Below are positions 1 through 64,000 of a DNA stretch of 64,000 nucleotides, piece after piece. The position numbers and the translations under genes are program-made. The notes under the pieces were generated by a model. The model saw nothing but the letters and a program-made list of their open reading frames with translations, was not told the origin of the DNA and made no database searches. The stretch is from Armatimonadota bacterium. Lineage in GTDB: Bacteria; Sysuimicrobiota; Sysuimicrobiia; Sysuimicrobiales; Kaftiobacteriaceae. Within the stretch, counting starts at the first letter, position 1; each line of letters begins with the position of its first letter. The stretch is taken from the NCBI GenBank assembly GCA_031081675.1, contig JAVHLZ010000003.1:1-64000 (forward strand). Reading direction: 5' to 3'.

Positions 1-173
1 CGGCCTCCCACCACCCCCGCCAGCGCGAACAGCAGCACCTCGACCGCCCGCCATCCCCCCAGGTGCCCCACCGCCCAGGCGGCGGCAATGATCCCCCCGG
101 ACGCCAGCGCGTCCCGCATCGGCGGGTACCGCCACCACGGCCCCTCGAAGGCGTACACCTCGTCCCGGTCCAT
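1..173 (-). CDS. Partial membrane protein, P-type-ATPase-like N-terminus
   Basis: Only the first 57 codons lie in the window; the gene runs off the left edge. The ATG start gives a protein opening MDRDEVYAFEGPWWRYPPMR followed by small and hydrophobic residues that look like the first membrane segments. A short charged and aromatic start leading straight into paired helices resembles the start of heavy-metal P-type ATPases that lack an N-terminal metal-binding domain. None of the diagnostic P-type motifs (CPC, DKTGT) is in view, so the family is an inference and any polytopic membrane protein is possible. Confidence 0.4.
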   Translation of the reverse strand, partial: MDRDEVYAFEGPWWRYPPMRDALASGGIIAAAWAVGHLGGWRAVEVLLFALAGVVGG

Positions 174-241
174 CAGCTCACACCGAGCCTCTCACAGCCG
201 GCCACAAGGGGTCAACAGGACATGACCGCAGCAGGCCAGCT

Positions 242-449
242 GGGGGACAGGCACCGACGGCGGATGGGGACAGTCCCCTCCTGCCGGAGGGGGACACTCT
301 CCCCGGGGCGATGGGGACAGTCCCCCCAGCGAACGGAGGCGGAATCCCGTGGGCGTGCCGAGAGGGGGACTGTCCCCCGACATGGAGCGGGGACTGTCCC
401 CTCTGGCAATCGGGGACTGTCCCCGGGGACAGGTGCGGGGACAGTCCCC
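242..449. repeat. Tandem array of GGGGAC(A/T)GTCCCC palindromes
   Basis: A 13-base palindrome (arms GGGGAC and GTCCCC around one A or T) recurs with centres near 272, 319, 371, 395, 418 and 443. Degenerate copies lie near 248 and 297. Centre spacing is 22-26 bp, or twice that where a copy is missing, so this is a regular array with about 10 bp of variable sequence between units. It fills the gap between the edge gene and the CoA-binding protein gene. A second array lies at 11453-11636 and a lone partial copy at 3069-3079. Function unknown. Confidence 0.85.
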
Positions 450-457
450 GCTCCCGA

Positions 458-868
458 TCAGGCCCGGGCCAGGGCGCGGTGGACGGTCATCATGCACGCC
501 CCCACCACCGCCTCCAGGCCGGCGGCGCGGGCGCGGGCGGCGGCCTCCTCATTCTCGGCCCCGGGCTGCATCCACACCACCTTGGCCCCGACGGCGACGG
601 CGTCGTCCACCACAGCCGGCACCTCCGAGGGGCGCCGGAAGATCAGCACCACGTCCACCGGCTCCGACACGTCCCGCAGGCCGGGATAGGCTCGCTCTCC
701 CAGCACCTCGGTCACGGTGGGGTTGACGGGGATGATCCGGTACCCGGCGTCCTTGAGGTAACTGGCCACCTCGTAACTGGGGCGGTCGGGTTTGTTGGAC
801 AGGCCCACCACCGCGATGGTGCGGGTGGAACGGAGGATCCGCAGCAGGGCCTCCGGCGAATGCGCCAC
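458..868 (-). CDS. CoA-binding domain protein (YccU type)
   Basis: A 136-residue single-domain protein of the CoA-binding Rossmann family. It shows the nucleotide-binding turn IAVVGLSNKPDRPSYEVA near the N-terminus, the second strand YRIIPVNPT, and the C-terminal signature KVVWMQPGAENEEAAARARA ending in VVGACMM, all typical of stand-alone YccU-like proteins of about 140 residues. GTG at 868 is chosen because a GGGAGG ribosome site lies just upstream and the fold begins soon after; a longer frame to 970 has non-conserved sequence. The selenoprotein glutaredoxin gene ends 16 bp upstream on the same strand, so the two are probably cotranscribed. The cellular role of the family is not settled. 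Confidence 0.85.
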   Translation of the reverse strand: MAHSPEALLRILRSTRTIAVVGLSNKPDRPSYEVASYLKDAGYRIIPVNPTVTEVLGERAYPGLRDVSEPVDVVLIFRRPSEVPAVVDDAVAVGAKVVWMQPGAENEEAAARARAAGLEAVVGACMMTVHRALARA

Positions 869-884
869 GGCAGGCTCGCCTCCC

Positions 885-1118
885 TCACCGGCCCAGCAGG
901 TCTTCCAGCCGCGCCCGGTTAAAACCCACCACCGCCTCCCCGTCGATGAGGGTGACGGGGGTGGCCGCAAAGCCTTTTCCCATCAGCTCGTCCAGGGCGG
1001 CCGGATCCCGGCTGATGTCCTTCTCGACGAACGGCACGCCTTTCTGGCGAAGGAACTCCTTCACCTTGCCGCAGAACAGTCAACCGGGCTGGGTGTAGAC
1101 GACCACCGTTCTGGCCAC
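885..1118 (-). CDS. Glutaredoxin-like selenoprotein (in-frame TGA at UxxC)
   Basis: Reading from GTG 1118 (GGAGGAGG site upstream) gives 77 residues of a glutaredoxin fold with one in-frame TGA at 1080-1082, codon 13. The context is VVVYTQPG-U-LFCGKVKEFL, so the TGA sits where thiol-redox homologues carry the first Cys of CxxC, giving UxxC. The rest of the frame is intact: the cis-Pro region AATPVTLIDGE and the closing helix RARLEDLLGR are both present. This is a redox protein that would use selenocysteine as nucleophile. A hairpin directly after the TGA (next entry) fits a bacterial SECIS. The alternative is a Cys-to-stop pseudogene, but the lack of other damage and the exact catalytic position argue for recoding. 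No selA, selB or selC is in this window. Confidence 0.75.
1042..1076 (-). promoter_or_regulatory. Candidate bacterial SECIS hairpin
   Basis: Immediately 3' of the TGA the message can fold as TTCT-(GC bulge)-GGC-AAGG, a 10-nt loop TGAAGGAGTT, then CCTT-(C bulge)-GCC-AGAA. That is 11 base pairs with two small bulges. The apical loop begins 16 nt after the TGA, within the known bacterial UGA-to-loop range, and has G at its second position. Bacterial SECIS elements lie inside the coding region just after the UGA, as here. The fold was drawn by eye, without an energy calculation. Confidence 0.55.
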
Positions 1119-1276
1119 GGTCCACCTCCTCCTCCCAGGATGACGTGTCCGGACCGCCGGCTATTCCGCCCGCGGCTCCACTGTAAGCCCGCTGACAGAC
1201 CGTGTGAAGCCGTTCAGAGATGGTGGAAGTGATTCCCCGCCCGTCGGCGGCGCCGCGGGGGAAAGGAGGAGAGTCC

Positions 1277-1633
1277 GTGCACCGGGTGGCCCTGATCGTC
1301 CTGGCCGGCACCGACACCCGCGGCGACCTGGGCCGCGTGGTGAACGCGCTCACGGCGGCCAGGGAGCTGCAGGACACCGGCGACGACGTGCGGATCATCT
1401 TTGACGGCGCCGGCACCCGCTGGATCGGCGAACTGACCTCCCCGGGACACCGGTACGGTCCTCTGTTTGCCGCCGTCCGCGACGCCGTGTACGGTGTCTG
1501 CCGCCACTGTGCGGCGGCCTACGGCGTCCAGGAAGCGGTCCAGGCGCAAGCCATCCCTCTGGTGGGAGACTACGACGGCCACCCCAGCCTGCGGAGGTTG
1601 CTGGCCGAGGGGTTCACAGTGATCACCTTCTGA
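1277..1633 (+). CDS. DsrE family protein
   Basis: A 118-residue cytoplasmic protein of the DsrE/DsrF-like fold. It starts with a beta strand RVALIVLAGTDT, followed by a helix (LGRVVNALTAARELQD), the strand DVRIIFDGAGTRW, a CRHC motif in YGVCRHCAAAYGV and the end GDYDGHPSLRRLLAEGFTVI. Some DsrE proteins carry sulfur on conserved cysteines; the CxxC here could take part in thiol chemistry, but that is inference. GTG 1277 is chosen because AAAGGAGGA lies seven bases upstream. It is transcribed divergently from the Sec-glutaredoxin gene, and the neighbourhood (glutaredoxin, thioredoxin remnant) suggests a small thiol/sulfur group. Confidence 0.8.
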   Translation: MHRVALIVLAGTDTRGDLGRVVNALTAARELQDTGDDVRIIFDGAGTRWIGELTSPGHRYGPLFAAVRDAVYGVCRHCAAAYGVQEAVQAQAIPLVGDYDGHPSLRRLLAEGFTVITF

Positions 1634-1735
1634 GACCATGCGCCGGGTTCTGGTTGCTGTCGCCAGACCCGGCGCGGGTCTGTTCTTCGTGCGGGCGCGT
1701 CCTGCAGGTCCCCCCAGGCGCCGCCCGCCCGCGCG

Positions 1736-1873
1736 CATGAGATCATGGGGATGCCGACCACGGTCTTCATCGCCACCGACGGAACCATCGTGCGCCGCCG
1801 CACGGGACTGCTCACCCTGGCCCAGATGCGGTCGTTCACCGACGAACTGCTGAGCACGCCCCGAACCCCCTGA
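1736..1873 (+). pseudogene. Thioredoxin-fold C-terminal remnant
   Basis: This frame encodes HEIMGMPTTVFIATDGTIV and then RRTGLLTLAQMRSFTDELL before a TGA. It matches the C-terminal half of TlpA/thioredoxin-like proteins: the cis-Pro strand (MPTTVFI), the DGT turn and the closing helix. The upstream sequence in this frame turns into Arg/Pro-rich translation with no CxxC domain and no good start, so the N-terminal half is missing. It is best read as the 3' remnant of a decayed thioredoxin-like gene. A frameshifted but functional gene cannot be excluded. Confidence 0.5.
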
Positions 1874-1963
1874 ACGGACCCTCCGCGCCCCACCCGCCCG
1901 CAGCCGTCGGCGTCCGCCGGAGGGACGGCGCTCCCGCGTCCTGCGCGCCTGGGGCCTTCCGGT

Positions 1964-3046
1964 CTACGCCGGGGGCCGCCACAGCAGAGGAGCCGTGATG
2001 GGGATGGGACAGTTCACCACGAAGAGCTCGCCCCCGGTGTCCGGGGTACCGGGCCAGCGCCTGAGGTCGCCGGCCCTCTCGCGCTCCAGCAGCTGCTTCT
2101 GGTCCCGCACCACCACCGGGGTGCGGCCGTCGGCCCACGTGAAGGTGAAGTGGTCCCAGAAGGGGCTCCACACCGGGTTGCCGGGGAGAGAATCCACCAC
2201 CGACGGCTGAAACCCCATGGGCCCCGGGCCCTTGATGCCGTTGCCGAAGACCAGGATCCTGGCGGTGGCGCCGGCTGCGGTCAGCCGCGCCGTCCGGGGC
2301 GACGCCGGGACGCGCATCATGGGCGCCATGGGCGCCGCCGAGGTGTCGGTGACGATGTACCACTCGCCGGGGAAACACTGCTGCAGCTTGAAGGTCACCT
2401 CCCGCCGGTCCACGTCCACGGGCTTGAGCAGCTGCCCCTGTCCCAGGTAGGCCTCCCGGATCGTGTCGTGGGGCATCTCACCGTCGGGCCACTTCACCAC
2501 CGGGTAGTTGACCACGACGTCGGTGACCTGCACCCGCAGCCGGCCGTCGGCTTCGGCGTCGCGGACCTGAGCCGCCGAGGTCAGCACCCGCGGGGAGCGC
2601 GTAAAGGTGACCCGGTGCAACCGGAAAGCCGGCGTGTAATCCTCCTGCCCGGGCACGGTGCTCACCACCGGCAGCTGGCCCGAGGCAGGGTTGGTGAAGA
2701 CGTAGTAGTCGGCCACTGCCCCCGCATCGATCGCCTTGGCCAGTTTGGGGGCGTGCACAAGACCCACGGTGCGGGCAAAGGCTGCGTCGGAGGCGTCGGT
2801 GCGGATGTGGTAAGCGCGCCGACCGCCGACAAAGACCGGATGAATCCGAAACGTGACAGAGCCGAACTGTCCCCGCCAGCCCCGGGGCCGCAGGGAAAAG
2901 CGCAGCACATCGGCCACATGGCGTCGCACCGTCGGCGCCGCGGCCGCCCGCAGCAGTGTTCCTGCGCCCTGCCAGGACAGCGCCACCCCCGCGGCAGCGG
3001 ACCAGCGGAGGAACTCCCGACGGCTTAGGACGCGACGGACATCCAT
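1964..3046 (-). CDS. Tat-exported protein of unknown function
   Basis: A 360-residue protein opening with a twin-arginine signal: SRREFLRW at residues 8-15, then a hydrophobic stretch and an Ala-rich cleavage region near residue 36. This predicts export in folded form. The mature part is rich in beta strands and contains repeated hydrophobic phrases such as DYYVFTNPASGQLPVVSTV and the end GGELFVVNCPIPITAPLLW. I recognise no catalytic motif or cofactor site. It precedes a DUF3179 secreted-type protein on the same strand (142 bp between them), so the two may serve the same extracytoplasmic process. A single partial GGGACTGTCCC palindrome lies 23 bp upstream of the start. Confidence 0.7.
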   Translation of the reverse strand: MDVRRVLSRREFLRWSAAAGVALSWQGAGTLLRAAAAPTVRRHVADVLRFSLRPRGWRGQFGSVTFRIHPVFVGGRRAYHIRTDASDAAFARTVGLVHAPKLAKAIDAGAVADYYVFTNPASGQLPVVSTVPGQEDYTPAFRLHRVTFTRSPRVLTSAAQVRDAEADGRLRVQVTDVVVNYPVVKWPDGEMPHDTIREAYLGQGQLLKPVDVDRREVTFKLQQCFPGEWYIVTDTSAAPMAPMMRVPASPRTARLTAAGATARILVFGNGIKGPGPMGFQPSVVDSLPGNPVWSPFWDHFTFTWADGRTPVVVRDQKQLLERERAGDLRRWPGTPDTGGELFVVNCPIPITAPLLWRPPA

Positions 3047-3187
3047 GGCATCCCTCCAGCGCGGGACTGGGACTGTCCCTTACCATACCGGAATACCGTG
3101 CGGGAACGTGTAAGGAAGGTTACAGTGCCAGCCTGACCGGACGCCTTCGGGCGACGGACGTCCGATGCTGGCCCCCGCCCCGGAGGA

Positions 3188-4333
3188 CTACGGCCGGTAG
3201 ATGCGCGTCCGGGGCTTGAAGACCGCCCACGAGAACCAGAAGTGCTGGCCGTGCACCACCGGCGCCAGGCGCTGGCCCGCCAGGGGCCCCGCGGTGGCCG
3301 TTCCCAGCACAGTCCACGCGCTGCCCGTCTGGACATCGGTGATGCGGTCGCCGGTCAGACGGAAGGTCAGCGGCCGTCCCTGCAGGGTGCGCTCGAAGAC
3401 TCCGGCCGTGCCCACGTCCCGCGAATCGGCGATGCTGCTGCGGTCCAGCGCCGAGGTGACGCCCCGGCTGTAGAGGACCACAATGGGCCTGCCGCCGACC
3501 ACGTCGTTGACCACCGGTGTCTTCTCCAGCACGCTGAACGGGTAGGCGACGTCTTCTCCGCCCAGCGATACGGTGACCACGCGCGCCATCGGCGGCAGGC
3601 GGTCGTCCCGGGGGCCGGTGTAGAGGAAAGGAGAGGAGGCGATGTCATCGTAGCCCAGGTACGGGTTGACGCCGTACGACCGGGTATGGCCGGTCTGGCG
3701 GTTGAGGACCCGCCCCCGGGGGTGGGCCGTGCGGAACATCTCCCAGGAGACGATCATGGAGGGCAGGAAGGTCAGCGTCTGCCCGGTGAGCTCCCCGACG
3801 ATGGCCTCCCCGGTGGCCTGCTGCCACCAGGACTCGGTCTGGCGGTCATACATCACCAGGTCCGAAAAGCGCAGCCTGCCGGTGGTCCCGAAATCCAGCA
3901 CCCGCCCGGCCACGCGCCGGTCGAAGACGATGGACGTGTTGCACAGGGGGCAAAAGGTGACCACCGCCGGCCGCCCGCCCACCACGTCGTTGACGATCTC
4001 GTGCCAGATGAGGATCTGCAAAGGGTAGGCCCGCACATCGCCGCCGTGCTGGAACAGGATGACCGGCTCCCGGGGCTTCAGCCACCGGTCGGCCTGGGCC
4101 ACGGTGTCGAACTGGGGGCGGTCGATGGCGGGAATGCCGTCTTTGGGCGGTCCGCCCGAGATGATCTCGCCCAGGGGCACGCTGTGCCTGGTGAAGTCCG
4201 TCTTCCACTCGGCGGTGTCAAACGGCACCCGTTCCCCCGACGGCGCGGTGCGGGCGACGCGGCCCACCTGTACCCACGCCACCGACCCGGCCAGGACCGC
4301 CACCACGGCTCCCACACCGACGGCCACCCTCAT
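3188..4333 (-). CDS. DUF3179 domain protein, secreted or membrane-anchored
   Basis: 381 residues with an N-terminal uncleaved or signal-type helix (MRVAVGVGAVVAVLAGSVAW). The body is typical of DUF3179: PREPVILFQHGGDVRAYPLQ, IVNDVVGGRPAVVTFCPLCN with a CPLC motif, then FGTTGRLRFSDLVMYDRQTE and SWWQQATGEAIVGELTG. The phrase VNDVVGGRP is found twice (near residues 112 and 276), indicating an internal duplication. The biochemical function of DUF3179 is unknown; the CxxC-like site could bind metal or be redox active. No stem-loop or operon partner is obvious except the Tat protein downstream. Confidence 0.85.
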   Translation of the reverse strand: MRVAVGVGAVVAVLAGSVAWVQVGRVARTAPSGERVPFDTAEWKTDFTRHSVPLGEIISGGPPKDGIPAIDRPQFDTVAQADRWLKPREPVILFQHGGDVRAYPLQILIWHEIVNDVVGGRPAVVTFCPLCNTSIVFDRRVAGRVLDFGTTGRLRFSDLVMYDRQTESWWQQATGEAIVGELTGQTLTFLPSMIVSWEMFRTAHPRGRVLNRQTGHTRSYGVNPYLGYDDIASSPFLYTGPRDDRLPPMARVVTVSLGGEDVAYPFSVLEKTPVVNDVVGGRPIVVLYSRGVTSALDRSSIADSRDVGTAGVFERTLQGRPLTFRLTGDRITDVQTGSAWTVLGTATAGPLAGQRLAPVVHGQHFWFSWAVFKPRTRIYRP

Positions 4334-4408
4334 GCCCCTCCCTCCCGCCTCCCGACGCCGCGGGTGGGGGCCGTCGCACCCGGGGCGCCCGGCGACTTCC
4401 GGGACAGG

Positions 4409-4588
4409 TCAGGATGTCTTCGCTCCATGCGCGGTGCGGCGGTGCTCGTCCAGTCCCGACCGGGTGTAAAACTCCAGACCGCAGCAGGTCCCGGCCACGG
4501 GCTTGTGGGCGCCGTGCACCGTGACCTCGTGGCGGGCCAGATCCTCCGCCGACGCAAACGTCAATCCGCAACAGCTGAGCTCTGCCAT
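4409..4588 (-). CDS. Small tandem zinc-finger-like protein
   Basis: A 59-residue protein from ATG 4588 with GAGGAGGGG two bases upstream. It contains two copies of one pattern: CCGLTFASAEDLARHE with a following VHG, then CCGLEFYTRSGLDEHR with a following AHG. Each copy has Cys-Cys, an aromatic, a Leu and paired His residues, like shortened C2H2 zinc fingers. A structural zinc site, perhaps for nucleic-acid or protein contact, is an inference from this spacing. It sits alone between the DUF3179 and pgl genes. The repeat structure, strong ribosome site and lack of internal stops support a real gene. Confidence 0.7.
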   Translation of the reverse strand: MAELSCCGLTFASAEDLARHEVTVHGAHKPVAGTCCGLEFYTRSGLDEHRRTAHGAKTS

Positions 4589-4667
4589 AGACCCCTCCTC
4601 AAGCGGCGTCCTGTCTCGAGGGTACGGCCGGACCCGGCGGCGTGACTGTACGGGAGCCTACACCGTG

Positions 4668-4695
4668 CCCCCGGCCCCCCTGGGGCCGCCGGGGG
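4668..4695 (-). terminator. GC-rich hairpin after pgl
   Basis: Just past the pgl stop codon on the minus strand lies a GC-only hairpin (CCCCCGGC..GGCCCC around AGG, paired to GGGGCC..GGGGG). There is no T-run, so it may stabilise the 3' end or pause polymerase rather than act as a classical intrinsic terminator. Confidence 0.45.
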
Positions 4696-4699
4696 ATGC

Positions 4700-5476
4700 T
4701 TATGCGGGCGGCGACGGCGTGCGGATCTCCGGCCCCAGAAACGTGGCGGCGGCCTCGTCCAGCCACCAGATCACCTCTCCGTGGACCGGCCGGACCGCCG
4801 CCGCGGGAGAGGTCGTCGGATCCTGGGGCTCCACCAGCGCCCGGTGCACCGCCCCGGCCTTGCCCCTGCCGGCCACCAGGAAGGAGACGCTGGCCGCGTG
4901 GTTGATCACCGGCAGGGTGACGGTCAGGCGCTGGGGCGGATCGGCCGGAACCCGCACCGCCACCACCCGCCGGTCGGTCACCCGCAGCGCCGCCGACGCC
5001 GGAAACAGCGAGGCGATGTGGCCGTCGGCGGCCAGCCCCAGCAGCAGCACGTCAAACCGGGGCCACGGCCCGGGAAAGCGGGACGCCAGAAGGGCATCGT
5101 AGATGCGCGCCGCCTCCTCCGGGTCGGCGACGTGGGTGGGCATCGGGTGGACGTTGTGCGGGGGGACAGGCACCAGGTCCAGCAGGGTCTCCCGCGCCAT
5201 GCGGTAGTTGCTGCGAGGGTCGTCGGGAGGCACGTACCGCTCATCGCCCCAGAACAGATCCACCTGTCCCCAGGGGACGCGGTCCCGGAACTCGGTGGCC
5301 AGCAGACGGTACAGCGGGCGCGGCGTGGTGCCCCCCGACAGCGCCACCGCGCACCGTCCCTCCGACTCCACCGCCGCCCGCACCCGGTCCACCACGGCGC
5401 GGGCCGCTGCCCGGGCCAGGCTGTCCACGTCGGGGTAGACGTACACCACCGGCCGGACCGGCGCGGGAGTTCTCAC
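4700..5476 (-). CDS. pgl: 6-phosphogluconolactonase
   Basis: A 258-residue enzyme hydrolysing 6-phosphogluconolactone to 6-phosphogluconate in the oxidative pentose phosphate pathway. Family motifs are in order: ALSGGTTPRPLY near residue 40, FWGDERYVPPDDPRSNY, and LLGLAADGHIASLFP. The GTG start at 5476 overlaps the gnd stop by the GTGA arrangement, so it is translationally coupled to gnd. The pair supplies NADPH and ribulose-5-phosphate. No glucose-6-phosphate dehydrogenase gene is visible in this window, so the first step must be encoded elsewhere or replaced. Confidence 0.93.
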   Translation of the reverse strand: MRTPAPVRPVVYVYPDVDSLARAAARAVVDRVRAAVESEGRCAVALSGGTTPRPLYRLLATEFRDRVPWGQVDLFWGDERYVPPDDPRSNYRMARETLLDLVPVPPHNVHPMPTHVADPEEAARIYDALLASRFPGPWPRFDVLLLGLAADGHIASLFPASAALRVTDRRVVAVRVPADPPQRLTVTLPVINHAASVSFLVAGRGKAGAVHRALVEPQDPTTSPAAAVRPVHGEVIWWLDEAAATFLGPEIRTPSPPA

Positions 5477-6381
5477 GTCGCCCTGGTCACCTCGTGCCCG
5501 CCGAACTGCCGCCGCAGCACCGCCAGCAGCCGGTCGGCGTACGCGTAGGCATCCCGGGAGCGCAGGCGCTGGACCAGGGCCAGGGTGATGACCGGAGCGG
5601 GGCTCTCCAGGTCGATGGCCTCCTGAACGGTCCACCGCCCTTCGCCCGAGTCGGCCACCTGGGGAGCCACGTCGGCAAACTCCTGGTCTTCGGCCAGCGC
5701 GGCGGCCAGCAGGTCCAGCAGCCACGACCGCACCACGCTGCCGTGCCGCCAGATCTCGGCCACCTGGTGGAGGTCCAGGGCAAACTCCCGCTTGCGGCGC
5801 ATCAGGGCGAACCCTTCGGCCAGCGCCTGCATCATGCCGTACTCGATGCCGTTGTGCACCATCTTGACGAAGTGGCCCGCGCCGTGGGGGCCGACGTGGC
5901 CCCACCCGCGGTCCGGCGACGGGGCCAGCGCCTCCAGCACGGGGCGCAGGCGGGCCACGGCCTCGGCAGTGCCGCCCACCATCAGGCAGTAGCCTTCGGT
6001 CCGCCCCCAGATGCCGCCGCTGGTGCCCACGTCCACGAACTCCAGCCCGCGGGAGGTGAGCCACTCGGCCCGCCGCAGGGTGTCGCGATAGTAGGAGTTG
6101 CCGCCGTCCACCACCACGTCGCCCCGGGCCAGCAGGGGGGCCAGCGCCTGAAGGGTGTCGTCCACCGTCGGGCCGGCCGGCAGCATCAGCCAGACCACCC
6201 GCGGTGCAGCCAGCCGCTCGGCCAGTTCGGCCAGGGACGCCGCCGCCTCGGCGCCCGCCTGCCGGGCCCGCTGCCGGGATGCCTCCGACCGGGCGTACCC
6301 CACCACCCGGTGACCCGCCCGCACCAGTCGCTCGGCCATGTTGGCGCCCATGCGTCCCAGACCGACCATCCCGAGATCCAT
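5473..6381 (-). CDS. gnd: 6-phosphogluconate dehydrogenase, decarboxylating (short type)
   Basis: 302 residues, matching the short (about 300-residue) GntZ/YqeC-type enzymes rather than the 470-residue form. It has the N-terminal dinucleotide fold MGLGRMGANMAERL (written from GLGRMGANM), the substrate loop TSGGIWGRTEGYCLMVGG and the catalytic region GHFVKMVHNGIEYGMMQ with Lys and His-Asn. It oxidises 6-phosphogluconate to ribulose-5-phosphate and CO2. It is coupled to pgl by a 4-base overlap. Cofactor preference (NAD or NADP) is not evident by eye. Confidence 0.93.
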   Translation of the reverse strand: MDLGMVGLGRMGANMAERLVRAGHRVVGYARSEASRQRARQAGAEAAASLAELAERLAAPRVVWLMLPAGPTVDDTLQALAPLLARGDVVVDGGNSYYRDTLRRAEWLTSRGLEFVDVGTSGGIWGRTEGYCLMVGGTAEAVARLRPVLEALAPSPDRGWGHVGPHGAGHFVKMVHNGIEYGMMQALAEGFALMRRKREFALDLHQVAEIWRHGSVVRSWLLDLLAAALAEDQEFADVAPQVADSGEGRWTVQEAIDLESPAPVITLALVQRLRSRDAYAYADRLLAVLRRQFGGHEVTRAT

Positions 6382-6444
6382 CGCGCCTGCCCCCTCGATG
6401 CGTTCTCCGGCTGTCTGTCCCCCGGCGCGCCCGGCCGGGGCCCG

Positions 6445-6831
6445 TCAGACCAGCGCGCCGAAAATCGCCGCCGTCAGCGCCGCGGACGCCAGGCACCAGC
6501 TGCACACAGTCCGCAGCACCCACAGTTGCAGGTAGGTCAGGTACACGTACAGGATCAGGGCCACGCCGGTGACCCCCAGGGCCAGGAGATGCGCGACGGG
6601 CCACCACGATTCCACCAGCGGGACGGCGGCCATCGTCAGGAAGTAGGCCACGCCCAGCGCCCCGTTGGGGATGCCCAGCAGCCGCCCGTAGCGGCTGCGG
6701 ATCACCGCCGCGCACCCGGAGCCCAGGCACAGGACCGGGCCCGGGGTCACCTGCTTGTACCACACGTAGGCGCTGACGGCGGCTCCCGCCAGACCCAGGA
6801 TCAGGACGGCCATCCTCCGGGGGTCCCGCAC
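6445..6831 (-). CDS. Vitamin K epoxide reductase (VKOR) family protein
   Basis: A 128-residue membrane protein with four predicted transmembrane helices. It has the loop cysteines CLGSGC (near residue 35) and the C-terminal active-site CSWC (near 110) that define bacterial VKOR homologues. These use quinones to reoxidise a periplasmic thioredoxin-like partner during disulfide formation, replacing DsbB. There is no fused thioredoxin domain, so the partner must be separate; the exported thioredoxin-like protein at 28259 is one candidate. It lies between the Crp/Fnr gene and gnd on the same strand. Confidence 0.88.
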   Translation of the reverse strand: MRDPRRMAVLILGLAGAAVSAYVWYKQVTPGPVLCLGSGCAAVIRSRYGRLLGIPNGALGVAYFLTMAAVPLVESWWPVAHLLALGVTGVALILYVYLTYLQLWVLRTVCSWCLASAALTAAIFGALV

Positions 6832-6890
6832 ATCGCCGGAAAGCGGGTGAGGGTCCCCTCCCTCCGCACTCGCACTGTCCTGACAGGCTC

Positions 6891-7601
6891 CTAGCGTGTG
6901 TTCGCCGACAGCCTCCGCAGCCCCTCGGGATCGAGGACGACGATCCGGCGGCCCTCGGTAGCGATCAGGCCGGCGGCGCGCAGGCGGCTTAGGGTGGCCG
7001 TCACCGTCTCCCGGGTGGCGCCGATCATGCTGGCGATGTCCTGGTGCGTCAGGCGCAGGGCCAGCCGCAGCCGTCCGCCGTGGCGGTGGCCCGAGGCCTC
7101 GGCCAGGCGCAGCAGCAGGGCCGCCAGGCGGCCGGGCACGGTCCGGAAGACCAGATCGGCGATTTCCTCCTCGGCCACCCGCAACCGGTCGGCCAGCGTC
7201 CGCAGGACGTGCAGCATCAGCTCCGGGTGCCGGCGCAGCAGGGCCGCCATGTCGTCGCGGGACAGGGCGCAGAGAAGGGTGTGCTCGAAGGCTTCGGCGT
7301 GGACGGGTTCGGCCTCGCCGACCAGCGCCAGTTCTCCGAAGATGTCTCCGGGCCCCAGCAGGGCCAGGATCTGCTCCCGCCCGTCGGGAGAATACCGGGA
7401 GATCTTTACCCGCCCTTCCTTGATGACGTACACCCGCTCCTGGGGCTCGTCGGGGTGGAGGATGACGCTGCCACGGCCGAACTCGCGCAGGGTGGCGCGC
7501 TCACCCAGCCGACGCAGCTCTGCCTCGTCCACCCCCGCGAACAGGTCCACCTGCCGCAGGTACCAGATCTTGTCCGGCCGCCGGGAAGCCGTCACCGCCA
7601 T
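6891..7601 (-). CDS. Crp/Fnr family transcriptional regulator
   Basis: 236 residues from ATG 7601; an upstream extension to 7745 is not conserved-looking and a GGGGGA site precedes 7601. It has an N-terminal cyclic-nucleotide-binding beta roll (GDIFGELALVGEAE), the dimer helix, and a C-terminal winged helix (LTHQDIASMIGATRETVTAT). The recognition-helix residues TRETV match those of CRP/GlxR that read TGTGA half sites. However, the phosphate-binding Arg of CRP is absent: the aligned stretch is EPVHAEA rather than a version with Arg-Ser. There is no N-terminal Cys cluster, so it is not a classical Fnr. Ligand unknown. Confidence 0.9.
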   Translation of the reverse strand: MAVTASRRPDKIWYLRQVDLFAGVDEAELRRLGERATLREFGRGSVILHPDEPQERVYVIKEGRVKISRYSPDGREQILALLGPGDIFGELALVGEAEPVHAEAFEHTLLCALSRDDMAALLRRHPELMLHVLRTLADRLRVAEEEIADLVFRTVPGRLAALLLRLAEASGHRHGGRLRLALRLTHQDIASMIGATRETVTATLSRLRAAGLIATEGRRIVVLDPEGLRRLSANTR

Positions 7602-7723
7602 TGATTGTCCCCCACGGCAGAACGACGCCGGCCTGGCCGCCGATTCCCGCCGACTCCGGCGGCGTCGGAAGGTTCCCGGGCCAGAGAGGAAACCGGCCAT
7701 CGCGGAACCGAACTGGCCATCGT

Positions 7724-8992
7724 ATGGCGCTTGCGAACCCGTCACTGCCGCGGGTGCGGTCCCGCCTGGAAGCTCTGGCCGAGATCGGCCGTGATCCCGC
7801 CGGCGGCCTCACCCGGTTGCCGTGCACGCCCGCCCACGCCGAGGCCGTGCGCCTGGCGGCGGGCATGATGCGCGAGGCGGGGCTGGACCCCGGCGTGGAC
7901 GACTTCGGGAACCTGGTCGGGTGGCGGCCGGGGCGCACCGAGGCGGCGCTGCTGTGCGGGTCGCACCTGGACACGGTCCCCCAGGGAGGGATGTTCGACG
8001 GCGCCCTGGGCGTGGTCGCCGCCATCGAGTGCGCCCAGACCCTGCGCGACGCGGGCATCCAGCTGACCCACGGGCTGGCGGTGGTGGCATTTGCCGACGA
8101 GGAAGGCGTGGCCTTCGGCGTGGGGACCCTCAGTTCCCGGGCGCTGGTGGGCGAGATTTCCCGGGAGCGACTCCGGCTCCTGCGGGATGCGTCCGGGCGG
8201 CCCCTGGCCGACTGCCTGCGCGAGCGCGCCCACGGTCTGCCACTGGCGCGGGTCCCCGACCGGGTGGCCGCCTACCTGGAACTGCACATCGAGCAGGGCC
8301 CGGTGCTGGACGCGGCCGGACAGACGGCGGCGGGCGTGACCGCCGTCGTCGGCATCGCGCGGACCTGGGTGACGTGGACCGGGAGCGCGCAGCACGCCGG
8401 CACCACCCCCATGGATCGGCGCGCCGACGCCCTGGTCGGTGCTGCCCGGCTGGCGCTGGACCTGCGGGAGATGGCCCGCCGGTCCCCCGGCCTCCTGGTC
8501 GCCACCGCCGGACGCCTGCACGTCCACCCCGGCGCCGTCAACGTCGTCCCGGGGCGGGTGGAGATGACCGTGGAAGTGCGCAGTCCGGATGCCGGCCGCC
8601 TGCGCGACGCCTGCGGGTGGGCGGAGGCCCGCGCCCGGGAGATCGCCGCGTCCGAAGGCCTGCAGGTGCAGGTGGACCCCTGGGATGTATCCCCGCCCCA
8701 AATGCTGGACCCGGACGTGCGCGCGGCCGTCCGGAGGGCACTGGCGGCCTGCGGCCACCCCGAGCGGGAGCTGCCGAGCTGGGCCGGCCACGACGCCGCC
8801 GTGCTGGCCCGGCATGTTCCTGCGGGAATGATCTTCGTCCCCAGCGCCGGCGGGATCAGCCACTCGCCCCACGAGCACACGCCGTGGGAGGCCGTCGACG
8901 CCGGCGTCCGGGTCCTGCTGCACGCGCTGCTGGCGCTGGACGCCGCCGGCGTGCCTCCCCGGACGCTCCCTCTGGCCTACGGTGCCCCGTGA
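7724..8992 (+). CDS. M20 amidohydrolase: allantoate / N-carbamoyl-amino-acid amidohydrolase
   Basis: 422 residues of the hydantoinase/carbamoylase family. Metal ligands and catalytic residues are visible: CGSHLDTVPQGGMFDGALG, FADEEGVAFGVG, LELHIEQGPVLD, and the substrate loop SAQHAGTTPMDRRADAL. In this context (allantoinase, PucG) the likely reaction is hydrolysis of allantoate, giving ureidoglycine or ureidoglycolate plus ammonia and CO2. An N-carbamoyl-L-amino acid hydrolase cannot be separated by eye. It is divergent from the Crp/Fnr gene and overlaps the DUF1116 gene by 4 bases (GTGA), so it heads a three-gene operon with DUF1116 and pucG. Confidence 0.88.
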   Translation: MALANPSLPRVRSRLEALAEIGRDPAGGLTRLPCTPAHAEAVRLAAGMMREAGLDPGVDDFGNLVGWRPGRTEAALLCGSHLDTVPQGGMFDGALGVVAAIECAQTLRDAGIQLTHGLAVVAFADEEGVAFGVGTLSSRALVGEISRERLRLLRDASGRPLADCLRERAHGLPLARVPDRVAAYLELHIEQGPVLDAAGQTAAGVTAVVGIARTWVTWTGSAQHAGTTPMDRRADALVGAARLALDLREMARRSPGLLVATAGRLHVHPGAVNVVPGRVEMTVEVRSPDAGRLRDACGWAEARAREIAASEGLQVQVDPWDVSPPQMLDPDVRAAVRRALAACGHPERELPSWAGHDAAVLARHVPAGMIFVPSAGGISHSPHEHTPWEAVDAGVRVLLHALLALDAAGVPPRTLPLAYGAP

Positions 8993-10242
8993 GCGACCTC
9001 GCAGACCGCATCGCCGCCGCCAACGCCGACGCCCTGGACCGCCTGATGCGGGCCTCGCCGGCGCTGGTCGCCGTGCGACCGGCGGCAGAGGTCATCCCGG
9101 CATTGCGGGGTCGCCGGCTCCTCCACGCGGGCCCGCCGGTACCGCCTTCCCGGATGTGCGGGCCGATGCGGGGCGCGGCCGTGGGCGCCATCCTGCTGGA
9201 CGGATGGGCAGACAGCGCCGACGACGCCGCGGCCCTGCTGGACGGAGGGGGCGTGGAGGTGGCGTGCACCCACGATCACGGAGCGGTGGGCCCCATGGCC
9301 GGCATCATCTCGCCGTCCATGCCGGTCTGTGTCGTGCAGGATCAGGACGGCGGGCGCGCCTTCTGCCCGCTGAACGAGGGAGTGGGGACGGTCCTGCGCT
9401 TCGGCGCCTACGGGCCGGCGGTCCTGGAGCGCCTGACCTGGCTGCGGGACGTGTGCGCCCCCGCCCTGGACGCCGCCCTGCGCGAGACCGGAGGCCTGTC
9501 CCTGGTCCCCGTGATGGGGCGGGCGCTCACCATGGGAGACGAGATGCACCAGCGCAACGTGGCCGCCACCGCCCTGCTGGTCCGGGAACTGGCGCCCGCC
9601 CTGGCAGGTGTCGCCCCAGCGGCGGTGGCCCGGGAGGTCCTGCGCTTTCTGGCCGCCACCGACCAGTTCTTCCTCAACGTGGCCATGGCGGCGTGCAAGT
9701 GCCTCACGGCGCACATCGCCGACATCCCCTACTGCACCCTGGTCACCGCCATGAGCCGCAACGGCGTGGACTTCGGCCTGCGGGTCAGCGGGCTGGGGGA
9801 CCGGTGGTTCACCGCGCCGGCGCCACAGGCCCGGGGGCTGTACTTCCCCGGCTACGGCCCCGAAGACGCCAACCCGGACCTGGGGGACAGCGCCATCGTG
9901 GAAACGGTGGGCCTGGGAGGGTTCGCCATGGCCGCCGCTCCGGCCGTGGTGGGCTTCGTCGGCCTGCCGTCGGCCCGGGAGGCCGAGAGCATCACCCGGG
10001 CCATGGGGGAGATCACCGCGGGCCGCAGTCCCCACTGGCGCATCCCGGCGCTGGACTTCGAGGGCGTGCCCACCGGGATCGACATCCGCAAGGTGGTGGC
10101 GCTGCAGATCGCGCCGGTGATCAACACCGGCATCGCCCACCGTCGCGCCGGCGTCGGACAGATCGGCGCGGGCGTGGTGCGGGCGCCCCTGGAGGCCTTC
10201 CAGCGGGCGCTGGAAGCGTTTGCCGTGCGCTACGGGGCCTGA
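8989..10242 (+). CDS. DUF1116 protein (YlbE/AllG-like, oxamate carbamoyltransferase subunit)
   Basis: 417 residues beginning at GTG 8989, which overlaps the upstream stop. It has the family's long conserved core, e.g. VACTHDHGAVGPMAGIIS, EMHQRNVAATALLVRELAP and GIAHRRAGVGQIGAGVV. In enterobacteria the DUF1116 protein YlbE works with FdrA and YlbF as oxamate carbamoyltransferase at the end of anaerobic allantoin breakdown. Here it lies directly before pucG, whose product oxalurate feeds that step, which supports the same role. No FdrA or YlbF homologue is in the window, so partner subunits must be elsewhere or the protein has a related stand-alone task. Confidence 0.8.
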   Translation: MSDLADRIAAANADALDRLMRASPALVAVRPAAEVIPALRGRRLLHAGPPVPPSRMCGPMRGAAVGAILLDGWADSADDAAALLDGGGVEVACTHDHGAVGPMAGIISPSMPVCVVQDQDGGRAFCPLNEGVGTVLRFGAYGPAVLERLTWLRDVCAPALDAALRETGGLSLVPVMGRALTMGDEMHQRNVAATALLVRELAPALAGVAPAAVAREVLRFLAATDQFFLNVAMAACKCLTAHIADIPYCTLVTAMSRNGVDFGLRVSGLGDRWFTAPAPQARGLYFPGYGPEDANPDLGDSAIVETVGLGGFAMAAAPAVVGFVGLPSAREAESITRAMGEITAGRSPHWRIPALDFEGVPTGIDIRKVVALQIAPVINTGIAHRRAGVGQIGAGVVRAPLEAFQRALEAFAVRYGA

Positions 10243-10258
10243 CCCGGGAGGGATGACC

Positions 10259-11458
10259 GTGAGCACCGTCGGCGACCTGACTCCACCCGACCGGCTGCTG
10301 TGCGGCACCGGGCCCACCAACCCCGATCCCCGGGTCCTGCGGGCACTGGCCGCGCCGGTCCTCGGTCAGTTCGACCCGGCGTTCACCGCCATCATGGAAG
10401 AGGTCATGGCCCTGGCCCGGCAGGTCTTCCAGACGGCCAACCCGCGGACCTTCGCCGTCTCGGGCACCGGCCGGGCGGGCATGGAAGCCGCCATCGCCTC
10501 CCTGGTGGAGCCCGGCGACCCGGTCCTGGTGGCCGCCTGCGGGCGGTTCGGGGATCTGTTCGCCGACCTGGCCGCCCGCTACGGCGCGCGGGTCGAGCAG
10601 GTGACCGCCGAGTGGGGCCAGGTGATCGACCCGCAGCAGATCGACGATGCGTTGCGGGTCCGGCGAGCGAAGGTGGTGGCCGTCGTCCACGGCGAGACGT
10701 CCACCGGCGTGCTGCAGCCCCACATGGACGCCATCGGCCGGATCTGCCGGCGGCACGACGCGCTGCTGGTGGTGGACGCGGTGGTCACGCTGGGCGGGGT
10801 GGAGGTGGACGTGGACGGCTGGCAGGCGGACGTGTGCACGTCGGGCACCCAGAAGTGCCTGGGGTGTCCGTCGGGGATGGCGCCGGTCACCTACAACGGC
10901 CGCGCCGAGGAGGTCCTCGCCCGGCGGCGGACGCCCATCATCAGCAACTACCTTGACCTGGCCCAGCTGCAGCGCTACTGGAGCCCGGAGCGCCTGAATC
11001 ACCACACCCTGCCCACCGCCATGACCTATGGACTGCGGGAGGCCCTGCGGCTGGTGGTGGAGGAGGGACTGCCGGCCCGATGGGCGCGCCACCGGCGCAC
11101 AGGTGACGCGCTGAAGGCGGGTCTGGAAGCCATGGGCCTGCGCCTGTTCGGCGATCCCCGCCACCGGCTGCCGATGATCACCGCCGTGCACGTGCCCGAT
11201 GGCGTACCCGATGAGGCGGCCCGCCTGCGTCTGCTGGAGGAGTTCGGGGTGGAGATCGCCACGTCGTTCGGACCCCTGCGGGGGCGTATCTGGCGCATCG
11301 GCACCATGGGCTACAACGCCCGGCCGACAACCGTCCTGACAGTCCTGTCGGCCCTGGAACACGTCCTGCGGGCGTTCGGGGTGCGGATCCCCCCCGCGGC
11401 GGGGGTGGAAGAAGCCCGTCGCCGGCTGGCCGGGGACTCTGCACAGCCCCCTCGGTGA
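10259..11458 (+). CDS. pucG: Ureidoglycine-glyoxylate aminotransferase
   Basis: A fold-type I PLP enzyme of 399 residues, of the alanine-glyoxylate/serine-pyruvate aminotransferase class. The opening LLCGTGPTNPDPRVLRAL, the glycine-rich VSGTGRAGMEAAIASL and the Schiff-base region TSGTQKCLGCPSGMAPV (Lys after GTQ) are visible. In an allantoin operon this class transfers the amino group of (S)-ureidoglycine to glyoxylate, making oxalurate and glycine. GTG 10259 is preferred over ATG 10253 because GGGAGGG would sit against that ATG. The last codons and TGA stop lie within the first copy of the palindrome array that follows. Confidence 0.88.
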   Translation: MSTVGDLTPPDRLLCGTGPTNPDPRVLRALAAPVLGQFDPAFTAIMEEVMALARQVFQTANPRTFAVSGTGRAGMEAAIASLVEPGDPVLVAACGRFGDLFADLAARYGARVEQVTAEWGQVIDPQQIDDALRVRRAKVVAVVHGETSTGVLQPHMDAIGRICRRHDALLVVDAVVTLGGVEVDVDGWQADVCTSGTQKCLGCPSGMAPVTYNGRAEEVLARRRTPIISNYLDLAQLQRYWSPERLNHHTLPTAMTYGLREALRLVVEEGLPARWARHRRTGDALKAGLEAMGLRLFGDPRHRLPMITAVHVPDGVPDEAARLRLLEEFGVEIATSFGPLRGRIWRIGTMGYNARPTTVLTVLSALEHVLRAFGVRIPPAAGVEEARRRLAGDSAQPPR

Positions 11459-11636
11459 CTGTCCCCACAAGGACGCGGGGACTGTCCCCACCCCCTGCTG
11501 GGGACAGTCCCCATAACGCGGCAGGTGGAGTACAGCGGCCCGCGAGTGGAGACAGACGCCGCTGCGTGGAGGAGGAGGAGGACTGTCCCCCGACCAGTTG
11601 GGGGACTGTCCCCGGGTCAGGTCGGGGACTGTCCCC
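11453..11636. repeat. Second GGGGAC(A/T)GTCCCC palindrome array
   Basis: Copies are centred near 11460, 11483, 11506, 11585, 11607 and 11630, with degenerate units near 11532 and 11554. Most spacings are 22-26 bp, as in the array at 242-449. It separates the convergent genes pucG and allB and runs into both: the pucG stop is inside the first copy, and the last allB codons are made from the final copy. Units are palindromic, so the array could form hairpins in both transcripts. Confidence 0.85.
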
Positions 11637-12984
11637 GGAGCGGGCGGATCCATTGCCCGCCCGCCTCCGCCACGATGTCGCCATCCTGGACGATGACCTG
11701 GCCGCGGCGCAGGACATGGGTGATCCACCCCTGCATCTGCCAGCCGACGAACGGCGAATGGGGGTGGCGGGAGCGCAGCCAGCCGCGATCCACCGTCCAC
11801 CGCCGATCTGGATCCACCACCACCAGGTCGGCATCGGCGCCCACCTGGATGGTCCCCTTGCGCGGCCACAGGCCCGCGATGCGGGCCGGAGCGGCGGCCA
11901 GCAGCGCCGCGGCCTGCTCCAGGCTCAGGCCGCGGCGCACGCCTTCGGTCAGCACCAGAGGCACCAGCGTCTGCACTCCGGTGATCCCGCCCCACGCCAG
12001 CCAGATGTCCTCCTCCCCCCGGGCCTTGTCCTCGGTGGGACAGGGCGAGTGATCCGAAGCCAGGCAGTGCACGCGTCCGGCCAGCACCTGCTCCCACAGC
12101 CTCTCCACCGTCGGCCGGTCGCGCAGGGGCGGCGCGCACTTGGCCACCGGCCCCAGCCGCACCAGGTCGTCGTCGGTCAGGGTCAGGTAGTGGGGGCAGG
12201 TCTCCACCGTCACCTGCTGCCCCTGCGCCTGCGCGCGGGCCACCAGGTCCGCACCCTCGGGCACGCTCAGGTGAACCACGTGCAGCCGGCAGCCCGCGCG
12301 CGAGGCCAGCAGCACCGCCCGCTGGATGGCTTCCAGTTCGGCCACCGGGGGACGGGACTCCGCCCACGCGCGGCGGTCCCGCCGCCCCTGCGCCTGCAGG
12401 CGCGCGGCCAGAGAGCCGGTGATCCCGGCGTTTTCCGCGTGCACCGCCAGGACCAGCCCCGCGCGGGCGATCCGGCGCATGCCCTCGTACAGGGTGCCGT
12501 CGTCCACCCACCCGAACTCGGGGGTCCCGGTGGGGCACAGGAAGGCCTTGAACCCGACCACGCCGGCGGCGGCCAGCGCGTCCAGGTGCTCCAGGTTGTC
12601 GGGCACCAGACCGCCCCACAGGGCGAAGTCCACCACCGACGCCGACTGCGCCGCCTCCACCTTCGCCTGCAGGGCGGGGACGGTGGTGGTGGGCGGGTTC
12701 GCGTTGAGGGGCATCTCCACGGCGGTGGTGACGCCTCCGGCGGCCGCGGCGCGGCTGCCGGGCCCCCACCCTTCCCAGCGGGTGCGCCCGGGCTCGTTGA
12801 AGTGCACGTGCAGGTCCACGGCGCCCGGCAGGACGACCCGCCCCCGGGCGTCCAGGATGTCTTCTCCCCCCAGGGGTTCGGTGGACAGGCTCGCGATGCG
12901 GCCGGCACGGATCCCCAGATAGCCCTCCACCACGCCCGAGGGCGTCACGACCCGTCCGCCAGCGACCACCCGGTCGTAGGTCAC
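11617..12984 (-). CDS. allB: Allantoinase
   Basis: 455 residues of the cyclic amidohydrolase family. The metal-binding and catalytic motifs are in order: DLHVHFNEPGRTRWEGW, the carbamylated-Lys region GVVGFKAFLCPTG, AVHAEN, LHVVHLS and ASDHSPC. It opens the hydantoin ring of allantoin to allantoate in the cytoplasm. The GTG start overlaps the stop of the molybdenum subunit gene by 4 bases, so it is the last gene of the xanthine dehydrogenase operon. Its final residues RGQSPT are encoded by the palindrome array, suggesting the array replaced the original stop region. Confidence 0.93.
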   Translation of the reverse strand: MTYDRVVAGGRVVTPSGVVEGYLGIRAGRIASLSTEPLGGEDILDARGRVVLPGAVDLHVHFNEPGRTRWEGWGPGSRAAAAGGVTTAVEMPLNANPPTTTVPALQAKVEAAQSASVVDFALWGGLVPDNLEHLDALAAAGVVGFKAFLCPTGTPEFGWVDDGTLYEGMRRIARAGLVLAVHAENAGITGSLAARLQAQGRRDRRAWAESRPPVAELEAIQRAVLLASRAGCRLHVVHLSVPEGADLVARAQAQGQQVTVETCPHYLTLTDDDLVRLGPVAKCAPPLRDRPTVERLWEQVLAGRVHCLASDHSPCPTEDKARGEEDIWLAWGGITGVQTLVPLVLTEGVRRGLSLEQAAALLAAAPARIAGLWPRKGTIQVGADADLVVVDPDRRWTVDRGWLRSRHPHSPFVGWQMQGWITHVLRRGQVIVQDGDIVAEAGGQWIRPLRGQSPT

Positions 12985-15341
12985 AGCATCCCCAGCGCCT
13001 TGGGCACCGGCTCGGGATACGGAACGTCCGGCACAGGCGCCGGGCCGGACGCGCGCGCCGGAGGGCGCAGCCCGAGGATGTCGTCGGGGCGCAGGGGCAC
13101 CCGGTTGAGCTCGCGCCCGGTGGCATCCCGCACGGCCGCCACGATGGCCGCCGTGGACACCACCGTGGAGGGTTCGCCCACCCCCTTGGCACCGAAGGGG
13201 ACGCCGGGCTCGGGCTCCTCCACCAGGACCGACACCACCGGAGGCATGTCCAGGATGGTGGGGATGAGGTAATCGGTAAACGAGGGATTGCGCAGCCGGC
13301 CGTCGTCCAGCACGATCTCCTCCATCAATGCCAGCCCCAGCCCCTGGGCGGTCCCCCCCTCGATCTGCCCGGTGACGTTCAGGGGGTGCAGGGCGCGGCC
13401 GACGTCCTGGGCGGCGGCAATCTGCACCACCCGCACCAGCCCCAACTCGGTATCCACCTCGACCACGGCCCGCTGGGCGGCAAAGGCGAACGTCACGTGC
13501 GGGTCGCCCTGGCCCCGCCGATCCAGCGGGGTCGTGCGCCGGTGGCGGTAGACCCGCGTGCACTCGATGGGAGGATCCAGGTACTCCTCCAGGCGCCCCA
13601 CCGGCCGCTCCCCGGACCACACCACCCCGTCCCGGACCGCCAGCTCGCCCGGGACGGGACCGCCCCGCCCGGCGGCACGCCGACGGACCCGCTCCCAGAG
13701 TTCTTCCCGCACGGCCCGGCATGCCAGCTGGACGGCGCCGCCGGACATCATGGTCTGGCGGGACGCCGAGCTGCTGCCGGCGGATCCCACCAGGGTGTCG
13801 GGCGTGTGCAGGACCACCCGGGACACGCCCAGTTCCTCCCGGGCGATCTGGACCAGCACCGTGTGCACGCCCTGGCCCACCTCCGCCGCCGCGCTGTGCA
13901 CCTCCACCTCCGGACCGTCGGGGCCGAGGAACAGCCGCACCCGGGCCTCCGCCGAGTCGTCAAAACCCTCGCTGTAGGCGATGTTTTTGTACCCCACGGC
14001 GAACCCCACGCCGCGGCGCAGGCGCTCGCCCCGGCTGACGTTGCCGGCCCCACCCGGGTAGGACAGGGGGGTGCGCTCCACCGGTTCGGGAGGCAACGGG
14101 ATGGCGGCGCACCGCCGGATCAGCTCGCGCACCGGCGCCGTGCCCCGGATGACCTGCCCGGTGGGCAGGACCGAGCCGGTCTGCACCGCGTTGCGCAGCC
14201 GCAGCTCCACCGGGTCCATTTCCAGCGCCCGGGCCAGTTTGTCCATCTGCGCCTCGTGGGCGAAGCACGCCTGCACCGCCCCAAAGCCCCGCATGGCGCC
14301 GCAGGGCGGGTTGTGGGTGTACACGGCGGTGCCTTCGATCAGGGCGTGGGGGACCTCGTAGGGGCCGGTGGCAAACGTGCTGGCGTTGGCGATCACCGCC
14401 GTGGACGATGACGCATACGCGCCCCCGTCGATGACCACCCGGGCGTACACGTTCACCAGGCGCCCGTCCCGGGTGGCTCCGTGGCGCATCCAGATCCGGG
14501 CAGGATGCCGGTGCACGTGCCCGTAGAAGGACTCCTCCCGGGAGTACACCATCTTCACCGGCCGGCGGGTGCGCAGCGCCAGCAGGCAGGCGTGGATGTG
14601 CATGCTGACGTCCTCCCGGGCCCCGAACGCCCCTCCCACCCCGGCCAGGTGCAGCCGGACCTTGTCGGGCGGCAGCCCCAGACAGGGGGCGATCTGGTCC
14701 CGGTCCACGTGCAGCCACTGGGTGGCCACGTAGAGGTCCACGCCCCCGTCGGCGGCGGGAATGGCCAGCCCGGCCTCCGGGCCCAGCATGGCCTGGTCCT
14801 GCATGCCGGTCTCGTAGTAGCCCTCCACCCACACCTCGGCGGGAGTGGACGGATCGCCGTGGACGATCCGGATGTGCCGCAGGACGTTGCCCCAGGGGTG
14901 CACCCGCGGCGCGTCCGGCCGCAGGGCCGCCTCCACGTCCGTCACCGCCGGCAGGACCTCGTAGTCCACGCGGATCTGCCCGGCCGCGCGCCGCGCCACC
15001 TCCAGGTCCACGGCGGCCAGGATCGCCACCGGCTCGCCCTGGTAGCGTACGCGCTCCAGGGCCAGCACCGGCTGATCGGGCAGCTCCAGACCGTAGGTCT
15101 TGCGTCCGGGCACGTCGTCGGCCACCAGGACCGCGTAGACGCCGGGAACGCTCAGCGCGCCGGAGATGTCCAGGGAGCGGATGCGGGCGTGGGGGTGGGG
15201 ACTGCGCAGGGTGTAGCCCCATAGCATGTCGTCGGTGTGGAGGTCGCTGCCGAACAGAAACTCGCCGGTGACCTTGGGCACGCCGTCCACGCGGCGGATG
15301 CTCTCGCCCACTCCTCCGGAAGTGCGGGGGACGACTTTCAC
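12981..15341 (-). CDS. xdhA: Xanthine dehydrogenase, molybdenum-binding subunit
   Basis: 786 residues of the xanthine oxidase large-subunit family. It has the molybdopterin motifs GVGGAFGAREDVSMHIHACL, AMRGFGAVQACFAHEAQMDK (the conserved Arg) and the active-site segment FGAKGVGEPSTVV with its Glu base. It binds Mo-molybdopterin and hydroxylates hypoxanthine or xanthine. The gene lies after the 8-oxoguanine deaminase gene and before allB. The separate FeS and FAD subunits are encoded upstream on the same strand, completing a three-subunit enzyme. The exact purine substrate is inferred from the operon; related enzymes oxidise other N-heterocycles or aldehydes. Confidence 0.9.
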   Translation of the reverse strand: MKVVPRTSGGVGESIRRVDGVPKVTGEFLFGSDLHTDDMLWGYTLRSPHPHARIRSLDISGALSVPGVYAVLVADDVPGRKTYGLELPDQPVLALERVRYQGEPVAILAAVDLEVARRAAGQIRVDYEVLPAVTDVEAALRPDAPRVHPWGNVLRHIRIVHGDPSTPAEVWVEGYYETGMQDQAMLGPEAGLAIPAADGGVDLYVATQWLHVDRDQIAPCLGLPPDKVRLHLAGVGGAFGAREDVSMHIHACLLALRTRRPVKMVYSREESFYGHVHRHPARIWMRHGATRDGRLVNVYARVVIDGGAYASSSTAVIANASTFATGPYEVPHALIEGTAVYTHNPPCGAMRGFGAVQACFAHEAQMDKLARALEMDPVELRLRNAVQTGSVLPTGQVIRGTAPVRELIRRCAAIPLPPEPVERTPLSYPGGAGNVSRGERLRRGVGFAVGYKNIAYSEGFDDSAEARVRLFLGPDGPEVEVHSAAAEVGQGVHTVLVQIAREELGVSRVVLHTPDTLVGSAGSSSASRQTMMSGGAVQLACRAVREELWERVRRRAAGRGGPVPGELAVRDGVVWSGERPVGRLEEYLDPPIECTRVYRHRRTTPLDRRGQGDPHVTFAFAAQRAVVEVDTELGLVRVVQIAAAQDVGRALHPLNVTGQIEGGTAQGLGLALMEEIVLDDGRLRNPSFTDYLIPTILDMPPVVSVLVEEPEPGVPFGAKGVGEPSTVVSTAAIVAAVRDATGRELNRVPLRPDDILGLRPPARASGPAPVPDVPYPEPVPKALGML

Positions 15342-15408
15342 CGCGGTCAGCCTCCCTCCACCCTGGCCCCGCCGTCCCCGCCGGCAGGCGGCAGGAACGT
15401 GTGGGTGG

Positions 15409-16803
15409 TCATTCTCCCTGTCCGCCGCCGGCCCTACCGGCCCGGGCGATGCGCCGGCTGACCTGCCGGGCCCCGGCGGCGATCGCCTCCTCGTCGGCGG
15501 TCTGCAGGCGGCCGTCGCGCACGACCACCCGTCCGTCCACCACCAGGTGGGTCACCCGCTGCGGGAAGCAGAGGACCAGCGCCGCCACCGGGTCGGCGTC
15601 CGCGCCCGCCAGCGCCAGGGCGTGCACCGAGAACAGGGCCACATCCCCCCGCATTCCCGGCACCAGGGCGCCGATGTCGTCCCGTCCCAGGCAGCGGGCT
15701 CCCCCGCGGGTGGCCAGGCGCAGCACGTCCCGGGCACCCAGGGCAGCCGGATCGCCTCCCGCCCGGGACACCAGCAGGGCCTGGCGGGCCTCGGCCAGCA
15801 GGTGGCCGCTGTCGTTGGACGCCGACCCGTCCACCGCCAGCCCGACCGGGGCTCCGGCGTCCAGCAGCCTGCGGGCGGGCGCGATGCCCGACCCCAGCCG
15901 CAGGTTGGACGTCGGACACCAGGCCACCCCGGTCCCGGTGCGCCCGATGCGGGCCACGTCCCCCTCGTCCAGGTGCACGCAGTGGGCCAGCCACACATCC
16001 GGCCCCAGCCAGCCCCACTCGTCCAGCAGCTCCACCGGGCGCACCCCGAACACCTGGCGGCAGTAGGCCTCCTCGTCCCGGGTCTCGGCGATGTGGGTGT
16101 GCAGCCGCACCCCCCGCCGGCGGGCCAGGGAGGCGGACTCCCGCATCAGGCGCGGCGTGACCGAAAACGGCGAGCAGGGGGCGACGGCGACGCGGACCAT
16201 CGCCCCCGGGCGCGGGTCGTGGAAGCGGCGCACCGCGTCCTCGGTGCGGGCCAGGATCGCATCGGTGTCCTCCACCAGGTCGTCGGGGGGCAGGCCGCCG
16301 CGGCTGCGGCCCAGATCCATCGCGCCCCGGCAGGGATGAAACCGCAGGCCGATCTGCCGGGCCACGTCCACCTCCGCCTCCAGCAGGCCGGCGCCGCCCC
16401 GGGGAAAGATGTAGGGATGGTCGGTGGTGGTGGCGCAGCCGGACAGCGCCAGCTCCGCAAGCCCCACGGCCGCCGCGGCCCGCACCCATTCCTCGTCCAG
16501 ATCCGCCCACACCGGGTACAGGGCCTGCAGCCAGCCAAACAGTCCCTGGTCCTGGGCCCGCGCCCGGGTAAGGCTCTGGTACAGATGGTGGTGGGTGTTG
16601 ACCAGGCCCGGCAGCGCCACCAGGCCGGATCCCCCCAGCACCTGCCCGGCCGGCCGCGGGGGTGGACCCGTCCCCACCCAGGTGATGACGCCGTCCTCGA
16701 TGAGCACGGACCCACCGGCGATCTCGGTGCCGGCGTCGTCCATGGTCACGACGACCTCGCAGGAGTCGATGAGCAGAGAAGCCCTGGGCACAGATGGGGG
16801 CAT
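15409..16803 (-). CDS. 8-oxoguanine deaminase (amidohydrolase)
   Basis: 464 residues of the ATZ/TRZ-like amidohydrolase family. Metal ligands: LPGLVNTHHHLYQSLTRA, VRLHTHIAETRDEE and LAHCVHLDE, with the catalytic Asp in LAVDGSASNDS. The NTHHHLYQ plus DGSASNDS pattern is typical of 8-oxoguanine/isocytosine deaminases. The reaction would convert 8-oxoguanine to urate, or guanine to xanthine if specificity differs. Its position between the FeS and Mo subunit genes of xanthine dehydrogenase ties it to purine catabolism. If it makes urate, that bypasses the dehydrogenase for oxidised guanine. Confidence 0.88.
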   Translation of the reverse strand: MPPSVPRASLLIDSCEVVVTMDDAGTEIAGGSVLIEDGVITWVGTGPPPRPAGQVLGGSGLVALPGLVNTHHHLYQSLTRARAQDQGLFGWLQALYPVWADLDEEWVRAAAAVGLAELALSGCATTTDHPYIFPRGGAGLLEAEVDVARQIGLRFHPCRGAMDLGRSRGGLPPDDLVEDTDAILARTEDAVRRFHDPRPGAMVRVAVAPCSPFSVTPRLMRESASLARRRGVRLHTHIAETRDEEAYCRQVFGVRPVELLDEWGWLGPDVWLAHCVHLDEGDVARIGRTGTGVAWCPTSNLRLGSGIAPARRLLDAGAPVGLAVDGSASNDSGHLLAEARQALLVSRAGGDPAALGARDVLRLATRGGARCLGRDDIGALVPGMRGDVALFSVHALALAGADADPVAALVLCFPQRVTHLVVDGRVVVRDGRLQTADEEAIAAGARQVSRRIARAGRAGGGQGE

Positions 16804-16818
16804 CTCCGTCGGCGCCCG

Positions 16819-17304
16819 TCAGGCCCGGGATCCCCGGTCCCCGCCCGTCATCCGCTCCGCCGCCAGGCGCACCGCGTCCAGGATCTTCTGGTAGCCGGTG
16901 CACCGGCACAGGTTGCCGGCCAGGGCTTCCCGGACCGTCTCCTCGGACGGAGAGGGGTCCCGTCGGAGCAGGTCCACCACCGCCACCACCAGCCCCGGGG
17001 TGCAGAAGCCGCACTGGACCGCGCCGGCGTCCAGGAACGCCTCCTGGACAGGGTGCAGCCGGCCGCCCTGGGCCAGGGACTCCACCGTGTGCACGGTGCA
17101 TCCGTCGGCCTGCGCGGCCAGGACCAGGCAGGCGCACACCAGCTCGCCGTCCAGCCACACCGAGCACGAGCCGCACTCGCCCTGCTCGCAGGCGTTCTTG
17201 CTGCCCACCAGACCCAGGGAGTCCCGCAGCAGGGCCAGCAGGCTGGCCCCCGGCCACACATCCGCCTGCCGCCACGCCCCGTTGACGTTCAGCCGCACCC
17301 GCAC
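16819..17304 (-). CDS. xdhC: Xanthine dehydrogenase, [2Fe-2S] subunit
   Basis: 161 residues with two [2Fe-2S] clusters. The plant-ferredoxin-type cluster is seen in NACEQGECGSCSVWLDGE with a further Cys in LVCACLV. The helical-domain cluster is QCGFCTPGLV plus NLCRCTGYQKI. Length and motif order match small subunits of the xanthine oxidase family, which pass electrons from molybdopterin to FAD. GTG 17304 follows a GGGAGGTGGGG ribosome site; the 60 codons of open frame upstream are non-conserved. The gene follows the FAD subunit gene by 25 bases. Confidence 0.92.
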   Translation of the reverse strand: MRVRLNVNGAWRQADVWPGASLLALLRDSLGLVGSKNACEQGECGSCSVWLDGELVCACLVLAAQADGCTVHTVESLAQGGRLHPVQEAFLDAGAVQCGFCTPGLVVAVVDLLRRDPSPSEETVREALAGNLCRCTGYQKILDAVRLAAERMTGGDRGSRA

Positions 17305-17329
17305 CGCCCCACCTCCCGCTCCACCGCCT

Positions 17330-18202
17330 CTAGCCGGCCAGCCGGCGGTCCCCCAGCGCCCACCGCAGTGCCCGGCGGGCCAGGACCGCGCACGCGTGCC
17401 GGCGGTATGCCGCCGAACCCCGCACGTCGTCGATGGGCCGGGCGGCGGCCGCCACGCGCTCCCCGAACTCCTCCACCACCGCATCGGACAGCGCCGCCCG
17501 GGGGTCGTCCCACGCGCCGGCCCGCTGCATCTGCTCGGCGGCGAACCGCTCGGCCTCGGGGGCGCGCAGGACGGTGGGCCCCACCGACCCCAGCGCCACG
17601 CGGACGGCCCGCCCGACCTCGTCCACCACCAGGCAGAGGCTGGCCACGGCGATCACCATGGCGTTGCGGGTGCCCACCTTCAGAAACGACCCCGGTCCCC
17701 GCAGGCGCCGCCACCGGACGCCCAGGACGAGCTCGTCGGGGGCCAGGGCCGTCTGTTTGGGCCCCAGGAAAAACTGATCCCAGGGAAGCGCCCGCACCCG
17801 CCCGCCGGCCCGGCCCAGGACGACCTCCGCGTCGTGGGCCGCCAGCACGGGCAGGGTGTCCCCGGCCGGGCTGGCGGTGCCCACGTTGCCGCCCAGCGTG
17901 CCGCGGTTGCGGATCTGGGGCGAGCCCACGGTGCGGGCGGCCTGCGCCAGCGGCACGCACCAGGACAGCTCGCGGACCAGGCGGGCGTAGGTCATTCCCG
18001 CACCCACAAACACCGCCCCGTCCTCCTCCCGCCACTGCCGCAGCTCCGGAAGGCGGCTGAGATCCACCACCGCGTCCGGCCGCAGGCGGTGGAAGTTGAT
18101 GGCCACCATGACGTCGGTGCCGCCGGCGATGGGGACGGCCTCCGGGCGCCGGGCCTTCACCTCCAGGGCTTCGGCCAGGGTGCGGGGCAGATACACGTCC
18201 AT
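17330..18202 (-). CDS. xdhB: Xanthine dehydrogenase, FAD-binding subunit
   Basis: 290 residues of the CO dehydrogenase flavoprotein/xanthine dehydrogenase medium-subunit family. FAD-contact motifs are AVPIAGGTDVMVAI and QIRNRGTLGGNVGTASPAGD. It accepts electrons from the FeS subunit and reduces NAD or another acceptor. ATG 18202 begins right at the conserved MDVYLPRTLAEAL; an in-frame ATG at 18256 would add 18 residues and neither has an ideal ribosome site. As first gene of the xdh-deaminase-allB operon it is divergent from the ABC importer genes; the gap is about 110 bp. Confidence 0.9.
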   Translation of the reverse strand: MDVYLPRTLAEALEVKARRPEAVPIAGGTDVMVAINFHRLRPDAVVDLSRLPELRQWREEDGAVFVGAGMTYARLVRELSWCVPLAQAARTVGSPQIRNRGTLGGNVGTASPAGDTLPVLAAHDAEVVLGRAGGRVRALPWDQFFLGPKQTALAPDELVLGVRWRRLRGPGSFLKVGTRNAMVIAVASLCLVVDEVGRAVRVALGSVGPTVLRAPEAERFAAEQMQRAGAWDDPRAALSDAVVEEFGERVAAAARPIDDVRGSAAYRRHACAVLARRALRWALGDRRLAG

Positions 18203-18314
18203 GGGTACCCATGACGATTCCACGACGGTTTGACACTCCTCCTGCCGGCGCGTCATGGTGGAGCTGGGCCTGCTGCCAGGAGGAAGCGGCGGGCGCCAGG
18301 CCAAACTCCCCGAT

Positions 18315-19865
18315 ATGCGCTCCTCCGCGGGCGTCTCCCATGACCGGCCGGCCGGGACGGGCCCCGTGCGCCTGGCCGTCCGCAACATCACCAAGACCTT
18401 CCCGGGGGTCGTGGCCAACGACCGCATCACCCTGGATCTGCGGGCGGGGGAGGTGCTGGCGCTGCTGGGGGAAAACGGCGCCGGCAAGACCACCCTGATG
18501 AACGTCCTCTACGGCCTGTACCAGCCCGACTCCGGGGAGATCCTGCTGGACGGCCGGCCGATCCGTATCCACTCGCCCCGGGACGCGATCGCGTGCGGCA
18601 TCGGCATGGTGCCCCAGCATTTCCTGTTGGTGCGCCGGCACACGGTGGCGGAAAACATCGCCCTGGGCCTGGCCGGCACCCCGTTCTGGCGGCCGGTGCG
18701 GCAGGTGGCCTCCCGGGTGGAGGAGTTCGGCCGGCGGTACGGGTTGCGGGTGGATCCCCACGCCGCCGTGTGGCAGCTGTCGGCGAGCGAGCAGCAGCGG
18801 GTGGAGATCCTCAAGGCGCTGCTGCGGGGGGCGGAGATCCTGATCCTGGACGAGCCCACCAGCGTGCTCACCCCCCAGGAGGCGGGCCAGCTGTTCGAGG
18901 TCCTGCGGCGGATGCGGGAGGAAGGCAAGGCGATCATCTTCATCACTCACAAGCTGGACGAGGTCCTGGCCGTGGCCGACCGGGTGACGGTGCTCCGCCG
19001 GGGCAGGGTGGTGGGGACCATGCCGGCGGCCACCGCAGACACCGCCACCCTGGCCCGCCTGATGGTGGGCCGGGAGCTGGAGAGGGCCCTGCCGCCCCGC
19101 CGCCGCCCGAGCGGCCCCCCGATCCTGGAGGTGAGCGACCTCTGGGTGCCCGGGGATCGGGGCCGGATGGCGGTGCGGGGCGTGTCGTTCACCGTGGGCG
19201 CAGGCGAGATCCTGGGCATCGCCGGCGTGGCGGGCAACGGACAGCGGGAACTGGTGGAGGCCCTGGCGGGGCTGCGGCCTCCGGCGCGGGGGCAGGTGCG
19301 GCTACGGGGAGTCCCGGTGCGGGGGTGGTCTCCGCGCCAGCTGGCCCGCGCCGGCGTGGCCCACATCCCGGAGGAGCGCACCCGGGCCGGCATCGTCCCG
19401 TCCCTGTCGGTGGCCGAGAACCTGGCGCTGCGCCGCTACGCCGACCCGCCGTTTGCCCGCGGGCTGCTGCTGCGGCCGGCCGAGATCCTCCGGGTCGGCG
19501 CGGAGCTGATCGCCGCCCATGACATCCAGACCCCGTCTGCCCGCCACCCCGCCCGGCTGCTGTCGGGGGGAAACATCCAGAAGCTGATCCTGGCCCGGGA
19601 GCTGTCCGCGCATCCGGTCCTGATCATCGCCTCCCATCCCACGGCCGGGCTGGACGTGGCCACCACCGAGCGCATCCACCGGCTCCTGCTGGAGCACCGG
19701 GAGCGGGGGGCCGGCGTGCTCCTGGTGTCCGAGGACCTGGACGAGATTCTGGCCCTGTCCGACCGGATCGGTATCATGTTCGAGGGACGCCTGGCGGCGG
19801 TGGTGCCGGCGGGGACCGACCGGCAGCAGATCGGCCTGTGGATGGCCGGCCAGGCGGCGTCCTGA
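18315..19865 (+). CDS. ABC importer ATPase, BMP-type nucleoside/purine system
   Basis: 516 residues with two fused ATPase domains, as in RbsA/YufO-type importers. Domain 1 has LLGENGAGKTTLMNVLYG, LSASEQQRVEILKALLRG and LILDEPTS. Domain 2 has the usual degenerate Walker A (GIAGVAGNGQRELVEAL, no Lys) and LLSGGNIQKLILARELS. It energises uptake through the two permeases that follow. Position beside xdh and allB implies purine, nucleoside or allantoin-type substrates. ATG 18315 is chosen as nearest to the conserved start; ATG 18255 in the same frame is an alternative. A TTGACA element at 18230-18235 could be the -35 box, though its -10 is poor. Confidence 0.9.
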   Translation: MRSSAGVSHDRPAGTGPVRLAVRNITKTFPGVVANDRITLDLRAGEVLALLGENGAGKTTLMNVLYGLYQPDSGEILLDGRPIRIHSPRDAIACGIGMVPQHFLLVRRHTVAENIALGLAGTPFWRPVRQVASRVEEFGRRYGLRVDPHAAVWQLSASEQQRVEILKALLRGAEILILDEPTSVLTPQEAGQLFEVLRRMREEGKAIIFITHKLDEVLAVADRVTVLRRGRVVGTMPAATADTATLARLMVGRELERALPPRRRPSGPPILEVSDLWVPGDRGRMAVRGVSFTVGAGEILGIAGVAGNGQRELVEALAGLRPPARGQVRLRGVPVRGWSPRQLARAGVAHIPEERTRAGIVPSLSVAENLALRRYADPPFARGLLLRPAEILRVGAELIAAHDIQTPSARHPARLLSGGNIQKLILARELSAHPVLIIASHPTAGLDVATTERIHRLLLEHRERGAGVLLVSEDLDEILALSDRIGIMFEGRLAAVVPAGTDRQQIGLWMAGQAAS

Positions 19866-19873
19866 GGACCGGA

Positions 19874-21004
19874 GTGGCGCACGTGGGTCCGTTCCGCATC
19901 GAGCGCGCCGAGCCGTCGGCGGGGTGGACGGTGGTGGTGTCGGCCGGCGCCGTCGCCGCCGCCTTTGTGGTGGCCGGGGCCATCTTCTGGGCCTACGGGC
20001 TGGACCCGGTGCGGGCCTATGCCATCATCGTCCGCGACGGCCTGCTGGCGCCGGGCGCCCTGCCCGAGGTCCTCCGTCCGACCATTCCCCTGCTGCTGGT
20101 CGGGGCAGGACTGGTCCTGGCCTTCCGGGCGCAGGTGTACAACATCGGCGCCGAGGGCCAGCTGCTGGCCGGAGCCGTGGCCGCCACCTGGGTGGCCCTG
20201 TTCAGCGGCCTGCGCGGGCCGGGGATGTTGCCGGCGATGTTCGCCGCCGGGTTCGCCGCCGGCGCGTTGTGGGGCCTGGTGCCGGCGGTCCTGCGGGTGC
20301 ACCTGCGGGTCAACGAAGTGATCGCCACCCTGATGATGAACTATGTGGCCCAGTACCTGGTGAGCTGGCTGGTGACCGGACCCTGGAAGGGCCCCAGCGT
20401 CCGGGGATTTGCCTACACCGACCCGTTCCCGCCCGAGGCCTGGCTGGCCCTGATCCCCGGCACCCGCATCCACTGGCCCACCCTGGTGGTCGGCCTGGCG
20501 GTCGCGGCGGTGGCGGCGCTGCTGCTGGCGCGGACCACCCTGGGATTTGAGATCCGGATCCAGGGCGACAATCCCGAGGCCGCCCGCTACCTGGGCGTCA
20601 GCGCCCTGCGTACCACCCTGCTGGTGATGATCCTGTCCGGAGGCGCCGCGGGCCTGGCCGGTGTGGGGGAGGTGGCGGGGGTGCACCACAAGCTGCTGGA
20701 CCCCGCTCAGGTCTCCCTGGGATACGGGTACACGGGCATCATCGTGGCCTGGCTGGCCCGGGGCCAGCCTCTGGCCGCGGCGCTGACGGCGGTCCTGTTC
20801 GGCCTGATCTACAGCACGGGCGACGTGATGCAGGTCTCGCTCCAGATGCCCTTCCGGGTCACCAGCGTGTTCAACGGCCTGATCCTGTTCTTTCTGATCG
20901 GCAGCGAGCGGCTGCTGGGGTACCGGATCCGGTGGGCGCCGGCCCGGGTGGCGGTGGAGGCACCCGCTCCCGCCGGAGCCGGGGTGCCGCCGGGGGAGGA
21001 CTGA
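19874..21004 (+). CDS. ABC importer permease 1 (BMP-type)
   Basis: About 376 residues with eight or more hydrophobic segments, of the branched-chain-amino-acid/ribose-type permease family. The conserved phrases FRAQVYNIGAEGQLLAGA and RVNEVIATLMMNYVAQYLV are characteristic of the first permease (YufP type) in BMP systems. GTG 19874 follows the ATPase stop by eight bases; GTG 19883 is an alternative. It forms the membrane channel with the next gene product. Confidence 0.88.
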   Translation: MAHVGPFRIERAEPSAGWTVVVSAGAVAAAFVVAGAIFWAYGLDPVRAYAIIVRDGLLAPGALPEVLRPTIPLLLVGAGLVLAFRAQVYNIGAEGQLLAGAVAATWVALFSGLRGPGMLPAMFAAGFAAGALWGLVPAVLRVHLRVNEVIATLMMNYVAQYLVSWLVTGPWKGPSVRGFAYTDPFPPEAWLALIPGTRIHWPTLVVGLAVAAVAALLLARTTLGFEIRIQGDNPEAARYLGVSALRTTLLVMILSGGAAGLAGVGEVAGVHHKLLDPAQVSLGYGYTGIIVAWLARGQPLAAALTAVLFGLIYSTGDVMQVSLQMPFRVTSVFNGLILFFLIGSERLLGYRIRWAPARVAVEAPAPAGAGVPPGED

Positions 21005-21006
21005 CG

Positions 21007-21870
21007 GTGCTGGAGTGGGTGGCGAGCGTTCTGATCCGGGGGATGGTCTTCGGCACGCCCCTGCTGTGGGGCGCGCTGGGGGAAATCTACGCCGAGCGGG
21101 CGGGGGTCGTCAACCTGGGCGTGGAGGGGATGATGATCCTGGGGGCGTTTGCGGCCTTTGCCACCGCCCAGACCACCGGCCATCCGGTCCTGGGCCTGCT
21201 GGCGGCGGCGGCCGTGGGAGGGGTGGCCGCCCTGCTCCACGCGTGTGTGTCGGTGACCCTGCGGGCGAACCAGTACGTCTCGGGGCTGGCGCTGACCATG
21301 CTGGGGCTCGGCCTGACCGGCCTGCTGGGCCGCGGGTGGGAAGGGTTTCCCCTGGACCACCCGCTGCCGGAACTGTCGGTCCTGCCCCCGCTGGGCGTGC
21401 TGGCGGCGGTGATCCTGTGGGCCCTGCTGTACCACACCCGCTGGGGCATCATCCTGCGCACCGTGGGTGAGTCCCCGGCCGCCGCCGACGCGCAGGGCCT
21501 ACCGGTGGAGCTGGTGCGCTACCTGGCCGTGGCCTTCGGCGGGGTGATGGCGGGAGTGGCCGGAGGCTTCCTGTCGGTGGCCTACCGGCCGGCGTGGACC
21601 GAGGGGATGACCGGAGGCATCGGGTGGATCGTGGTGGCGCTGGCCATCTTTGCCGGCTGGGACCCGCTGCGGGCGGTGGGGGCGGCCCTGCTGTTCGGCA
21701 CGCTGTTCCACCTGTCGTTTCGCCTGCAGACCTGGATCCCCCCCGAGCCCCTGCAGATGATGCCGTTCGCCTTCACCATCCTCGTCCTGGCGGTGACCTC
21801 GCGCCGGGGAGACCGGGCGGGCCAGGCCCCCGAAGCCCTGGGCCTCCCCTACATCCGCGGCGAAAGGTAG
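21007..21870 (+). CDS. ABC importer permease 2 (BMP-type)
   Basis: 287 residues, polytopic, second permease (YufQ type) of the importer. It opens close to the typical GTPLLWGALGEIYAERAGV followed by NLGVEGMMILGAFAAF, the hallmark of this subgroup. GTG 21007 lies two bases after the stop of permease 1. The gene order is ATPase, permease, permease, then binding protein; in the second importer (43475-48421) the binding protein comes first. Confidence 0.88.
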   Translation: MLEWVASVLIRGMVFGTPLLWGALGEIYAERAGVVNLGVEGMMILGAFAAFATAQTTGHPVLGLLAAAAVGGVAALLHACVSVTLRANQYVSGLALTMLGLGLTGLLGRGWEGFPLDHPLPELSVLPPLGVLAAVILWALLYHTRWGIILRTVGESPAAADAQGLPVELVRYLAVAFGGVMAGVAGGFLSVAYRPAWTEGMTGGIGWIVVALAIFAGWDPLRAVGAALLFGTLFHLSFRLQTWIPPEPLQMMPFAFTILVLAVTSRRGDRAGQAPEALGLPYIRGER

Positions 21871-21882
21871 GACCCGTGAGGT

Positions 21883-21941
21883 CCCTCTTCCCTTTTCCCT
21901 CTTCCCTTTTCCCTTTTCCCTTTTCCCTTTTCCCTTTTTTT
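21883..21941. repeat. Pyrimidine tract, CCCTTTT heptamer repeat
   Basis: An almost pure pyrimidine tract in which CCCTTTT is repeated about six times, ending in T7, between the second permease and the binding-protein gene. Related tracts (CTTCCCTCTTCC-type) lie at 23293-23329, 24710-24730 and 31966-32000. A unit-slippage origin is likely. On the message it is a U/C-rich spacer before the binding-protein ribosome site. Confidence 0.8.
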
Positions 21942-22022
21942 CACAGAGGGGACCGCCGGGGGGAAGGCGAAGTGAGCCGGCAATCCTCACGACATTCGCT
22001 CAGGCCGGAGGTGAAAGCGACC

Positions 22023-23180
22023 ATGAGGGGCACGCGCTGGGCAGTCGCGGCTGTGCTGGCCGTCCTCCTGCTGGCGGCGGCCGCCACTGGCTATGGACAG
22101 CAGAAGCTGAAGGTGGGGTTCATCTACGTGGGCCCCATCGGGGACTACGGGTGGACCCACGCCCACGACGTGGGCCGGCGGATCGTGGAGCAGCAGCTCC
22201 CTGTCCAGACCCTGTACGTGGAGTCGGTCCCGGAGGGCCGGGTGGAACCGTTCATCGACCGCCTGGTGGCTCAGGGCGCCCGGGTGATCTTCACCACCAG
22301 CTTCGGCTTCATGGACGGCACCCTGGCGGCGGCCCAGCGCTATCCCAACGTCATCTTCGCCCACGCCAGCGGGTTCAAGCGGGCCCGCAACATGGCCACC
22401 TACATGGCGGACTTCTACCAGGTGTACTACCTCAACGGCCTCATGGCCGGGGCGCTGACCCGGACCAACAAGATCGGCTACGTGGGGGCGTTCCCCATTC
22501 CCGAAGTCAAGCGCCACCTCAACGCCTTCGCCCTGGGCGTGCGCGCCGTCAACCCGCGGGCCACGGTCCACGTGCGGTGGATCTTCGAGTGGTTCAGCCC
22601 CGCCAAGGCCAAGGAAGCCACCCAGGCCCTGATCGCCGAAGGCGTGGACGTGTTCGCGTTCACCGAGGACAGCCCCACCGTGATCCAGGAGGCGGCCAAG
22701 AAGAACCTCCTGAGCTTCGCCCACTACTCGCCCATGTACCGGTTCGCTCCCCGACACGTGGTCTCGGGCCAGCTGGTGCACTGGGAGACCATCTACCTGG
22801 ACTTCCTGCGCAAGGTCCTGGCGGGCAAGTACACCCCCGACAACCTGCAGAACGTGGACTACTGGTGGCTGCTGGCCGAGAAGGCCGTCGAGCTGGGCGC
22901 CGAACCGGGCATGATGATCAACCCGCTGTTCACAGACCAGCTCAAGGCCGTGCGGGTGCGGACCCCCGACCTGGGCACCCTGTCGGTGTACGACCTGGTC
23001 CTCCGCCGCCACGCCCAGATGTCGGCGAAGCCGGTCAAGTTCGACCCGTTCACCGGGCCCATCCGCGACCGCAAGGGGGTGCTGCGGGTGCCGGCCGGCC
23101 ACACCCTGACCGTGCAGGAACTGATCACCCTGGAGTGGGCGGCCCCCGGCGTGGTCGGTCCCTGGCCGAACGAGCCCTGA
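22023..23180 (+). CDS. BMP family substrate-binding protein
   Basis: 385 residues with a Sec-type signal (MRGTRWAVAAVLAVLLLAAA) and no lipobox Cys, so it is predicted to be a soluble exported binding protein. The mature start KVGFIYVGPIGDYGWTHAHD and KIGYVGAFPIPEVKRHLNAF are signatures of the BMP/PnrA family that binds nucleosides or purines. ATG 22023 follows GGAGGTGA at good spacing; the longer frame upstream passes through the pyrimidine tract and is not coding. It closes the importer operon. Confidence 0.9.
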   Translation: MRGTRWAVAAVLAVLLLAAAATGYGQQKLKVGFIYVGPIGDYGWTHAHDVGRRIVEQQLPVQTLYVESVPEGRVEPFIDRLVAQGARVIFTTSFGFMDGTLAAAQRYPNVIFAHASGFKRARNMATYMADFYQVYYLNGLMAGALTRTNKIGYVGAFPIPEVKRHLNAFALGVRAVNPRATVHVRWIFEWFSPAKAKEATQALIAEGVDVFAFTEDSPTVIQEAAKKNLLSFAHYSPMYRFAPRHVVSGQLVHWETIYLDFLRKVLAGKYTPDNLQNVDYWWLLAEKAVELGAEPGMMINPLFTDQLKAVRVRTPDLGTLSVYDLVLRRHAQMSAKPVKFDPFTGPIRDRKGVLRVPAGHTLTVQELITLEWAAPGVVGPWPNEP

Positions 23181-23194
23181 AACAGGGAAGAGGG

Positions 23195-23227
23195 GGGAAG
23201 CGGCGGGAATATCTCCCGCCGCTTCCC
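23195..23227. terminator. 14-bp perfect hairpin between convergent genes
   Basis: Arms GGGAAGCGGCGGGA and TCCCGCCGCTTCCC pair perfectly around ATATC. The hairpin lies 15 bp past the binding-protein stop and before the end of uraD, which converges on it. It has no T-run on either side but could end or protect both transcripts. Confidence 0.6.
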
Positions 23228-23264
23228 GTGGACGCTCTGCCCGTGCGCTTGTGCTCCCGCCCCG

Positions 23265-23747
23265 TCACGCTGGCGCCGCTCCGATCCGGTCGTCCCCTTC
23301 TTCCTTCTTCCCTCTTCCCTCTTCCCTCCGTCGGTGCCGCTCCCGGGCGATGGCCACCAGCTCCTCGATGGCGGTGGCCAGTTCCTCCTCCCGGGTGCGC
23401 TGCAGGCGCTCCCGCAGGACCGGGATGATCTGCGACCGGGGGCGGCGGTTGACAAAGACCACGAACCGGAAGCCGAACCGGGCCTCGTAGGCGGCGTTGA
23501 GGGCCGCCAGCTCCGCCAGGACGAGGGGATCGTCCTCCGTCCCCTGCTCGGCGGCCGCGGCGGAGGAGGCGGGGCGCTCGCCGATCCGGGGGTGGGCGTT
23601 GAGGGCCTCGAGGACCTCCTCTTCGGGCAGGGACCGCAGCACGTCGGCCGCCCGCTCCAGGGGATCCTCCAGGGCCGCGAGGCGTTCGGTGAACCGGGTG
23701 CGCCCCTCAAACAGCGCCGCCAGCTCGTCGATCGTCAGCCGGGCCAT
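23265..23747 (-). CDS. uraD: OHCU decarboxylase
   Basis: 160 residues of 2-oxo-4-hydroxy-4-carboxy-5-ureidoimidazoline decarboxylase, the last step from urate to (S)-allantoin. The catalytic His is in LNAHPRIGERP and the family phrase is YEARFGFRFVVFVNRR. The C-terminal end REEGRGKKEEGDDR is encoded by a pyrimidine tract on the plus strand, so the tract has extended the protein. The hiuH gene lies 13 bp upstream and reads into it. No urate oxidase domain is fused, unlike Bacillus PucL. Confidence 0.92.
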   Translation of the reverse strand: MARLTIDELAALFEGRTRFTERLAALEDPLERAADVLRSLPEEEVLEALNAHPRIGERPASSAAAAEQGTEDDPLVLAELAALNAAYEARFGFRFVVFVNRRPRSQIIPVLRERLQRTREEELATAIEELVAIARERHRRREEGRGKKEEGDDRIGAAPA

Positions 23748-23760
23748 CCCCCGGATGCGG

Positions 23761-24066
23761 TCAGGCGCCGCGATAGGTGGCGCACAGGTACGGCCCCACC
23801 ACCAGTGGAACGTGGTAGTGGCGGGCGGGGTCGGTGACGGTAAACTCCACGTCCAGGCGGGAGAAGAACTCCGACGGGACGGCGAACACCAGCCGGTAGG
23901 TCCCCGCCTCCAGAGGGCCGCCGATCAGGTCGGGAATGCGGCCGTCGTCCCCGGTCGTGCGGGACGCCACCAGGCGGCCGTTCCGGTACAGGTCCACCCG
24001 GACCCCGCGGGCCGGCACCCCTCGCCCGACATCCAGCACGTGGGTGGAGATGGTCGGGCCCGGCAT
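23761..24066 (-). CDS. hiuH: 5-hydroxyisourate hydrolase
   Basis: A 101-residue transthyretin-related protein. It has the N-terminal ISTHVLDVGRG (active-site His), an Arg in DDGRIP, the HYHVPLVVGPY strand and a C-terminal YRGA where most homologues end YRGS. It hydrolyses 5-hydroxyisourate to OHCU, the substrate of the adjacent uraD product. No signal peptide is present, so it is cytosolic. Confidence 0.93.
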   Translation of the reverse strand: MPGPTISTHVLDVGRGVPARGVRVDLYRNGRLVASRTTGDDGRIPDLIGGPLEAGTYRLVFAVPSEFFSRLDVEFTVTDPARHYHVPLVVGPYLCATYRGA

Positions 24067-24080
24067 GGCGCGAGGCGGGA

Positions 24081-24659
24081 TCAGCGAGAGGGATCGTCCA
24101 TCAGCTTGAAAATCGGCAGGATGCCCAGGTGATGGACGTCATCGCGCTCAAACCCCTCCAGCAGCAGCGCCGCCCGGGCCACCACCGCGCCGCCGGCCCG
24201 CCGCACCAGCTCCTCCATGGCCTTCAGGGTCTCGCCGGTGCTCACGATGTCGTCCACCAGCCCCACCCGGCGGCCCCGCAGCTTCATGGCGTCCCGGCCG
24301 TCGATGAACAGCTCTTCCTCGGTCTTGGCGGTGATGGGCTTGTAGCGCACCGAGACCGGCGACAGCATGAACGGGCGGATCTCCTTGCGGCACACCACGT
24401 AGGGCAGCAGCCCCAGGTACGTGGCGATGGCGTGGGCCAGGGGGATGCCCTTGGTCTCGGTGGTGACGAAGATCTCGCAGCTGCGCATGCGGGGCGCCAG
24501 TTCCCGGGCGGCCCGGTCAATCACCTCGGTGTCCCCCAGGCTGTAGTAGTAGGCGATCCACGTGTCCGGAGCGACCTGGATCAGCGGCAGGGTGCGCACC
24601 GTCCCGGCGATCTCCAGCTCGTAGGTCGACTGTCCCTTGAACGGAAGGATGTGCGGCAT
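24081..24659 (-). CDS. Purine-type phosphoribosyltransferase
   Basis: 192 residues with the PRPP-binding motif GLVDDIVSTGETLKAM and the phrase FVTTETKGIPLAHAIATYLG seen in adenine phosphoribosyltransferase-like proteins. It would transfer a base to PRPP, salvaging adenine or xanthine/guanine instead of degrading it. It lies directly upstream of hiuH and uraD on the same strand and divergent from adenine deaminase, placing salvage and breakdown side by side. The exact base cannot be told from motifs. Confidence 0.8.
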   Translation of the reverse strand: MPHILPFKGQSTYELEIAGTVRTLPLIQVAPDTWIAYYYSLGDTEVIDRAARELAPRMRSCEIFVTTETKGIPLAHAIATYLGLLPYVVCRKEIRPFMLSPVSVRYKPITAKTEEELFIDGRDAMKLRGRRVGLVDDIVSTGETLKAMEELVRRAGGAVVARAALLLEGFERDDVHHLGILPIFKLMDDPSR

Positions 24660-24778
24660 ATCAGCCCCCGGACCACGACACCCGCAGTTTCGTCCCCCGC
24701 TGGCCCAATCCCTCTTCCTTCTTCCCTCCCGACGCCCGCAGGTATGCCGCGGGGGCAGGCGGAAGAGGACCCGTCAAG

Positions 24779-26494
24779 GTGGACCTGGCGACCCTCATCC
24801 GCGTAGCCCGCGGCCAGCAGCCGGCCGACCTGCTACTCTCCCGCGCCCGGGTGGTGGACGTGTTCGCCCACCGGGTGGTAGAGGCCGACGTGCTCATCGC
24901 GGGGGAGCGCATCGCCGCCGTGCTGCCTCCCGGGAGCACCACCCACCCGTCCCGGGAGCGGGTGGATCTGGCCGGCCGCTACCTGGCGCCGGGACTCATT
25001 GACGCCCACGTGCACATCGAAAGTTCCCTGGTCAACGTGCCGGAGTACGCCCGTGCCGTGGTCCCCCGGGGCACCACCACGGTCATCGCCGACCCCCACG
25101 AGATCGCCAACGTCCTGGGGATGACCGGCATCCGCTACATGCTCGACGCCGCCAAGTTCAACCCCCTGTCGGTATTCGTGATGGCGTCCAGCTGCGTGCC
25201 GGCCGGTCCCCTGGAAAGCCCCGGCGCCCGCCTGACCGCCTACGACCTGGAGAGCCTCCTGCAGGACAAGTGGGTCCTGGGGCTGGCGGAGATGATGGAC
25301 TATCCGGGCGTCCTGGCCGCCGACGAGGAGGTCCTGGCCAAGATCCGGGCGGCGGCCGGGCGGCCGGTGGACGGCCACGCCCCGGGCCTGCGGGGGCCCG
25401 ACCTGGACGCCTACGTGGCCGCCGGCATCGGCTCCGACCACGAGTGCACCACCCGGGAGGAGGCCCTGGACAAGCTGTCCCGGGGGATGGCCATCATGAT
25501 CCGGGAGGCCACGGGCGCCCGCAACCTGGCCGAGCTGCTGCCGCTGGTCACCCCGCAGACGGCGCGGCGCTTCATGTTCTGCACCGACGACCGCACCCCC
25601 ACCCACCTGCTGGAGGACGGCCACATCGACGCCATGGTCCGCCAGGCCATCGCCCTGGGCGCCGATCCCCTGCTGGCATTTCAGATGGCCACCCTCAACC
25701 CCGCCGAGCACTTCGGGCTGCGGGACCGCGGGGCGGTGGCGCCGGGGCGGCGCGCCGACCTGATGGTCTTCGACGACCTGCGCGCCCCCCGGGCGCGGCT
25801 GGTGTACCGGTCGGGGCGGCTGGTGGCCCGGGACGGCGAGCTGCTGCCCTACCACCGCCCGACGGTCCCGCCCGCGCTGCCGGTATCCCTGAGCATCCGC
25901 CGTTCCAGCCTGCACTTCCGCATCCCGGCGGCGGGGAGGCGGGTGCGGGTGATCGAGATCGTCCCGGACCAGATCGTGACCGGGGCCGGTGTGGACGACG
26001 CCCCCCTGGACGGCAGCGAGGTGGTGGCCGATCCGGCCCGCGACCTGCTCAAGCTGGCGGTGCTGGAGCGCCACACCGGCAGCGGCCGGGTGGGGCTGGG
26101 GCTGGTGCGGGGGTTCGGCCTGCGGCTGGGAGCCCTGGCGTCCACCGTGGCCCACGACGCCCACAACCTGATCGTGGTGGGCTGCAGCGACGAGGCCATG
26201 CGGGCGGCGGTGGAGGTCATCCTGGAGATGCGGGGCGGGCTGGTAGCGGTGGCCGGGCGCGAGGTGGCGCGGCTGCCGCTGCCCCTCGCGGGGCTGATGT
26301 CCGACCAGCCCATTGCCGCCGTGGCCGACCAGTTCCGCCGGCTGCGGGCCCTGGCCTCCCGCATGGGGAGCCGGCTGACCGACCCGTTTATGACCCTGTC
26401 GTTCCTGGCCCTGTCGGTGGTCCCCGAGCTGAAGCTCACCGATCGCGGGCTGGTGGACGTGGCCCGCGGGGAGATCGTGCCCCTGTTCGTGTGA
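24779..26494 (+). CDS. ade: Adenine deaminase
   Basis: 571 residues, full length for the bacterial Ade family. It has the N-terminal metal site PGLIDAHVHIESSLV, the central GHAPGLRG and SDHECTTREEALDKL motifs, and the C-terminal Ade-specific domain ending in LTDPFMTLSFLALSVVPELK. It converts adenine to hypoxanthine, feeding xanthine dehydrogenase. The GTG start 24779 is preceded by GGAAGAGG. It converges on proS, with 63 bp between the two stops. Confidence 0.93.
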   Translation: MDLATLIRVARGQQPADLLLSRARVVDVFAHRVVEADVLIAGERIAAVLPPGSTTHPSRERVDLAGRYLAPGLIDAHVHIESSLVNVPEYARAVVPRGTTTVIADPHEIANVLGMTGIRYMLDAAKFNPLSVFVMASSCVPAGPLESPGARLTAYDLESLLQDKWVLGLAEMMDYPGVLAADEEVLAKIRAAAGRPVDGHAPGLRGPDLDAYVAAGIGSDHECTTREEALDKLSRGMAIMIREATGARNLAELLPLVTPQTARRFMFCTDDRTPTHLLEDGHIDAMVRQAIALGADPLLAFQMATLNPAEHFGLRDRGAVAPGRRADLMVFDDLRAPRARLVYRSGRLVARDGELLPYHRPTVPPALPVSLSIRRSSLHFRIPAAGRRVRVIEIVPDQIVTGAGVDDAPLDGSEVVADPARDLLKLAVLERHTGSGRVGLGLVRGFGLRLGALASTVAHDAHNLIVVGCSDEAMRAAVEVILEMRGGLVAVAGREVARLPLPLAGLMSDQPIAAVADQFRRLRALASRMGSRLTDPFMTLSFLALSVVPELKLTDRGLVDVARGEIVPLFV

Positions 26495-26557
26495 CAGCGC
26501 GGACCGCGACCCGGCCGTCCACCGTCAGCCCTCGACCGGCCACGTCATCTCTCGGGC

Positions 26558-27997
26558 TCAGTACGCGCGGGCGTAATAGACCCAGGCCTGGGCCGGCCGC
26601 CCGCAGACCGCGCAGGCGCCCTCGGGCTCTTCGTCCAGGGGAATCACCCGCGGGGAGGCCCCGGTACGCTCCCGCAGCACGTCCTCGCACTGCTGGGACC
26701 GGCACCAGCGCACGCGCACGAACCCGCGCACGTCCGCCAGGGCCGCGGCCGCCTCGTCGGCGGAACCGGCGGTGGTGGTGTGGCTGTCCCGGTAGGCGCG
26801 GGCCCGGTCGAACAGCTCCCGCTGGATCTCGGCCAGGGCCCGCCGCACCTCCTCGGCCACCTGCCGGCGGGGGACGGCCTGCCGCCCCCCTCCGGTGCGC
26901 CGGACCAGCACCACCTGGTCGGCCTCCACGTCCCGCGGACCCACCTCCAGCCGCACCGGCACGCCCCGCAGCTCCCACTCGTGGAACTTCCACCCCGGGG
27001 TATAGGCGTCGCGGTCGTCCAGGCGCACCCGCACCTCGGCCCCCAGCTCGGCCGCCAGCGCCCGGGCGGCCGGCAGGACGCGCTCATCGTCTCTGCCCAG
27101 GATGGGCACGATCACCACCTGGTAGGGAGCGATGCGCGGGGGGAGGATCAGGCCGCGGTCGTCGCCGTGGGCCATGATCAGGCACCCGATCAGGCGCGTG
27201 GTCACGGCCCAGGACGTGGACCACACGTATTTCTCCCGGTTGTCGGCGTCCAGGAACTTGACCTCGAACGCCCGCGCGAAATTCTGGCCCAAAAAGTGCG
27301 ATGTGCCGGCCTGGATGGCCTGGCCGTCGGGCATCAGGGCTTCGAGGGTGTAGGTGATGTCGGCGCCGGCAAACCGTTCGCTGGGCGGCTTGGTCCCCAC
27401 CACGACGGGAATGGCCAGGACGTCCTCCAGCAGCTCCCGGTAGATGCCCAGGATCAGCCGGCACTCCCGGTCAGCATCCTCGGCGGTGCGGTGGGCCGTG
27501 TGGCCCTCGTGCCACAGGAACTCGGCGGTGCGCAGGAACAACCGGGTAGACTTCTCCCAGCGGACCACGCTGTTCCACTGAAGCAGCAGCACCGGCAGGT
27601 CCCGATAGGACTGGATCCACCGGGCGTACATGGGCAGAATGATCGCCTCCGATGTCGGGCGCACCGCCAGCCGCTCGGCGAGGGGTTCGTCCCCCCCGTG
27701 GGTCACCCAGGCGACCTGGGGGGCGAATCCCTGCACGTGCTCGGCTTCCTTGCGCAGGAAGCTCTCCGGTACCAGGAGGGGGAAGTAGGCGGTCTGGTGA
27801 CCGGTGTCTTTGAACCGGCGGTCCAGCCAGGCCTGGATCCCCTCCCAGATGGCGTAGCCGTAGGGACGGATGGCCATGAATCCGCGCACCGGGGTGTAGT
27901 CGGCCAGCTCGGCGCGCAGGGCCACCGCCGTGTACCACTCGCTGAAATTCTCGGCTTTGGACGGCAGGCGGGTCGCCGTCTCCTTTTCGGTTGCCAC
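26558..27997 (-). CDS. proS: Prolyl-tRNA synthetase, archaeal/eukaryotic type
   Basis: 479 residues, the size of ProS type 3, which lacks the bacterial INS editing domain. Class II motifs are visible: motif 2 region RWEKSTRLFLRTAEFLWHEG, proline pocket VRPTSEAIILPMY and the anticodon-binding half starting near APYQVVIVPILGRD. The C-terminal zinc-type segment has CAVCG and ends in YYARAY, the usual terminal Tyr. GTG 27997 has GGGGAGG upstream. A T-box leader with its own promoter precedes it. Confidence 0.94.
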   Translation of the reverse strand: MATEKETATRLPSKAENFSEWYTAVALRAELADYTPVRGFMAIRPYGYAIWEGIQAWLDRRFKDTGHQTAYFPLLVPESFLRKEAEHVQGFAPQVAWVTHGGDEPLAERLAVRPTSEAIILPMYARWIQSYRDLPVLLLQWNSVVRWEKSTRLFLRTAEFLWHEGHTAHRTAEDADRECRLILGIYRELLEDVLAIPVVVGTKPPSERFAGADITYTLEALMPDGQAIQAGTSHFLGQNFARAFEVKFLDADNREKYVWSTSWAVTTRLIGCLIMAHGDDRGLILPPRIAPYQVVIVPILGRDDERVLPAARALAAELGAEVRVRLDDRDAYTPGWKFHEWELRGVPVRLEVGPRDVEADQVVLVRRTGGGRQAVPRRQVAEEVRRALAEIQRELFDRARAYRDSHTTTAGSADEAAAALADVRGFVRVRWCRSQQCEDVLRERTGASPRVIPLDEEPEGACAVCGRPAQAWVYYARAY

Positions 27998-28042
27998 GAG
28001 AGCCTCCCCTTCGCTTCCCGACGCTCCGCCGGATCGCCGCCA

Positions 28043-28280
28043 AAATGAAAACCCGCCCCCTCAGGGACGGGATCGCCACCCGCGGTACCACCCTGGTTCC
28101 GGGCGGTGAGCACGACCCGCCCGGCCCTCCACGCCGCTATCGGGGCGTTCCGACCCGGTTATCGACCCGGGCGCTCCGGGAGTGGGAGCGGGCTCCCGCC
28201 GGCACCGGCTTGCACCCGACCCGGCTCGCTCATCCGGCCACGGCGCCCGCAGCTCCCGTCATCGCGCGGTGCGTGCGGCC
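28043..28280 (-). promoter_or_regulatory. T-box leader of proS
   Basis: On the minus strand the leader contains the T-box core AGGGTGGTACCGCGG (complement of 28081-28095). Downstream is an intrinsic terminator: CCCGTCC, a CTGA loop, a G-rich arm and TTTTCATTTT (28043-28071). The terminator and T-box antiterminator would be alternative folds selected by uncharged tRNA-Pro. The 5' part (28100-28280) is GC-rich and would form Stem I; I could not place the specifier codon by eye. Confidence 0.9.
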
Positions 28281-28690
28281 ATTCTAGCACGGGGTCCTTT
28301 CCCGTTCAACTCCAGCTGGGCGGCCAGCCGCTCCCACCCCACCGCCCCCTGGTTGATGGCCCGCACCACCCCGTCGCCGGAGATCAACACAGTGCTGGGC
28401 ACGGTCAGGATCCCGAACCGGCCGGCCAGGGCGGGGTCGGCCGCCGCGTCCACCTCCCGCACGTCCACCTGCCCCGGGTAGCGCCGTTGCAGCTCCAGCA
28501 GGGCCGGCTTCTGGAGGGTGCGGCACGGCACGCAGTCGGGGGTGGAAAAGGCCAGGACCAGCGGGCGGCCCCGGACCAGGTCTGTGGCCGGCCGGCGCCG
28601 GTAACGCGCCGCGCGCCACCGCAGCCCCAGCCAGACGACGGCCACGACGGCCGCCACCACCCCCAGGACGGCCAGGCGATCGGCGACCAT
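28259..28690 (-). CDS. Membrane-anchored thioredoxin-like protein
   Basis: 143 residues with an N-terminal transmembrane helix (DRLAVLGVVAAVVAVVWLGL), then a thioredoxin domain facing outward. The active site is STPDCVPCRTLQ, a CxxC, with the cis-Pro strand ILTVPSTVLI. It probably exchanges disulfides on the outer face of the membrane and could be a partner of the VKOR protein at 6445. ATG 28690 overlaps the DUF4395 stop by one base. Its 3' end contains the proS promoter. Confidence 0.85.
   Translation of the reverse strand: MVADRLAVLGVVAAVVAVVWLGLRWRAARYRRRPATDLVRGRPLVLAFSTPDCVPCRTLQKPALLELQRRYPGQVDVREVDAAADPALAGRFGILTVPSTVLISGDGVVRAINQGAVGWERLAAQLELNGKGPRARMAARTAR
28281..28309 (-). promoter_or_regulatory. 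Promoter of the proS T-box transcript
   Basis: TTGAAC and TAGAAT are separated by exactly 17 bp. Transcription would start near 28274, right before the T-box Stem I. The -35 and -10 boxes lie inside the last codons of the thioredoxin-like gene. Confidence 0.75.
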
Positions 28691-29130
28691 CACTTGGCCT
28701 CGGCGGCCCGCCGGATCACGCCCAGCCGGCGCAGCTGGTAGTACAGGAAGCACCCGGCGCAGAAGTTGGCCACCACGTTGACCATGGCCAGGACCGCCAC
28801 CAGCAGCGCCAGCGCCCAGCCCGGTGCCGCCAGACCCGCCGCCAGCGCCCCCCACGCCCCCGCCAGCAGCGCGGCCCCCACGCCCTGGGCGAAGCGGTGA
28901 GGCGCGGGGTCGTCGTCCACCAGGTGCGGCCGCAGCCATCCCCGGGGCAGGACCACCCGCTGGTACAGCACACGGAACAGGTTCGCCTGGGGCCGGGCCG
29001 TGCCGACGGCCAGGACCAGAGCCAGTACCCCCACCAGGTGGGGCAGGTCGGCCAGGAAGGCGCCGACGGCCACCACCGTGAGACTCACCTGCGTGAACTT
29101 GATGGCGTTGTGATCGACCCGGGTTGACAT
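28690..29130 (-). CDS. DUF4395 membrane protein
   Basis: 146 residues with about four membrane segments and the DUF4395 phrase HNAIKFTQVSLTVVAVGAF at the start, ending in VVANFCAGCFLYYQLRRLG with a CAGC motif near the membrane. DUF4395 proteins are commonly found next to thioredoxin-like proteins, as here, and may relay electrons to them. ATG 29130 follows a GGGAGGGAG ribosome site; a longer open frame upstream looks non-conserved. Confidence 0.82.
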   Translation of the reverse strand: MSTRVDHNAIKFTQVSLTVVAVGAFLADLPHLVGVLALVLAVGTARPQANLFRVLYQRVVLPRGWLRPHLVDDDPAPHRFAQGVGAALLAGAWGALAAGLAAPGWALALLVAVLAMVNVVANFCAGCFLYYQLRRLGVIRRAAEAK

Positions 29131-29351
29131 CCTGAGCTCCCTCCCGCCGAAGTCCGGCATGGCCTCAGTCCCCTCCCGGAGTCCGGGGAGGGGCGGGTGC
29201 GGAAGCGGAGGCAGGCGGCGTCGGAAGACTACCGGGAGATCGGCGAAGGCGCGGCCCGCCTCCGCCGAGGACAGATGCACTGGCGGGGTGTGTACAGCAC
29301 CGCTCGGGCGCGGACGCGGACGAACATGGCGATCAGCTGACCTTGGCGCTA

Positions 29352-29381
29352 AGGATAGCGGCCCGCCCGCGCCGGTGTCAA
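29352..29381 (-). promoter_or_regulatory. Promoter for the DUF4395-thioredoxin pair
   Basis: TTGACA and TATCCT lie 18 bp apart, pointing to the DUF4395 gene. The predicted start near 29345 leaves a leader of about 215 nt. That leader holds a small frame (29229-29327) and a strong GC hairpin at 29170-29193 (CCCCTCCCGGA paired to TCCGGGGAGGGG). Confidence 0.6.
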
Positions 29382-29388
29382 GGAGAGG

Positions 29389-30306
29389 TCAGCGGTCGCC
29401 GGGGGCGCGGTCCGGCTGGGCCGGCTGACGCGCGGGCCACAGGCCGGCTACCGCGCGCGCCGCCGCCAGCGCGCCGCCGGCCGCCCACGCCACCGGCCGG
29501 AGGGCGGCGGTAAACGCCACCGACACCAGGCCCAGGACCCGCCGCAACCAGCGCAGGGACCGACCGATCTGCTGCAGGGCCGGCAGGCGTCCCCACAGGA
29601 TGGTGGCGCCGATGATGCCCAAGGACATGAGGAACTTCTGGACGTCGCCCGGGCGGATGTGGAAGAAGTCCTCCAGCAGCAACAGCACCCCGATGTTCAG
29701 CACCAGCAGGTAGGCGGCGGCCTCCAGCTCAGGCAACCGCTCGATCAGCCGCACGAAGATGCCGGCGGCAAACCGCATGGTGATGATCCCGATGAACACG
29801 CCCGTCCAGATGATGTAGATGTTCCGGGACAGGGCCACCGCCGCCACCACGTTGTCCAGGCTGAACGCCAGGTCGGCCAGCTCCACCGCCAGGACGACGT
29901 TCCAGAACCCCGACCCCGCCCGGTGCACCGGGTGGCCGGCGGCGGCCGCCGCCTCGTCCCGCGCCTCCTGGGGTGTCATGCCCAGGTGGTCTGCCGCCAG
30001 CCTGATCAGGTACAGCCCGCCCACCAGCAGCAGCCAGCGGTTGCGGACCACCCACGAGGCGATGAGCAGCATCGTGCCCCGGCCCAGGTACGCTCCCAGC
30101 AGGCCCACCTTCAGGGCGGCCAGGCGCTGGCCTCCCAGAATGCGGTGGACGGGCTTGTGCAGGACGCGCAGGATCCGGGGCCAGGGGATGGGCTCATCCT
30201 TGGGCAGGTGGGCGACCATGGCCCCCAGGACGGCGGCGTTGTCGATGGAGAGGATCCCCTCCAGGTAGATGAGCTGGAGGATGATGAAAACGGCCCCCAG
30301 GTCCAT
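29389..30306 (-). CDS. TerC family integral membrane protein
   Basis: 305 residues, polytopic, with the TerC hallmarks: the first helix LQLIYLEGILSIDNAAVLGA with an acidic intramembrane Asp, and a second copy in LAVELADLAFSLDNVVAAVA. TerC/Alx proteins act in metal (manganese) export and help load secreted metalloenzymes. Length is normal. ATG 30306 is used. The C-terminus is Arg/Ala-rich and cytoplasmic. It ends just upstream of the DUF4395 promoter. Confidence 0.88.
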   Translation of the reverse strand: MDLGAVFIILQLIYLEGILSIDNAAVLGAMVAHLPKDEPIPWPRILRVLHKPVHRILGGQRLAALKVGLLGAYLGRGTMLLIASWVVRNRWLLLVGGLYLIRLAADHLGMTPQEARDEAAAAAGHPVHRAGSGFWNVVLAVELADLAFSLDNVVAAVALSRNIYIIWTGVFIGIITMRFAAGIFVRLIERLPELEAAAYLLVLNIGVLLLLEDFFHIRPGDVQKFLMSLGIIGATILWGRLPALQQIGRSLRWLRRVLGLVSVAFTAALRPVAWAAGGALAAARAVAGLWPARQPAQPDRAPGDR

Positions 30307-30350
30307 GACGGGCTCATTGTATCCGCCGGGAGGCGGCCGCGCAATGACCG

Positions 30351-31343
30351 TCAGAACAGGGCCAGCTGCTGGGCGGGCGGCCGCGCATCGGCCGGAGGCG
30401 GCGGCTCGTCTCGCCGGGTGAATCCCCACCGCTCCGTGAGCGCGGCCACCACCTCCCGCACGCGACGCTGGTAGGCGCGGGGGGCGTACCTGCCCCGGTA
30501 CAGCCGCTCATACTCGGGGATCAGGCGGGGATGCCAGCGCTGCAGGAACTGGAAGAACGCCTGACGGGTGACGTCGCCCAAGTGCAGGGTGTTGGTCCAC
30601 AGCCACCGGGCGCCGTGCTCCCTGGCCGCCGCCACCACCGCCGCCAGCCGCGCCGGGTCGTCGGTGAGGCCGGGCAGCACCGGTGCCAGCAGCACGCCGG
30701 TGGGTATCCCCGCCTCCGCCAGAGCCCGCAGGGCCTCCAGGCGCCGGCGCGGGGGCGGCACGGCGGGCTCGACCTGGCGGGCCAGGTCCTCGTCCATGGT
30801 GGCCACGCTCACGCACACCGTGACGCCGGCCTCCCGGGCCATCGCCTGCAGGACGTCGCGGTCCCGCAGCGCCATGGGAGAGCGGGTGACCACCACCGCC
30901 GGCGTGCGGTGCTCGTGCAGGGCCTGGAGGATGCGGCGGGTCAGCCGGTAGGCGCCCTCGGCCGGCTGATAGGGATCGGTGGCGGTGCCGATGTGCACCT
31001 CGTCCCTCTTCCAGCGGGGGTCGGCCAGCTCGCGGCGCAGAACCTCCGGAGCGTTGACCTTCACGAAGATCTTCCGGCTCCAGTCGCCCACCCCATCCTG
31101 ATCGAGAAACCAGTGGGTGCGGCGGGCGAAGCAGAAGACGCAGTCATGCTGGCAGCCCCTGTACGGATTGATGGACCACCGGAAGGGCATCCCCTGCACG
31201 CGGTTGAGCACCGAGCGCACCTCGACCTCCACCCACTCCGCCCGCGGGGTCGCGCGTACCCCGGTGGGACGGAACAGGCGCACATGGGCGGCGGCCGCAG
31301 CAGGCGCCGGGTCCTCGAGCAGGCCGTGCGGTGTCAGGGACAC
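30351..31343 (-). CDS. Radical SAM protein, Rv2578c/SplB-like, SOS-controlled
   Basis: 330 residues with the radical SAM cluster CQHDCVFC (Cys 64, 68, 71), preceded by MPFRWSINPYRG, typical of the Rv2578c/PA0069 group related to spore photoproduct lyase. The protein ends in QQLALF, and its last five residues QLALF match the bacterial sliding-clamp-binding consensus QLxLF. The GTG start at 31343 lies only a few bases after the predicted transcription start, so the message may be nearly leaderless. An SOS box sits in the promoter. A DNA-repair role is inferred from SOS control and the clamp motif; the substrate lesion is unknown. Confidence 0.88.
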   Translation of the reverse strand: MSLTPHGLLEDPAPAAAAAHVRLFRPTGVRATPRAEWVEVEVRSVLNRVQGMPFRWSINPYRGCQHDCVFCFARRTHWFLDQDGVGDWSRKIFVKVNAPEVLRRELADPRWKRDEVHIGTATDPYQPAEGAYRLTRRILQALHEHRTPAVVVTRSPMALRDRDVLQAMAREAGVTVCVSVATMDEDLARQVEPAVPPPRRRLEALRALAEAGIPTGVLLAPVLPGLTDDPARLAAVVAAAREHGARWLWTNTLHLGDVTRQAFFQFLQRWHPRLIPEYERLYRGRYAPRAYQRRVREVVAALTERWGFTRRDEPPPPADARPPAQQLALF

Positions 31344-31352
31344 GCCCTGCAG

Positions 31353-31380
31353 TGTATACGAACTAATGTTCGCATGTCAA
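31353..31380 (-). promoter_or_regulatory. Promoter with LexA (SOS) box in the spacer
   Basis: TTGACA (31375-31380) and TATACA (31353-31358) are spaced 16 bp. Between them lies CGAACATTAGTTCG (31359-31372), a perfect match to the Gram-positive SOS box CGAAC-N4-GTTCG. A LexA-type repressor bound here would block RNA polymerase. Confidence 0.88.
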
Positions 31381-31455
31381 CCGGTCCACAGCGAAAAGGT
31401 CGTGGTGGCCGGTGGAGCCCCGCGGGCGCGACAGGGCCCTTGAGCCCCGGTGCCG

Positions 31456-31959
31456 TCAGGCAGGCGGGCGGCCGGCGTGGAGCCGGCGCAGCACGAAGAT
31501 CTGGGCCGCGTGGTAGCTGTCGTGGGTGGCCACGTCCACCACGAGATCGATCAGCAGCGCCCGGCCGGATGGCGACCACCACGCGTTGCCTACCGGGTCC
31601 AGCAGGCGCGCCGCCGTCAGCATCCGCAACTGGGCCATCAGGCGCCCGTGGGCGGCGGCCAGCTCCGCCAGGGCGGCGGCCAGGCCCGCGGCGGTCGGTT
31701 CCACCTGCCGCCAGTCCTGGGTCTCCTCATAGGCCCACTCCGCTCCGGACAGACGCGCGGCCACCGCGTCCTTCCAGTAGGCCATGTGCAGGATGATCTC
31801 GGCGATCGTGTGCTGGTCCGGGTGCGGCCGCCAGTGGGCCTCCTGCGGGCCGAGGTCGGCCACCGCCGCCTGCACGCCCCGTCCGGCCCAGTTGCCGGCC
31901 CGGTAGGTCTGGTCGCACCTGTCGACAACCCACGAGACGATGTGGTCCACCCGCTCCAC
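31456..31959 (-). CDS. DinB/YfiT-like four-helix protein
   Basis: 167 residues of the DinB superfamily. The metal-binding His pattern is present: an early His in HTIAEIILHMAYWKDAVA and two late His residues in ATHDSYHAAQIFVLRR. These proteins bind divalent metal and often act as thiol-dependent transferases. The GTG start is used. It lies upstream of the SOS radical SAM gene on the same strand (112 bp apart) and divergent from the Rieske-cyclase gene. It shares only the fold, not proven function, with damage-inducible DinB. Confidence 0.82.
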   Translation of the reverse strand: MERVDHIVSWVVDRCDQTYRAGNWAGRGVQAAVADLGPQEAHWRPHPDQHTIAEIILHMAYWKDAVAARLSGAEWAYEETQDWRQVEPTAAGLAAALAELAAAHGRLMAQLRMLTAARLLDPVGNAWWSPSGRALLIDLVVDVATHDSYHAAQIFVLRRLHAGRPPA

Positions 31960-31965
31960 CCCGAT

Positions 31966-32000
31966 CCCCCCTCTTCCGTCTTCCTTCTTCCCTCTTTCCT
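31966..32000. repeat. Pyrimidine tract
   Basis: A CCCTCTTCC/TTCTTCCC-type tract in the divergent gap between the DinB-like and Rieske-cyclase genes, related to the tracts at 21883, 23293 and 24710. A pure Y-tract this close to a promoter region could affect DNA structure. Confidence 0.6.
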
Positions 32001-32008
32001 GTACCGTC

Positions 32009-32024
32009 TGTGACCTCCGTCACA
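32009..32024. promoter_or_regulatory. CRP-type palindrome upstream of the cyclase gene
   Basis: TGTGACCTCCGTCACA is a perfect TGTGA-N6-TCACA site, the CRP/GlxR consensus; the palindrome extends one base each way (CTGTGA..TCACAG). It lies 92 bp before the Rieske-cyclase start and 50 bp before the DinB-like start. The Crp/Fnr protein encoded at 6891 keeps the recognition-helix residues expected to read this site. Confidence 0.65.
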
Positions 32025-32115
32025 GCCGGTCACGCCCCCCTCCGGCATTCTCGAGCCGGGTCCGTTCCGGTCCCCGGCGGGGGAGAGCAGGGTCTCCTCC
32101 CCGCGAGCGCCGAAC

Positions 32116-34353
32116 ATGGCCCTGCAGATGCCCGAGTCCTCTCACCTGGTGCGCGCCGCCTCCGTGGCGGAGGTGGAAGCGTCCGGCCGCCTGGTGGTGC
32201 AGGTGGACGGCCACGCCATCGTCCTGTTCTCCCACCAGGGACGGATCTACGCCGTGGACAACCGCTGCCCCCACATGGGGTTTCCGCTGCACCGGGGGTC
32301 CCTGCACCAGGGCATTCTGACCTGCCACTGGCACCACGCCCGCTTCGACCTGGCCAGCGGCGGAACCTTCGATCCCTGGGCCGACGACGTGCGGGTGTTC
32401 CCGGTGGAGGTCCGCGACGGCGAGGTCTGGGTGGACCTGGCCCAGCGCACCGACCCCGCCGAGCACCACCGCCAGCGGCTGCGCGACGGTCTGGAACGCG
32501 CCATCCCTCTGGTGATCGCCAAGTCGGCGATCGCCCTGCTGGCCGCCGGCGAGGATCCGGCCGAACCGTTCCGGATCGGGCTGGAGTTCGGCGCCCGCTA
32601 CCGGCAGGCCGGGTGGGGGCAGGGGCTGACCATCCTCACCTGCCTGATGAACCTGCTCCCCTGCCTGGATCCCGACGACCGGCCCCGGGCGCTGTATCAC
32701 GGCCTGGCCGCCGTCGCCGCCGACTGCGCCGACTCCCCGCCGCGCTTTCCCCTGCGCCCCCTGCCGTCGGCGTCCGCGGACCCCGAGGCCCTGGCGCGGG
32801 TCCTGCGGAGGTTCGTGGAGGTCCGCGATGAGGAGGGCGTCGAGCGGTGCATCGTCTCGGCCGTCCGCGCGGGCGCCGACAACCGCCAGATGGCCGCGAT
32901 GCTGGGCGCGGCGGCCACCGACCACCGCTACCTGTCCCAGGGCCACGTGCTCGACTTCATCAACAAGGCGCTGGAGGCCCTGGAGCACGCCGGCTGGCAG
33001 GCGGCCGACCTGATCCTGGGCAGCCTGGCCGGGATCCTCGCCGGGGCCGACCGGATGGAAGAGTCGGGAGCCTGGCGGCACCCGGTCGACCTGGTGGAGA
33101 TCGTGGAGGCGGCCTGCGAGGCCCTGCCCGCCGCGCTGGAGGACGGCCGCACCCGGCGCGGTGCGTACGCCGGGACGGACGGCCTGCCGGCGGTCCTGCT
33201 GGGAGACGACCCGCAGGCGATCGCCGACGCGCTGCTGGACGCCCTGCGCGCCGGGTGCGGCGAGGTCACCCTGGCGCAGCAGGTGGCCCGCGCGGCGGCG
33301 CTGCGGATCGCGCACTTCCACACCAGCAACGAGTTCTCCGACTGGGACACCGCCCTGCACACGTTCAGCTTCGCCCACGCCGTCAGCCGGATGCTGGCGC
33401 GCGCTCCCACGGTGGAGCTGCTGCGAGGGGTCTTCGACGCGGCCATGAGCGTGTACCTGGACCGCTTCCTCAACGTCCCCCCGGCCCCGCTGCCCGAGCC
33501 CGGCGGCCCGGTCCCCGATCCCCACTCCCTGCTGGCCGACCTGGAGGCGCTTCTGGACCGCCAGCAACAGGTGCACGAGGCGGCGGCGGTGGTGACCCGC
33601 TACCTGCACTCCGGGGGCGAACGCCCGCGGCTGGTGGCCGCCCTGGGGCGGCTGTTGCTGCGCGAGGACCGCAACTTCCACGCCATTCAGATGGTGGAGG
33701 CCGCCGCCCGCCAGGCCGATCTGGCCCCCACAGACCAGCAGGCCGGCCCGTTCCTGCTGGCCGCCGCGCGCTACCTGGCCGCCCACGCTCCCACCATGCG
33801 CGCCCAGGAGCAGACCTACCAGATCGCCCTGCGGCTGCACCGGGGCGAGCGGCTGTACGTGGAGGCCGACCGCGTGGTGGCCACCGTCCTGGTGGCCGAC
33901 ATCGCGGGCTCCACCGAGCGGGCCGCTGCGCTGGGCGACCGCCGCTGGCGGGAGGTCCTGGACAGGTTCCACGCCATGGTCCGCCGGGAGGTCGCCCGTC
34001 ACCGGGGGACCGTGGTGGACCTGGCCGGCGACGGCGTGCTGGCCACCTTCGACGCGGCCGCCCGCGCCATCCGCAGCGCCCTGGCCCTCCGGGACGGCGC
34101 CCGACGGCTGGGCCTGGAGATCCGCACGGGGCTGCACACCGGCGAGGTGGAGGTCACCGGCAGCCGGGTCGCCGGGATCTGCGTGCACCTGACCGCGCGG
34201 GTGGCCGCCCTGGCCGCGCCCGGCGAGATCCTGGCGACGGGAACCGTGCGCGACCTGGTGACCGGCGCGGGGTTCCGGTTCGCCGACCGCGGCGAGCACG
34301 AGCTGCGGGGCGTGCCCGGCCGGTGGCGGGTGCTGGCCGTGCAGCCCTCGTAG
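32116..34353 (+). CDS. Rieske [2Fe-2S] - class III nucleotide cyclase fusion
   Basis: 745 residues in three parts. Residues 15-115 are a Rieske ferredoxin domain with CPHMGFPLHRG (Cys51, His53) and CHWHHARFD (Cys70, His73). Residues about 125-580 are a helical domain containing HRYLSQGHVLDFINKALEAL, a segment also seen in some actinobacterial Rieske proteins; I cannot name its function. Residues 590-745 are a class III cyclase domain with both metal Asp residues (Asp595 in VADIAGST, Asp639 in LAGDGVLATF) and Arg695 in HLTARVAAL. The usual purine-recognising Lys is Asp635 and the usual Asn is His691, so substrate (ATP or GTP) is uncertain. The protein could couple redox or oxygen state to a cyclic nucleotide. 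No membrane segment. Confidence 0.88.
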   Translation: MALQMPESSHLVRAASVAEVEASGRLVVQVDGHAIVLFSHQGRIYAVDNRCPHMGFPLHRGSLHQGILTCHWHHARFDLASGGTFDPWADDVRVFPVEVRDGEVWVDLAQRTDPAEHHRQRLRDGLERAIPLVIAKSAIALLAAGEDPAEPFRIGLEFGARYRQAGWGQGLTILTCLMNLLPCLDPDDRPRALYHGLAAVAADCADSPPRFPLRPLPSASADPEALARVLRRFVEVRDEEGVERCIVSAVRAGADNRQMAAMLGAAATDHRYLSQGHVLDFINKALEALEHAGWQAADLILGSLAGILAGADRMEESGAWRHPVDLVEIVEAACEALPAALEDGRTRRGAYAGTDGLPAVLLGDDPQAIADALLDALRAGCGEVTLAQQVARAAALRIAHFHTSNEFSDWDTALHTFSFAHAVSRMLARAPTVELLRGVFDAAMSVYLDRFLNVPPAPLPEPGGPVPDPHSLLADLEALLDRQQQVHEAAAVVTRYLHSGGERPRLVAALGRLLLREDRNFHAIQMVEAAARQADLAPTDQQAGPFLLAAARYLAAHAPTMRAQEQTYQIALRLHRGERLYVEADRVVATVLVADIAGSTERAAALGDRRWREVLDRFHAMVRREVARHRGTVVDLAGDGVLATFDAAARAIRSALALRDGARRLGLEIRTGLHTGEVEVTGSRVAGICVHLTARVAALAAPGEILATGTVRDLVTGAGFRFADRGEHELRGVPGRWRVLAVQPS

Positions 34354-34372
34354 GCCCCGCGCCGGATCCGGC

Positions 34373-35689
34373 CTACTCGTCCATCCCGCGGTCGCCGAAC
34401 GCCGGCACGCCGGGAGGGCCTGCGGGAAGCGGAAGCGCCGGGGTCACGGCGGTGGCGGCCTCCTCAGCGAACGGCGTATCGGGGTACAGCAGGGCGCGTT
34501 CCCGCAGTCGGGCAAACCGGGCCAGCCCCGGCTGCCAGCGGGCGATGATCTCCGCCGCGCTGCGGCCCCGCAGGAGATCGCGCCGCACCTGCGATGTGCC
34601 CCACACGCGGTCGAAAAGGTACTGGCCCCGGCGGGGGCGGCGGAAGGCCAGCTGGTCGCCGTGCAGGCGGCGGATCTCCACCAGGACGTGCACCGTGGTC
34701 TGCAGGGGCCGGAAGGCCGCCTGGTCGGTGACGTGCAGCTGCACCCCCGACCACAGGCGGCCGGTGCGGGGATGGGGGAGCGCGATGGGGGAGAAGCGCA
34801 CCCCGGGCAGGCCCAGCCCGTTCAGGCGCCGGGCCAGGACCGCCCCGTCCAGCCACGGCGCCAGGACCACCCGGAACCGGTCGTCGGTGCCCACGCCGTT
34901 CCAGAGGTTCGTTCCATCCACCGCCCCGGTGGCGGCGTAGTAGGAGGGGATGTCGGCGGACTGCACCCCCGGCGAGGGATTCACCCACGGCAGGCCGGTG
35001 TCCGCCCAGCGCATCCGCCGGCTCCACCCCTGCAGGGGGACGACCCGCAGGTCAGCGCCGATGCCGAACGCGCCGTTGTACAGGCGTGCCAGCTCGCCGA
35101 TGGTCATCCCGTGGACGTAGGGGATCGGGTACAACCCGATGAACGAGCGGAATGCCGGCTCCAGGACCGGACCGTCCACCACCACGCCGCCCATCGGGTT
35201 GGGGCGGTCCAGCACCACCACCGGCGTGCCCGACACCCGGGCGGCCTGCATCACCAGGGCCATGGTGGACGCGTAAGTGTACGGCCGCACCCCCACATCC
35301 TGCAGGTCCACGACCAGCACGTCCACCCGGGACAGCATGGCCCGGGAGGGCTGATAGCGGCGGCCGAAGAGGCTGAACACGGGCGCGCGGGACGGCAGCG
35401 GGAGGCGGCCCGTCCCCGACCCGTCGAAGCCGTGCTCGGGGGTGAACAGGGCCGTGACGCGCACACCCGGCAGGGCGGCCACGATCTGCGCCACGTGGCG
35501 CCCGTCGGAGGAGACGGCGGCGTGGTGGGTGACCAGGCCGACGCGCCGGCCGGCCAGCAGGCCCGCCACCGACGACAGCCCCTCCGAACCCGTCCGCACC
35601 GCCGGCCCGCGGGCGTCTGCCGGCGCCGGTCCGAGCGCCACCGCCACAAACCAGGCCACTGCGGGCAGGACCGCCGGTACGCGTCGCAT
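34373..35689 (-). CDS. namZ: DUF1343 exo-beta-N-acetylmuramidase (NamZ type)
   Basis: 438 residues with a Sec signal (AVLPAVAWFVAVALGPAPADA). Family motifs: GRRVGLVTHHAAVSSDGRH, LFTPEHGFDGS, VDVLVVDLQDVGVRPYTYAS and VVLDRPNPMGG. NamZ proteins remove MurNAc from the non-reducing end of peptidoglycan fragments. ATG 35689 is chosen because the signal peptide starts there; the frame extends to 35716 without a good site. It follows apgM by 72 bp on the same strand, at the end of a cell-wall/amino-acid gene set. Confidence 0.88.
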   Translation of the reverse strand: MRRVPAVLPAVAWFVAVALGPAPADARGPAVRTGSEGLSSVAGLLAGRRVGLVTHHAAVSSDGRHVAQIVAALPGVRVTALFTPEHGFDGSGTGRLPLPSRAPVFSLFGRRYQPSRAMLSRVDVLVVDLQDVGVRPYTYASTMALVMQAARVSGTPVVVLDRPNPMGGVVVDGPVLEPAFRSFIGLYPIPYVHGMTIGELARLYNGAFGIGADLRVVPLQGWSRRMRWADTGLPWVNPSPGVQSADIPSYYAATGAVDGTNLWNGVGTDDRFRVVLAPWLDGAVLARRLNGLGLPGVRFSPIALPHPRTGRLWSGVQLHVTDQAAFRPLQTTVHVLVEIRRLHGDQLAFRRPRRGQYLFDRVWGTSQVRRDLLRGRSAAEIIARWQPGLARFARLRERALLYPDTPFAEEAATAVTPALPLPAGPPGVPAFGDRGMDE

Positions 35690-35761
35690 CACCGACGGTC
35701 CTGCCCGAAACGGCACAGGAGTAGTCCCGCCGATCCGGATGCACCCCGGGCGAAGAGAAGA

Positions 35762-37039
35762 TTAGGGCGTCAGCAGGCTTGCCAGCAGCGGCAGGATCTC
35801 CACCCCCCGCCGGGCGCCCAGGGCGCCCCGGGCAGCCTCCCGCTCGGAGAAGGCGCGGGTGCCGTCGGCGCTCACCCCGCCTCCCGACACCAGCAACGGC
35901 ACCGGGTCGTCCGAGTGGGCCCGCAGGCTGCAGGGCGTCGCATGGTCGGCGGTGACGGCGACGACGGTCTCGTCCCGGTTCAGGCGAGGCAGCAGGTCCC
36001 CGAAAAACGCCCGGTCGATCAGCGCGATCACGTCCCGCTTGGCCGCGCAGTCGCCATCGTGCCCGGGTTCGTCGGGCCCTTTCAGGTGCAGGTACAGCCC
36101 GCCGTGACGCGGCAGCTCCTCGGCCGCCCGGCGGGCCCACTGGCGGTAGGCCCGCTCCCGGTCTCCGGCGCTGGGAGGAACCTCCACCACGGCCATGCCC
36201 AGCAGGCGGGCGATGCCTCTCTCCACAGGCATCTCCACGAAACACCCCAGTGAGAGGCCGAAGCGCTCGGCCAGAGACGGCACCGCGGGCAGGTGGTCGC
36301 CGGCATCCCGCAGCAGGATCGCGTTGGCCGGCGGCTGGCCCCGGCGCCGCCGGCGCTCGTTGACGGGGTGGGCGTCCAGAACCTCCCGGGACTTGCGGGT
36401 GAATTCGTTCACCAGTTCCGCGGTGGTCCACGCCTCGGGGCTGTCGTCCAGGGGGCGGCACTCCTCCACCGTCGTCCCGGCCACCGCCCGGGCCACGCCC
36501 AGCCCTTCCACCCGCCCGTAGGCGGGGTCGGTGTTGGAGATCTTTGCCGACAGCCGGCCCTCCCTGGGCCGCAGGACCACGGCGCACCGGTAGGCGACCG
36601 TGGCCGCCACCTCCACCTCGGCGGGCGCCGCCGTCAGCCGGACCTCCCGGCTGACGGCCTCGGCCAGGGCCGCGGCTTCCTCCGTCTGCAGCGACCGGCC
36701 GACGCGGCGGTCCAGGATGGTCCACCCCGCGTCCACGGTGGCGAAGTTGCCGCGCAGGGCCACGTCGCCGTCGCGGAACGCCAGCCCCGCGCCCAGCGCC
36801 TCCAGCGGGCCCCGGCCGGTGTGGTAGCGCAGCGGGTCGTAGCCCAGGATGGCCATCACCGCCACATCCGACTCGGGGGCGATCCCCTCTCCCACGGTCG
36901 TCACGATCCCCTGCTGGCCCCGCGCCGCCAGGTCGTCCAGGTGGGGCGTGGGGGCCGCTTCCAGGGGCGTGCGGCCCTGCAGGTCCGCCACCGGCCGGTC
37001 GGCCAGGCCGTCCAACACCACGTACAGCAGGCGCTTCAT
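35762..37039 (-). CDS. apgM: Cofactor-independent phosphoglycerate mutase, archaeal type
   Basis: 425 residues of the ApgM branch of the alkaline phosphatase superfamily. It starts KRLLYVVLDGLADRPV with the metal Asp. Further sites are ESDVAVMAILGYDP, LHLKGPDEPGHDGD with its Lys-Gly-Asp motif, and VAVTADHATPCSL. It interconverts 3- and 2-phosphoglycerate. ATG 37039 overlaps the dapF stop (ATGA). Confidence 0.92.
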   Translation of the reverse strand: MKRLLYVVLDGLADRPVADLQGRTPLEAAPTPHLDDLAARGQQGIVTTVGEGIAPESDVAVMAILGYDPLRYHTGRGPLEALGAGLAFRDGDVALRGNFATVDAGWTILDRRVGRSLQTEEAAALAEAVSREVRLTAAPAEVEVAATVAYRCAVVLRPREGRLSAKISNTDPAYGRVEGLGVARAVAGTTVEECRPLDDSPEAWTTAELVNEFTRKSREVLDAHPVNERRRRRGQPPANAILLRDAGDHLPAVPSLAERFGLSLGCFVEMPVERGIARLLGMAVVEVPPSAGDRERAYRQWARRAAEELPRHGGLYLHLKGPDEPGHDGDCAAKRDVIALIDRAFFGDLLPRLNRDETVVAVTADHATPCSLRAHSDDPVPLLVSGGGVSADGTRAFSEREAARGALGARRGVEILPLLASLLTP

Positions 37040-37935
37040 GGCCGCTCTCCCCGCCGCCCGCCTGCACCACCGGGCGATCCCACGCGGGCCACCAGAGAGG
37101 ACGACAGGGTGCCCGTGCAGATCTCCTCGGCCGGTCCCGTCAGGCGCAGGTCCCACTCCTCCGACACGGCCACCTGCAGGTCGCCTCCGGGCATACTCAC
37201 CGTGACCTGCCGGCCGACCACGCCCTTGCGCACCGCCGCCGCGGCCACGGCGCAGGCGCTGCTGCCCGACGCCAGGGTCTCTCCCGCCCCGCGCTCCCAG
37301 ATCAGGGCCGCCACGCGGGCGGGGGAGAGCACCCGCGCCAGCTGCACGTTGGTCCGGCGGGGAAACAGCGGGTGGCGCTCCAGCCGCGGTCCCACCCGGC
37401 GCAGGTCTTCCGGCCGCAGGTCGTCGGTGAAGACCACGCAGTGGGGGTTGCCCACCGAGACCGCCGTGATCCGCAGGCGCTCCCCGTCCACCTCCACCTC
37501 CTCGTCCACCACGTCCCGGGGCCGACCCGCGGCGGGGATCATGTCGCTGCGAAACGTCGCCCGGCCCATGTCCACGGTGATGCTCTCCACCGCTCCGCCC
37601 CGCACCTCCAGACTCGCCTCCACCACGCCGCCGGCGGTCTCGATGCGGAACCGGGTCTGCCGCGTCAGGCCGTGATCGTACAGGTAGCGGGCCAGGATGC
37701 GCAGGCCGTTGCCGCTCTTTTCCGCCTCGCTGCCGTCGGGATTGTAGATGCGCACGCCGAAGTCGGCGCGGGAAGACGGCACCAGCGCCAGAATCCCGTC
37801 CGAGCCCACCCCGCGGTGGCGGTCGCAGATCAGCCGGATCGCATCTTCGGTCAGCGGAAACGACAGGGCGCGGGGATCCACGATGATGTAGTCGTTGCCC
37901 AGGGCGTGGGACTTGACGAACCGGTCGCGTTCCAT
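37036..37935 (-). CDS. dapF: Diaminopimelate epimerase homologue with both catalytic Cys replaced
   Basis: 299 residues with the two-domain DapF fold: KSHALGNDYIIVDPRALSF, GSEAEKSGNGLRILARYL and WERGAGETLASGSSACAV. In canonical DapF the two halves carry CGNG and ACGSGACA; here these are SGNG and ASGSSACA, so both catalytic cysteines (73 and 217 in E. coli) are Ser. The fold and ligand residues (GNDYIIVD, ERGAGET) remain. It may be a lineage variant still making meso-DAP, or an epimerase for another amino acid. The surrounding ddl and namZ genes favour a wall role. It overlaps apgM by 4 bases. Confidence 0.85.
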   Translation of the reverse strand: MERDRFVKSHALGNDYIIVDPRALSFPLTEDAIRLICDRHRGVGSDGILALVPSSRADFGVRIYNPDGSEAEKSGNGLRILARYLYDHGLTRQTRFRIETAGGVVEASLEVRGGAVESITVDMGRATFRSDMIPAAGRPRDVVDEEVEVDGERLRITAVSVGNPHCVVFTDDLRPEDLRRVGPRLERHPLFPRRTNVQLARVLSPARVAALIWERGAGETLASGSSACAVAAAAVRKGVVGRQVTVSMPGGDLQVAVSEEWDLRLTGPAEEICTGTLSSSLVARVGSPGGAGGRRGERP

Positions 37936-38028
37936 CGCTCCGCAGGGTGTTTCGGTGGGCGCCGCAGCGCCCCCTGCGGCGCGGCCCGACGGACGGCTGC
38001 CCGCCCGGCCACCCCGCTGCGCCGGTCC

Positions 38029-39126
38029 TCAGGCCGGTTCCCGGCCCCGGGGTCCGGACCTCCGGGCCCGCCGGAGGGCGCAGCGGATGATGCGGTCCAC
38101 CAGGGAAGGGAACGCGATCCCGGCGGCCCGGGCGGCATCGGGCAGCAGGCTGGTGGGCGTGAGGCCGGGGATGGTGTTGACCTCCAGCACCACCGCGTCC
38201 TCCCCGCGGGCGATCATGTCCACCCGCGACATCCCCTCGCACCCCAGCGCCTGATGGGCCCGCACCGCCGCCTCCTGCGCCCGGCGGGCCACCGCCTCGG
38301 GGACGCGGGCCGGGATGACGTGGTCGCTGCCGCCCGGCGCGTACTTGGCGCGGTAGGTATAGAACTCGTCGTGGGGGACGATCTCGATCACCGGCAGCGG
38401 CACCGGCCGCCCCGTCTCCGGGTCGTCGAGAATGCCCACGGTGATCTCGGTGCCCGCCACGTACTCTTCGATCAGAACCACCGGACCGTAGCCGAAGGCC
38501 AGGTCCACCGCGCGGTCGAGATCCGCCGGGCGGCGGACCAGGGAGACGCCGATGGTGCTGCCCTGGGCGTTGGGCTTGACCACGCAGGGATAGCCCAGGC
38601 TGTCGCCCACCAGGCGGCGGACGCGGGCGCGGTCGCGCCAGTCGTCCTCCCGAACGCTCAGGTACCGGGGGACAGGGATGCCCTGGCGCTCGAACAGCTG
38701 GCGGCTGCGCCACTTGTCCATCCCCAGGGCGCTGGCCAGCACCCCGGAGCCGGTATACGGGATCCCCAGCAGTTCCAGCAGGCCCTGTACCGTGCCGTCC
38801 TCGCCGTAGGGGCCGTGCAGGGCGATGAATGCCACATCCACCCGGCGGGACAGCAGGGCGCGCTCGATTCCGGGGTCGGGGGCCCGGGGACTGAGGTCGG
38901 GGATCCGGGATCCCGCATCCGGCGTCGGGGCGTCCGCGCCCGGCTCCCGCGTCCCCGCGTTCCCGTCCCCCCGGACCACCCACCGCCCCGACGCCGTGAT
39001 CTCCACCGGCACGACGTCGTAGCGCGCGGGGTCCAGGGCCCGGATGACCTCCCGCCCGGTTGCCAGGGACACTTCCCGCTCCGCCGACGGCCCGCCCATC
39101 AGGACTGCCACCGTCAGGCGGCTCAC
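38029..39126 (-). CDS. ddl: D-alanine-D-alanine ligase
   Basis: 365 residues with the three ATP-grasp domains: LMGGPSAEREVSLATG, FIALHGPYGEDGTVQGLLEL, and VLEVNTIPGLTPTSLLPDAA. It ligates D-Ala for peptidoglycan. It carries a 35-residue low-complexity insertion (about 58-92) rich in Gly, Pro and Asp, encoded by GATCC-rich sequence near 38880-38960 that resembles intergenic GATCCGGGATC repeats elsewhere. GTG 39126 overlaps the GntR gene stop (GTGA), so it is cotranscribed with the regulator. Confidence 0.9.
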   Translation of the reverse strand: MSRLTVAVLMGGPSAEREVSLATGREVIRALDPARYDVVPVEITASGRWVVRGDGNAGTREPGADAPTPDAGSRIPDLSPRAPDPGIERALLSRRVDVAFIALHGPYGEDGTVQGLLELLGIPYTGSGVLASALGMDKWRSRQLFERQGIPVPRYLSVREDDWRDRARVRRLVGDSLGYPCVVKPNAQGSTIGVSLVRRPADLDRAVDLAFGYGPVVLIEEYVAGTEITVGILDDPETGRPVPLPVIEIVPHDEFYTYRAKYAPGGSDHVIPARVPEAVARRAQEAAVRAHQALGCEGMSRVDMIARGEDAVVLEVNTIPGLTPTSLLPDAARAAGIAFPSLVDRIIRCALRRARRSGPRGREPA

Positions 39127-40097
39127 GACCGTCCCTCCCTTCCCCGCCGCGGCCGCCAGGCCCGGATGCGCTCTTCCAGCAGGGCCAGGGCGCCGTCTCC
39201 AAGCACGCTGCCGAACGGGATCACGCGGGCGCGGGGCGGCAGGCGTCCCGCCAGCCTCTCCAGCACTTTGGGCGACGCCACCACCACGTCGGCTCCCCGC
39301 AGGGCGCGATCCAGGCGGTCCGGGTGCTGCAGGGTCGCCGTCCGCAACCGCAGGGAGCGGATGCCCACGGCGCGGATGGAGCGCTCCTTGCTGCGCACGC
39401 CCTCCTCGGTGGCGCAGACCAGGGCGACGGTGGACCGCTGCGGGAGGGACGCCACCGCCTCCAGGGCGGAGATCTCCGGCATCGCCAGCAGCCCCACCAC
39501 CTCGTGGCGGGGCAGAAGCCGGCGGACCTCTTCCGCGTGGAACATGGTGGTGGCCACGAGGTCCACCGACCCCGCCGCTCCCGGAAGGTCGGCGAGGAGC
39601 AGCAGCGCCAGGGGCCGGCGCAGCCGCTCTGCCAGCTGGCGGCCGAAGTAGGCCAGGTCGGTGGGATTGCACTCCACAAAGGCCACCCGCGGGCGGAGGG
39701 GGCGGCGGCGCAGCGCCGCCCGTTCGGCCACCAGGGTGTGCAGGGCCGCCTCGTCCACCCCCCGGGCGGCCGCCTCGTCCAGCAGCCGGTCCACCAGAGG
39801 GGCCAGCGAGGCGGCGTCGGGGACGGCCCCGGTGGTGACGAACGTGCCGCGCCCCGGGGTGGTCAGCAGGTAGCCGGCCCGCTCCAGGGCGGCGTAGACC
39901 TTGGCGACGGTGTTGCGGTTGACCCGCAGGAATCCCGCCAGGGCGCGCACCGGAGGCAGCCTCTGGCCGGCCTGAAGCCGGCCCGAGCGGATCTGGGCCA
40001 CCAGCTGCTCGGCCAGCTGCGCGGCGATGGGCAGCGGGCCGCTCCGGTGCACCCGCAGGACCGGAGGCTCACTTGTCCTATCTACGGTAGGACACAC
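39123..40097 (-). CDS. GntR-family regulator
   Basis: 324 residues. The N-terminal winged helix is clear: SGRLQAGQRLPPVRALAGFL followed by RVNRNTVAKVYAALERAGYL. The C-terminal 220 residues resemble no effector domain I can name and lack the PLP Lys of MocR types. GTG 40097 starts only a base or two after the predicted transcription start, giving a nearly leaderless message; GTG 40052 is an alternative. A 21-bp operator-like palindrome overlaps the first codons. It is coupled to ddl, so it likely controls itself and the ddl-dapF-apgM genes. Confidence 0.85.
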   Translation of the reverse strand: MCPTVDRTSEPPVLRVHRSGPLPIAAQLAEQLVAQIRSGRLQAGQRLPPVRALAGFLRVNRNTVAKVYAALERAGYLLTTPGRGTFVTTGAVPDAASLAPLVDRLLDEAAARGVDEAALHTLVAERAALRRRPLRPRVAFVECNPTDLAYFGRQLAERLRRPLALLLLADLPGAAGSVDLVATTMFHAEEVRRLLPRHEVVGLLAMPEISALEAVASLPQRSTVALVCATEEGVRSKERSIRAVGIRSLRLRTATLQHPDRLDRALRGADVVVASPKVLERLAGRLPPRARVIPFGSVLGDGALALLEERIRAWRPRRGREGRS

Positions 40098-40134
40098 TGT
40101 GACAAATTCTATGCCCGCAGACCGGGGCGGTCAA
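40074..40134 (-). promoter_or_regulatory. Promoter and operator of the GntR-ddl operon
   Basis: TTGACC (40129-40134) and TAGAAT (40106-40111) are 17 bp apart, giving a start near 40099. Just downstream, 40074-40094 is the inverted repeat TGTCCTACC-GTA-GATAGGACA (8 of 9 arm bases pair). Its place over the start region suits autorepression by the GntR protein. Confidence 0.7.
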
Positions 40135-40182
40135 GGCATCCCGGTGGACGCGGCGGGCGGAAGGGGCTATAGATGAAGAGGC

Positions 40183-40908
40183 GTGATTCGCGGGGTGATC
40201 TTCGACCTGGGCGGAACCCTGGCGGTCGGCGACCCTCTGCCCGCGGAGGAGCTGGACCGGGCCAATGCCGCCGCGCTGCGGGCATGGCTCGTTGAGCAGG
40301 GCTACGATGTCCCTCCCACCTTCATCGACGCCGTGGTCGCCGAGCGCCAGGCCGCCTTCGCCTCCCGCCAGGGGACCCGCGAGGTCACCGCCGCGCAGGC
40401 GCTGGCGAGCGCGCTGCGCCGCTACGGGCTGCCGGACGACCCCGACACCCTGGCCCGGGCGGAGGCGGCGTTCTTCGAGCCCGAGCTGGCGAGGATGACC
40501 CCGGTGCCCGGCGCCGTGGAAGTCCTGGAGGCCCTGCGCCGCCGCGGGCTGCGTCTGGGCTTGCTGTCCAACGCCTCCTCCCACCTGTTCGTGGTGGAGT
40601 GCTGCCGTCGGCTGGGGCTGGCCCCGTACCTGGACCCCATCGTCTCCTCCGCCCAGGTGGGGTGGGCCAAACCCGATCCGCGGCCGTTCGAGGTGATCCT
40701 CTCCGCCTGGGCTCTGGCGGCGTCGGAGGTGGTGATGGTGGGCGACACCCTCCAGGCGGACGTGGCCGGCGCCCGGGCGGTGGGGATGCGCGCCATCTGG
40801 CTGCGGCCCGGCCCGCCTCCCCCCGAGCCCGCCGATCCCCCTCCCGACGGCATGGCCGGCGACCTGCGGGAGGTGATCGCCCTGGTCGAGGCCTGGTCCA
40901 GGCGTTGA
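40183..40908 (+). CDS. HAD family hydrolase
   Basis: 241 residues with the HAD motifs: motif I GVIFDLGGTLAVG, motif II LGLLSNASSH, motif III Lys in VGWAKPDPRPFEV and motif IV VMVGDTLQADVAGA. The second Asp of motif I (DxD) is Gly here, a variant seen in some family members; the nucleophile Asp is kept. A phosphatase acting on a small metabolite is likely, but the substrate cannot be deduced. It is divergent from the GntR operon. Confidence 0.87.
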   Translation: MIRGVIFDLGGTLAVGDPLPAEELDRANAAALRAWLVEQGYDVPPTFIDAVVAERQAAFASRQGTREVTAAQALASALRRYGLPDDPDTLARAEAAFFEPELARMTPVPGAVEVLEALRRRGLRLGLLSNASSHLFVVECCRRLGLAPYLDPIVSSAQVGWAKPDPRPFEVILSAWALAASEVVMVGDTLQADVAGARAVGMRAIWLRPGPPPPEPADPPPDGMAGDLREVIALVEAWSRR

Positions 40909-40917
40909 GGCGTCCCC

Positions 40918-41313
40918 TCAGGACCGCGGCGCGTGCTGAAGCGCCCGGGCCAGGATCTCCAGGCAGCGGTCCGCGTCCTGTTCGGGCACGACCAGGTAGT
41001 CGCGGTGAAAGGCCGGCAGGGGCACGGCGGCAATCCCCTCCCGGGCCGCCGCCTCCGCCAGCCGCCGCACGAGGGCGGGGTCGCCGCCGCCCTCCAGCGC
41101 GATCAGGCGCAGCCCGCGCTCCACGCGGGCCGAGGCGAACCGCGGAGCCAGGCGGGCCCACGCGTCCTCCTGCAGCGTCGCCACAACGTCGCCGCCTTCC
41201 CGGGCGGTGACACACGGGCCGGGCACGCCGGCCAGGGCGCGCTGGAGGCTGGGCTGGAGGAACGCCGCCACCCGCACCCGCACGAACCGCTGGGGAAGCA
41301 CGGCCAGTCGCAT
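40918..41313 (-). CDS. ACT-domain protein (CASTOR/ACT_7-like)
   Basis: 131 residues with two ACT-like modules; the second shows GLRLIALEGGGDPALVRRLA and the end PAFHRDYLVVPEQDADRCLE, typical of CASTOR-like ACT domains that bind amino acids. No catalytic domain is fused, so it is probably a ligand-binding regulator. ATG 41313 overlaps the stop of the Cys/Met PLP enzyme gene by one base, so its ligand may be a sulfur amino acid. Confidence 0.8.
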   Translation of the reverse strand: MRLAVLPQRFVRVRVAAFLQPSLQRALAGVPGPCVTAREGGDVVATLQEDAWARLAPRFASARVERGLRLIALEGGGDPALVRRLAEAAAREGIAAVPLPAFHRDYLVVPEQDADRCLEILARALQHAPRS

Positions 41314-42488
41314 CAGATCCGCCGCAGCGCCTGGGAGAAGTCCTCCAGCAGGTCGGAGGGATCCTCGATGCCCACGCTGACCCGGATCAGCCCCGGCGCG
41401 ATGCCGGCGGCCTCCCGCACGCGGGCGGGCATGTGGACGCTGCTGATGCTGGCCGGGTGCGACACCAGGGTGCTCACCCCGCCCAGGCTGGTGGCGCGGG
41501 TGCATACCCGCAGCGCGTCGAAGACGCGCACGCTCGCCTCGTATCCGCCCGCCACCTCGAAGCTCAGCATGCCGCCGAACCCGCGCATCTGCCGGCGGGC
41601 CACGGCGTGGCCGGGGTGGTCCGGCAGGCCCGGGTAGTAGACGCGCGCCACCGCCGGGTGGGCCGCCAGGAACTCGGCCAGCTGCTGGGCGGTCTGATTC
41701 TGGCGTTCCACCCGCAGCGCCAGGGTGGCCAGACCCCGGATGACCAGCCAGGACCCGAAGGGGTCGGGGGTGGCCCCCAGCAGGCGTACCCACCGCTTGG
41801 CGCGGGCGATGAACTCCCGGCTGGCCACGATGACGCCGGCGGTGACGTCGTGGTGCCCGCCCAGGTACTTGGTGGCGCTGTGCACCACCACGTCCACCCC
41901 CAGGGCCAGGGGCGTCTGATTGTACGGGGTGGCCCACGTATTGTCGGCCACCGTCAGCGCCCCGCGCTCCCGGCCCAGGGCCGCCACGGCGGCGATGTCG
42001 GTGATGCCCAGCATGGGGTTGGAGGGGGTCTCGATGAAGAGCAGGCGGGTGGTCGGGCGCAGGGCGCGCTCGTAGGCCTCCGTCGTGGGCTCGGCGATCA
42101 GCGTGGTCTGGATGCCGAAGGAGGGCAGGACGTCGCTGAACAGCTGGTAGGACGCCTGGTAGATGGCCGTCGGCGCCACCGCGTGGTCGCCGGGCCGGAG
42201 GGCGGCCAGGAGGGTGGCGGCGATCGCCCCCATCCCCGACGCCGCAGCCAGGGCGTCCTCTCCGCCTTCCAGCAGCGCCACCTTCTCCTCCAGGGCGCGG
42301 GTGGTCGGGTTGCCCCACCGGGTGTACACATAGCCCGGGGGGATCTCCTGGCCCAGCCGCGCCCCCTCGGCCGCCGTCTCGTAGGAGAAGGTCGCCGTCT
42401 GGTAGATGGGCGGCGCCACCGCCCGGTGGGTGTCGGGAATGGCCCCGCCGTGGATGGCGCGGGTGGTGAAGCCCCACTGGGTCCTCAT
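41313..42488 (-). CDS. Cys/Met-metabolism PLP enzyme (cystathionine lyase/synthase type)
   Basis: 391 residues of the trans-sulfuration family. The PLP Lys is in HSATKYLGGHHDVTAG; other signatures are RAVAPPIYQTATFSYETA, YTRWGNPTTRALE and LLFIETPSNPMLGI. It could be cystathionine gamma-lyase, gamma-synthase, methionine gamma-lyase or a homoserine sulfhydrylase; these are not separable by motif. ATG 42488 starts at the conserved TRAIHGG region. It is paired with the ACT protein. Confidence 0.88.
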   Translation of the reverse strand: MRTQWGFTTRAIHGGAIPDTHRAVAPPIYQTATFSYETAAEGARLGQEIPPGYVYTRWGNPTTRALEEKVALLEGGEDALAAASGMGAIAATLLAALRPGDHAVAPTAIYQASYQLFSDVLPSFGIQTTLIAEPTTEAYERALRPTTRLLFIETPSNPMLGITDIAAVAALGRERGALTVADNTWATPYNQTPLALGVDVVVHSATKYLGGHHDVTAGVIVASREFIARAKRWVRLLGATPDPFGSWLVIRGLATLALRVERQNQTAQQLAEFLAAHPAVARVYYPGLPDHPGHAVARRQMRGFGGMLSFEVAGGYEASVRVFDALRVCTRATSLGGVSTLVSHPASISSVHMPARVREAAGIAPGLIRVSVGIEDPSDLLEDFSQALRRI

Positions 42489-42607
42489 GCCGGCCTCCCT
42501 GTGCCGCAGGTGGTATGGAAGGGTGATTCGCACCCCGCGGCGGGAACTCTTGCCGCGCCCGGCGGGCCAGGGGGACACCGCGGCGACCGCGAATCCCACC
42601 CCCCTGC

Positions 42608-43468
42608 GTGAGGTTCGGCGCCCACGTCAGCATCCGGGGCGCGCTCCACCTGGCGGTGGACCGCGCCGTGGCCATCGGCTGCGAGTGCCTGCAGATCTTC
42701 ACGGGCAGCCCGCGCCAGTGGCGGGAGGTGACCTATCCCGAGCGGGACCTGGACCTGTTCGTGGCCAAGCGGCGCCGGGCGGGGCTGGATCCCCTGGTGG
42801 CCCACGCCGCCTACCTGATCAACCTGGCCTCCGACGACCCGGAGGTCTACCGGCGGTCCACCGCCAGCCTGATCGCGTCGCTGCGCCTGATGGACCGCCT
42901 GGAGGGGCAGGCGGTGGTCACCCACCTGGGCAGCCGGGGGATCCGTCCGTGGGCGCAGGCGCGGGTGCGGGTGGTGGCGGCGATCGCGGCGGCGCTGGAC
43001 GCCACCGGGAGCGCGCGGGTGCTGCTGGAGCACAGCGCCGGCGCCGGCGGCCAGGTGGGCGCGACGTTCGAGGAGCTGGCGGAGATCCTGGAGGCCCTGG
43101 GTCACCACCCGCGGGTGGGCGTGTGCCTGGACACCTGCCACCTGTTCGCCGCCGGGTGGGACCTGCGCACCCCGGACGGCGTGCGCGCCACCATGCGGGC
43201 GTTCGACCGCACGGTGGGGCTGCGCCACCTGCACCTGCTGCACCTCAACGACTCCCGCGGGGCTCTGGGATCGCACCTGGACCGCCACGAGAACATCGGG
43301 CAGGGCCGCATCGGCCGGCAGGGGTTTGCGGCGTTGATCGCCCACCCGCGCCTGCAGCGGCTGGCCGGCGTCATCGAGACGCCGGGGTTCGACCGCCAGG
43401 GGCCGGACCGCCGCAACCTGCGGGTGCTCAAGGCGCTCCGGCAGGCAGCCCGCGCGCGCCGGCGCTGA
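42608..43468 (+). CDS. nfo: Endonuclease IV (AP endonuclease)
   Basis: 286 residues of the Nfo TIM-barrel family. Zinc and active-site motifs are seen: GAHVSIRGAL at the N-terminus, THLGSRG, CLDTCHLFAAGWD, HLNDSRGALGSHLDRHENIG and VIETPG. It cleaves DNA 5' of abasic sites. In the middle LLEHSAGAGG replaces the more common LENTAGQG but keeps the Glu. GTG 42608 is used. Confidence 0.93.
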   Translation: MRFGAHVSIRGALHLAVDRAVAIGCECLQIFTGSPRQWREVTYPERDLDLFVAKRRRAGLDPLVAHAAYLINLASDDPEVYRRSTASLIASLRLMDRLEGQAVVTHLGSRGIRPWAQARVRVVAAIAAALDATGSARVLLEHSAGAGGQVGATFEELAEILEALGHHPRVGVCLDTCHLFAAGWDLRTPDGVRATMRAFDRTVGLRHLHLLHLNDSRGALGSHLDRHENIGQGRIGRQGFAALIAHPRLQRLAGVIETPGFDRQGPDRRNLRVLKALRQAARARRR

Positions 43469-43474
43469 GCCGCC

Positions 43475-44350
43475 TCAGTCGGGCGCGAACGGACGGCCCA
43501 GCGCCTCCGGCCGGGCCAGCCCCCAGCGGCTGCGGAACCAGGGGGTGGAGATGACCACCAGGATGGGGATGGTGACGGCGAACGGCACGGTGCGCCAGAT
43601 GTACCGGGACAGCACGCCGGGCAGGACCAGTTCGGGGCTGAGGGACAGCTGCCACATGATCCCGAACAGCGTGGCGCCGGCCAGCAAGATCCACGGATTC
43701 CACATGGAGAAGAACACCAGGGCCAGGCTGACAAACCCCCACCCCATCAGGAAGTTGTAGGTCCACACGGGGTTGTAGGACAGGGTGTAGACCGCGCCCC
43801 CCAGGGCACCCAGCACCCCGCCCCAGACCACGCACAGGTAGCGGGTGAGGCCCACGGGGACGCCCGACGCCTCGGCCGCCAGCGGGTTCTCCCCCACCGA
43901 CCGGATGGCCAGCCCCGCGCCGGTCCGGAACAGGACCACCGCGCTCACCACCACCAGCGCGACCCCCGCGTACACGAACGGCGACAGGCCAAAGGCCCCC
44001 GCCATCCGCGGCAGCCCCAGCGGGCCGGTGAAGGGGCTGCCCAGGTAGGTGGTCAGGCCGAAGCTGAGGATCCACAGACCCATCCCGCTCACCACCTGAT
44101 CCCCCCGCAGGGTGATGGAGAAGAACCCGTGGGCCAGCCCCAGCACCGTTCCCACCGCCACGGCGGCCGCCAGGGCGGCCAGGTAGCTGGCGGTCAGCCG
44201 CGCGGCGATGAAGGCCGCGGTGCCGCCGAACAGCATCAGGCCTTCCAGGCCCACGTTGAGGGTCCCCGCGCGCTGGTTGACCAGTTCCCCCAGCGCCGCG
44301 AAGACGAAGACGGTGCTGGCCTCCAGGCTGCGGGCGAGCAGGTCCCACAC
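43475..44350 (-). CDS. ABC importer permease 2 (second BMP-type system)
   Basis: 291 residues, polytopic, with the YufQ-type start ALGELVNQRAGTLNVGLEGL. It partners the permease encoded at 44357, whose stop lies six bases before this gene's GTG start. The gene ends the second importer operon and converges on nfo. Confidence 0.88.
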   Translation of the reverse strand: MWDLLARSLEASTVFVFAALGELVNQRAGTLNVGLEGLMLFGGTAAFIAARLTASYLAALAAAVAVGTVLGLAHGFFSITLRGDQVVSGMGLWILSFGLTTYLGSPFTGPLGLPRMAGAFGLSPFVYAGVALVVVSAVVLFRTGAGLAIRSVGENPLAAEASGVPVGLTRYLCVVWGGVLGALGGAVYTLSYNPVWTYNFLMGWGFVSLALVFFSMWNPWILLAGATLFGIMWQLSLSPELVLPGVLSRYIWRTVPFAVTIPILVVISTPWFRSRWGLARPEALGRPFAPD

Positions 44351-44356
44351 GGCGTG

Positions 44357-45499
44357 CTACCCCCGGCGCGTGCCCGCGGCCGGCCGGAGGACCCCGGCGG
44401 GCACCCGCCGCCAGACCACCCGGAACCGGTCCAGGATGTGGGAGGCCACGAACGTCATCATCAGCAGCCCCAGCAGCGCGTAATCCACGCCGAACGGCAG
44501 CCGCAACATCCCCTGGGCAAAGCGCGCTCCCAGGGACAACCCCGCCAGGAGGACGGCGATGGGCACGGCCGCCAGGGCGGACCCCCGCGCGATCAGCGCG
44601 GTGATGAGGCCGTAAAAGCTCAGGTCGCCGTAGAACCCGTAGTTGCCGGGGATCTTGTACAGCCCGGGGATGGCGGCAAACGTGTGGTACCCGGCCAGGC
44701 CGGCGCTGGCCCCCCCGACCGCGAACACCAGCAGCGACAGGGCCAGCGGGCTGATGCCACCATAGCGGGCGGCCTGGGGGTTCTCCCCGAACGCCCGGAT
44801 GCGGTAGCCCAGGGCGGTCCGCGCCAGGACCGGATCGATCAGGAGCGCCCCCGCCGCCCCCAGGGCGGCGGTGACCGGCAGCCCGGCCACCAGCGGCGCC
44901 CGCAGCGCCGCCGGGAGGGTGAAGCTCTCACCCTCGGCCGTGGCGCCCATCAGCGGTCCGCCTTCTTTGATCATGAACGACACCAGCCAGAACAGGATCG
45001 AGTTCAGCATCATGGTGACCAGGATCTCGTTGACCTGGAGGCGGGCCCGCAGTGCGCCGGCCAGGCTTCCCACCGCCGCGCCGGATGCGGCCGCGGCCAG
45101 GGCCATCAGTGCGATCACCACCCCCGGCGGCCACCCCCCCGCGGCCTCCCGGGACATGCCCAGGGCCAGGGGCACGGCGAACGCCGCCAGCGCTCCCGCA
45201 TAGACCTGGCCGGGAAGGCCGATGTTCCACAGGCCCGCCCGCAAGGGCAGCAGGAAGGCGTAGGTGCACAGCAGCAGGTACACCGCCCGGTGCGCGGTGG
45301 CCGCGGCCCCGTGGGGGTTGAAGAAGGCGTAGGAGAACACCACCCGGTAGCCGGCCAGCACGCCGGCCTCGGAGGAGGCGAACAGCGCGCTGGCCAGGAC
45401 CAGGGCCAGCGCGATGGCCAGCAGGGCCGCCAGCGCCGCCGACGACGCCGAGCGGGTCTGCCGCGGCTGGAGGGCCACCTGGTAGCGGCCCACGATCAC
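44357..45499 (-). CDS. ABC importer permease 1 (second BMP-type system)
   Basis: 380 residues, polytopic, with the YufP-type phrases LPLRAGLWNIGLPGQVYAGA and RLQVNEILVTMMLNSILFWL. The GTG start overlaps the ATPase stop by the GTGA arrangement. Compared with the first importer it has a longer cytoplasmic N-terminus. Confidence 0.88.
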   Translation of the reverse strand: MIVGRYQVALQPRQTRSASSAALAALLAIALALVLASALFASSEAGVLAGYRVVFSYAFFNPHGAAATAHRAVYLLLCTYAFLLPLRAGLWNIGLPGQVYAGALAAFAVPLALGMSREAAGGWPPGVVIALMALAAAASGAAVGSLAGALRARLQVNEILVTMMLNSILFWLVSFMIKEGGPLMGATAEGESFTLPAALRAPLVAGLPVTAALGAAGALLIDPVLARTALGYRIRAFGENPQAARYGGISPLALSLLVFAVGGASAGLAGYHTFAAIPGLYKIPGNYGFYGDLSFYGLITALIARGSALAAVPIAVLLAGLSLGARFAQGMLRLPFGVDYALLGLLMMTFVASHILDRFRVVWRRVPAGVLRPAAGTRRG

Positions 45500-47052
45500 G
45501 GAACCCGCACCCCCGGCCGCAGGCCGGCCATCATGGCGCCCACCGTCCCGGCATCGGCCTGCCGGCGGGGCAGGACGGCCACGAACTGCCCCTCGTAGAT
45601 GGGCGCCACCCAGTCGCTGCAGGACAGGATCTCGTCAAGGTCCTCGGAGATCAGCAGGACCGCCGCGCCCGCGGCCCGCGCCTCCAGGAGCTTGCTCCGG
45701 ACGAATGCCGTAGCCTCCACGTCCAGCCCCTGGGTGGGCAGGTGGGCGATCAGCAGCCGCGGTGCCCGCGACAGCACCCGCCCCAGCACCAGCTTCTGGA
45801 GGTTCCCTCCCGACAGGTGGCGCGCGCGGACGTGCGGGTGGGGAGCCACCACGCCGAACGACGCCATGATGCGCTGGGTCAGCCCCTCCAGCCCCCCCGT
45901 GTCCAGCAGGCCGCGGGGCGTGAAGGCAGGGTCAAAGTGGTAGGTCAGGGTGGTGTTCTCCACCAGCGAGAAGGCCGCAATCGACGCCAGCTCGGTGCGG
46001 TCCGCCGGCACGTAGCCGATGCCCCGCTGCCAGCGGGCCAGGACCGACAGCCGGGTGATGTCCTGTCCGTCGAACACCACCGTCCCGGCGGCCGGCGGGC
46101 GCAGCCCCGCCAGGACCTGGGCCAGCTCCTCCTGGCCGTTGCCGGTGACCCCCGCCACGCCCAGGATCTCCCCCTCCCGCAGGGTGAACGACACCCCCCG
46201 CACCGAGGGCAGCCCCTTGTCGTTGTACACCCACAGGCCCTCCACCCGCAGCAGCGGGCGCCCCGCCACCGCCGCCTCCGCCGGCTGGAAGGACACGTCG
46301 CGGCCCACCATGTGGCGCACCAGGAGGTCCTCGGTGGCCTCGGCGGTGTTCAGGCACGCCACCACCCTGCCCCCTCGCAGGACGGTCACCCGGTGGCTGG
46401 CGGCCATGACGATGGGCAGCTTGTGGGTGACCAGCAGGACGGTGACTCCCTGCTCGTCCACCAGGGTGCGCAGCCCCTCCACCAGGGCGGCCACCTCGGG
46501 CGGGGTGAGCGCCGACGTGGGCTCGTCCAGGATCAGGATGCGGGCGCCCCCGTACAGCGCCTTCAGGATCTCCACCCACTGGCGCTGGCCCTCCGGCAGC
46601 TGCCACACCCTGGCGTCCAGGTCCAGCCGGACGCCGTACCGGGCACACAGGGCCTCCACCTCGGGCCGCATCCGGCGCAGGTGCAGCAGGCCCCGGGCCC
46701 GGGGGTGGCCCAGGATGATGTTCTCGAGGACGGTGTGGGCGGCCACCAGCCGGCGGGTCTGGTGGACCATGCCGATGCCCGCGGCGATGGCGTCGTGGGG
46801 GGACCGGAACTGCACCCGCCGTCCCCGCAGGTACAGCGCGCCCTCATCGGGGCGCACCAGGCCAAACAGGATGTTCATCAGGGTGGTCTTGCCGGCCCCG
46901 TTCTGGCCCAGGATGGCGTGCACCTCGCCGGCCCGCACGTCCAGGTCCACGCGGTCGAGGGCCACCACGCCGGGAAACCGCTTGGTGATGCCGCGGGCGA
47001 GCAGCAGGGAAGCCGCCGGGTCGGGCGCCGGGAGAACGCGATCGGACATCAT
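45496..47052 (-). CDS. ABC importer ATPase (second BMP-type system)
   Basis: 518 residues, two fused ATPase domains. Domain 1: ILGQNGAGKTTLMNILFG, LPEGQRQWVEILKALYGG and LILDEPTSAL. Domain 2: degenerate Walker A in GVAGVTGNGQEELAQVLAGL and LSGGNLQKLVLGRVLSR. It energises the two permeases that follow. The domain-1 signature is PEGQRQW instead of LSxGEQQ, a mild variant. Substrate unknown; nothing next to it is a purine gene. Confidence 0.9.
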   Translation of the reverse strand: MMSDRVLPAPDPAASLLLARGITKRFPGVVALDRVDLDVRAGEVHAILGQNGAGKTTLMNILFGLVRPDEGALYLRGRRVQFRSPHDAIAAGIGMVHQTRRLVAAHTVLENIILGHPRARGLLHLRRMRPEVEALCARYGVRLDLDARVWQLPEGQRQWVEILKALYGGARILILDEPTSALTPPEVAALVEGLRTLVDEQGVTVLLVTHKLPIVMAASHRVTVLRGGRVVACLNTAEATEDLLVRHMVGRDVSFQPAEAAVAGRPLLRVEGLWVYNDKGLPSVRGVSFTLREGEILGVAGVTGNGQEELAQVLAGLRPPAAGTVVFDGQDITRLSVLARWQRGIGYVPADRTELASIAAFSLVENTTLTYHFDPAFTPRGLLDTGGLEGLTQRIMASFGVVAPHPHVRARHLSGGNLQKLVLGRVLSRAPRLLIAHLPTQGLDVEATAFVRSKLLEARAAGAAVLLISEDLDEILSCSDWVAPIYEGQFVAVLPRRQADAGTVGAMMAGLRPGVRVP

Positions 47053-47082
47053 GGGGGATCAGCAGGCGCGGGCAGCGATGGA

Positions 47083-47124
47083 GAGGCTCCTCCCCGCCGC
47101 ACGCCGGGCGGGGGGAGGAGCCTC
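47083..47124 (-). terminator. 13-bp hairpin between binding protein and ATPase genes
   Basis: GAGGCTCCTCCCC pairs perfectly with GGGGAGGAGCCTC around a GC-rich loop, in the 127-bp gap after the second binding-protein gene. With no T-run it probably protects the binding-protein message or partly attenuates, giving more binding protein than membrane components. Confidence 0.55.
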
Positions 47125-47179
47125 CTCGCGTCCTCGTCCATCCCGCCGGAACCGGAGGCCGGGTGCGCCGGTCCGCCGG

Positions 47180-48421
47180 TTACTTGAGGATGGTCATTCC
47201 CTCCAGGTCGAAGTTGAACTTGCCCAGCAGCCATTCGTCGGACGGCATCTCCCGGGCTTTCTTCACCACGGTGCCCTTGGGAGGAATCGGCGTCCCCGCC
47301 AGGGCCAGCCCGGTGCCGTTGCTCACAAAGGCGTGCTCGAAGAACGGGTCCCACTCCCCCTTCATCATCTGCTCCCGCCGCTGGGCGACCAGCCGCAGGA
47401 TGGACGCGGGAATCAGCGGGCGGGCCTTGGGGCTGATGGCGTCCACGCCCACCTTCTTGTTGTTCATGATGTCCACGGTGGGCTCCACGGTGCCGTCGGC
47501 CAGGGTCATGGTGTCCTTCATGCCCAGGTACAGCAGGGTGCGGGGGGTGCGGCTGCCGGCCAGCCAGTCGCGCACCATGCGGTCGTACAGGACCTCCCAC
47601 CGGGTGTCAAAGGACACCGCCACGGTGTCGGTGCTGGACCAGCCGTAGAATCCCACCACGTCCATGTCCTTGCCCACGAACCAGATCTTGCGCTCCTGGG
47701 CCACGTCCAGGGGGGACCCCGAGTCGGTCTGCTGGGTAAGCACGTCCACCCGCTGCTGGGTCACCAGGGTGGTGGCCACCTCCCGTTCCTCGGCGGGCTT
47801 GTACCAGTCGCCCACGTACTTGACATACACGGTGACGCGCTTGTTCAGGGCGCGGGCCGCATCCTGCACGCCCAGGAAGAATCCCGCCTGGCGGCGCAGC
47901 ACCTGCACGTTGGGGAAGGCCGACACGATCCCGATGTTCCCCGTGCGGGTCAGGGCGCCGGCGATCAGCCCTTCCAGGTACAGCGCCTGGTACTGACGCG
48001 GGAAGAACCGGATGAAGTTGCGCTTGGTGGTCACGTCGCTGGCCACCACCGACGCGAAGTAGACGTCCGGGTACTTGTCGGCGATGTCCTTCAGGGGCAG
48101 GCCCATGAACTCGGCGTTGCCGACCACGATGGTCGCCCCCTGGCGGATGAGCTCCTCGGCGTAGGGGATGGTGAGGTCGGGTCCGACCTCCTCCCGGTAG
48201 ACGTACTTGATGGCGGGATACTTCTCGGCGATGCGCTGGCCGGCCCGGTGGTGCGCGCCCGACCAGGTGGTGCCCTTGATGACGCTGAAGTGCAGGATGG
48301 CCAGCGTCCCCGACTGGCGCGGCGCCGCTGCGCCCACCGCCGCCACCGCCGCCACCAGCAGGAGCGCGGCCGCGCCCCGCACCCACACAGTCCCCAGCCA
48401 CCCCGGCGTCTGCCCTCTCAT
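47180..48421 (-). CDS. BMP family substrate-binding protein (second system)
   Basis: 413 residues with a Sec signal (GAAALLLVAAVAAVGAAAP) and no lipobox Cys. BMP-type signatures: ILHFSVIKGTTWSGAHH, YAEELIRQGATIVVGNAEFM and GNIGIVSAFPNVQVLRR. It is only distantly like the binding protein at 22023, so the two importers likely take different substrates. ATG 48421 follows GGGAGGGGCGG. First gene of its operon; a TTCGCG/CGCGAA hairpin lies upstream near 48485-48500. Confidence 0.9.
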   Translation of the reverse strand: MRGQTPGWLGTVWVRGAAALLLVAAVAAVGAAAPRQSGTLAILHFSVIKGTTWSGAHHRAGQRIAEKYPAIKYVYREEVGPDLTIPYAEELIRQGATIVVGNAEFMGLPLKDIADKYPDVYFASVVASDVTTKRNFIRFFPRQYQALYLEGLIAGALTRTGNIGIVSAFPNVQVLRRQAGFFLGVQDAARALNKRVTVYVKYVGDWYKPAEEREVATTLVTQQRVDVLTQQTDSGSPLDVAQERKIWFVGKDMDVVGFYGWSSTDTVAVSFDTRWEVLYDRMVRDWLAGSRTPRTLLYLGMKDTMTLADGTVEPTVDIMNNKKVGVDAISPKARPLIPASILRLVAQRREQMMKGEWDPFFEHAFVSNGTGLALAGTPIPPKGTVVKKAREMPSDEWLLGKFNFDLEGMTILK

Positions 48422-48525
48422 GGCCGCCCCTCCCGGTTCCAGGAATGTCAGGAGATCGGTGATCCCACGCGGTGTTGTGGGGGAGTTTCGCGGGAACGCG
48501 AAGGTTTTCCTCCGGCGCCGGCGCC

Positions 48526-49563
48526 TCAGGTGGCGCGCCGCGCCGGCTCCTCCGGGGGGCGGGCCAGGCGCATCAGCAGCGTCTCCAGCAGCAGCCGGGG
48601 GTGCACGTTGCGCCGCAGGGCGTCCTGCGCGTCCCGGACCGCGTCCAGGCGGGAGGCCAGGACGGCGGGAGGGGTGGAGGCGGCTGCCGCGGCGATGCGC
48701 TCCCGCCGGTCCGCGTTCGCCAGGTGGCGGTCGCTGCGGGTCTGCTGCCACACCAGCAGGTCCCGGTACCAGAACAGGGCGATCTCCAGCAGGTCGGCGA
48801 GGGCGTCCTTGTCCCGGGCGAGCTCCTCGGCGGCGTCCAGGATCTCCAGCGGGTCGGCGCGCTCGATCCGCTCCAGCAGGTCCAGGATCTTTTCCCGGCG
48901 CTGCCGGGCCTCCTCGGACGTGGCCCACTGGAGGGCCCGCCCCAGCTGTCCGCCCGACAGGATGGCGGCAAAGCGCGCATCCTCCGCCCGCAGCCCCCGC
49001 CGGAGGAGGGCCTGCTCCACGGCGGACAGCGGGATCAGGGCGAAGCGCACCAGCTGGCAGCGGGACACCACGGTGGGCGGCAGGGGGACGGTGGACTCGG
49101 CGATCAGGATGATCACCACCCGGGGCGGAGGCTCCTCCAGGACCTTCAGCAGGCTGTTGGCCGCCTCCGGGGTGAGGGTCTCGGCGTCCGCCAGGATGTA
49201 CACCTTCCACCGGCCCTGGTAGGGCGGGTAGACCACGTCCCGCCGCAGGGCCAGGATCTGCCGGATCCCGATGCCTGTTCGGGTGGGATCGTCGGGGTCC
49301 AGGACCATGCCCCGGCTCACGTCCACCACCCGCACGTCGGGATGGCGCCCCGCGGCGATGGCGTCGCAGGACGGGCAGCGGCCGCAGGCGTCGCCGTCGG
49401 GCTGCTGGCAGTTCAGCAGCTGGGCAAACGCCAGGGCGGCCGACCGCCGCCCGACGCCCGCCGGCCCGGCGAACAGGTAGGCGTGGGACACCCGGCCGCC
49501 GCGCGCCGCCGCGCGCAGCAGCATCACGGCGTGGTCCTGATCCACCAGATCGGCAAACGGCAT
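48526..49563 (-). CDS. holB: DNA polymerase III delta-prime subunit
   Basis: 345 residues of the clamp-loader family. It has the degenerate P-loop GPAGVGRRSAALAF (Lys replaced by Arg, as expected for non-hydrolysing delta-prime), the zinc site CGRCPSCDAI, TPEAANSLLKVLEEPPP and the SRC motif in VVSRCQLV. It helps load the beta clamp. ATG 49563 lies five bases after the darA stop. Confidence 0.92.
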   Translation of the reverse strand: MPFADLVDQDHAVMLLRAAARGGRVSHAYLFAGPAGVGRRSAALAFAQLLNCQQPDGDACGRCPSCDAIAAGRHPDVRVVDVSRGMVLDPDDPTRTGIGIRQILALRRDVVYPPYQGRWKVYILADAETLTPEAANSLLKVLEEPPPRVVIILIAESTVPLPPTVVSRCQLVRFALIPLSAVEQALLRRGLRAEDARFAAILSGGQLGRALQWATSEEARQRREKILDLLERIERADPLEILDAAEELARDKDALADLLEIALFWYRDLLVWQQTRSDRHLANADRRERIAAAAASTPPAVLASRLDAVRDAQDALRRNVHPRLLLETLLMRLARPPEEPARRAT

Positions 49564-49568
49564 CCGGG

Positions 49569-49907
49569 TCAGAAGCGGGCCATGCGCTCCACCTGCAGGA
49601 CGAAGACGATGGCCCCGCCCACCTCCACCTTGACCGGATAGGTCACGTAGGAGTCCACCGGTTCCACCGCCGGCGGCATGGGGCTGACGAACTGCTCCCG
49701 GCGGTGGCAGCAGCGCTGGATGATGCCGAGGACCGCGTCCACCTGGGCGTCGTCGACGCCGATGAGGATGGTGGAGTTCCCCTCGCGCAGGAAGCCTCCG
49801 GTGCTGGCCAGCATGGTGGCCTGGAACCCCTCGTCGGTGAGGGCGTCGATCAATCGCCCCGCGTCCTTTTCCTGGACGATGGTCAGGACGAGCTTGATGG
49901 AGGCCAC
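49569..49907 (-). CDS. darA: Cyclic-di-AMP receptor DarA (PII-like)
   Basis: 112 residues of the YaaQ/DarA family, with KLVLTIVQEKDAGRLIDAL, the loop TMLASTGGFLREGNSTILIG and the C-terminal strand VGGAIVFVLQVERMARF. DarA binds c-di-AMP at trimer interfaces. The GTG start lies inside tmk (25-base overlap). The tmk-darA-holB order is the same as around yaaQ in Bacillus. Confidence 0.92.
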   Translation of the reverse strand: MASIKLVLTIVQEKDAGRLIDALTDEGFQATMLASTGGFLREGNSTILIGVDDAQVDAVLGIIQRCCHRREQFVSPMPPAVEPVDSYVTYPVKVEVGGAIVFVLQVERMARF

Positions 49908-50548
49908 CCCCGCGCCGCCAGAAAGGCGTCCACCGCGTGCACGATCTCCCGGTGGACGCTCTCCTGGTCGCGGCCGCCGTCGACGACGCGAATGCGGTCG
50001 GGTTCTTCGTGTGCCAGTGCAAGGAATCCTGCCCTCACCCGCGCGTGGAAGGCCAGGTCCTCCCGCTCCAGCCGATCGCCGCCCTGGAGGCCTTCGGCGC
50101 CCGACACCCGCCGGGCCCGGGCCAGTCCCACGGCCGGGTCGATGTCCAGCAGGATGGTGAGGTCGGGCCGCAGGCCGCCGGTGGCGGCCTCGTTGACCTG
50201 GCGCACCACCTCCACCGGCAGCCCGCGCCCGTAGCCCTGGTAGGCTACCGACGCGTCCACGTAGCGTTCCGACAGGACCAGCTGGCCCGCCCGGAGGGCG
50301 GGTTCCACCACCTCGGCGACGAACTGGGCGCGGGCGGCGGCGAACAGGAGCATCTCGGTGCGGGGGGTCATCTCGGGGTGGGCGTGGTCCAGCAGCAACG
50401 CCCGGATCCGCTCGCCGATGGCCGTGCCGCCGGGCTCGCGGGTGTAGACCACCGGATAGCGGGACCGGAGGCGCTCGTACAGCAGGCGAGCCTGGGTCGT
50501 CTTGCCGGCTCCCTCGGGCCCCTCCAGGGTGATGAACAGCCCCCGCAT
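49883..50548 (-). CDS. tmk: Thymidylate kinase
   Basis: 221 residues. P-loop ITLEGPEGAGKTTQARLL, the TREPGGTAIGERIRALLLD segment and the LSERYVDASVAYQGYGRGL lid-side motif are all present. It phosphorylates dTMP to dTDP. It follows the R3H/AAA gene by 22 bp. Confidence 0.94.
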   Translation of the reverse strand: MRGLFITLEGPEGAGKTTQARLLYERLRSRYPVVYTREPGGTAIGERIRALLLDHAHPEMTPRTEMLLFAAARAQFVAEVVEPALRAGQLVLSERYVDASVAYQGYGRGLPVEVVRQVNEAATGGLRPDLTILLDIDPAVGLARARRVSGAEGLQGGDRLEREDLAFHARVRAGFLALAHEEPDRIRVVDGGRDQESVHREIVHAVDAFLAARGWPPSSSS

Positions 50549-50570
50549 CAGCGGCCGGCGGGCGGGGCGC

Positions 50571-52172
<1,602 letters not shown>

Positions 52173-52189
52173 CTGTGGAATGCAGCGAA

Positions 52190-52292
52190 GGGAGCCTCGC
52201 GGCTCCCCCCTCGCGCATCACTCCGTCCTTTCCGCACCCGCCCCCATGGGGACGGGCATCCGCGATGTCTCACGCTCACAAAAAGTATACCA
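52190..52292 (-). promoter_or_regulatory. Extended -10 promoter and leader hairpin of the R3H/AAA gene
   Basis: TATACT (52284-52289), preceded by TGG, forms an extended -10 element; no good -35 is seen. The leader carries GGGAGCC-GCGA-GGCTCCC (52190-52207), a 7-bp hairpin 17 bp before the coding start, where it could affect translation. Confidence 0.5.
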
Positions 52293-52341
52293 CACCGGCG
52301 CCGGCCGCCGGACGCGGCGGAGGCATCGGCGGCGCCGACGG

Positions 52342-53520
52342 TCAGCGCGGCCGCACCTCCACCAGCAGGCAGGTGAGGTAGCCGGTCTCGAGCATCGCGG
52401 GGTGGACCGGGTGGTCGGCGGCCTGGCCCCGGCTCTCCACCAGCCGGACCGCCCGCCGGGCGTCGGCGGCCGCGTCGGCCACCACCGACAGCAGCAGGTC
52501 CTCCCCCACATGGTGGGAGCATGAGCAGGTCACCAGCAACCCCCCGGGGCGCAACAGTTTCATCGCCCGCAGGTTGATCTCCTTGTAGCCGGCCAGGGCC
52601 CGCTCCACCGCGTCCCGGCTGCGGGCGAACGGCGGCGGGTCCAGGATGACCACGTCAAACCGCGCGCCGGCGGCCGCCAGGCGCCGCAGCTCGTCAAAGG
52701 CGTTTGCCTCGGAGAACGTGCACAGCCCGGCGACCCCGTTCATCTCGGCGTGGCGGCGGGCGTGGGCCAGCGCGTCGGCGGAGATGTCCACCCCCACCAC
52801 CCGGGCGGCCCCGGCCAGGGCCGCCTGGATCGCAAACGCCCCCGTGTAGCAGAAGACATCCAGGACCTCTGCCCCGCGGCACCGGGCCGCCACCGCCAGG
52901 CGGTTCTCCCGCTGGTCCAGGTAGAACCCCGTCTTCTGGCCCCGGGCCACGTCCACCGCCCAGCGGGCGGGGCCTTCGGCGACCTCCACCAGGGGTGGAC
53001 GCTCCCCCCGCAGCCACCCGGCCCGCTCCGGCAGACCCTCCAGGCGTCGTACCGGTGCGTCGTTGCGCTCGTAGATGGCCGCCGGCTGGAGCACCTCCTC
53101 CAGCACCTCCGCCAGCATCTCGCGGCGGAGGTCCATCCCCGCCGTCACGGTCTGCACCACCACCACGTCGCCGTACCGGTCCACGATGAGACCCGGCAGG
53201 CGGTCGGCCTCCCCGTACACCACCCGGACCGCCTGCCAGGATGCGGCCCACCGCGCCCGGTAGTCCAGGGCCTCCTGGATCCGGCGGCGGAAAAACTCCC
53301 GGTCGATCTCCTCCCGCTGGACGGTCAGCAGGCGGACGGTCAGCGCCGACTGGGGGTTCACCAGCCCGCGCCCCACCCACTGCCCGCGCGCCGACCGCAC
53401 GTCCACCACGTCGCCGACCTGGACGTCGCCCTCGATGCGGGCGATCTCCCCGGCGAAGATCCACAGGTAGCCGCCCCGCAGCCGCTGGTCCCGGCCGGGC
53501 TTGAGGACGACGGTGGCCAT
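52342..53520 (-). CDS. Class I rRNA methyltransferase, RlmI/RlmK type
   Basis: 392 residues with an N-terminal PUA domain (VVLKPGRDQRLRGGYLWIF), a middle EEHEE-type domain and a SAM-binding fold: VLDVFCYTGAFAIQAALAGA, the DPPPFARSRDAVE catalytic motif and TCSCSHHVGEDLL. It probably makes m5C in 23S rRNA. ATG 53520 opens with MATVVLKPG. Normal family length. Confidence 0.9.
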   Translation of the reverse strand: MATVVLKPGRDQRLRGGYLWIFAGEIARIEGDVQVGDVVDVRSARGQWVGRGLVNPQSALTVRLLTVQREEIDREFFRRRIQEALDYRARWAASWQAVRVVYGEADRLPGLIVDRYGDVVVVQTVTAGMDLRREMLAEVLEEVLQPAAIYERNDAPVRRLEGLPERAGWLRGERPPLVEVAEGPARWAVDVARGQKTGFYLDQRENRLAVAARCRGAEVLDVFCYTGAFAIQAALAGAARVVGVDISADALAHARRHAEMNGVAGLCTFSEANAFDELRRLAAAGARFDVVILDPPPFARSRDAVERALAGYKEINLRAMKLLRPGGLLVTCSCSHHVGEDLLLSVVADAAADARRAVRLVESRGQAADHPVHPAMLETGYLTCLLVEVRPR

Positions 53521-53621
53521 AGAGGATGACCGCGGGGATCCGGGATCGGCGATCGCCGGAGCGGACCCGCGCCCCGCGCGGTCTGCATCCGGGACCGTTG
53601 ATTCCGGCGTCCGCCGTCGCG
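53521..53621. repeat. GATCC-rich repeat words in the intergenic gap
   Basis: The gap before the methyltransferase contains GGGGATCCGGGATCGG (from 53534) and GCGATCGC, the same word family found within ddl (near 38900) and after the ANTAR gene (59027-59056). No promoter is convincing here. Confidence 0.4.
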
Positions 53622-54872
53622 TCAGAAGAGGCTGATCTGGGCCGGTTCCTCGTCCCGGGAGCGGTCCGCGTCGGCCGCGGTCCCGAAGATGCGGATCTCG
53701 CCGTAGGTGCCGTCGTATCCGGGAGCGATCTCCACCCGGCCCTCCCGCACCCGCCGGATGCCCTCCACCACCCGCGGCGTGGTGTGGCGGGCCAGTTCGT
53801 CGGGCGGGACGTCCATCAGGACGGCGAACTCGCCGCCCAGGCGGGTGCACAGCTTCACGTATTCGTCGCGCACGGCGCCGGTGCCCGGCTGCGCCCCCAG
53901 GGCCGCGGCGATGATCTCCTCCAGCGGCACCAGGTTGCGGTACGGGACCGCGCCGGGAGGGACGTAGCCCTCCTGCCGATCGGCCAGATCCTCCACCCGG
54001 TGCAACACCCCGACCGTGACCGGGCGGCCGCAGGCGGGACACCGGTTGCCCCGGGCCGCGGACTCCCGGGGCGACAGCCGGACGTTGCACGCCCGGTGGC
54101 CGTCGAAGTGGTACTTGCCCTCCTCGGGGAAGAACTCGATCGTGTACAGGAACCGCCCGGCGTCCCGGCTCCGGATGATCCCGATCAGCTGGTGGTAGTC
54201 GGGCTCGGCCTCGAAGACGTTGGCCTCCCGCCCCAGCCTGGCCGGCGAGTGGGCGTCGGAGTTGCTCAACAGCGCCACCCGGTCCAGCTGGGACAGGCGC
54301 CAGTTCATGGGCGGGTCGCTGCTGAGTCCGGTCTCCACCGCGGCGATGTGGCGCACCTGGTCCCGGAAGCACTCCTCCAGCGAGTCGAACCCCGACTGGC
54401 TGCCGAACAGGCTGAACCAGGGCGTCCACGCGTGGGCCGGAACCACCAGACAGTCGGGGGAAATCTCCATGACGTACTCCACCAGCTTGTCCGACGGCAG
54501 GGTGAGGGTGGGGCGGCCGTCGGCCATCAGGGAGCCGAAGCGCGACAGGACGGCGTTGATGCGCTCCACCACCTCGAAGGACGGCGCGAAGATCAGGTTG
54601 TGGATCTTGCGCAGGCGCCCGCCCTGGGGGTAGACGTTGGACACCTCCACGGTGAGCATGAAGTGCACGCCGCCGTAGGTGTACAGGCCCCGGTCGTTGG
54701 GCCGCAGCTTGGCCCGCAGTTCCCGCAGCCACACCGGGTGGGTGAAGTCGCCGGTGCCCACCACGCCGATGCCCTTCAGCGCGCACCACCGGGCCAGGTT
54801 CTCCACGTCCATCTCCCGGCTCGTGGCCCGGCTGTACCTGGAGTGCAGGTGCAGGTCGGCGATCAGCCGCAT
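53622..54872 (-). CDS. Endonuclease Q family DNA-repair nuclease
   Basis: 416 residues of the PHP-type EndoQ family. The metal-binding start DLHLHSRYSRATSREMDVEN, VGTGDFTHPVW and PAHAWTPWFSLFGSQSGFDS are characteristic, with a zinc-like CPACGRP later. EndoQ nicks DNA 5' of deaminated bases (hypoxanthine, uracil) and abasic sites. The extreme C-terminus is AQISLF; QISLF matches the sliding-clamp-binding consensus. ATG 54872 is used; the flavoprotein gene ends six bases upstream. Confidence 0.88.
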   Translation of the reverse strand: MRLIADLHLHSRYSRATSREMDVENLARWCALKGIGVVGTGDFTHPVWLRELRAKLRPNDRGLYTYGGVHFMLTVEVSNVYPQGGRLRKIHNLIFAPSFEVVERINAVLSRFGSLMADGRPTLTLPSDKLVEYVMEISPDCLVVPAHAWTPWFSLFGSQSGFDSLEECFRDQVRHIAAVETGLSSDPPMNWRLSQLDRVALLSNSDAHSPARLGREANVFEAEPDYHQLIGIIRSRDAGRFLYTIEFFPEEGKYHFDGHRACNVRLSPRESAARGNRCPACGRPVTVGVLHRVEDLADRQEGYVPPGAVPYRNLVPLEEIIAAALGAQPGTGAVRDEYVKLCTRLGGEFAVLMDVPPDELARHTTPRVVEGIRRVREGRVEIAPGYDGTYGEIRIFGTAADADRSRDEEPAQISLF

Positions 54873-54878
54873 CGTCGC

Positions 54879-56162
54879 CTATCGGTTCCCCTCGCCGCCT
54901 TCGTTCTCCTCCGCCACCCCGTCGTCCCACAGCGCCCGCAGGCCGTACCGCACCAGCGCCGCCAGGGCGCCCGCCAGGCGGGGCAGGTGCGCGGGCCGCA
55001 GGGCGTGGGCCACCAGCGGCGCCAGCAGGCGCGACTGGAATGCGGTGTCGCCCCGGCGCTGGATCGCGTCCCGCAGGCGCCGGTCGGATGCGACGGCCTC
55101 CACCACCGCGTCCACATCGGCGTCGCTCATGTGGGCGAGGGCCAGCCGGGCAGCCGCCGTGGCCCGCAGTTCCCTCCCGAACCGGCGGCGCCACCCCCGC
55201 TCGTACGCGGCCAGGGCCGAGCGGTCCCCTCCCACGTATCCCGCCGCCGCGGCGGCGGCGAGGTCGCCTCCGATCAGCGAGAAGTAGATGCCACCGCCGC
55301 TGGTGGCCTTCACGTGGCCGGCCGCGTCGCCCACCACGATCAGCCCCTCGGCGCTGGTCCGGTGGCGCGCCGCCAGCAGCGGGATCGGACCGCCCAGCCG
55401 CCGCCGGACCCGGGCGGCCCGCAGGCGCCGGGACGCCACCGGGTGCTCGCGGATCAGCCTGTCCAGGAAGTACGCCGGGGGCCGGTCGGTCAGGCGGGGA
55501 TCCACGCACACCCCCACCCGGGCGCGCGTCCCTCCCAGGGGCATCAGCCAGCCAAAGAACCCCGGAGCCCACGCCCGGCCCAGGTACAGCTCGGGGCAGT
55601 CGTCGCACTCCACGTCGACACCGGTACACTCGTACTGCAGCCCGTGCACCATCCGCCGGGGCAGGCGCAGGCCCAGGGCGCGCGGCAGGACCGGGCGCGC
55701 GCCCTCGGCGTCCACCACCACGGGCGCCGTGGCGGACAAGGTCCGCCCCCCGCGCTCTCCGGTCACCCGCACGAGGCCGCCCTCCCGCTGCGCAGCGCGC
55801 ACCCGGGTGCCCAGCGCCAGGTGCGCGCCGGCTTCCTGGGCGCGGGCGGCCAGCCAGCGGTCGAACTCCGCCCGGTCCACCACGAACGAGTCGGGGGACG
55901 GACGGCGCACGCGGGCGACAGAGCCTCCGGGGCCGTAGAAGGTTCCGGCCCGCAGGGCGGTGAGGATAAGCTCGCCCGGCAGGCCGAACTCCCGGAAGGC
56001 GTGGACCTGGATCTTTCCCGAACAGTGGGCGGGGGTGCCGGGGGCGGGGTGCTCTTCCACCACCAGCGTGCGCAGCCCCCGGGCCGCGGTCCGCAGGGCC
56101 GCCATGGCCCCGGCCGGCCCGGATCCCACCACGATCACGTCGTAGTCGGCACGCGTGGCCAC
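54879..56162 (-). CDS. FAD-dependent geranylgeranyl-reductase-like oxidoreductase
   Basis: 427 residues. FAD-binding GxGxxG is at the start (DVIVVGSGPAGAMAALR). The conserved PAHCSGKIQ segment follows, then the second FAD motif GLIVVGDAAGHVKATSGGG. This set defines the geranylgeranyl reductase family, which reduces isoprenoid double bonds in lipids, quinones or chlorophyll side chains. Substrate unknown. GTG 56162 is nearest to the conserved start; the ribosome site is weak. Confidence 0.82.
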   Translation of the reverse strand: MATRADYDVIVVGSGPAGAMAALRTAARGLRTLVVEEHPAPGTPAHCSGKIQVHAFREFGLPGELILTALRAGTFYGPGGSVARVRRPSPDSFVVDRAEFDRWLAARAQEAGAHLALGTRVRAAQREGGLVRVTGERGGRTLSATAPVVVDAEGARPVLPRALGLRLPRRMVHGLQYECTGVDVECDDCPELYLGRAWAPGFFGWLMPLGGTRARVGVCVDPRLTDRPPAYFLDRLIREHPVASRRLRAARVRRRLGGPIPLLAARHRTSAEGLIVVGDAAGHVKATSGGGIYFSLIGGDLAAAAAAGYVGGDRSALAAYERGWRRRFGRELRATAAARLALAHMSDADVDAVVEAVASDRRLRDAIQRRGDTAFQSRLLAPLVAHALRPAHLPRLAGALAALVRYGLRALWDDGVAEENEGGEGNR

Positions 56163-56203
56163 GTCAGGGAACCGTTCGGGACGGCCAGGGAAGACCCCTC
56201 CAC

Positions 56204-56293
56204 CATCCACGCGATCTGCGCGGTCTGCGCGATCCAACTGACCTTCAGCAGATCGCACTGGATTGCGAAGATCGCGTGATTGCGCAGATCGTG
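56204..56293. repeat. CGCGATCTGCG-type short repeats
   Basis: The divergent gap between the flavoprotein and DUF192 genes contains several variants of one word: GCGATCTGCG, GTCTGCGCGATC, GATTGCGAAGATCGCG and GATTGCGCAGATCG. They suggest decayed tandem repeats. No clear promoter was identified here, though GTGTAGAGT near 56291 could be a -10. Confidence 0.45.
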
Positions 56294-56306
56294 TAGAGTA
56301 AAGGAG

Positions 56307-56765
56307 ATGCGTCTCGCAGTGGGGATCTTGCTCCTTCTGGCCGTGCCGGCCGCGGCGCCCGCGCCCGGGGCGGCGTTCAAGCGGGGCACCGTCACCCTGA
56401 TCCAGGGACCGGTGCGGGTCGCCCTGGAGGTGGAGGTGGCCGATACGCCCGAGACCCGGCAGCAGGGGCTGATGTTCCGCACGCGGCTCGACGAGTACGC
56501 CGGGATGCTGTTCGTGTTCGAGTCCACCGGCCGGTGGCCGTTCTGGATGAAGAACACCCTCATCCCCCTGTCCATCGCGTTCATCGACGAGCAGTGGACG
56601 GTGGTGGACATCCAGGACATGCCGGTGGCCCCCGATCCCGCCACCGGCCCGTTCGCCCTGTACGAGCCCGCCCGCCCCTGCCGGTACGCTCTCGAGGTCA
56701 ACCAGGGGTTCTTCCGCCGGCACGGCATCGGCGTGGGCGCCCGGGTCGTCTATCGTCCCCGCTGA
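56307..56765 (+). CDS. DUF192 secreted protein
   Basis: 152 residues with a Sec-type signal (AVGILLLLAVPAAAPAPG), then the DUF192 core: VADTPETRQQGLMFRTRL, GRWPFWMKNTLIPLSIAFID and ALEVNQGFFRRHGI. Function of the family is unknown; the domain is a small beta barrel. The AAAGGAG site abuts ATG 56307, so GTG 56319 may be the true start. Confidence 0.82.
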   Translation: MRLAVGILLLLAVPAAAPAPGAAFKRGTVTLIQGPVRVALEVEVADTPETRQQGLMFRTRLDEYAGMLFVFESTGRWPFWMKNTLIPLSIAFIDEQWTVVDIQDMPVAPDPATGPFALYEPARPCRYALEVNQGFFRRHGIGVGARVVYRPR

Positions 56766-56807
56766 CGCCGCAGGGTCCCGGGGCCCGTGCTATCATGGCA
56801 CCAAGGT

Positions 56808-58448
56808 ATGGACGGTGCCAGCGCCCCGGCGCGCCACCCCTCGTCGGAGATCGCGGCCCTGCGGGCCATCAGCCGGGCCATCGGGTCCGCCCTGGACCTG
56901 GACAGCACCCTGCACCTCATCACCCGGACCACCGCCGAGGTGATGGGCGTGGACAGCTGCTCGATCTACCTGCTGGATCCCGCCGGCGAGTACCTGGTCC
57001 TCAAGGCCACCACGGGGCTGGCGCCCGACGCGGTGGGGCGGGCGCGCCTGCGGGTGGGGGAGGGGCTCACCGGGTGGGCGGTGCGGGAGGGCCGCCCGGT
57101 GGCCAGCAGCGACGCGGCCAGCGACCCCCGCTTTGTCTACCTGCCCGAGACGCGGGAGTACGCCTTCCGGTCCCTGGCGGCCGTCCCGCTGGTCACTGCC
57201 GGCCGCGTTCTGGGAGCCATCAACGTCCAGACCACCGCCGTCTGGGAGTACACGCCCGACCAGATGGAGCTGCTGGGGCTGATCGCCGACCTGGCGGCCG
57301 GCGCCATCGAAAAGGCGGCGCTGTACGACGACATGCGCCGGCAGATCATGGAGCTGTCCACCCTGGCCGAAGTCAGCCAGACCCTCACGTCCCCCCTGTA
57401 CCTGGAGGATGTCCTGCGGCTGATCGTGGAGATGGCCGCCCGGATGCTCAACGCCGCCACCTGCGCCCTGATGCTGGTGGACGAGGCCACCGGCGAGCTG
57501 GTGACCGCCGCGGTGCAGTCCGCCGGGCCGGCGTACCTGAACCGCCCCCGGCTGCGGGTGGGCGACGGCATCACCGGGCTGGTGGCCCGGGAGGGCCGGC
57601 CCATCGCGGTGGAGGACGTGCTGGCCGACCCGCGCTTCGTGGCCAAGGACGTGGCCCGGCAGGAAGGGCTGCGGGCGCTGCTGTCGGTGCCCCTGGTGGT
57701 GCGGGACCGGGTCATCGGCGTCTTCAACTGTTACCGCGCCCACCCCCACCGGTTCACCGACGCGGAGGTGAAGCTGCTGACCACCCTGGCCAACCAGACC
57801 GCCCTGGCCATCGAGAACGCCACCCTGGTGATGCGGTCGGCGGTGATCCGGGAGATGCATCACCGGGTGAAGAACAACCTGCAGACCATCGCCATGCTCC
57901 TGCGCCTGCAGCTCCGGGACGGCCGCGAGGTCTCGGGCCGGGAGGTGCTCACCGAAACCATCAACCGCATCCTCAGCATCGCCGCCGTCCACGAGATCCT
58001 CTCCGGCGGGGGGTTCCGATCCATCAGCCTGCGCCAGCTGCTGGAGAGGATTGCCGGCAACGTGCTGGCCGCCGTGAGCCGCCCGGACCTGCAGCTGACG
58101 GTGGAGGTGGAGGGCGACGATGTGCACCTGACCTCCCAGCAGGCCACCTCCCTGGGGCTGGCCGTCAACGAGCTGCTGCAGAACGCCGTGGAACACGCCT
58201 TCCCCCAGCGGGCCGAAGGGCGCATCCGCATCACCATCGCCCGCGAGGGGTCCGGCCTGCGGGTGGTGGTGGAGGACAACGGCCGGGGGGTGCCGCCGGG
58301 GTTCGACCCGCAGGCCAGCGCCGATCTGGGCCTGAAGATCGTCCACGCGCTGGTGACCGAGGACCTGGGCGGGACCCTGGAGTACGCGGGAGGTACCGGC
58401 ACCCGGGCCCTCATCACCCTGCCCCGCCTGGAGAGGCCCTATGGCTGA
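56808..58448 (+). CDS. GAF-GAF sensor histidine kinase (HisKA_2)
   Basis: 546 residues: GAF domain 1 (about 25-170) and GAF domain 2 (about 190-340, VRDRVIGVFNCYRAHPHRF), then a HisKA_2 dimerisation box with the phospho-His in REMHHRVKNNLQTIAMLLRL. The ATPase domain has GLAVNELLQNAVEHAF and VVVEDNGRGVPPGFD. No membrane segment, so it senses a cytosolic ligand. TATCAT at 56791-56796 may be the -10, leaving almost no leader. It overlaps the ANTAR regulator gene by eight bases. Confidence 0.9.
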   Translation: MDGASAPARHPSSEIAALRAISRAIGSALDLDSTLHLITRTTAEVMGVDSCSIYLLDPAGEYLVLKATTGLAPDAVGRARLRVGEGLTGWAVREGRPVASSDAASDPRFVYLPETREYAFRSLAAVPLVTAGRVLGAINVQTTAVWEYTPDQMELLGLIADLAAGAIEKAALYDDMRRQIMELSTLAEVSQTLTSPLYLEDVLRLIVEMAARMLNAATCALMLVDEATGELVTAAVQSAGPAYLNRPRLRVGDGITGLVAREGRPIAVEDVLADPRFVAKDVARQEGLRALLSVPLVVRDRVIGVFNCYRAHPHRFTDAEVKLLTTLANQTALAIENATLVMRSAVIREMHHRVKNNLQTIAMLLRLQLRDGREVSGREVLTETINRILSIAAVHEILSGGGFRSISLRQLLERIAGNVLAAVSRPDLQLTVEVEGDDVHLTSQQATSLGLAVNELLQNAVEHAFPQRAEGRIRITIAREGSGLRVVVEDNGRGVPPGFDPQASADLGLKIVHALVTEDLGGTLEYAGGTGTRALITLPRLERPYG

Positions 58449-59028
58449 ACCGCTGCGGGTGCTCATCGCCGACGACGAAGCCGTCATCCGGCTCGGCCTG
58501 CGGACCATGCTGGAGGAACAGGGCTACCGCGTGGTGGGGGAGGCCGGCGACGGCGCGCGGGCCCTGGATCTGGCCCGCAAGCTGCGGCCCGACCTGATCC
58601 TGCTGGACATCAAGATGCCGGGGGTGGACGGGCTGCAGGCGGCCCGGGAGCTGTGCGCCGAGCGGCCCGTCATCATCCTCACCGCCTACGCCGACCGGGA
58701 GTTCGTGGAGCGCGCCGCGGCGGCCGGGGTGCTGGCCTACCTGGTCAAACCGGTCCGGGAGGGCGACCTGCGGCCGGCCATCGAAACGGCCCTGGCCCGA
58801 TTCCGGGAGATCCAGGCGCTGCGCGATGAGGTCGGATCCCTGGAAGACGCCCTGGCCACCCGCAAGGTGGTCGAGCGCGCCAAGGGGCTGCTGATGAGCC
58901 AGGGGTGGAGCGAGCCGGAGGCGTTCGCCTACATCCAGCGCCAGGCCCGCAGCACCCGCCGGACGATGCGCGCCGTGGCCGAGGAGATCCTCCGCCAGCA
59001 CGCCTCCGGCGCCGACCGCACCTCCTGA
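58441..59028 (+). CDS. Response regulator with ANTAR RNA-binding domain
   Basis: 195 residues. Receiver domain: IADDEAVIRLGL, phospho-Asp in LILLDIKMPGVDG, Lys in YLVKPVREGD. A coiled linker is followed by an ANTAR domain (VVERAKGLLMSQGWSEPEAF and RSTRRTMRAVAEEIL). ANTAR proteins bind paired hairpins in nascent RNA and prevent termination, often in nitrogen or ethanolamine genes. Its kinase is the upstream gene; nadE and glutamate-synthase-like genes follow, so nitrogen control is likely but inferred. Confidence 0.92.
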   Translation: MAEPLRVLIADDEAVIRLGLRTMLEEQGYRVVGEAGDGARALDLARKLRPDLILLDIKMPGVDGLQAARELCAERPVIILTAYADREFVERAAAAGVLAYLVKPVREGDLRPAIETALARFREIQALRDEVGSLEDALATRKVVERAKGLLMSQGWSEPEAFAYIQRQARSTRRTMRAVAEEILRQHASGADRTS

Positions 59029-59118
59029 TCCGGATCCAGGATCTCCGATCCCGATGTCGGCTCCTGCAGTTGTCCCCCTTATCCCCACTGTCCACAACTC
59101 CGGAACGCAGGTTCCGAA

Positions 59119-59148
59119 TTGACCTCTCTGCGACGGCCGTGGTACAAA
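59119..59148 (+). promoter_or_regulatory. Promoter of the small RNA
   Basis: TTGACC (59119-59124) and TACAAA (59143-59148) are 18 bp apart. The predicted start, near 59155, falls exactly at the first base of the RNA's closing stem. Confidence 0.6.
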
Positions 59149-59154
59149 CCAGAT

Positions 59155-59276
59155 CGCCGGCGGGACGCGGGTGTTCGAGGTGGGAGTGAGGTACCGCTTT
59201 CCCGCGCACTGCCTCCGGCTCTGCGCGGGCACGGCAACCCGGCCTAACTCCTCACCCGGTCTCCGCCGGCGTTTTT
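59155..59276 (+). ncRNA. Candidate structured small RNA, about 122 nt
   Basis: From the promoter start the transcript begins CGCCGGCGG, which pairs with CCGCCGGCG (59263-59271), followed by T5: a closed rod ending at an intrinsic-terminator-like run. Inside, GGTG/CACC and GAGT/ACTC segments pair with small loops. The apex is CCCGCGCA paired with TGCGCGGG around a loop containing CCTCC. No tRNA, 5S, SRP or known riboswitch core was recognised. C-rich loops suggest ribosome-site targeting, an inference. Confidence 0.5.
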
Positions 59277-59278
59277 GT

Positions 59279-59455
59279 GTCGTTGGAACGTTGAAGCGTT
59301 GGAGCGTTGAACCCCGGAATGTCACATTGACACGGTGACACGCTGACGCGGCCACGCCAGATCTTCGGGGACGCCCGCCGGCCACCCGCCATGTAACGCT
59401 TCACCGTTTCCACGCTTTACATTCCAACGCGTCCCCGTCCCACCGCTTCACCAAC
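59279..59455. repeat. Opposed GTTGGAACGTTGAAGCG-type repeats
   Basis: The rest of the 480-bp gap holds a run of CGTTGGAACGTTGAAGCG variants at 59279-59312. A related run reads on the other strand at 59394-59455 (GTGAAGCG, GTTGGAATGT and GTGGAAACG words), with TGTCAC/GTGACA words between. No gene is seen. Nearer nadE, TATAAT at 59493-59498 is the probable nadE -10 box. Confidence 0.5.
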
Positions 59456-59522
59456 CCCGGGCCCCCGCGCGCCCGCCGCCTGCGCCGTCGGGTATAATCA
59501 GCAGCAGGTGGGACGTCGGCGG

Positions 59523-61262
59523 ATGCTGCGCGTCTGCATGGCCCAGATCAACGCCACGGTGGGAGACCTGGAGGGCAACACCCGCCGCATCCGCGACGCC
59601 ATCGGCGCCGCCCGCGACCTGGGAGCCCACATCGTCTGCTTTCCGGAGCTGGCCGTCCCCGGCTATCCCCCCGAGGACCTGCTGCTGAAGCCCGACTTCG
59701 TGCGCGCCAACATGGCCTGCGTGGACGAGATCGCGCCGCACACCCGCGGCATCATGGCCGTCGTGGGGTTTGCCGACCGCGCCGACCACCTCTACAACGC
59801 CGCGGCGATCCTGGCCGACGGGAACCGGGTGGCCGTCTACCACAAGCACCGGCTGCCCAACTACGGCGTCTTCGACGAGAAGCGCTACTTCCAGCCCGGG
59901 CGCCAGGCGCCGGTCTTCGCGGTGGGCGGGGTCCCCGTGGGGGTGACCATCTGCGAAGACGTCTGGACCCCCGGAGGGCCCTGCCAGGCGGAGGCGGCGG
60001 CGGGAGCCCTGGTCATCATCAACATCAACGGCTCGCCCTACCACGCCGGCAAGTGGCGCGAGCGGGAGGAGATGCTCCAGGCCCGCGCCCGGGACTACGG
60101 CGTGGTCATGTGCTACAACAACCTGGTGGGCGGTCAGGACGAGCTGGTGTTCGACGGGATGGGGATGATCGTCGATCCCTCCGGCGCCATCCTGGCCCGC
60201 GGGGCGCAGTTCGAGGAAGACCTCATCTGCTGCGACATCGATACCGACGCCCTGGCCCGCCGCCGGGCCGCGCACCCGGTCCCCCCGCCCGACGACGGCC
60301 TGCGGGGCGGGCCGGCGTACACGCTGCCTCCCCTCGCCCCCGCGCCCGCCCGCCCCCTGTCCCCGCGGCTGGCCGAGCCGCTGGACCCCACCGAGGAGGT
60401 CTACCGCGCCCTGATCCTCGGCACCCGGGACTACGTGCGCAAGAACGGGTTCACCGACGTGGTGGTGGGGCTGTCGGGCGGGGTGGACTCGGCCCTGGTG
60501 GCCACCATCGCCTGCGACGCCCTGGGACCCGAGCGGGTGCATCCCGTGTGGATGCCGTCGCGGTACAGTTCCGCCGAGAGTTACCGGTACGCCCGCGAGG
60601 TGGCGGCCAACCTGGGCACCCCCCTCATCGAGCTGGGCATCGACGGGGCGTTTGCCGCCCTGCTGGACACCCTGCGTCCGGTGTTCGCCGGGCGGCCGGC
60701 CGACGCCACCGAGGAGAACCTTCAGGCCCGCATCCGGGGCACGCTGCTGATGGCCCTGTCCAACAAGTTCGGATGGCTGGTCCTGACCACCGGCAACAAG
60801 AGCGAGCTCAGCGTGGGCTACGCCACCCTGTACGGCGACATGGCGGGGGGCTTCGCCGTCCTCAAGGATGTCCCCAAGACGCTGGTGTACCGCCTGGCCC
60901 GCTGGCGCAACGGGCGCGGGCGGGTCATCCCCGACGGTGTCCTGGAACGGCCTCCCACCGCCGAGCTGCGCCCCGGGCAGAAGGATACCGACACCCTGCC
61001 CCCCTACGAGGTCCTGGACCCGATCCTCAAGATGTACGTGGAGGAGGACAGACCCCCGGAGGAGATCGTGGCGGCGGGCTTTCCGGCCGAGGTGGTCCGG
61101 CGGGTCGTCGAGATGGTCGACCGCAACGAGTACAAGCGCCGCCAGGCCCCGCCGGGAGTGAAGATCACCCCCAAAGCCTTCGGCAAGGACCGCCGGCTGC
61201 CCATCACCAACCGCTACCGGCCCCCCGTGCCGACCGAACCGGGGGCGCGGCGGGCTCCGTGA
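59523..61262 (+). CDS. nadE: Glutamine-dependent NAD+ synthetase
   Basis: 579 residues. The N-terminal nitrilase-type glutaminase has Glu in VCFPELAVPGYPPEDLL, Lys in YHKHRLPNYG and Cys in GVTICEDVWTPGG. The C-terminal synthetase has the ATP loop VVVGLSGGVDSALVATIA and TTGNKSELSVGYATLYGD. It amidates deamido-NAD using glutamine nitrogen. ATG 59523 has AGGTGGGA nine bases upstream. It overlaps the next gene by four bases, linking it to nitrogen metabolism. Confidence 0.95.
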   Translation: MLRVCMAQINATVGDLEGNTRRIRDAIGAARDLGAHIVCFPELAVPGYPPEDLLLKPDFVRANMACVDEIAPHTRGIMAVVGFADRADHLYNAAAILADGNRVAVYHKHRLPNYGVFDEKRYFQPGRQAPVFAVGGVPVGVTICEDVWTPGGPCQAEAAAGALVIININGSPYHAGKWREREEMLQARARDYGVVMCYNNLVGGQDELVFDGMGMIVDPSGAILARGAQFEEDLICCDIDTDALARRRAAHPVPPPDDGLRGGPAYTLPPLAPAPARPLSPRLAEPLDPTEEVYRALILGTRDYVRKNGFTDVVVGLSGGVDSALVATIACDALGPERVHPVWMPSRYSSAESYRYAREVAANLGTPLIELGIDGAFAALLDTLRPVFAGRPADATEENLQARIRGTLLMALSNKFGWLVLTTGNKSELSVGYATLYGDMAGGFAVLKDVPKTLVYRLARWRNGRGRVIPDGVLERPPTAELRPGQKDTDTLPPYEVLDPILKMYVEEDRPPEEIVAAGFPAEVVRRVVEMVDRNEYKRRQAPPGVKITPKAFGKDRRLPITNRYRPPVPTEPGARRAP

Positions 61263-63727
61263 GTATGCCGCTGAGATCCCGCTACCACATCGAGACGTCC
61301 CCCGCGCCCCTGCCGTGGTCGCCCCCGGCCCGCTTTCTGCTCGGGGAGAACGACGACTACGTGAAGTACGGGCACCCCCCGTTTCCCACGCCCGGCCGGG
61401 GCGACCCCTACTGGACGCCGGAGATCATCACCCAGACCTGGTACATGGCCGCCACCGGCCGCATCCCCATTTCGGGAGCGGGCTACGGCGGGCCGTTTGC
61501 GGGTCCGGGGTTTGACGCCATCTGGCTGGACATGTCCGAGATCGTCCGCCCCACCCGGGACGGCATCCACGGACGGGAGTACATCTCCACCGCCGTGGAC
61601 CTGGGGCGCACGCCGCCCCACCTGACGCCGGGCGAAGAGCCGCGGCTCACGCTGCTCACGGTGCCGCTTCCGGTGGTGTTCAACCCCTATCCGTTTCCCG
61701 CCCCGACCCGGGCCCCGATCCGGGCCGCAGTCCTGGCGGCTCAGCGGCTGGGCACCCTGGCCATCATCGTCCCGGAGCAGTGGGGCGACGACCTGGCCGA
61801 CGTCCGCGCCGCGGTCGCCCCGCGCCTGCGCCCCGACGAGGTGGACCGGTGCGCGGCCCTCTGGCGGGCGGCCCCCTACGTGGAGGTGGAGGGCGCCGAC
61901 CCGGAGGCGACGGGCCGGCTGAAGGCCAGGCGGCCCGACCTGGTGGTAGGGTGGCATGTGCCCCTGGACCACGCCGATCCGGACACCGTGGAGCGGATGG
62001 TGCGGGCGGGCGCCGAGGTGGTCCACCTGGCCGCCGACGAGTACGGGCGCAGCCGGCGGGGTTTTGTGGCCGACGCCCTGCGGGAGATCCACCGACACCT
62101 GGTAGAGTGCGGCATCCGGGATGAGGTGACCCTGCTGGCCAGCGGGGGCATCGCCGCCGCCGAGCACGTCCCCAAGGCCCTCATCTGCGGCGCGGACCTG
62201 GTGGCGGTGGACGTCATCCTGCCGGTGGCCTTCGGGTGCGCCCTGTGGGCGGACCGGTCCGCCTGCGCCGCCGAGGCGGGGGACTTCAGCCCGGAGTGGG
62301 GGGCCCAGCGCCTGGTGAACCTCATGGCGGCGTGGCGGGACCAGCTGCTGGAAGTGCTGGGCGCCATGGGCATGCGCGAGGTCCGCCGGCTGCGCGGCGA
62401 AGCGGGCCGGGCCATCTTCCAGCCCGAGGAGGAGCGGGCGTTCCGGTCCCTGTGTGTCCACATCCGGCCCGCGCCCCCCGAGCCGCCGCCGGACCAGGTG
62501 CCCGCCATGGGCGACCTGCGGTGGACGGCGGACCTGCTGCAGGCGACGTGGGTGCAGGCGGCCACCGGCCGCCCGCCCGAGCGCGGGGAGTACCGGGTGG
62601 GACGCTCGGGCGGAGGATTCGACATCCTGCGTTTCGTCAGCGAGGTGGACGGCGTCACGCCGGCCGCCCTGCCTCCCGACACCCCGGTGGACCTCTCTCT
62701 GCCGCTCAACCGCCGCGGGGACGGCCCGCCGATCACCCTCCCCGTGCCCTGGTACGGGGGCGGGATGTCCTTCGGATCGGTGAGCCTGCAGACCATGCTG
62801 GCGCGGGCCATGGCCGCCCGGGAGATCGGCACCTTCACCAGCACCGGGGAGGGCGGGTACCCGGACGAGCTGATCCCCTACGCCGACCACGTCATCACCC
62901 AGGTGGCGACCGGCCTGTTCGGGGTGCGGGAAGAGACCATCCAGCGGGCGCGGTTCGTGGAGTTCAAGTACGCCCAGGGCGCCAAGCCGGGGCTGGGCGG
63001 TCACCTGCTGGGGGGCAAGACCACCGAGGCGGTGGCGCTGATGCGGGAGGCGGTGGCGTGGACGTCGCTGTTCTCGCCGTTCCCCTTCCACAGCGTCTAC
63101 TCGGTGGAGGACCACAAGAAGCACGTGGACTGGATCCGCACCGTCAACCCCCGGGCCGTGGTGGCGGTCAAGGTCAGCACCCCCACCGACGTGGACATGG
63201 TGGCGGTGGGCATCTACTACGCCGGGGCCCACATCGTCCACCTGGACGGCGGGTACGGGGGGACCGGCGCCGCGCCCGAGATCGCCAAGAAGAACATCGC
63301 CATGCCCATCGAGTACGCCATCCCCAAGGTGCACCGGTTCCTGGAGCAGGAGGGGATCCGGGACGAGATCGTGCTGATGGCCAGCGGCGGCATCCGCACC
63401 GCCTACGACATCGCCAAGTGCATCGCCCTGGGCGCCGACGGCGCGGTCGTCGGGATGGCCGACCTGGTGGCCATGGGCTGCACGCGGCTGGCCGACTGCG
63501 AGAAGGGCAGGGGGTGCCCGTTCGGCATCACCACCACCGATCCCGACCTGTCGCGGCTGATCGACCCGGCCTGGGCGGCCGGCCGCATCGCCAACCTCTA
63601 CCGGGCGTGGGCGATCCAGCTGGCGGACCTGCTGCGGGCGCTGGGCCTGCGCTCGATCCGGGCGCTGCGGGGCCGGACCGACCTGCTGGTCTACCTGGAC
63701 CGCCCGCCCGCGGAGGACGCCCGATGA
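61259..63727 (+). CDS. Tandem glutamate-synthase-like FMN protein
   Basis: 822 residues. The C-terminal half (about 490-800) is a canonical glutamate synthase FMN domain: WYGGGMSFGSVSLQTMLARA, AQGAKPGLGGHLLGGKTTEA, HLDGGYGGTGAAPEIAKKN and a three-Cys cluster CTRLADCEKGRGCPFG for [3Fe-4S]. The N-terminal half (1-440) looks like a degenerate copy: it keeps LLASGGIAAAEHVPKALICG but has no Fe-S Cys set and no GGMSFGS. It would reductively use ammonia delivered by the class II amidotransferase encoded next. GltB-like and methylglutamate-synthase-like assemblies use this split form; its acceptor is unknown. Confidence 0.85.
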   Translation: MSMPLRSRYHIETSPAPLPWSPPARFLLGENDDYVKYGHPPFPTPGRGDPYWTPEIITQTWYMAATGRIPISGAGYGGPFAGPGFDAIWLDMSEIVRPTRDGIHGREYISTAVDLGRTPPHLTPGEEPRLTLLTVPLPVVFNPYPFPAPTRAPIRAAVLAAQRLGTLAIIVPEQWGDDLADVRAAVAPRLRPDEVDRCAALWRAAPYVEVEGADPEATGRLKARRPDLVVGWHVPLDHADPDTVERMVRAGAEVVHLAADEYGRSRRGFVADALREIHRHLVECGIRDEVTLLASGGIAAAEHVPKALICGADLVAVDVILPVAFGCALWADRSACAAEAGDFSPEWGAQRLVNLMAAWRDQLLEVLGAMGMREVRRLRGEAGRAIFQPEEERAFRSLCVHIRPAPPEPPPDQVPAMGDLRWTADLLQATWVQAATGRPPERGEYRVGRSGGGFDILRFVSEVDGVTPAALPPDTPVDLSLPLNRRGDGPPITLPVPWYGGGMSFGSVSLQTMLARAMAAREIGTFTSTGEGGYPDELIPYADHVITQVATGLFGVREETIQRARFVEFKYAQGAKPGLGGHLLGGKTTEAVALMREAVAWTSLFSPFPFHSVYSVEDHKKHVDWIRTVNPRAVVAVKVSTPTDVDMVAVGIYYAGAHIVHLDGGYGGTGAAPEIAKKNIAMPIEYAIPKVHRFLEQEGIRDEIVLMASGGIRTAYDIAKCIALGADGAVVGMADLVAMGCTRLADCEKGRGCPFGITTTDPDLSRLIDPAWAAGRIANLYRAWAIQLADLLRALGLRSIRALRGRTDLLVYLDRPPAEDAR

Positions 63728-64000
63728 GGCCCGAGGCCCTCTCCCGGCTGATCGCGTCCCGGCGCTGCCTCACCCCGCCCCCGGGCGGCCGGCGCGGCAA
63801 GGCGGAGGCCGAGGGCGGCTGCGGCGTGGTGGGGCTGGCGTGCTCGGCGCCGGTGCGGGGCCGGCACATCCTGGCCCCCTGCCGGCAGATGCACAACCGC
63901 GGCAACGGCAAAGGCGGAGGGCTGGCCGCCGCCGGGCTCGTGCCCGAGCAGCTGGGCGTGGACGAGCGGACCCTGCGGGAGGACTACCTGATCCAGGTGG
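63724..64000 (+). CDS. Class II glutamine amidotransferase (partial)
   Basis: The first 92 codons lie in the window. GGCGVVGLACSAP contains the Ntn nucleophile Cys (residue 33), implying a 32-residue propeptide or a non-processed variant. RQMHNRGNGKGGGLAAAG matches the following glycine-rich glutaminase core. It would release ammonia from glutamine for the tandem flavoprotein, whose stop overlaps its ATG by three bases. Confidence 0.85.
   Translation, partial: MRPEALSRLIASRRCLTPPPGGRRGKAEAEGGCGVVGLACSAPVRGRHILAPCRQMHNRGNGKGGGLAAAGLVPEQLGVDERTLREDYLIQV

Follow-up and report, generated by a model that had tools for sequence, protein, structure and literature searches.

The question raised by this locus is whether a TGA codon lying within a short glutaredoxin gene of an uncultured CSP1-3 bacterium ends translation or is read as selenocysteine (Sec). 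The gene belongs to a stretch of 64,000 nucleotides, here called the window, and an earlier reading of the sequence alone had described it, with no strand given, as a 77-codon glutaredoxin gene with a good ribosome site and one in-frame stop at the catalytic Cys (UxxC). Our analysis places the gene on the minus strand and agrees with that description (Table 1). The sole internal stop of the frame is the TGA, which takes the place of the catalytic first Cys of the glutaredoxin CxxC motif, the product scores 54.1 bits (E=1.8e-14) with the Pfam family Glutaredoxin (PF00462), for which the cut-off is 22.9, and the ribosome site was recovered as an AGGAGG motif. Translated with the TGA as Sec, the gene reads VARTVVVYTQPGULFCGKVKEFLRQKGVPFVEKDISRDPAALDELMGKGFAATPVTLIDGEAVVGFNRARLEDLLGR, followed by a TGA stop. 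The start codon in the orthologues is mostly ATG at the position of the GTG, and since this holds for the nearest relatives (about 80% identical to the window glutaredoxin), the GTG start is supported. Taken with the evidence given below, we consider it almost certain that the gene encodes a Sec-containing UxxC glutaredoxin/NrdH-like oxidoreductase, the UGA being decoded via tRNA-Sec, SelB, a bacterial SECIS (bSECIS) hairpin and SelA/SelD.

Table 1. Coordinates of the features at the glutaredoxin locus of the window
Feature	Position	Strand	Details or basis
Predicted glutaredoxin selenoprotein gene	885..1118	minus	77 residues; GTG start 1118-1116; TGA stop 887-885
In-frame TGA, codon 13, predicted to be read as Sec, first residue of U-L-F-C	1080..1082	minus	translation and homologues
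AGGAGG ribosome-binding site	1125..1130	minus	6 nt 5' of the GTG; sequence
Predicted bacterial SECIS hairpin	1046..1065	minus	8 bp; loop AGUU at 1057-1054, 22 nt past the UGA
CoA-binding-domain protein gene	461..868	minus	PF13380, E=2.7e-43; begins 16 nt past the glutaredoxin stop

The source genome (2.29 Mb in 50 contigs, 97.8% complete) contains all four components of the Sec machinery that the sequence-only reading had named as worth looking for; the absence of such machinery, which would have refuted a selenoprotein, can be dismissed. Profile searches found selA (569.6 bits) and, adjoining it on contig C5, selB (370.7 bits), both above cut-off, and the tRNA-Sec gene (selC; 77.8 bits against a cut-off of 47) is located on the same contig, 0.8 kb from selB, its anticodon being given as TCA by ARAGORN. 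The fourth component, selD (384.7 bits), itself holds a single in-frame TGA. At this locus (L015; contig C2, 79352-80272), the sequence past the TGA folds into a stable hairpin whose loop, UGA, lies about 17 nt on; a second gene of the genome therefore appears to use Sec, and SelD is probably a selenoprotein as well. A search with the formate dehydrogenase model returned only matches below cut-off and without stops, and so revealed no additional Sec protein.

A scan of 84,980 species genomes yielded 58 relatives of the window glutaredoxin, in which the position of codon 13 is occupied by TGA in 45, by TGC or TGT in 13, and by TAA or TAG in none. The placement of the TGA, which had been taken as meaningful from the sequence, is thus not due to chance, and an alignment of homologues for Cys or Sec at this codon, as had been proposed, finds both. 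The TGA forms come from MAGs labelled as CSP1-3/Armatimonadetes, from Chloroflexota, Acidobacteriota, Methylomirabilota and Nitrospirota, from Binatota and other MAGs labelled as Deltaproteobacteria, and from Zixiibacteriota, Planctomycetota and Bacillota. That eight or more phyla keep the TGA at one codon while the frame is otherwise open argues against the view that the TGA is a true stop in a decaying glutaredoxin gene, as do the lack of TAA and TAG at the codon and the presence of a hairpin with a compensatory change (see below). Frame-breaking changes in TGA-bearing relatives, which the sequence-only reading had named as a ground for refutation, were seen in only two cases, one carrying the TGA and a frameshift (L071) and the other being a shortened second TGA copy (L097); these stand against dozens of intact frames, and a pseudogene is accordingly very unlikely. 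A selenium-free product, made by misreading of UGA as Trp or Cys or by a change of the code, would leave the frame just as open. However, TGA is an ordinary stop in this genome (it terminates the glutaredoxin gene itself), the full Sec machinery is present, a bSECIS-like hairpin follows the UGA, and the relatives without TGA have Cys and not Trp at the codon, which makes this explanation extremely improbable. A sequencing or assembly error turning TGC or TGT into TGA might be suspected because the genome is fragmentary and its relatives are mostly MAGs, but the same TGA recurs in dozens of independent assemblies, including those of the named strains Alkaliphilus serpentinus LacT and Acidaminobacter sp. 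JC074, and we regard the probability of such an error as negligible.

Within the window's own phylum, a glutaredoxin match was found in 18 of 43 genomes, with exactly one TGA in 20 of the 22 matches. A selA gene above cut-off is present in 33 of these 43 genomes as against 18 with the glutaredoxin, and the correlation between the two is uninformative; the lack of selA goes mostly with incomplete assembly. Four genomes have a TGA-glutaredoxin and no full-length selA match (G012, G013, G019 and G031), three of them being only 68-77% complete and G019 93%. In G019, pieces of selB and the tRNA-Sec gene lie together at the start of a contig, and the absence of selA is explained by assembly gaps; the same explanation probably applies to G013, in which tRNA-Sec was found, and less surely to G012 and G031, in which the glutaredoxin is only distantly related. 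A tree built from 75 columns requires six changes between Cys and Sec and leaves many forks unresolved; the history of the clade may include a single origin. Plasmid records contained distant relatives only. In three Chloroflexota loci (L029, L031 and L033), two tandem TGA-glutaredoxin genes were seen just after the main match, the second with the motif QPT-U-xDC.

The sequence-only reading had described an 11-bp hairpin with its loop 16 nt from the TGA, whereas folding of the 45 nt past the UGA gives a different dominant structure, GGUGAAGG-AGUU-CCUUCGCC, with a helix that begins 14 nt past the TGA, has an energy of -13.3 kcal/mol taken alone and a pair probability of 0.99. The 11-bp hairpin is a minor, competing fold: it is less stable by about 4 kcal/mol, and its pair probabilities stay under 0.001 in the upper stem and reach up to 0.03 at the base. 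According to the published bSECIS model, the loop has 3-9 nt with a G in its first two bases, mostly followed by G or U, the stem has 4-16 bp, the distance from the UGA is 16-37 nt and the MFE is <= -7.5 (PMC13188914). The dominant hairpin, compared with this model as a check of the kind that had been called for, lies within all of these limits (4 nt, AGUU, 8 bp, 22 nt and -13.3 kcal/mol). Judged from the single stretch, the folding energy is unremarkable, both on dinucleotide shuffling (z=-0.43) and in comparison with synonymous recoding (z=-1.75, p=0.05), and a scan of the window with Rfam found nothing at gathering scores. As single-sequence folding is not significant, we turned to comparative counts, and it is these that speak for the hairpin.

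The distance from the UGA to the loop is 22-23 nt in nearly all of 51 distinct homologues, and relative to random synonymous recoding the z values of these 51 genes average -1.2 and are negative in 90%. Among the CSP1-3 genes, 94.9% of cells pair and three pairs have changed on both sides; the covariation score is higher than in any of 500 shuffles, which ignore kinship, and than in any slid register. The helix is likewise supported in the other phyla (96.2% of cells pair), where it is shifted by one base and has the loop GUU. Since the shuffles ignore kinship and the set was chosen for its TGA, these statistics are to be read as support and not as probabilities. Moreover, the hairpin follows in part from the conserved peptide KEFL, so that only synonymous and swapped positions give independent support. 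The clearest signs of covariation are at the level of codons, partly at synonymous sites: Val GTG mostly goes with Ser TCA or TCG and Glu GAG with Ser TCT, while the Leu codon is CTT in 14 of 14 CSP1-3 genes having Lys AAG opposite and CTC in 3 of 3 having GAG opposite, CTT making up 14 of the 281 Leu codons (5%) in ten window genes. Through this coupling of peptide changes to synonymous codon changes, nature itself provides a clean test of the model for bacterial SECIS elements.

From what is observed, namely the sequence, the family, the machinery, the conservation of the TGA and the covariation of the hairpin, we infer how Sec would be inserted and what the reductant and substrate of the glutaredoxin might be. 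The bSECIS hairpin would recruit SelB, and the tRNA-Sec (selC) that SelB carries would decode the UGA at codon 13, with SelA and SelD supplying Sec for the making of Sec-tRNA; the route through SelB, hairpin and UGA is established knowledge for bacteria (summarized in PMC13188914). In the predicted catalytic cycle, the selenolate would attack a substrate disulfide and Cys16 would resolve the intermediate, the oxidised Se-S bond then being reduced, most probably, by thioredoxin reductase, as in NrdH-redoxins. Because no match to glutathione synthetase (GshB, PF02955) was found in the 97.8%-complete source genome and a thioredoxin reductase (402.7 bits) is present, the latter appears to be a likelier reductant than glutathione.

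The gene had been proposed as a probable new selenoprotein; the second half of this proposal is borne out by the machinery, the Cys/Sec homologues and the bSECIS, whereas "new" holds for the gene in this genome only and not for its family. This is not a new selenoprotein family, as UxxC Sec-glutaredoxins are already known: ten sequences were reported in 2005 from a Sargasso Sea survey (PMC1088965), a 2026 catalogue lists an experimentally verified Grx selenoprotein with the motif UxxC (WP_010943784.1; PMC13188914), and Grx1 of Clostridium (Alkaliphilus) oremlandii, which has been studied structurally, is described as a native selenoprotein and is proposed to be the reductant of MsrA (PMC7642778). 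The window gene resembles the Grx selenoprotein family (PF00462) in its glutaredoxin domain, in a predicted Sec that replaces the first Cys of CxxC and in a predicted bSECIS just downstream, its own active site being ULFC. It is also like C. oremlandii Grx1 in size, family and Sec at the catalytic position, whereas Grx1 has U(C)PxC and belongs to another phylum, and the window gene adjoins a CoA-binding protein gene. The best sequence match in the PDB is 7c10, "Glutaredoxin" (E=9.7e-19), which we take to be this Grx1.

The UXX-star selenoproteins are glutaredoxin-like too and have Sec in the same place, but the window gene scores below the cut-offs of all three models (52.4 bits against 66 for NF041212, 44.3 against 100 for NF041211 and 23.9 against 72 for NF041114). 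Its closest NCBIfam models, those of YruB and NrdH, are likewise matched only below their cut-offs, the similarity in sequence amounting to 67.1 bits (cut-off 88.55) for YruB-like TIGR02196 and 57.3 bits (cut-off 85.75) for NrdH-redoxin TIGR02194, and the gene is therefore filed only as a Sec-glutaredoxin. To our knowledge, the described members of the NrdH-redoxin and YruB-like families have Cys instead of Sec. The word Armatimonad- is absent from the 2026 catalogue and review, so that this lineage does not seem to be named there for Sec-glutaredoxin (PMC13188914). What is novel is modest: such genes form a large clade that spans CSP1-3 and seven or more further phyla, with a CoA-binding-protein gene as neighbor in CSP1-3. 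A well-supported selenoprotein is added to an uncultured lineage, and a glutaredoxin subfamily is seen to stay with Sec over many phyla, in short genes that standard gene callers, halting at UGA, are likely to miss.

The pair of glutaredoxin and CoA-binding protein genes is kept in most CSP1-3 loci and was not seen in the other phyla; the two genes probably form one operon. It is conceivable, though rather unlikely, that the CSP1-3-type gene is a member of a separate, widespread subfamily of Sec-glutaredoxins (ULFC, UMFC, UGAC, UPPC), mostly retained in the Sec form, which works independently of glutathione and acts in a pathway connected with the neighboring CoA-binding protein, such as CoA-thiol redox.

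Other features of the window may be mentioned. Divergent from the glutaredoxin gene, 1220-1633 (plus strand) encodes a DsrE/DsrF-like protein that falls slightly short of the Pfam cut-off and has a CxxC motif (VCRHC). A short open piece at 1740-1874 (plus strand; MGMPTTVFIATDGTIVRRRTG...) resembles the C terminus of a thioredoxin/TlpA-like protein, lacks the active site and is possibly a relic. The product of 3188-4333 (minus strand) looks DUF3179-like by eye and has Cys here (PLCNTS); Sec forms of the DUF3179-like family have been catalogued (PMC13188914). Finally, palindromic GGGGAC(A/T)GTCCCC repeats cluster at 243-449 and 11478-11635 with a spacing of 23-25 nt, one further copy lying at 3069, and the exact motif GGGACWGTCCC was observed 11 times as against 0.13 expected by chance.
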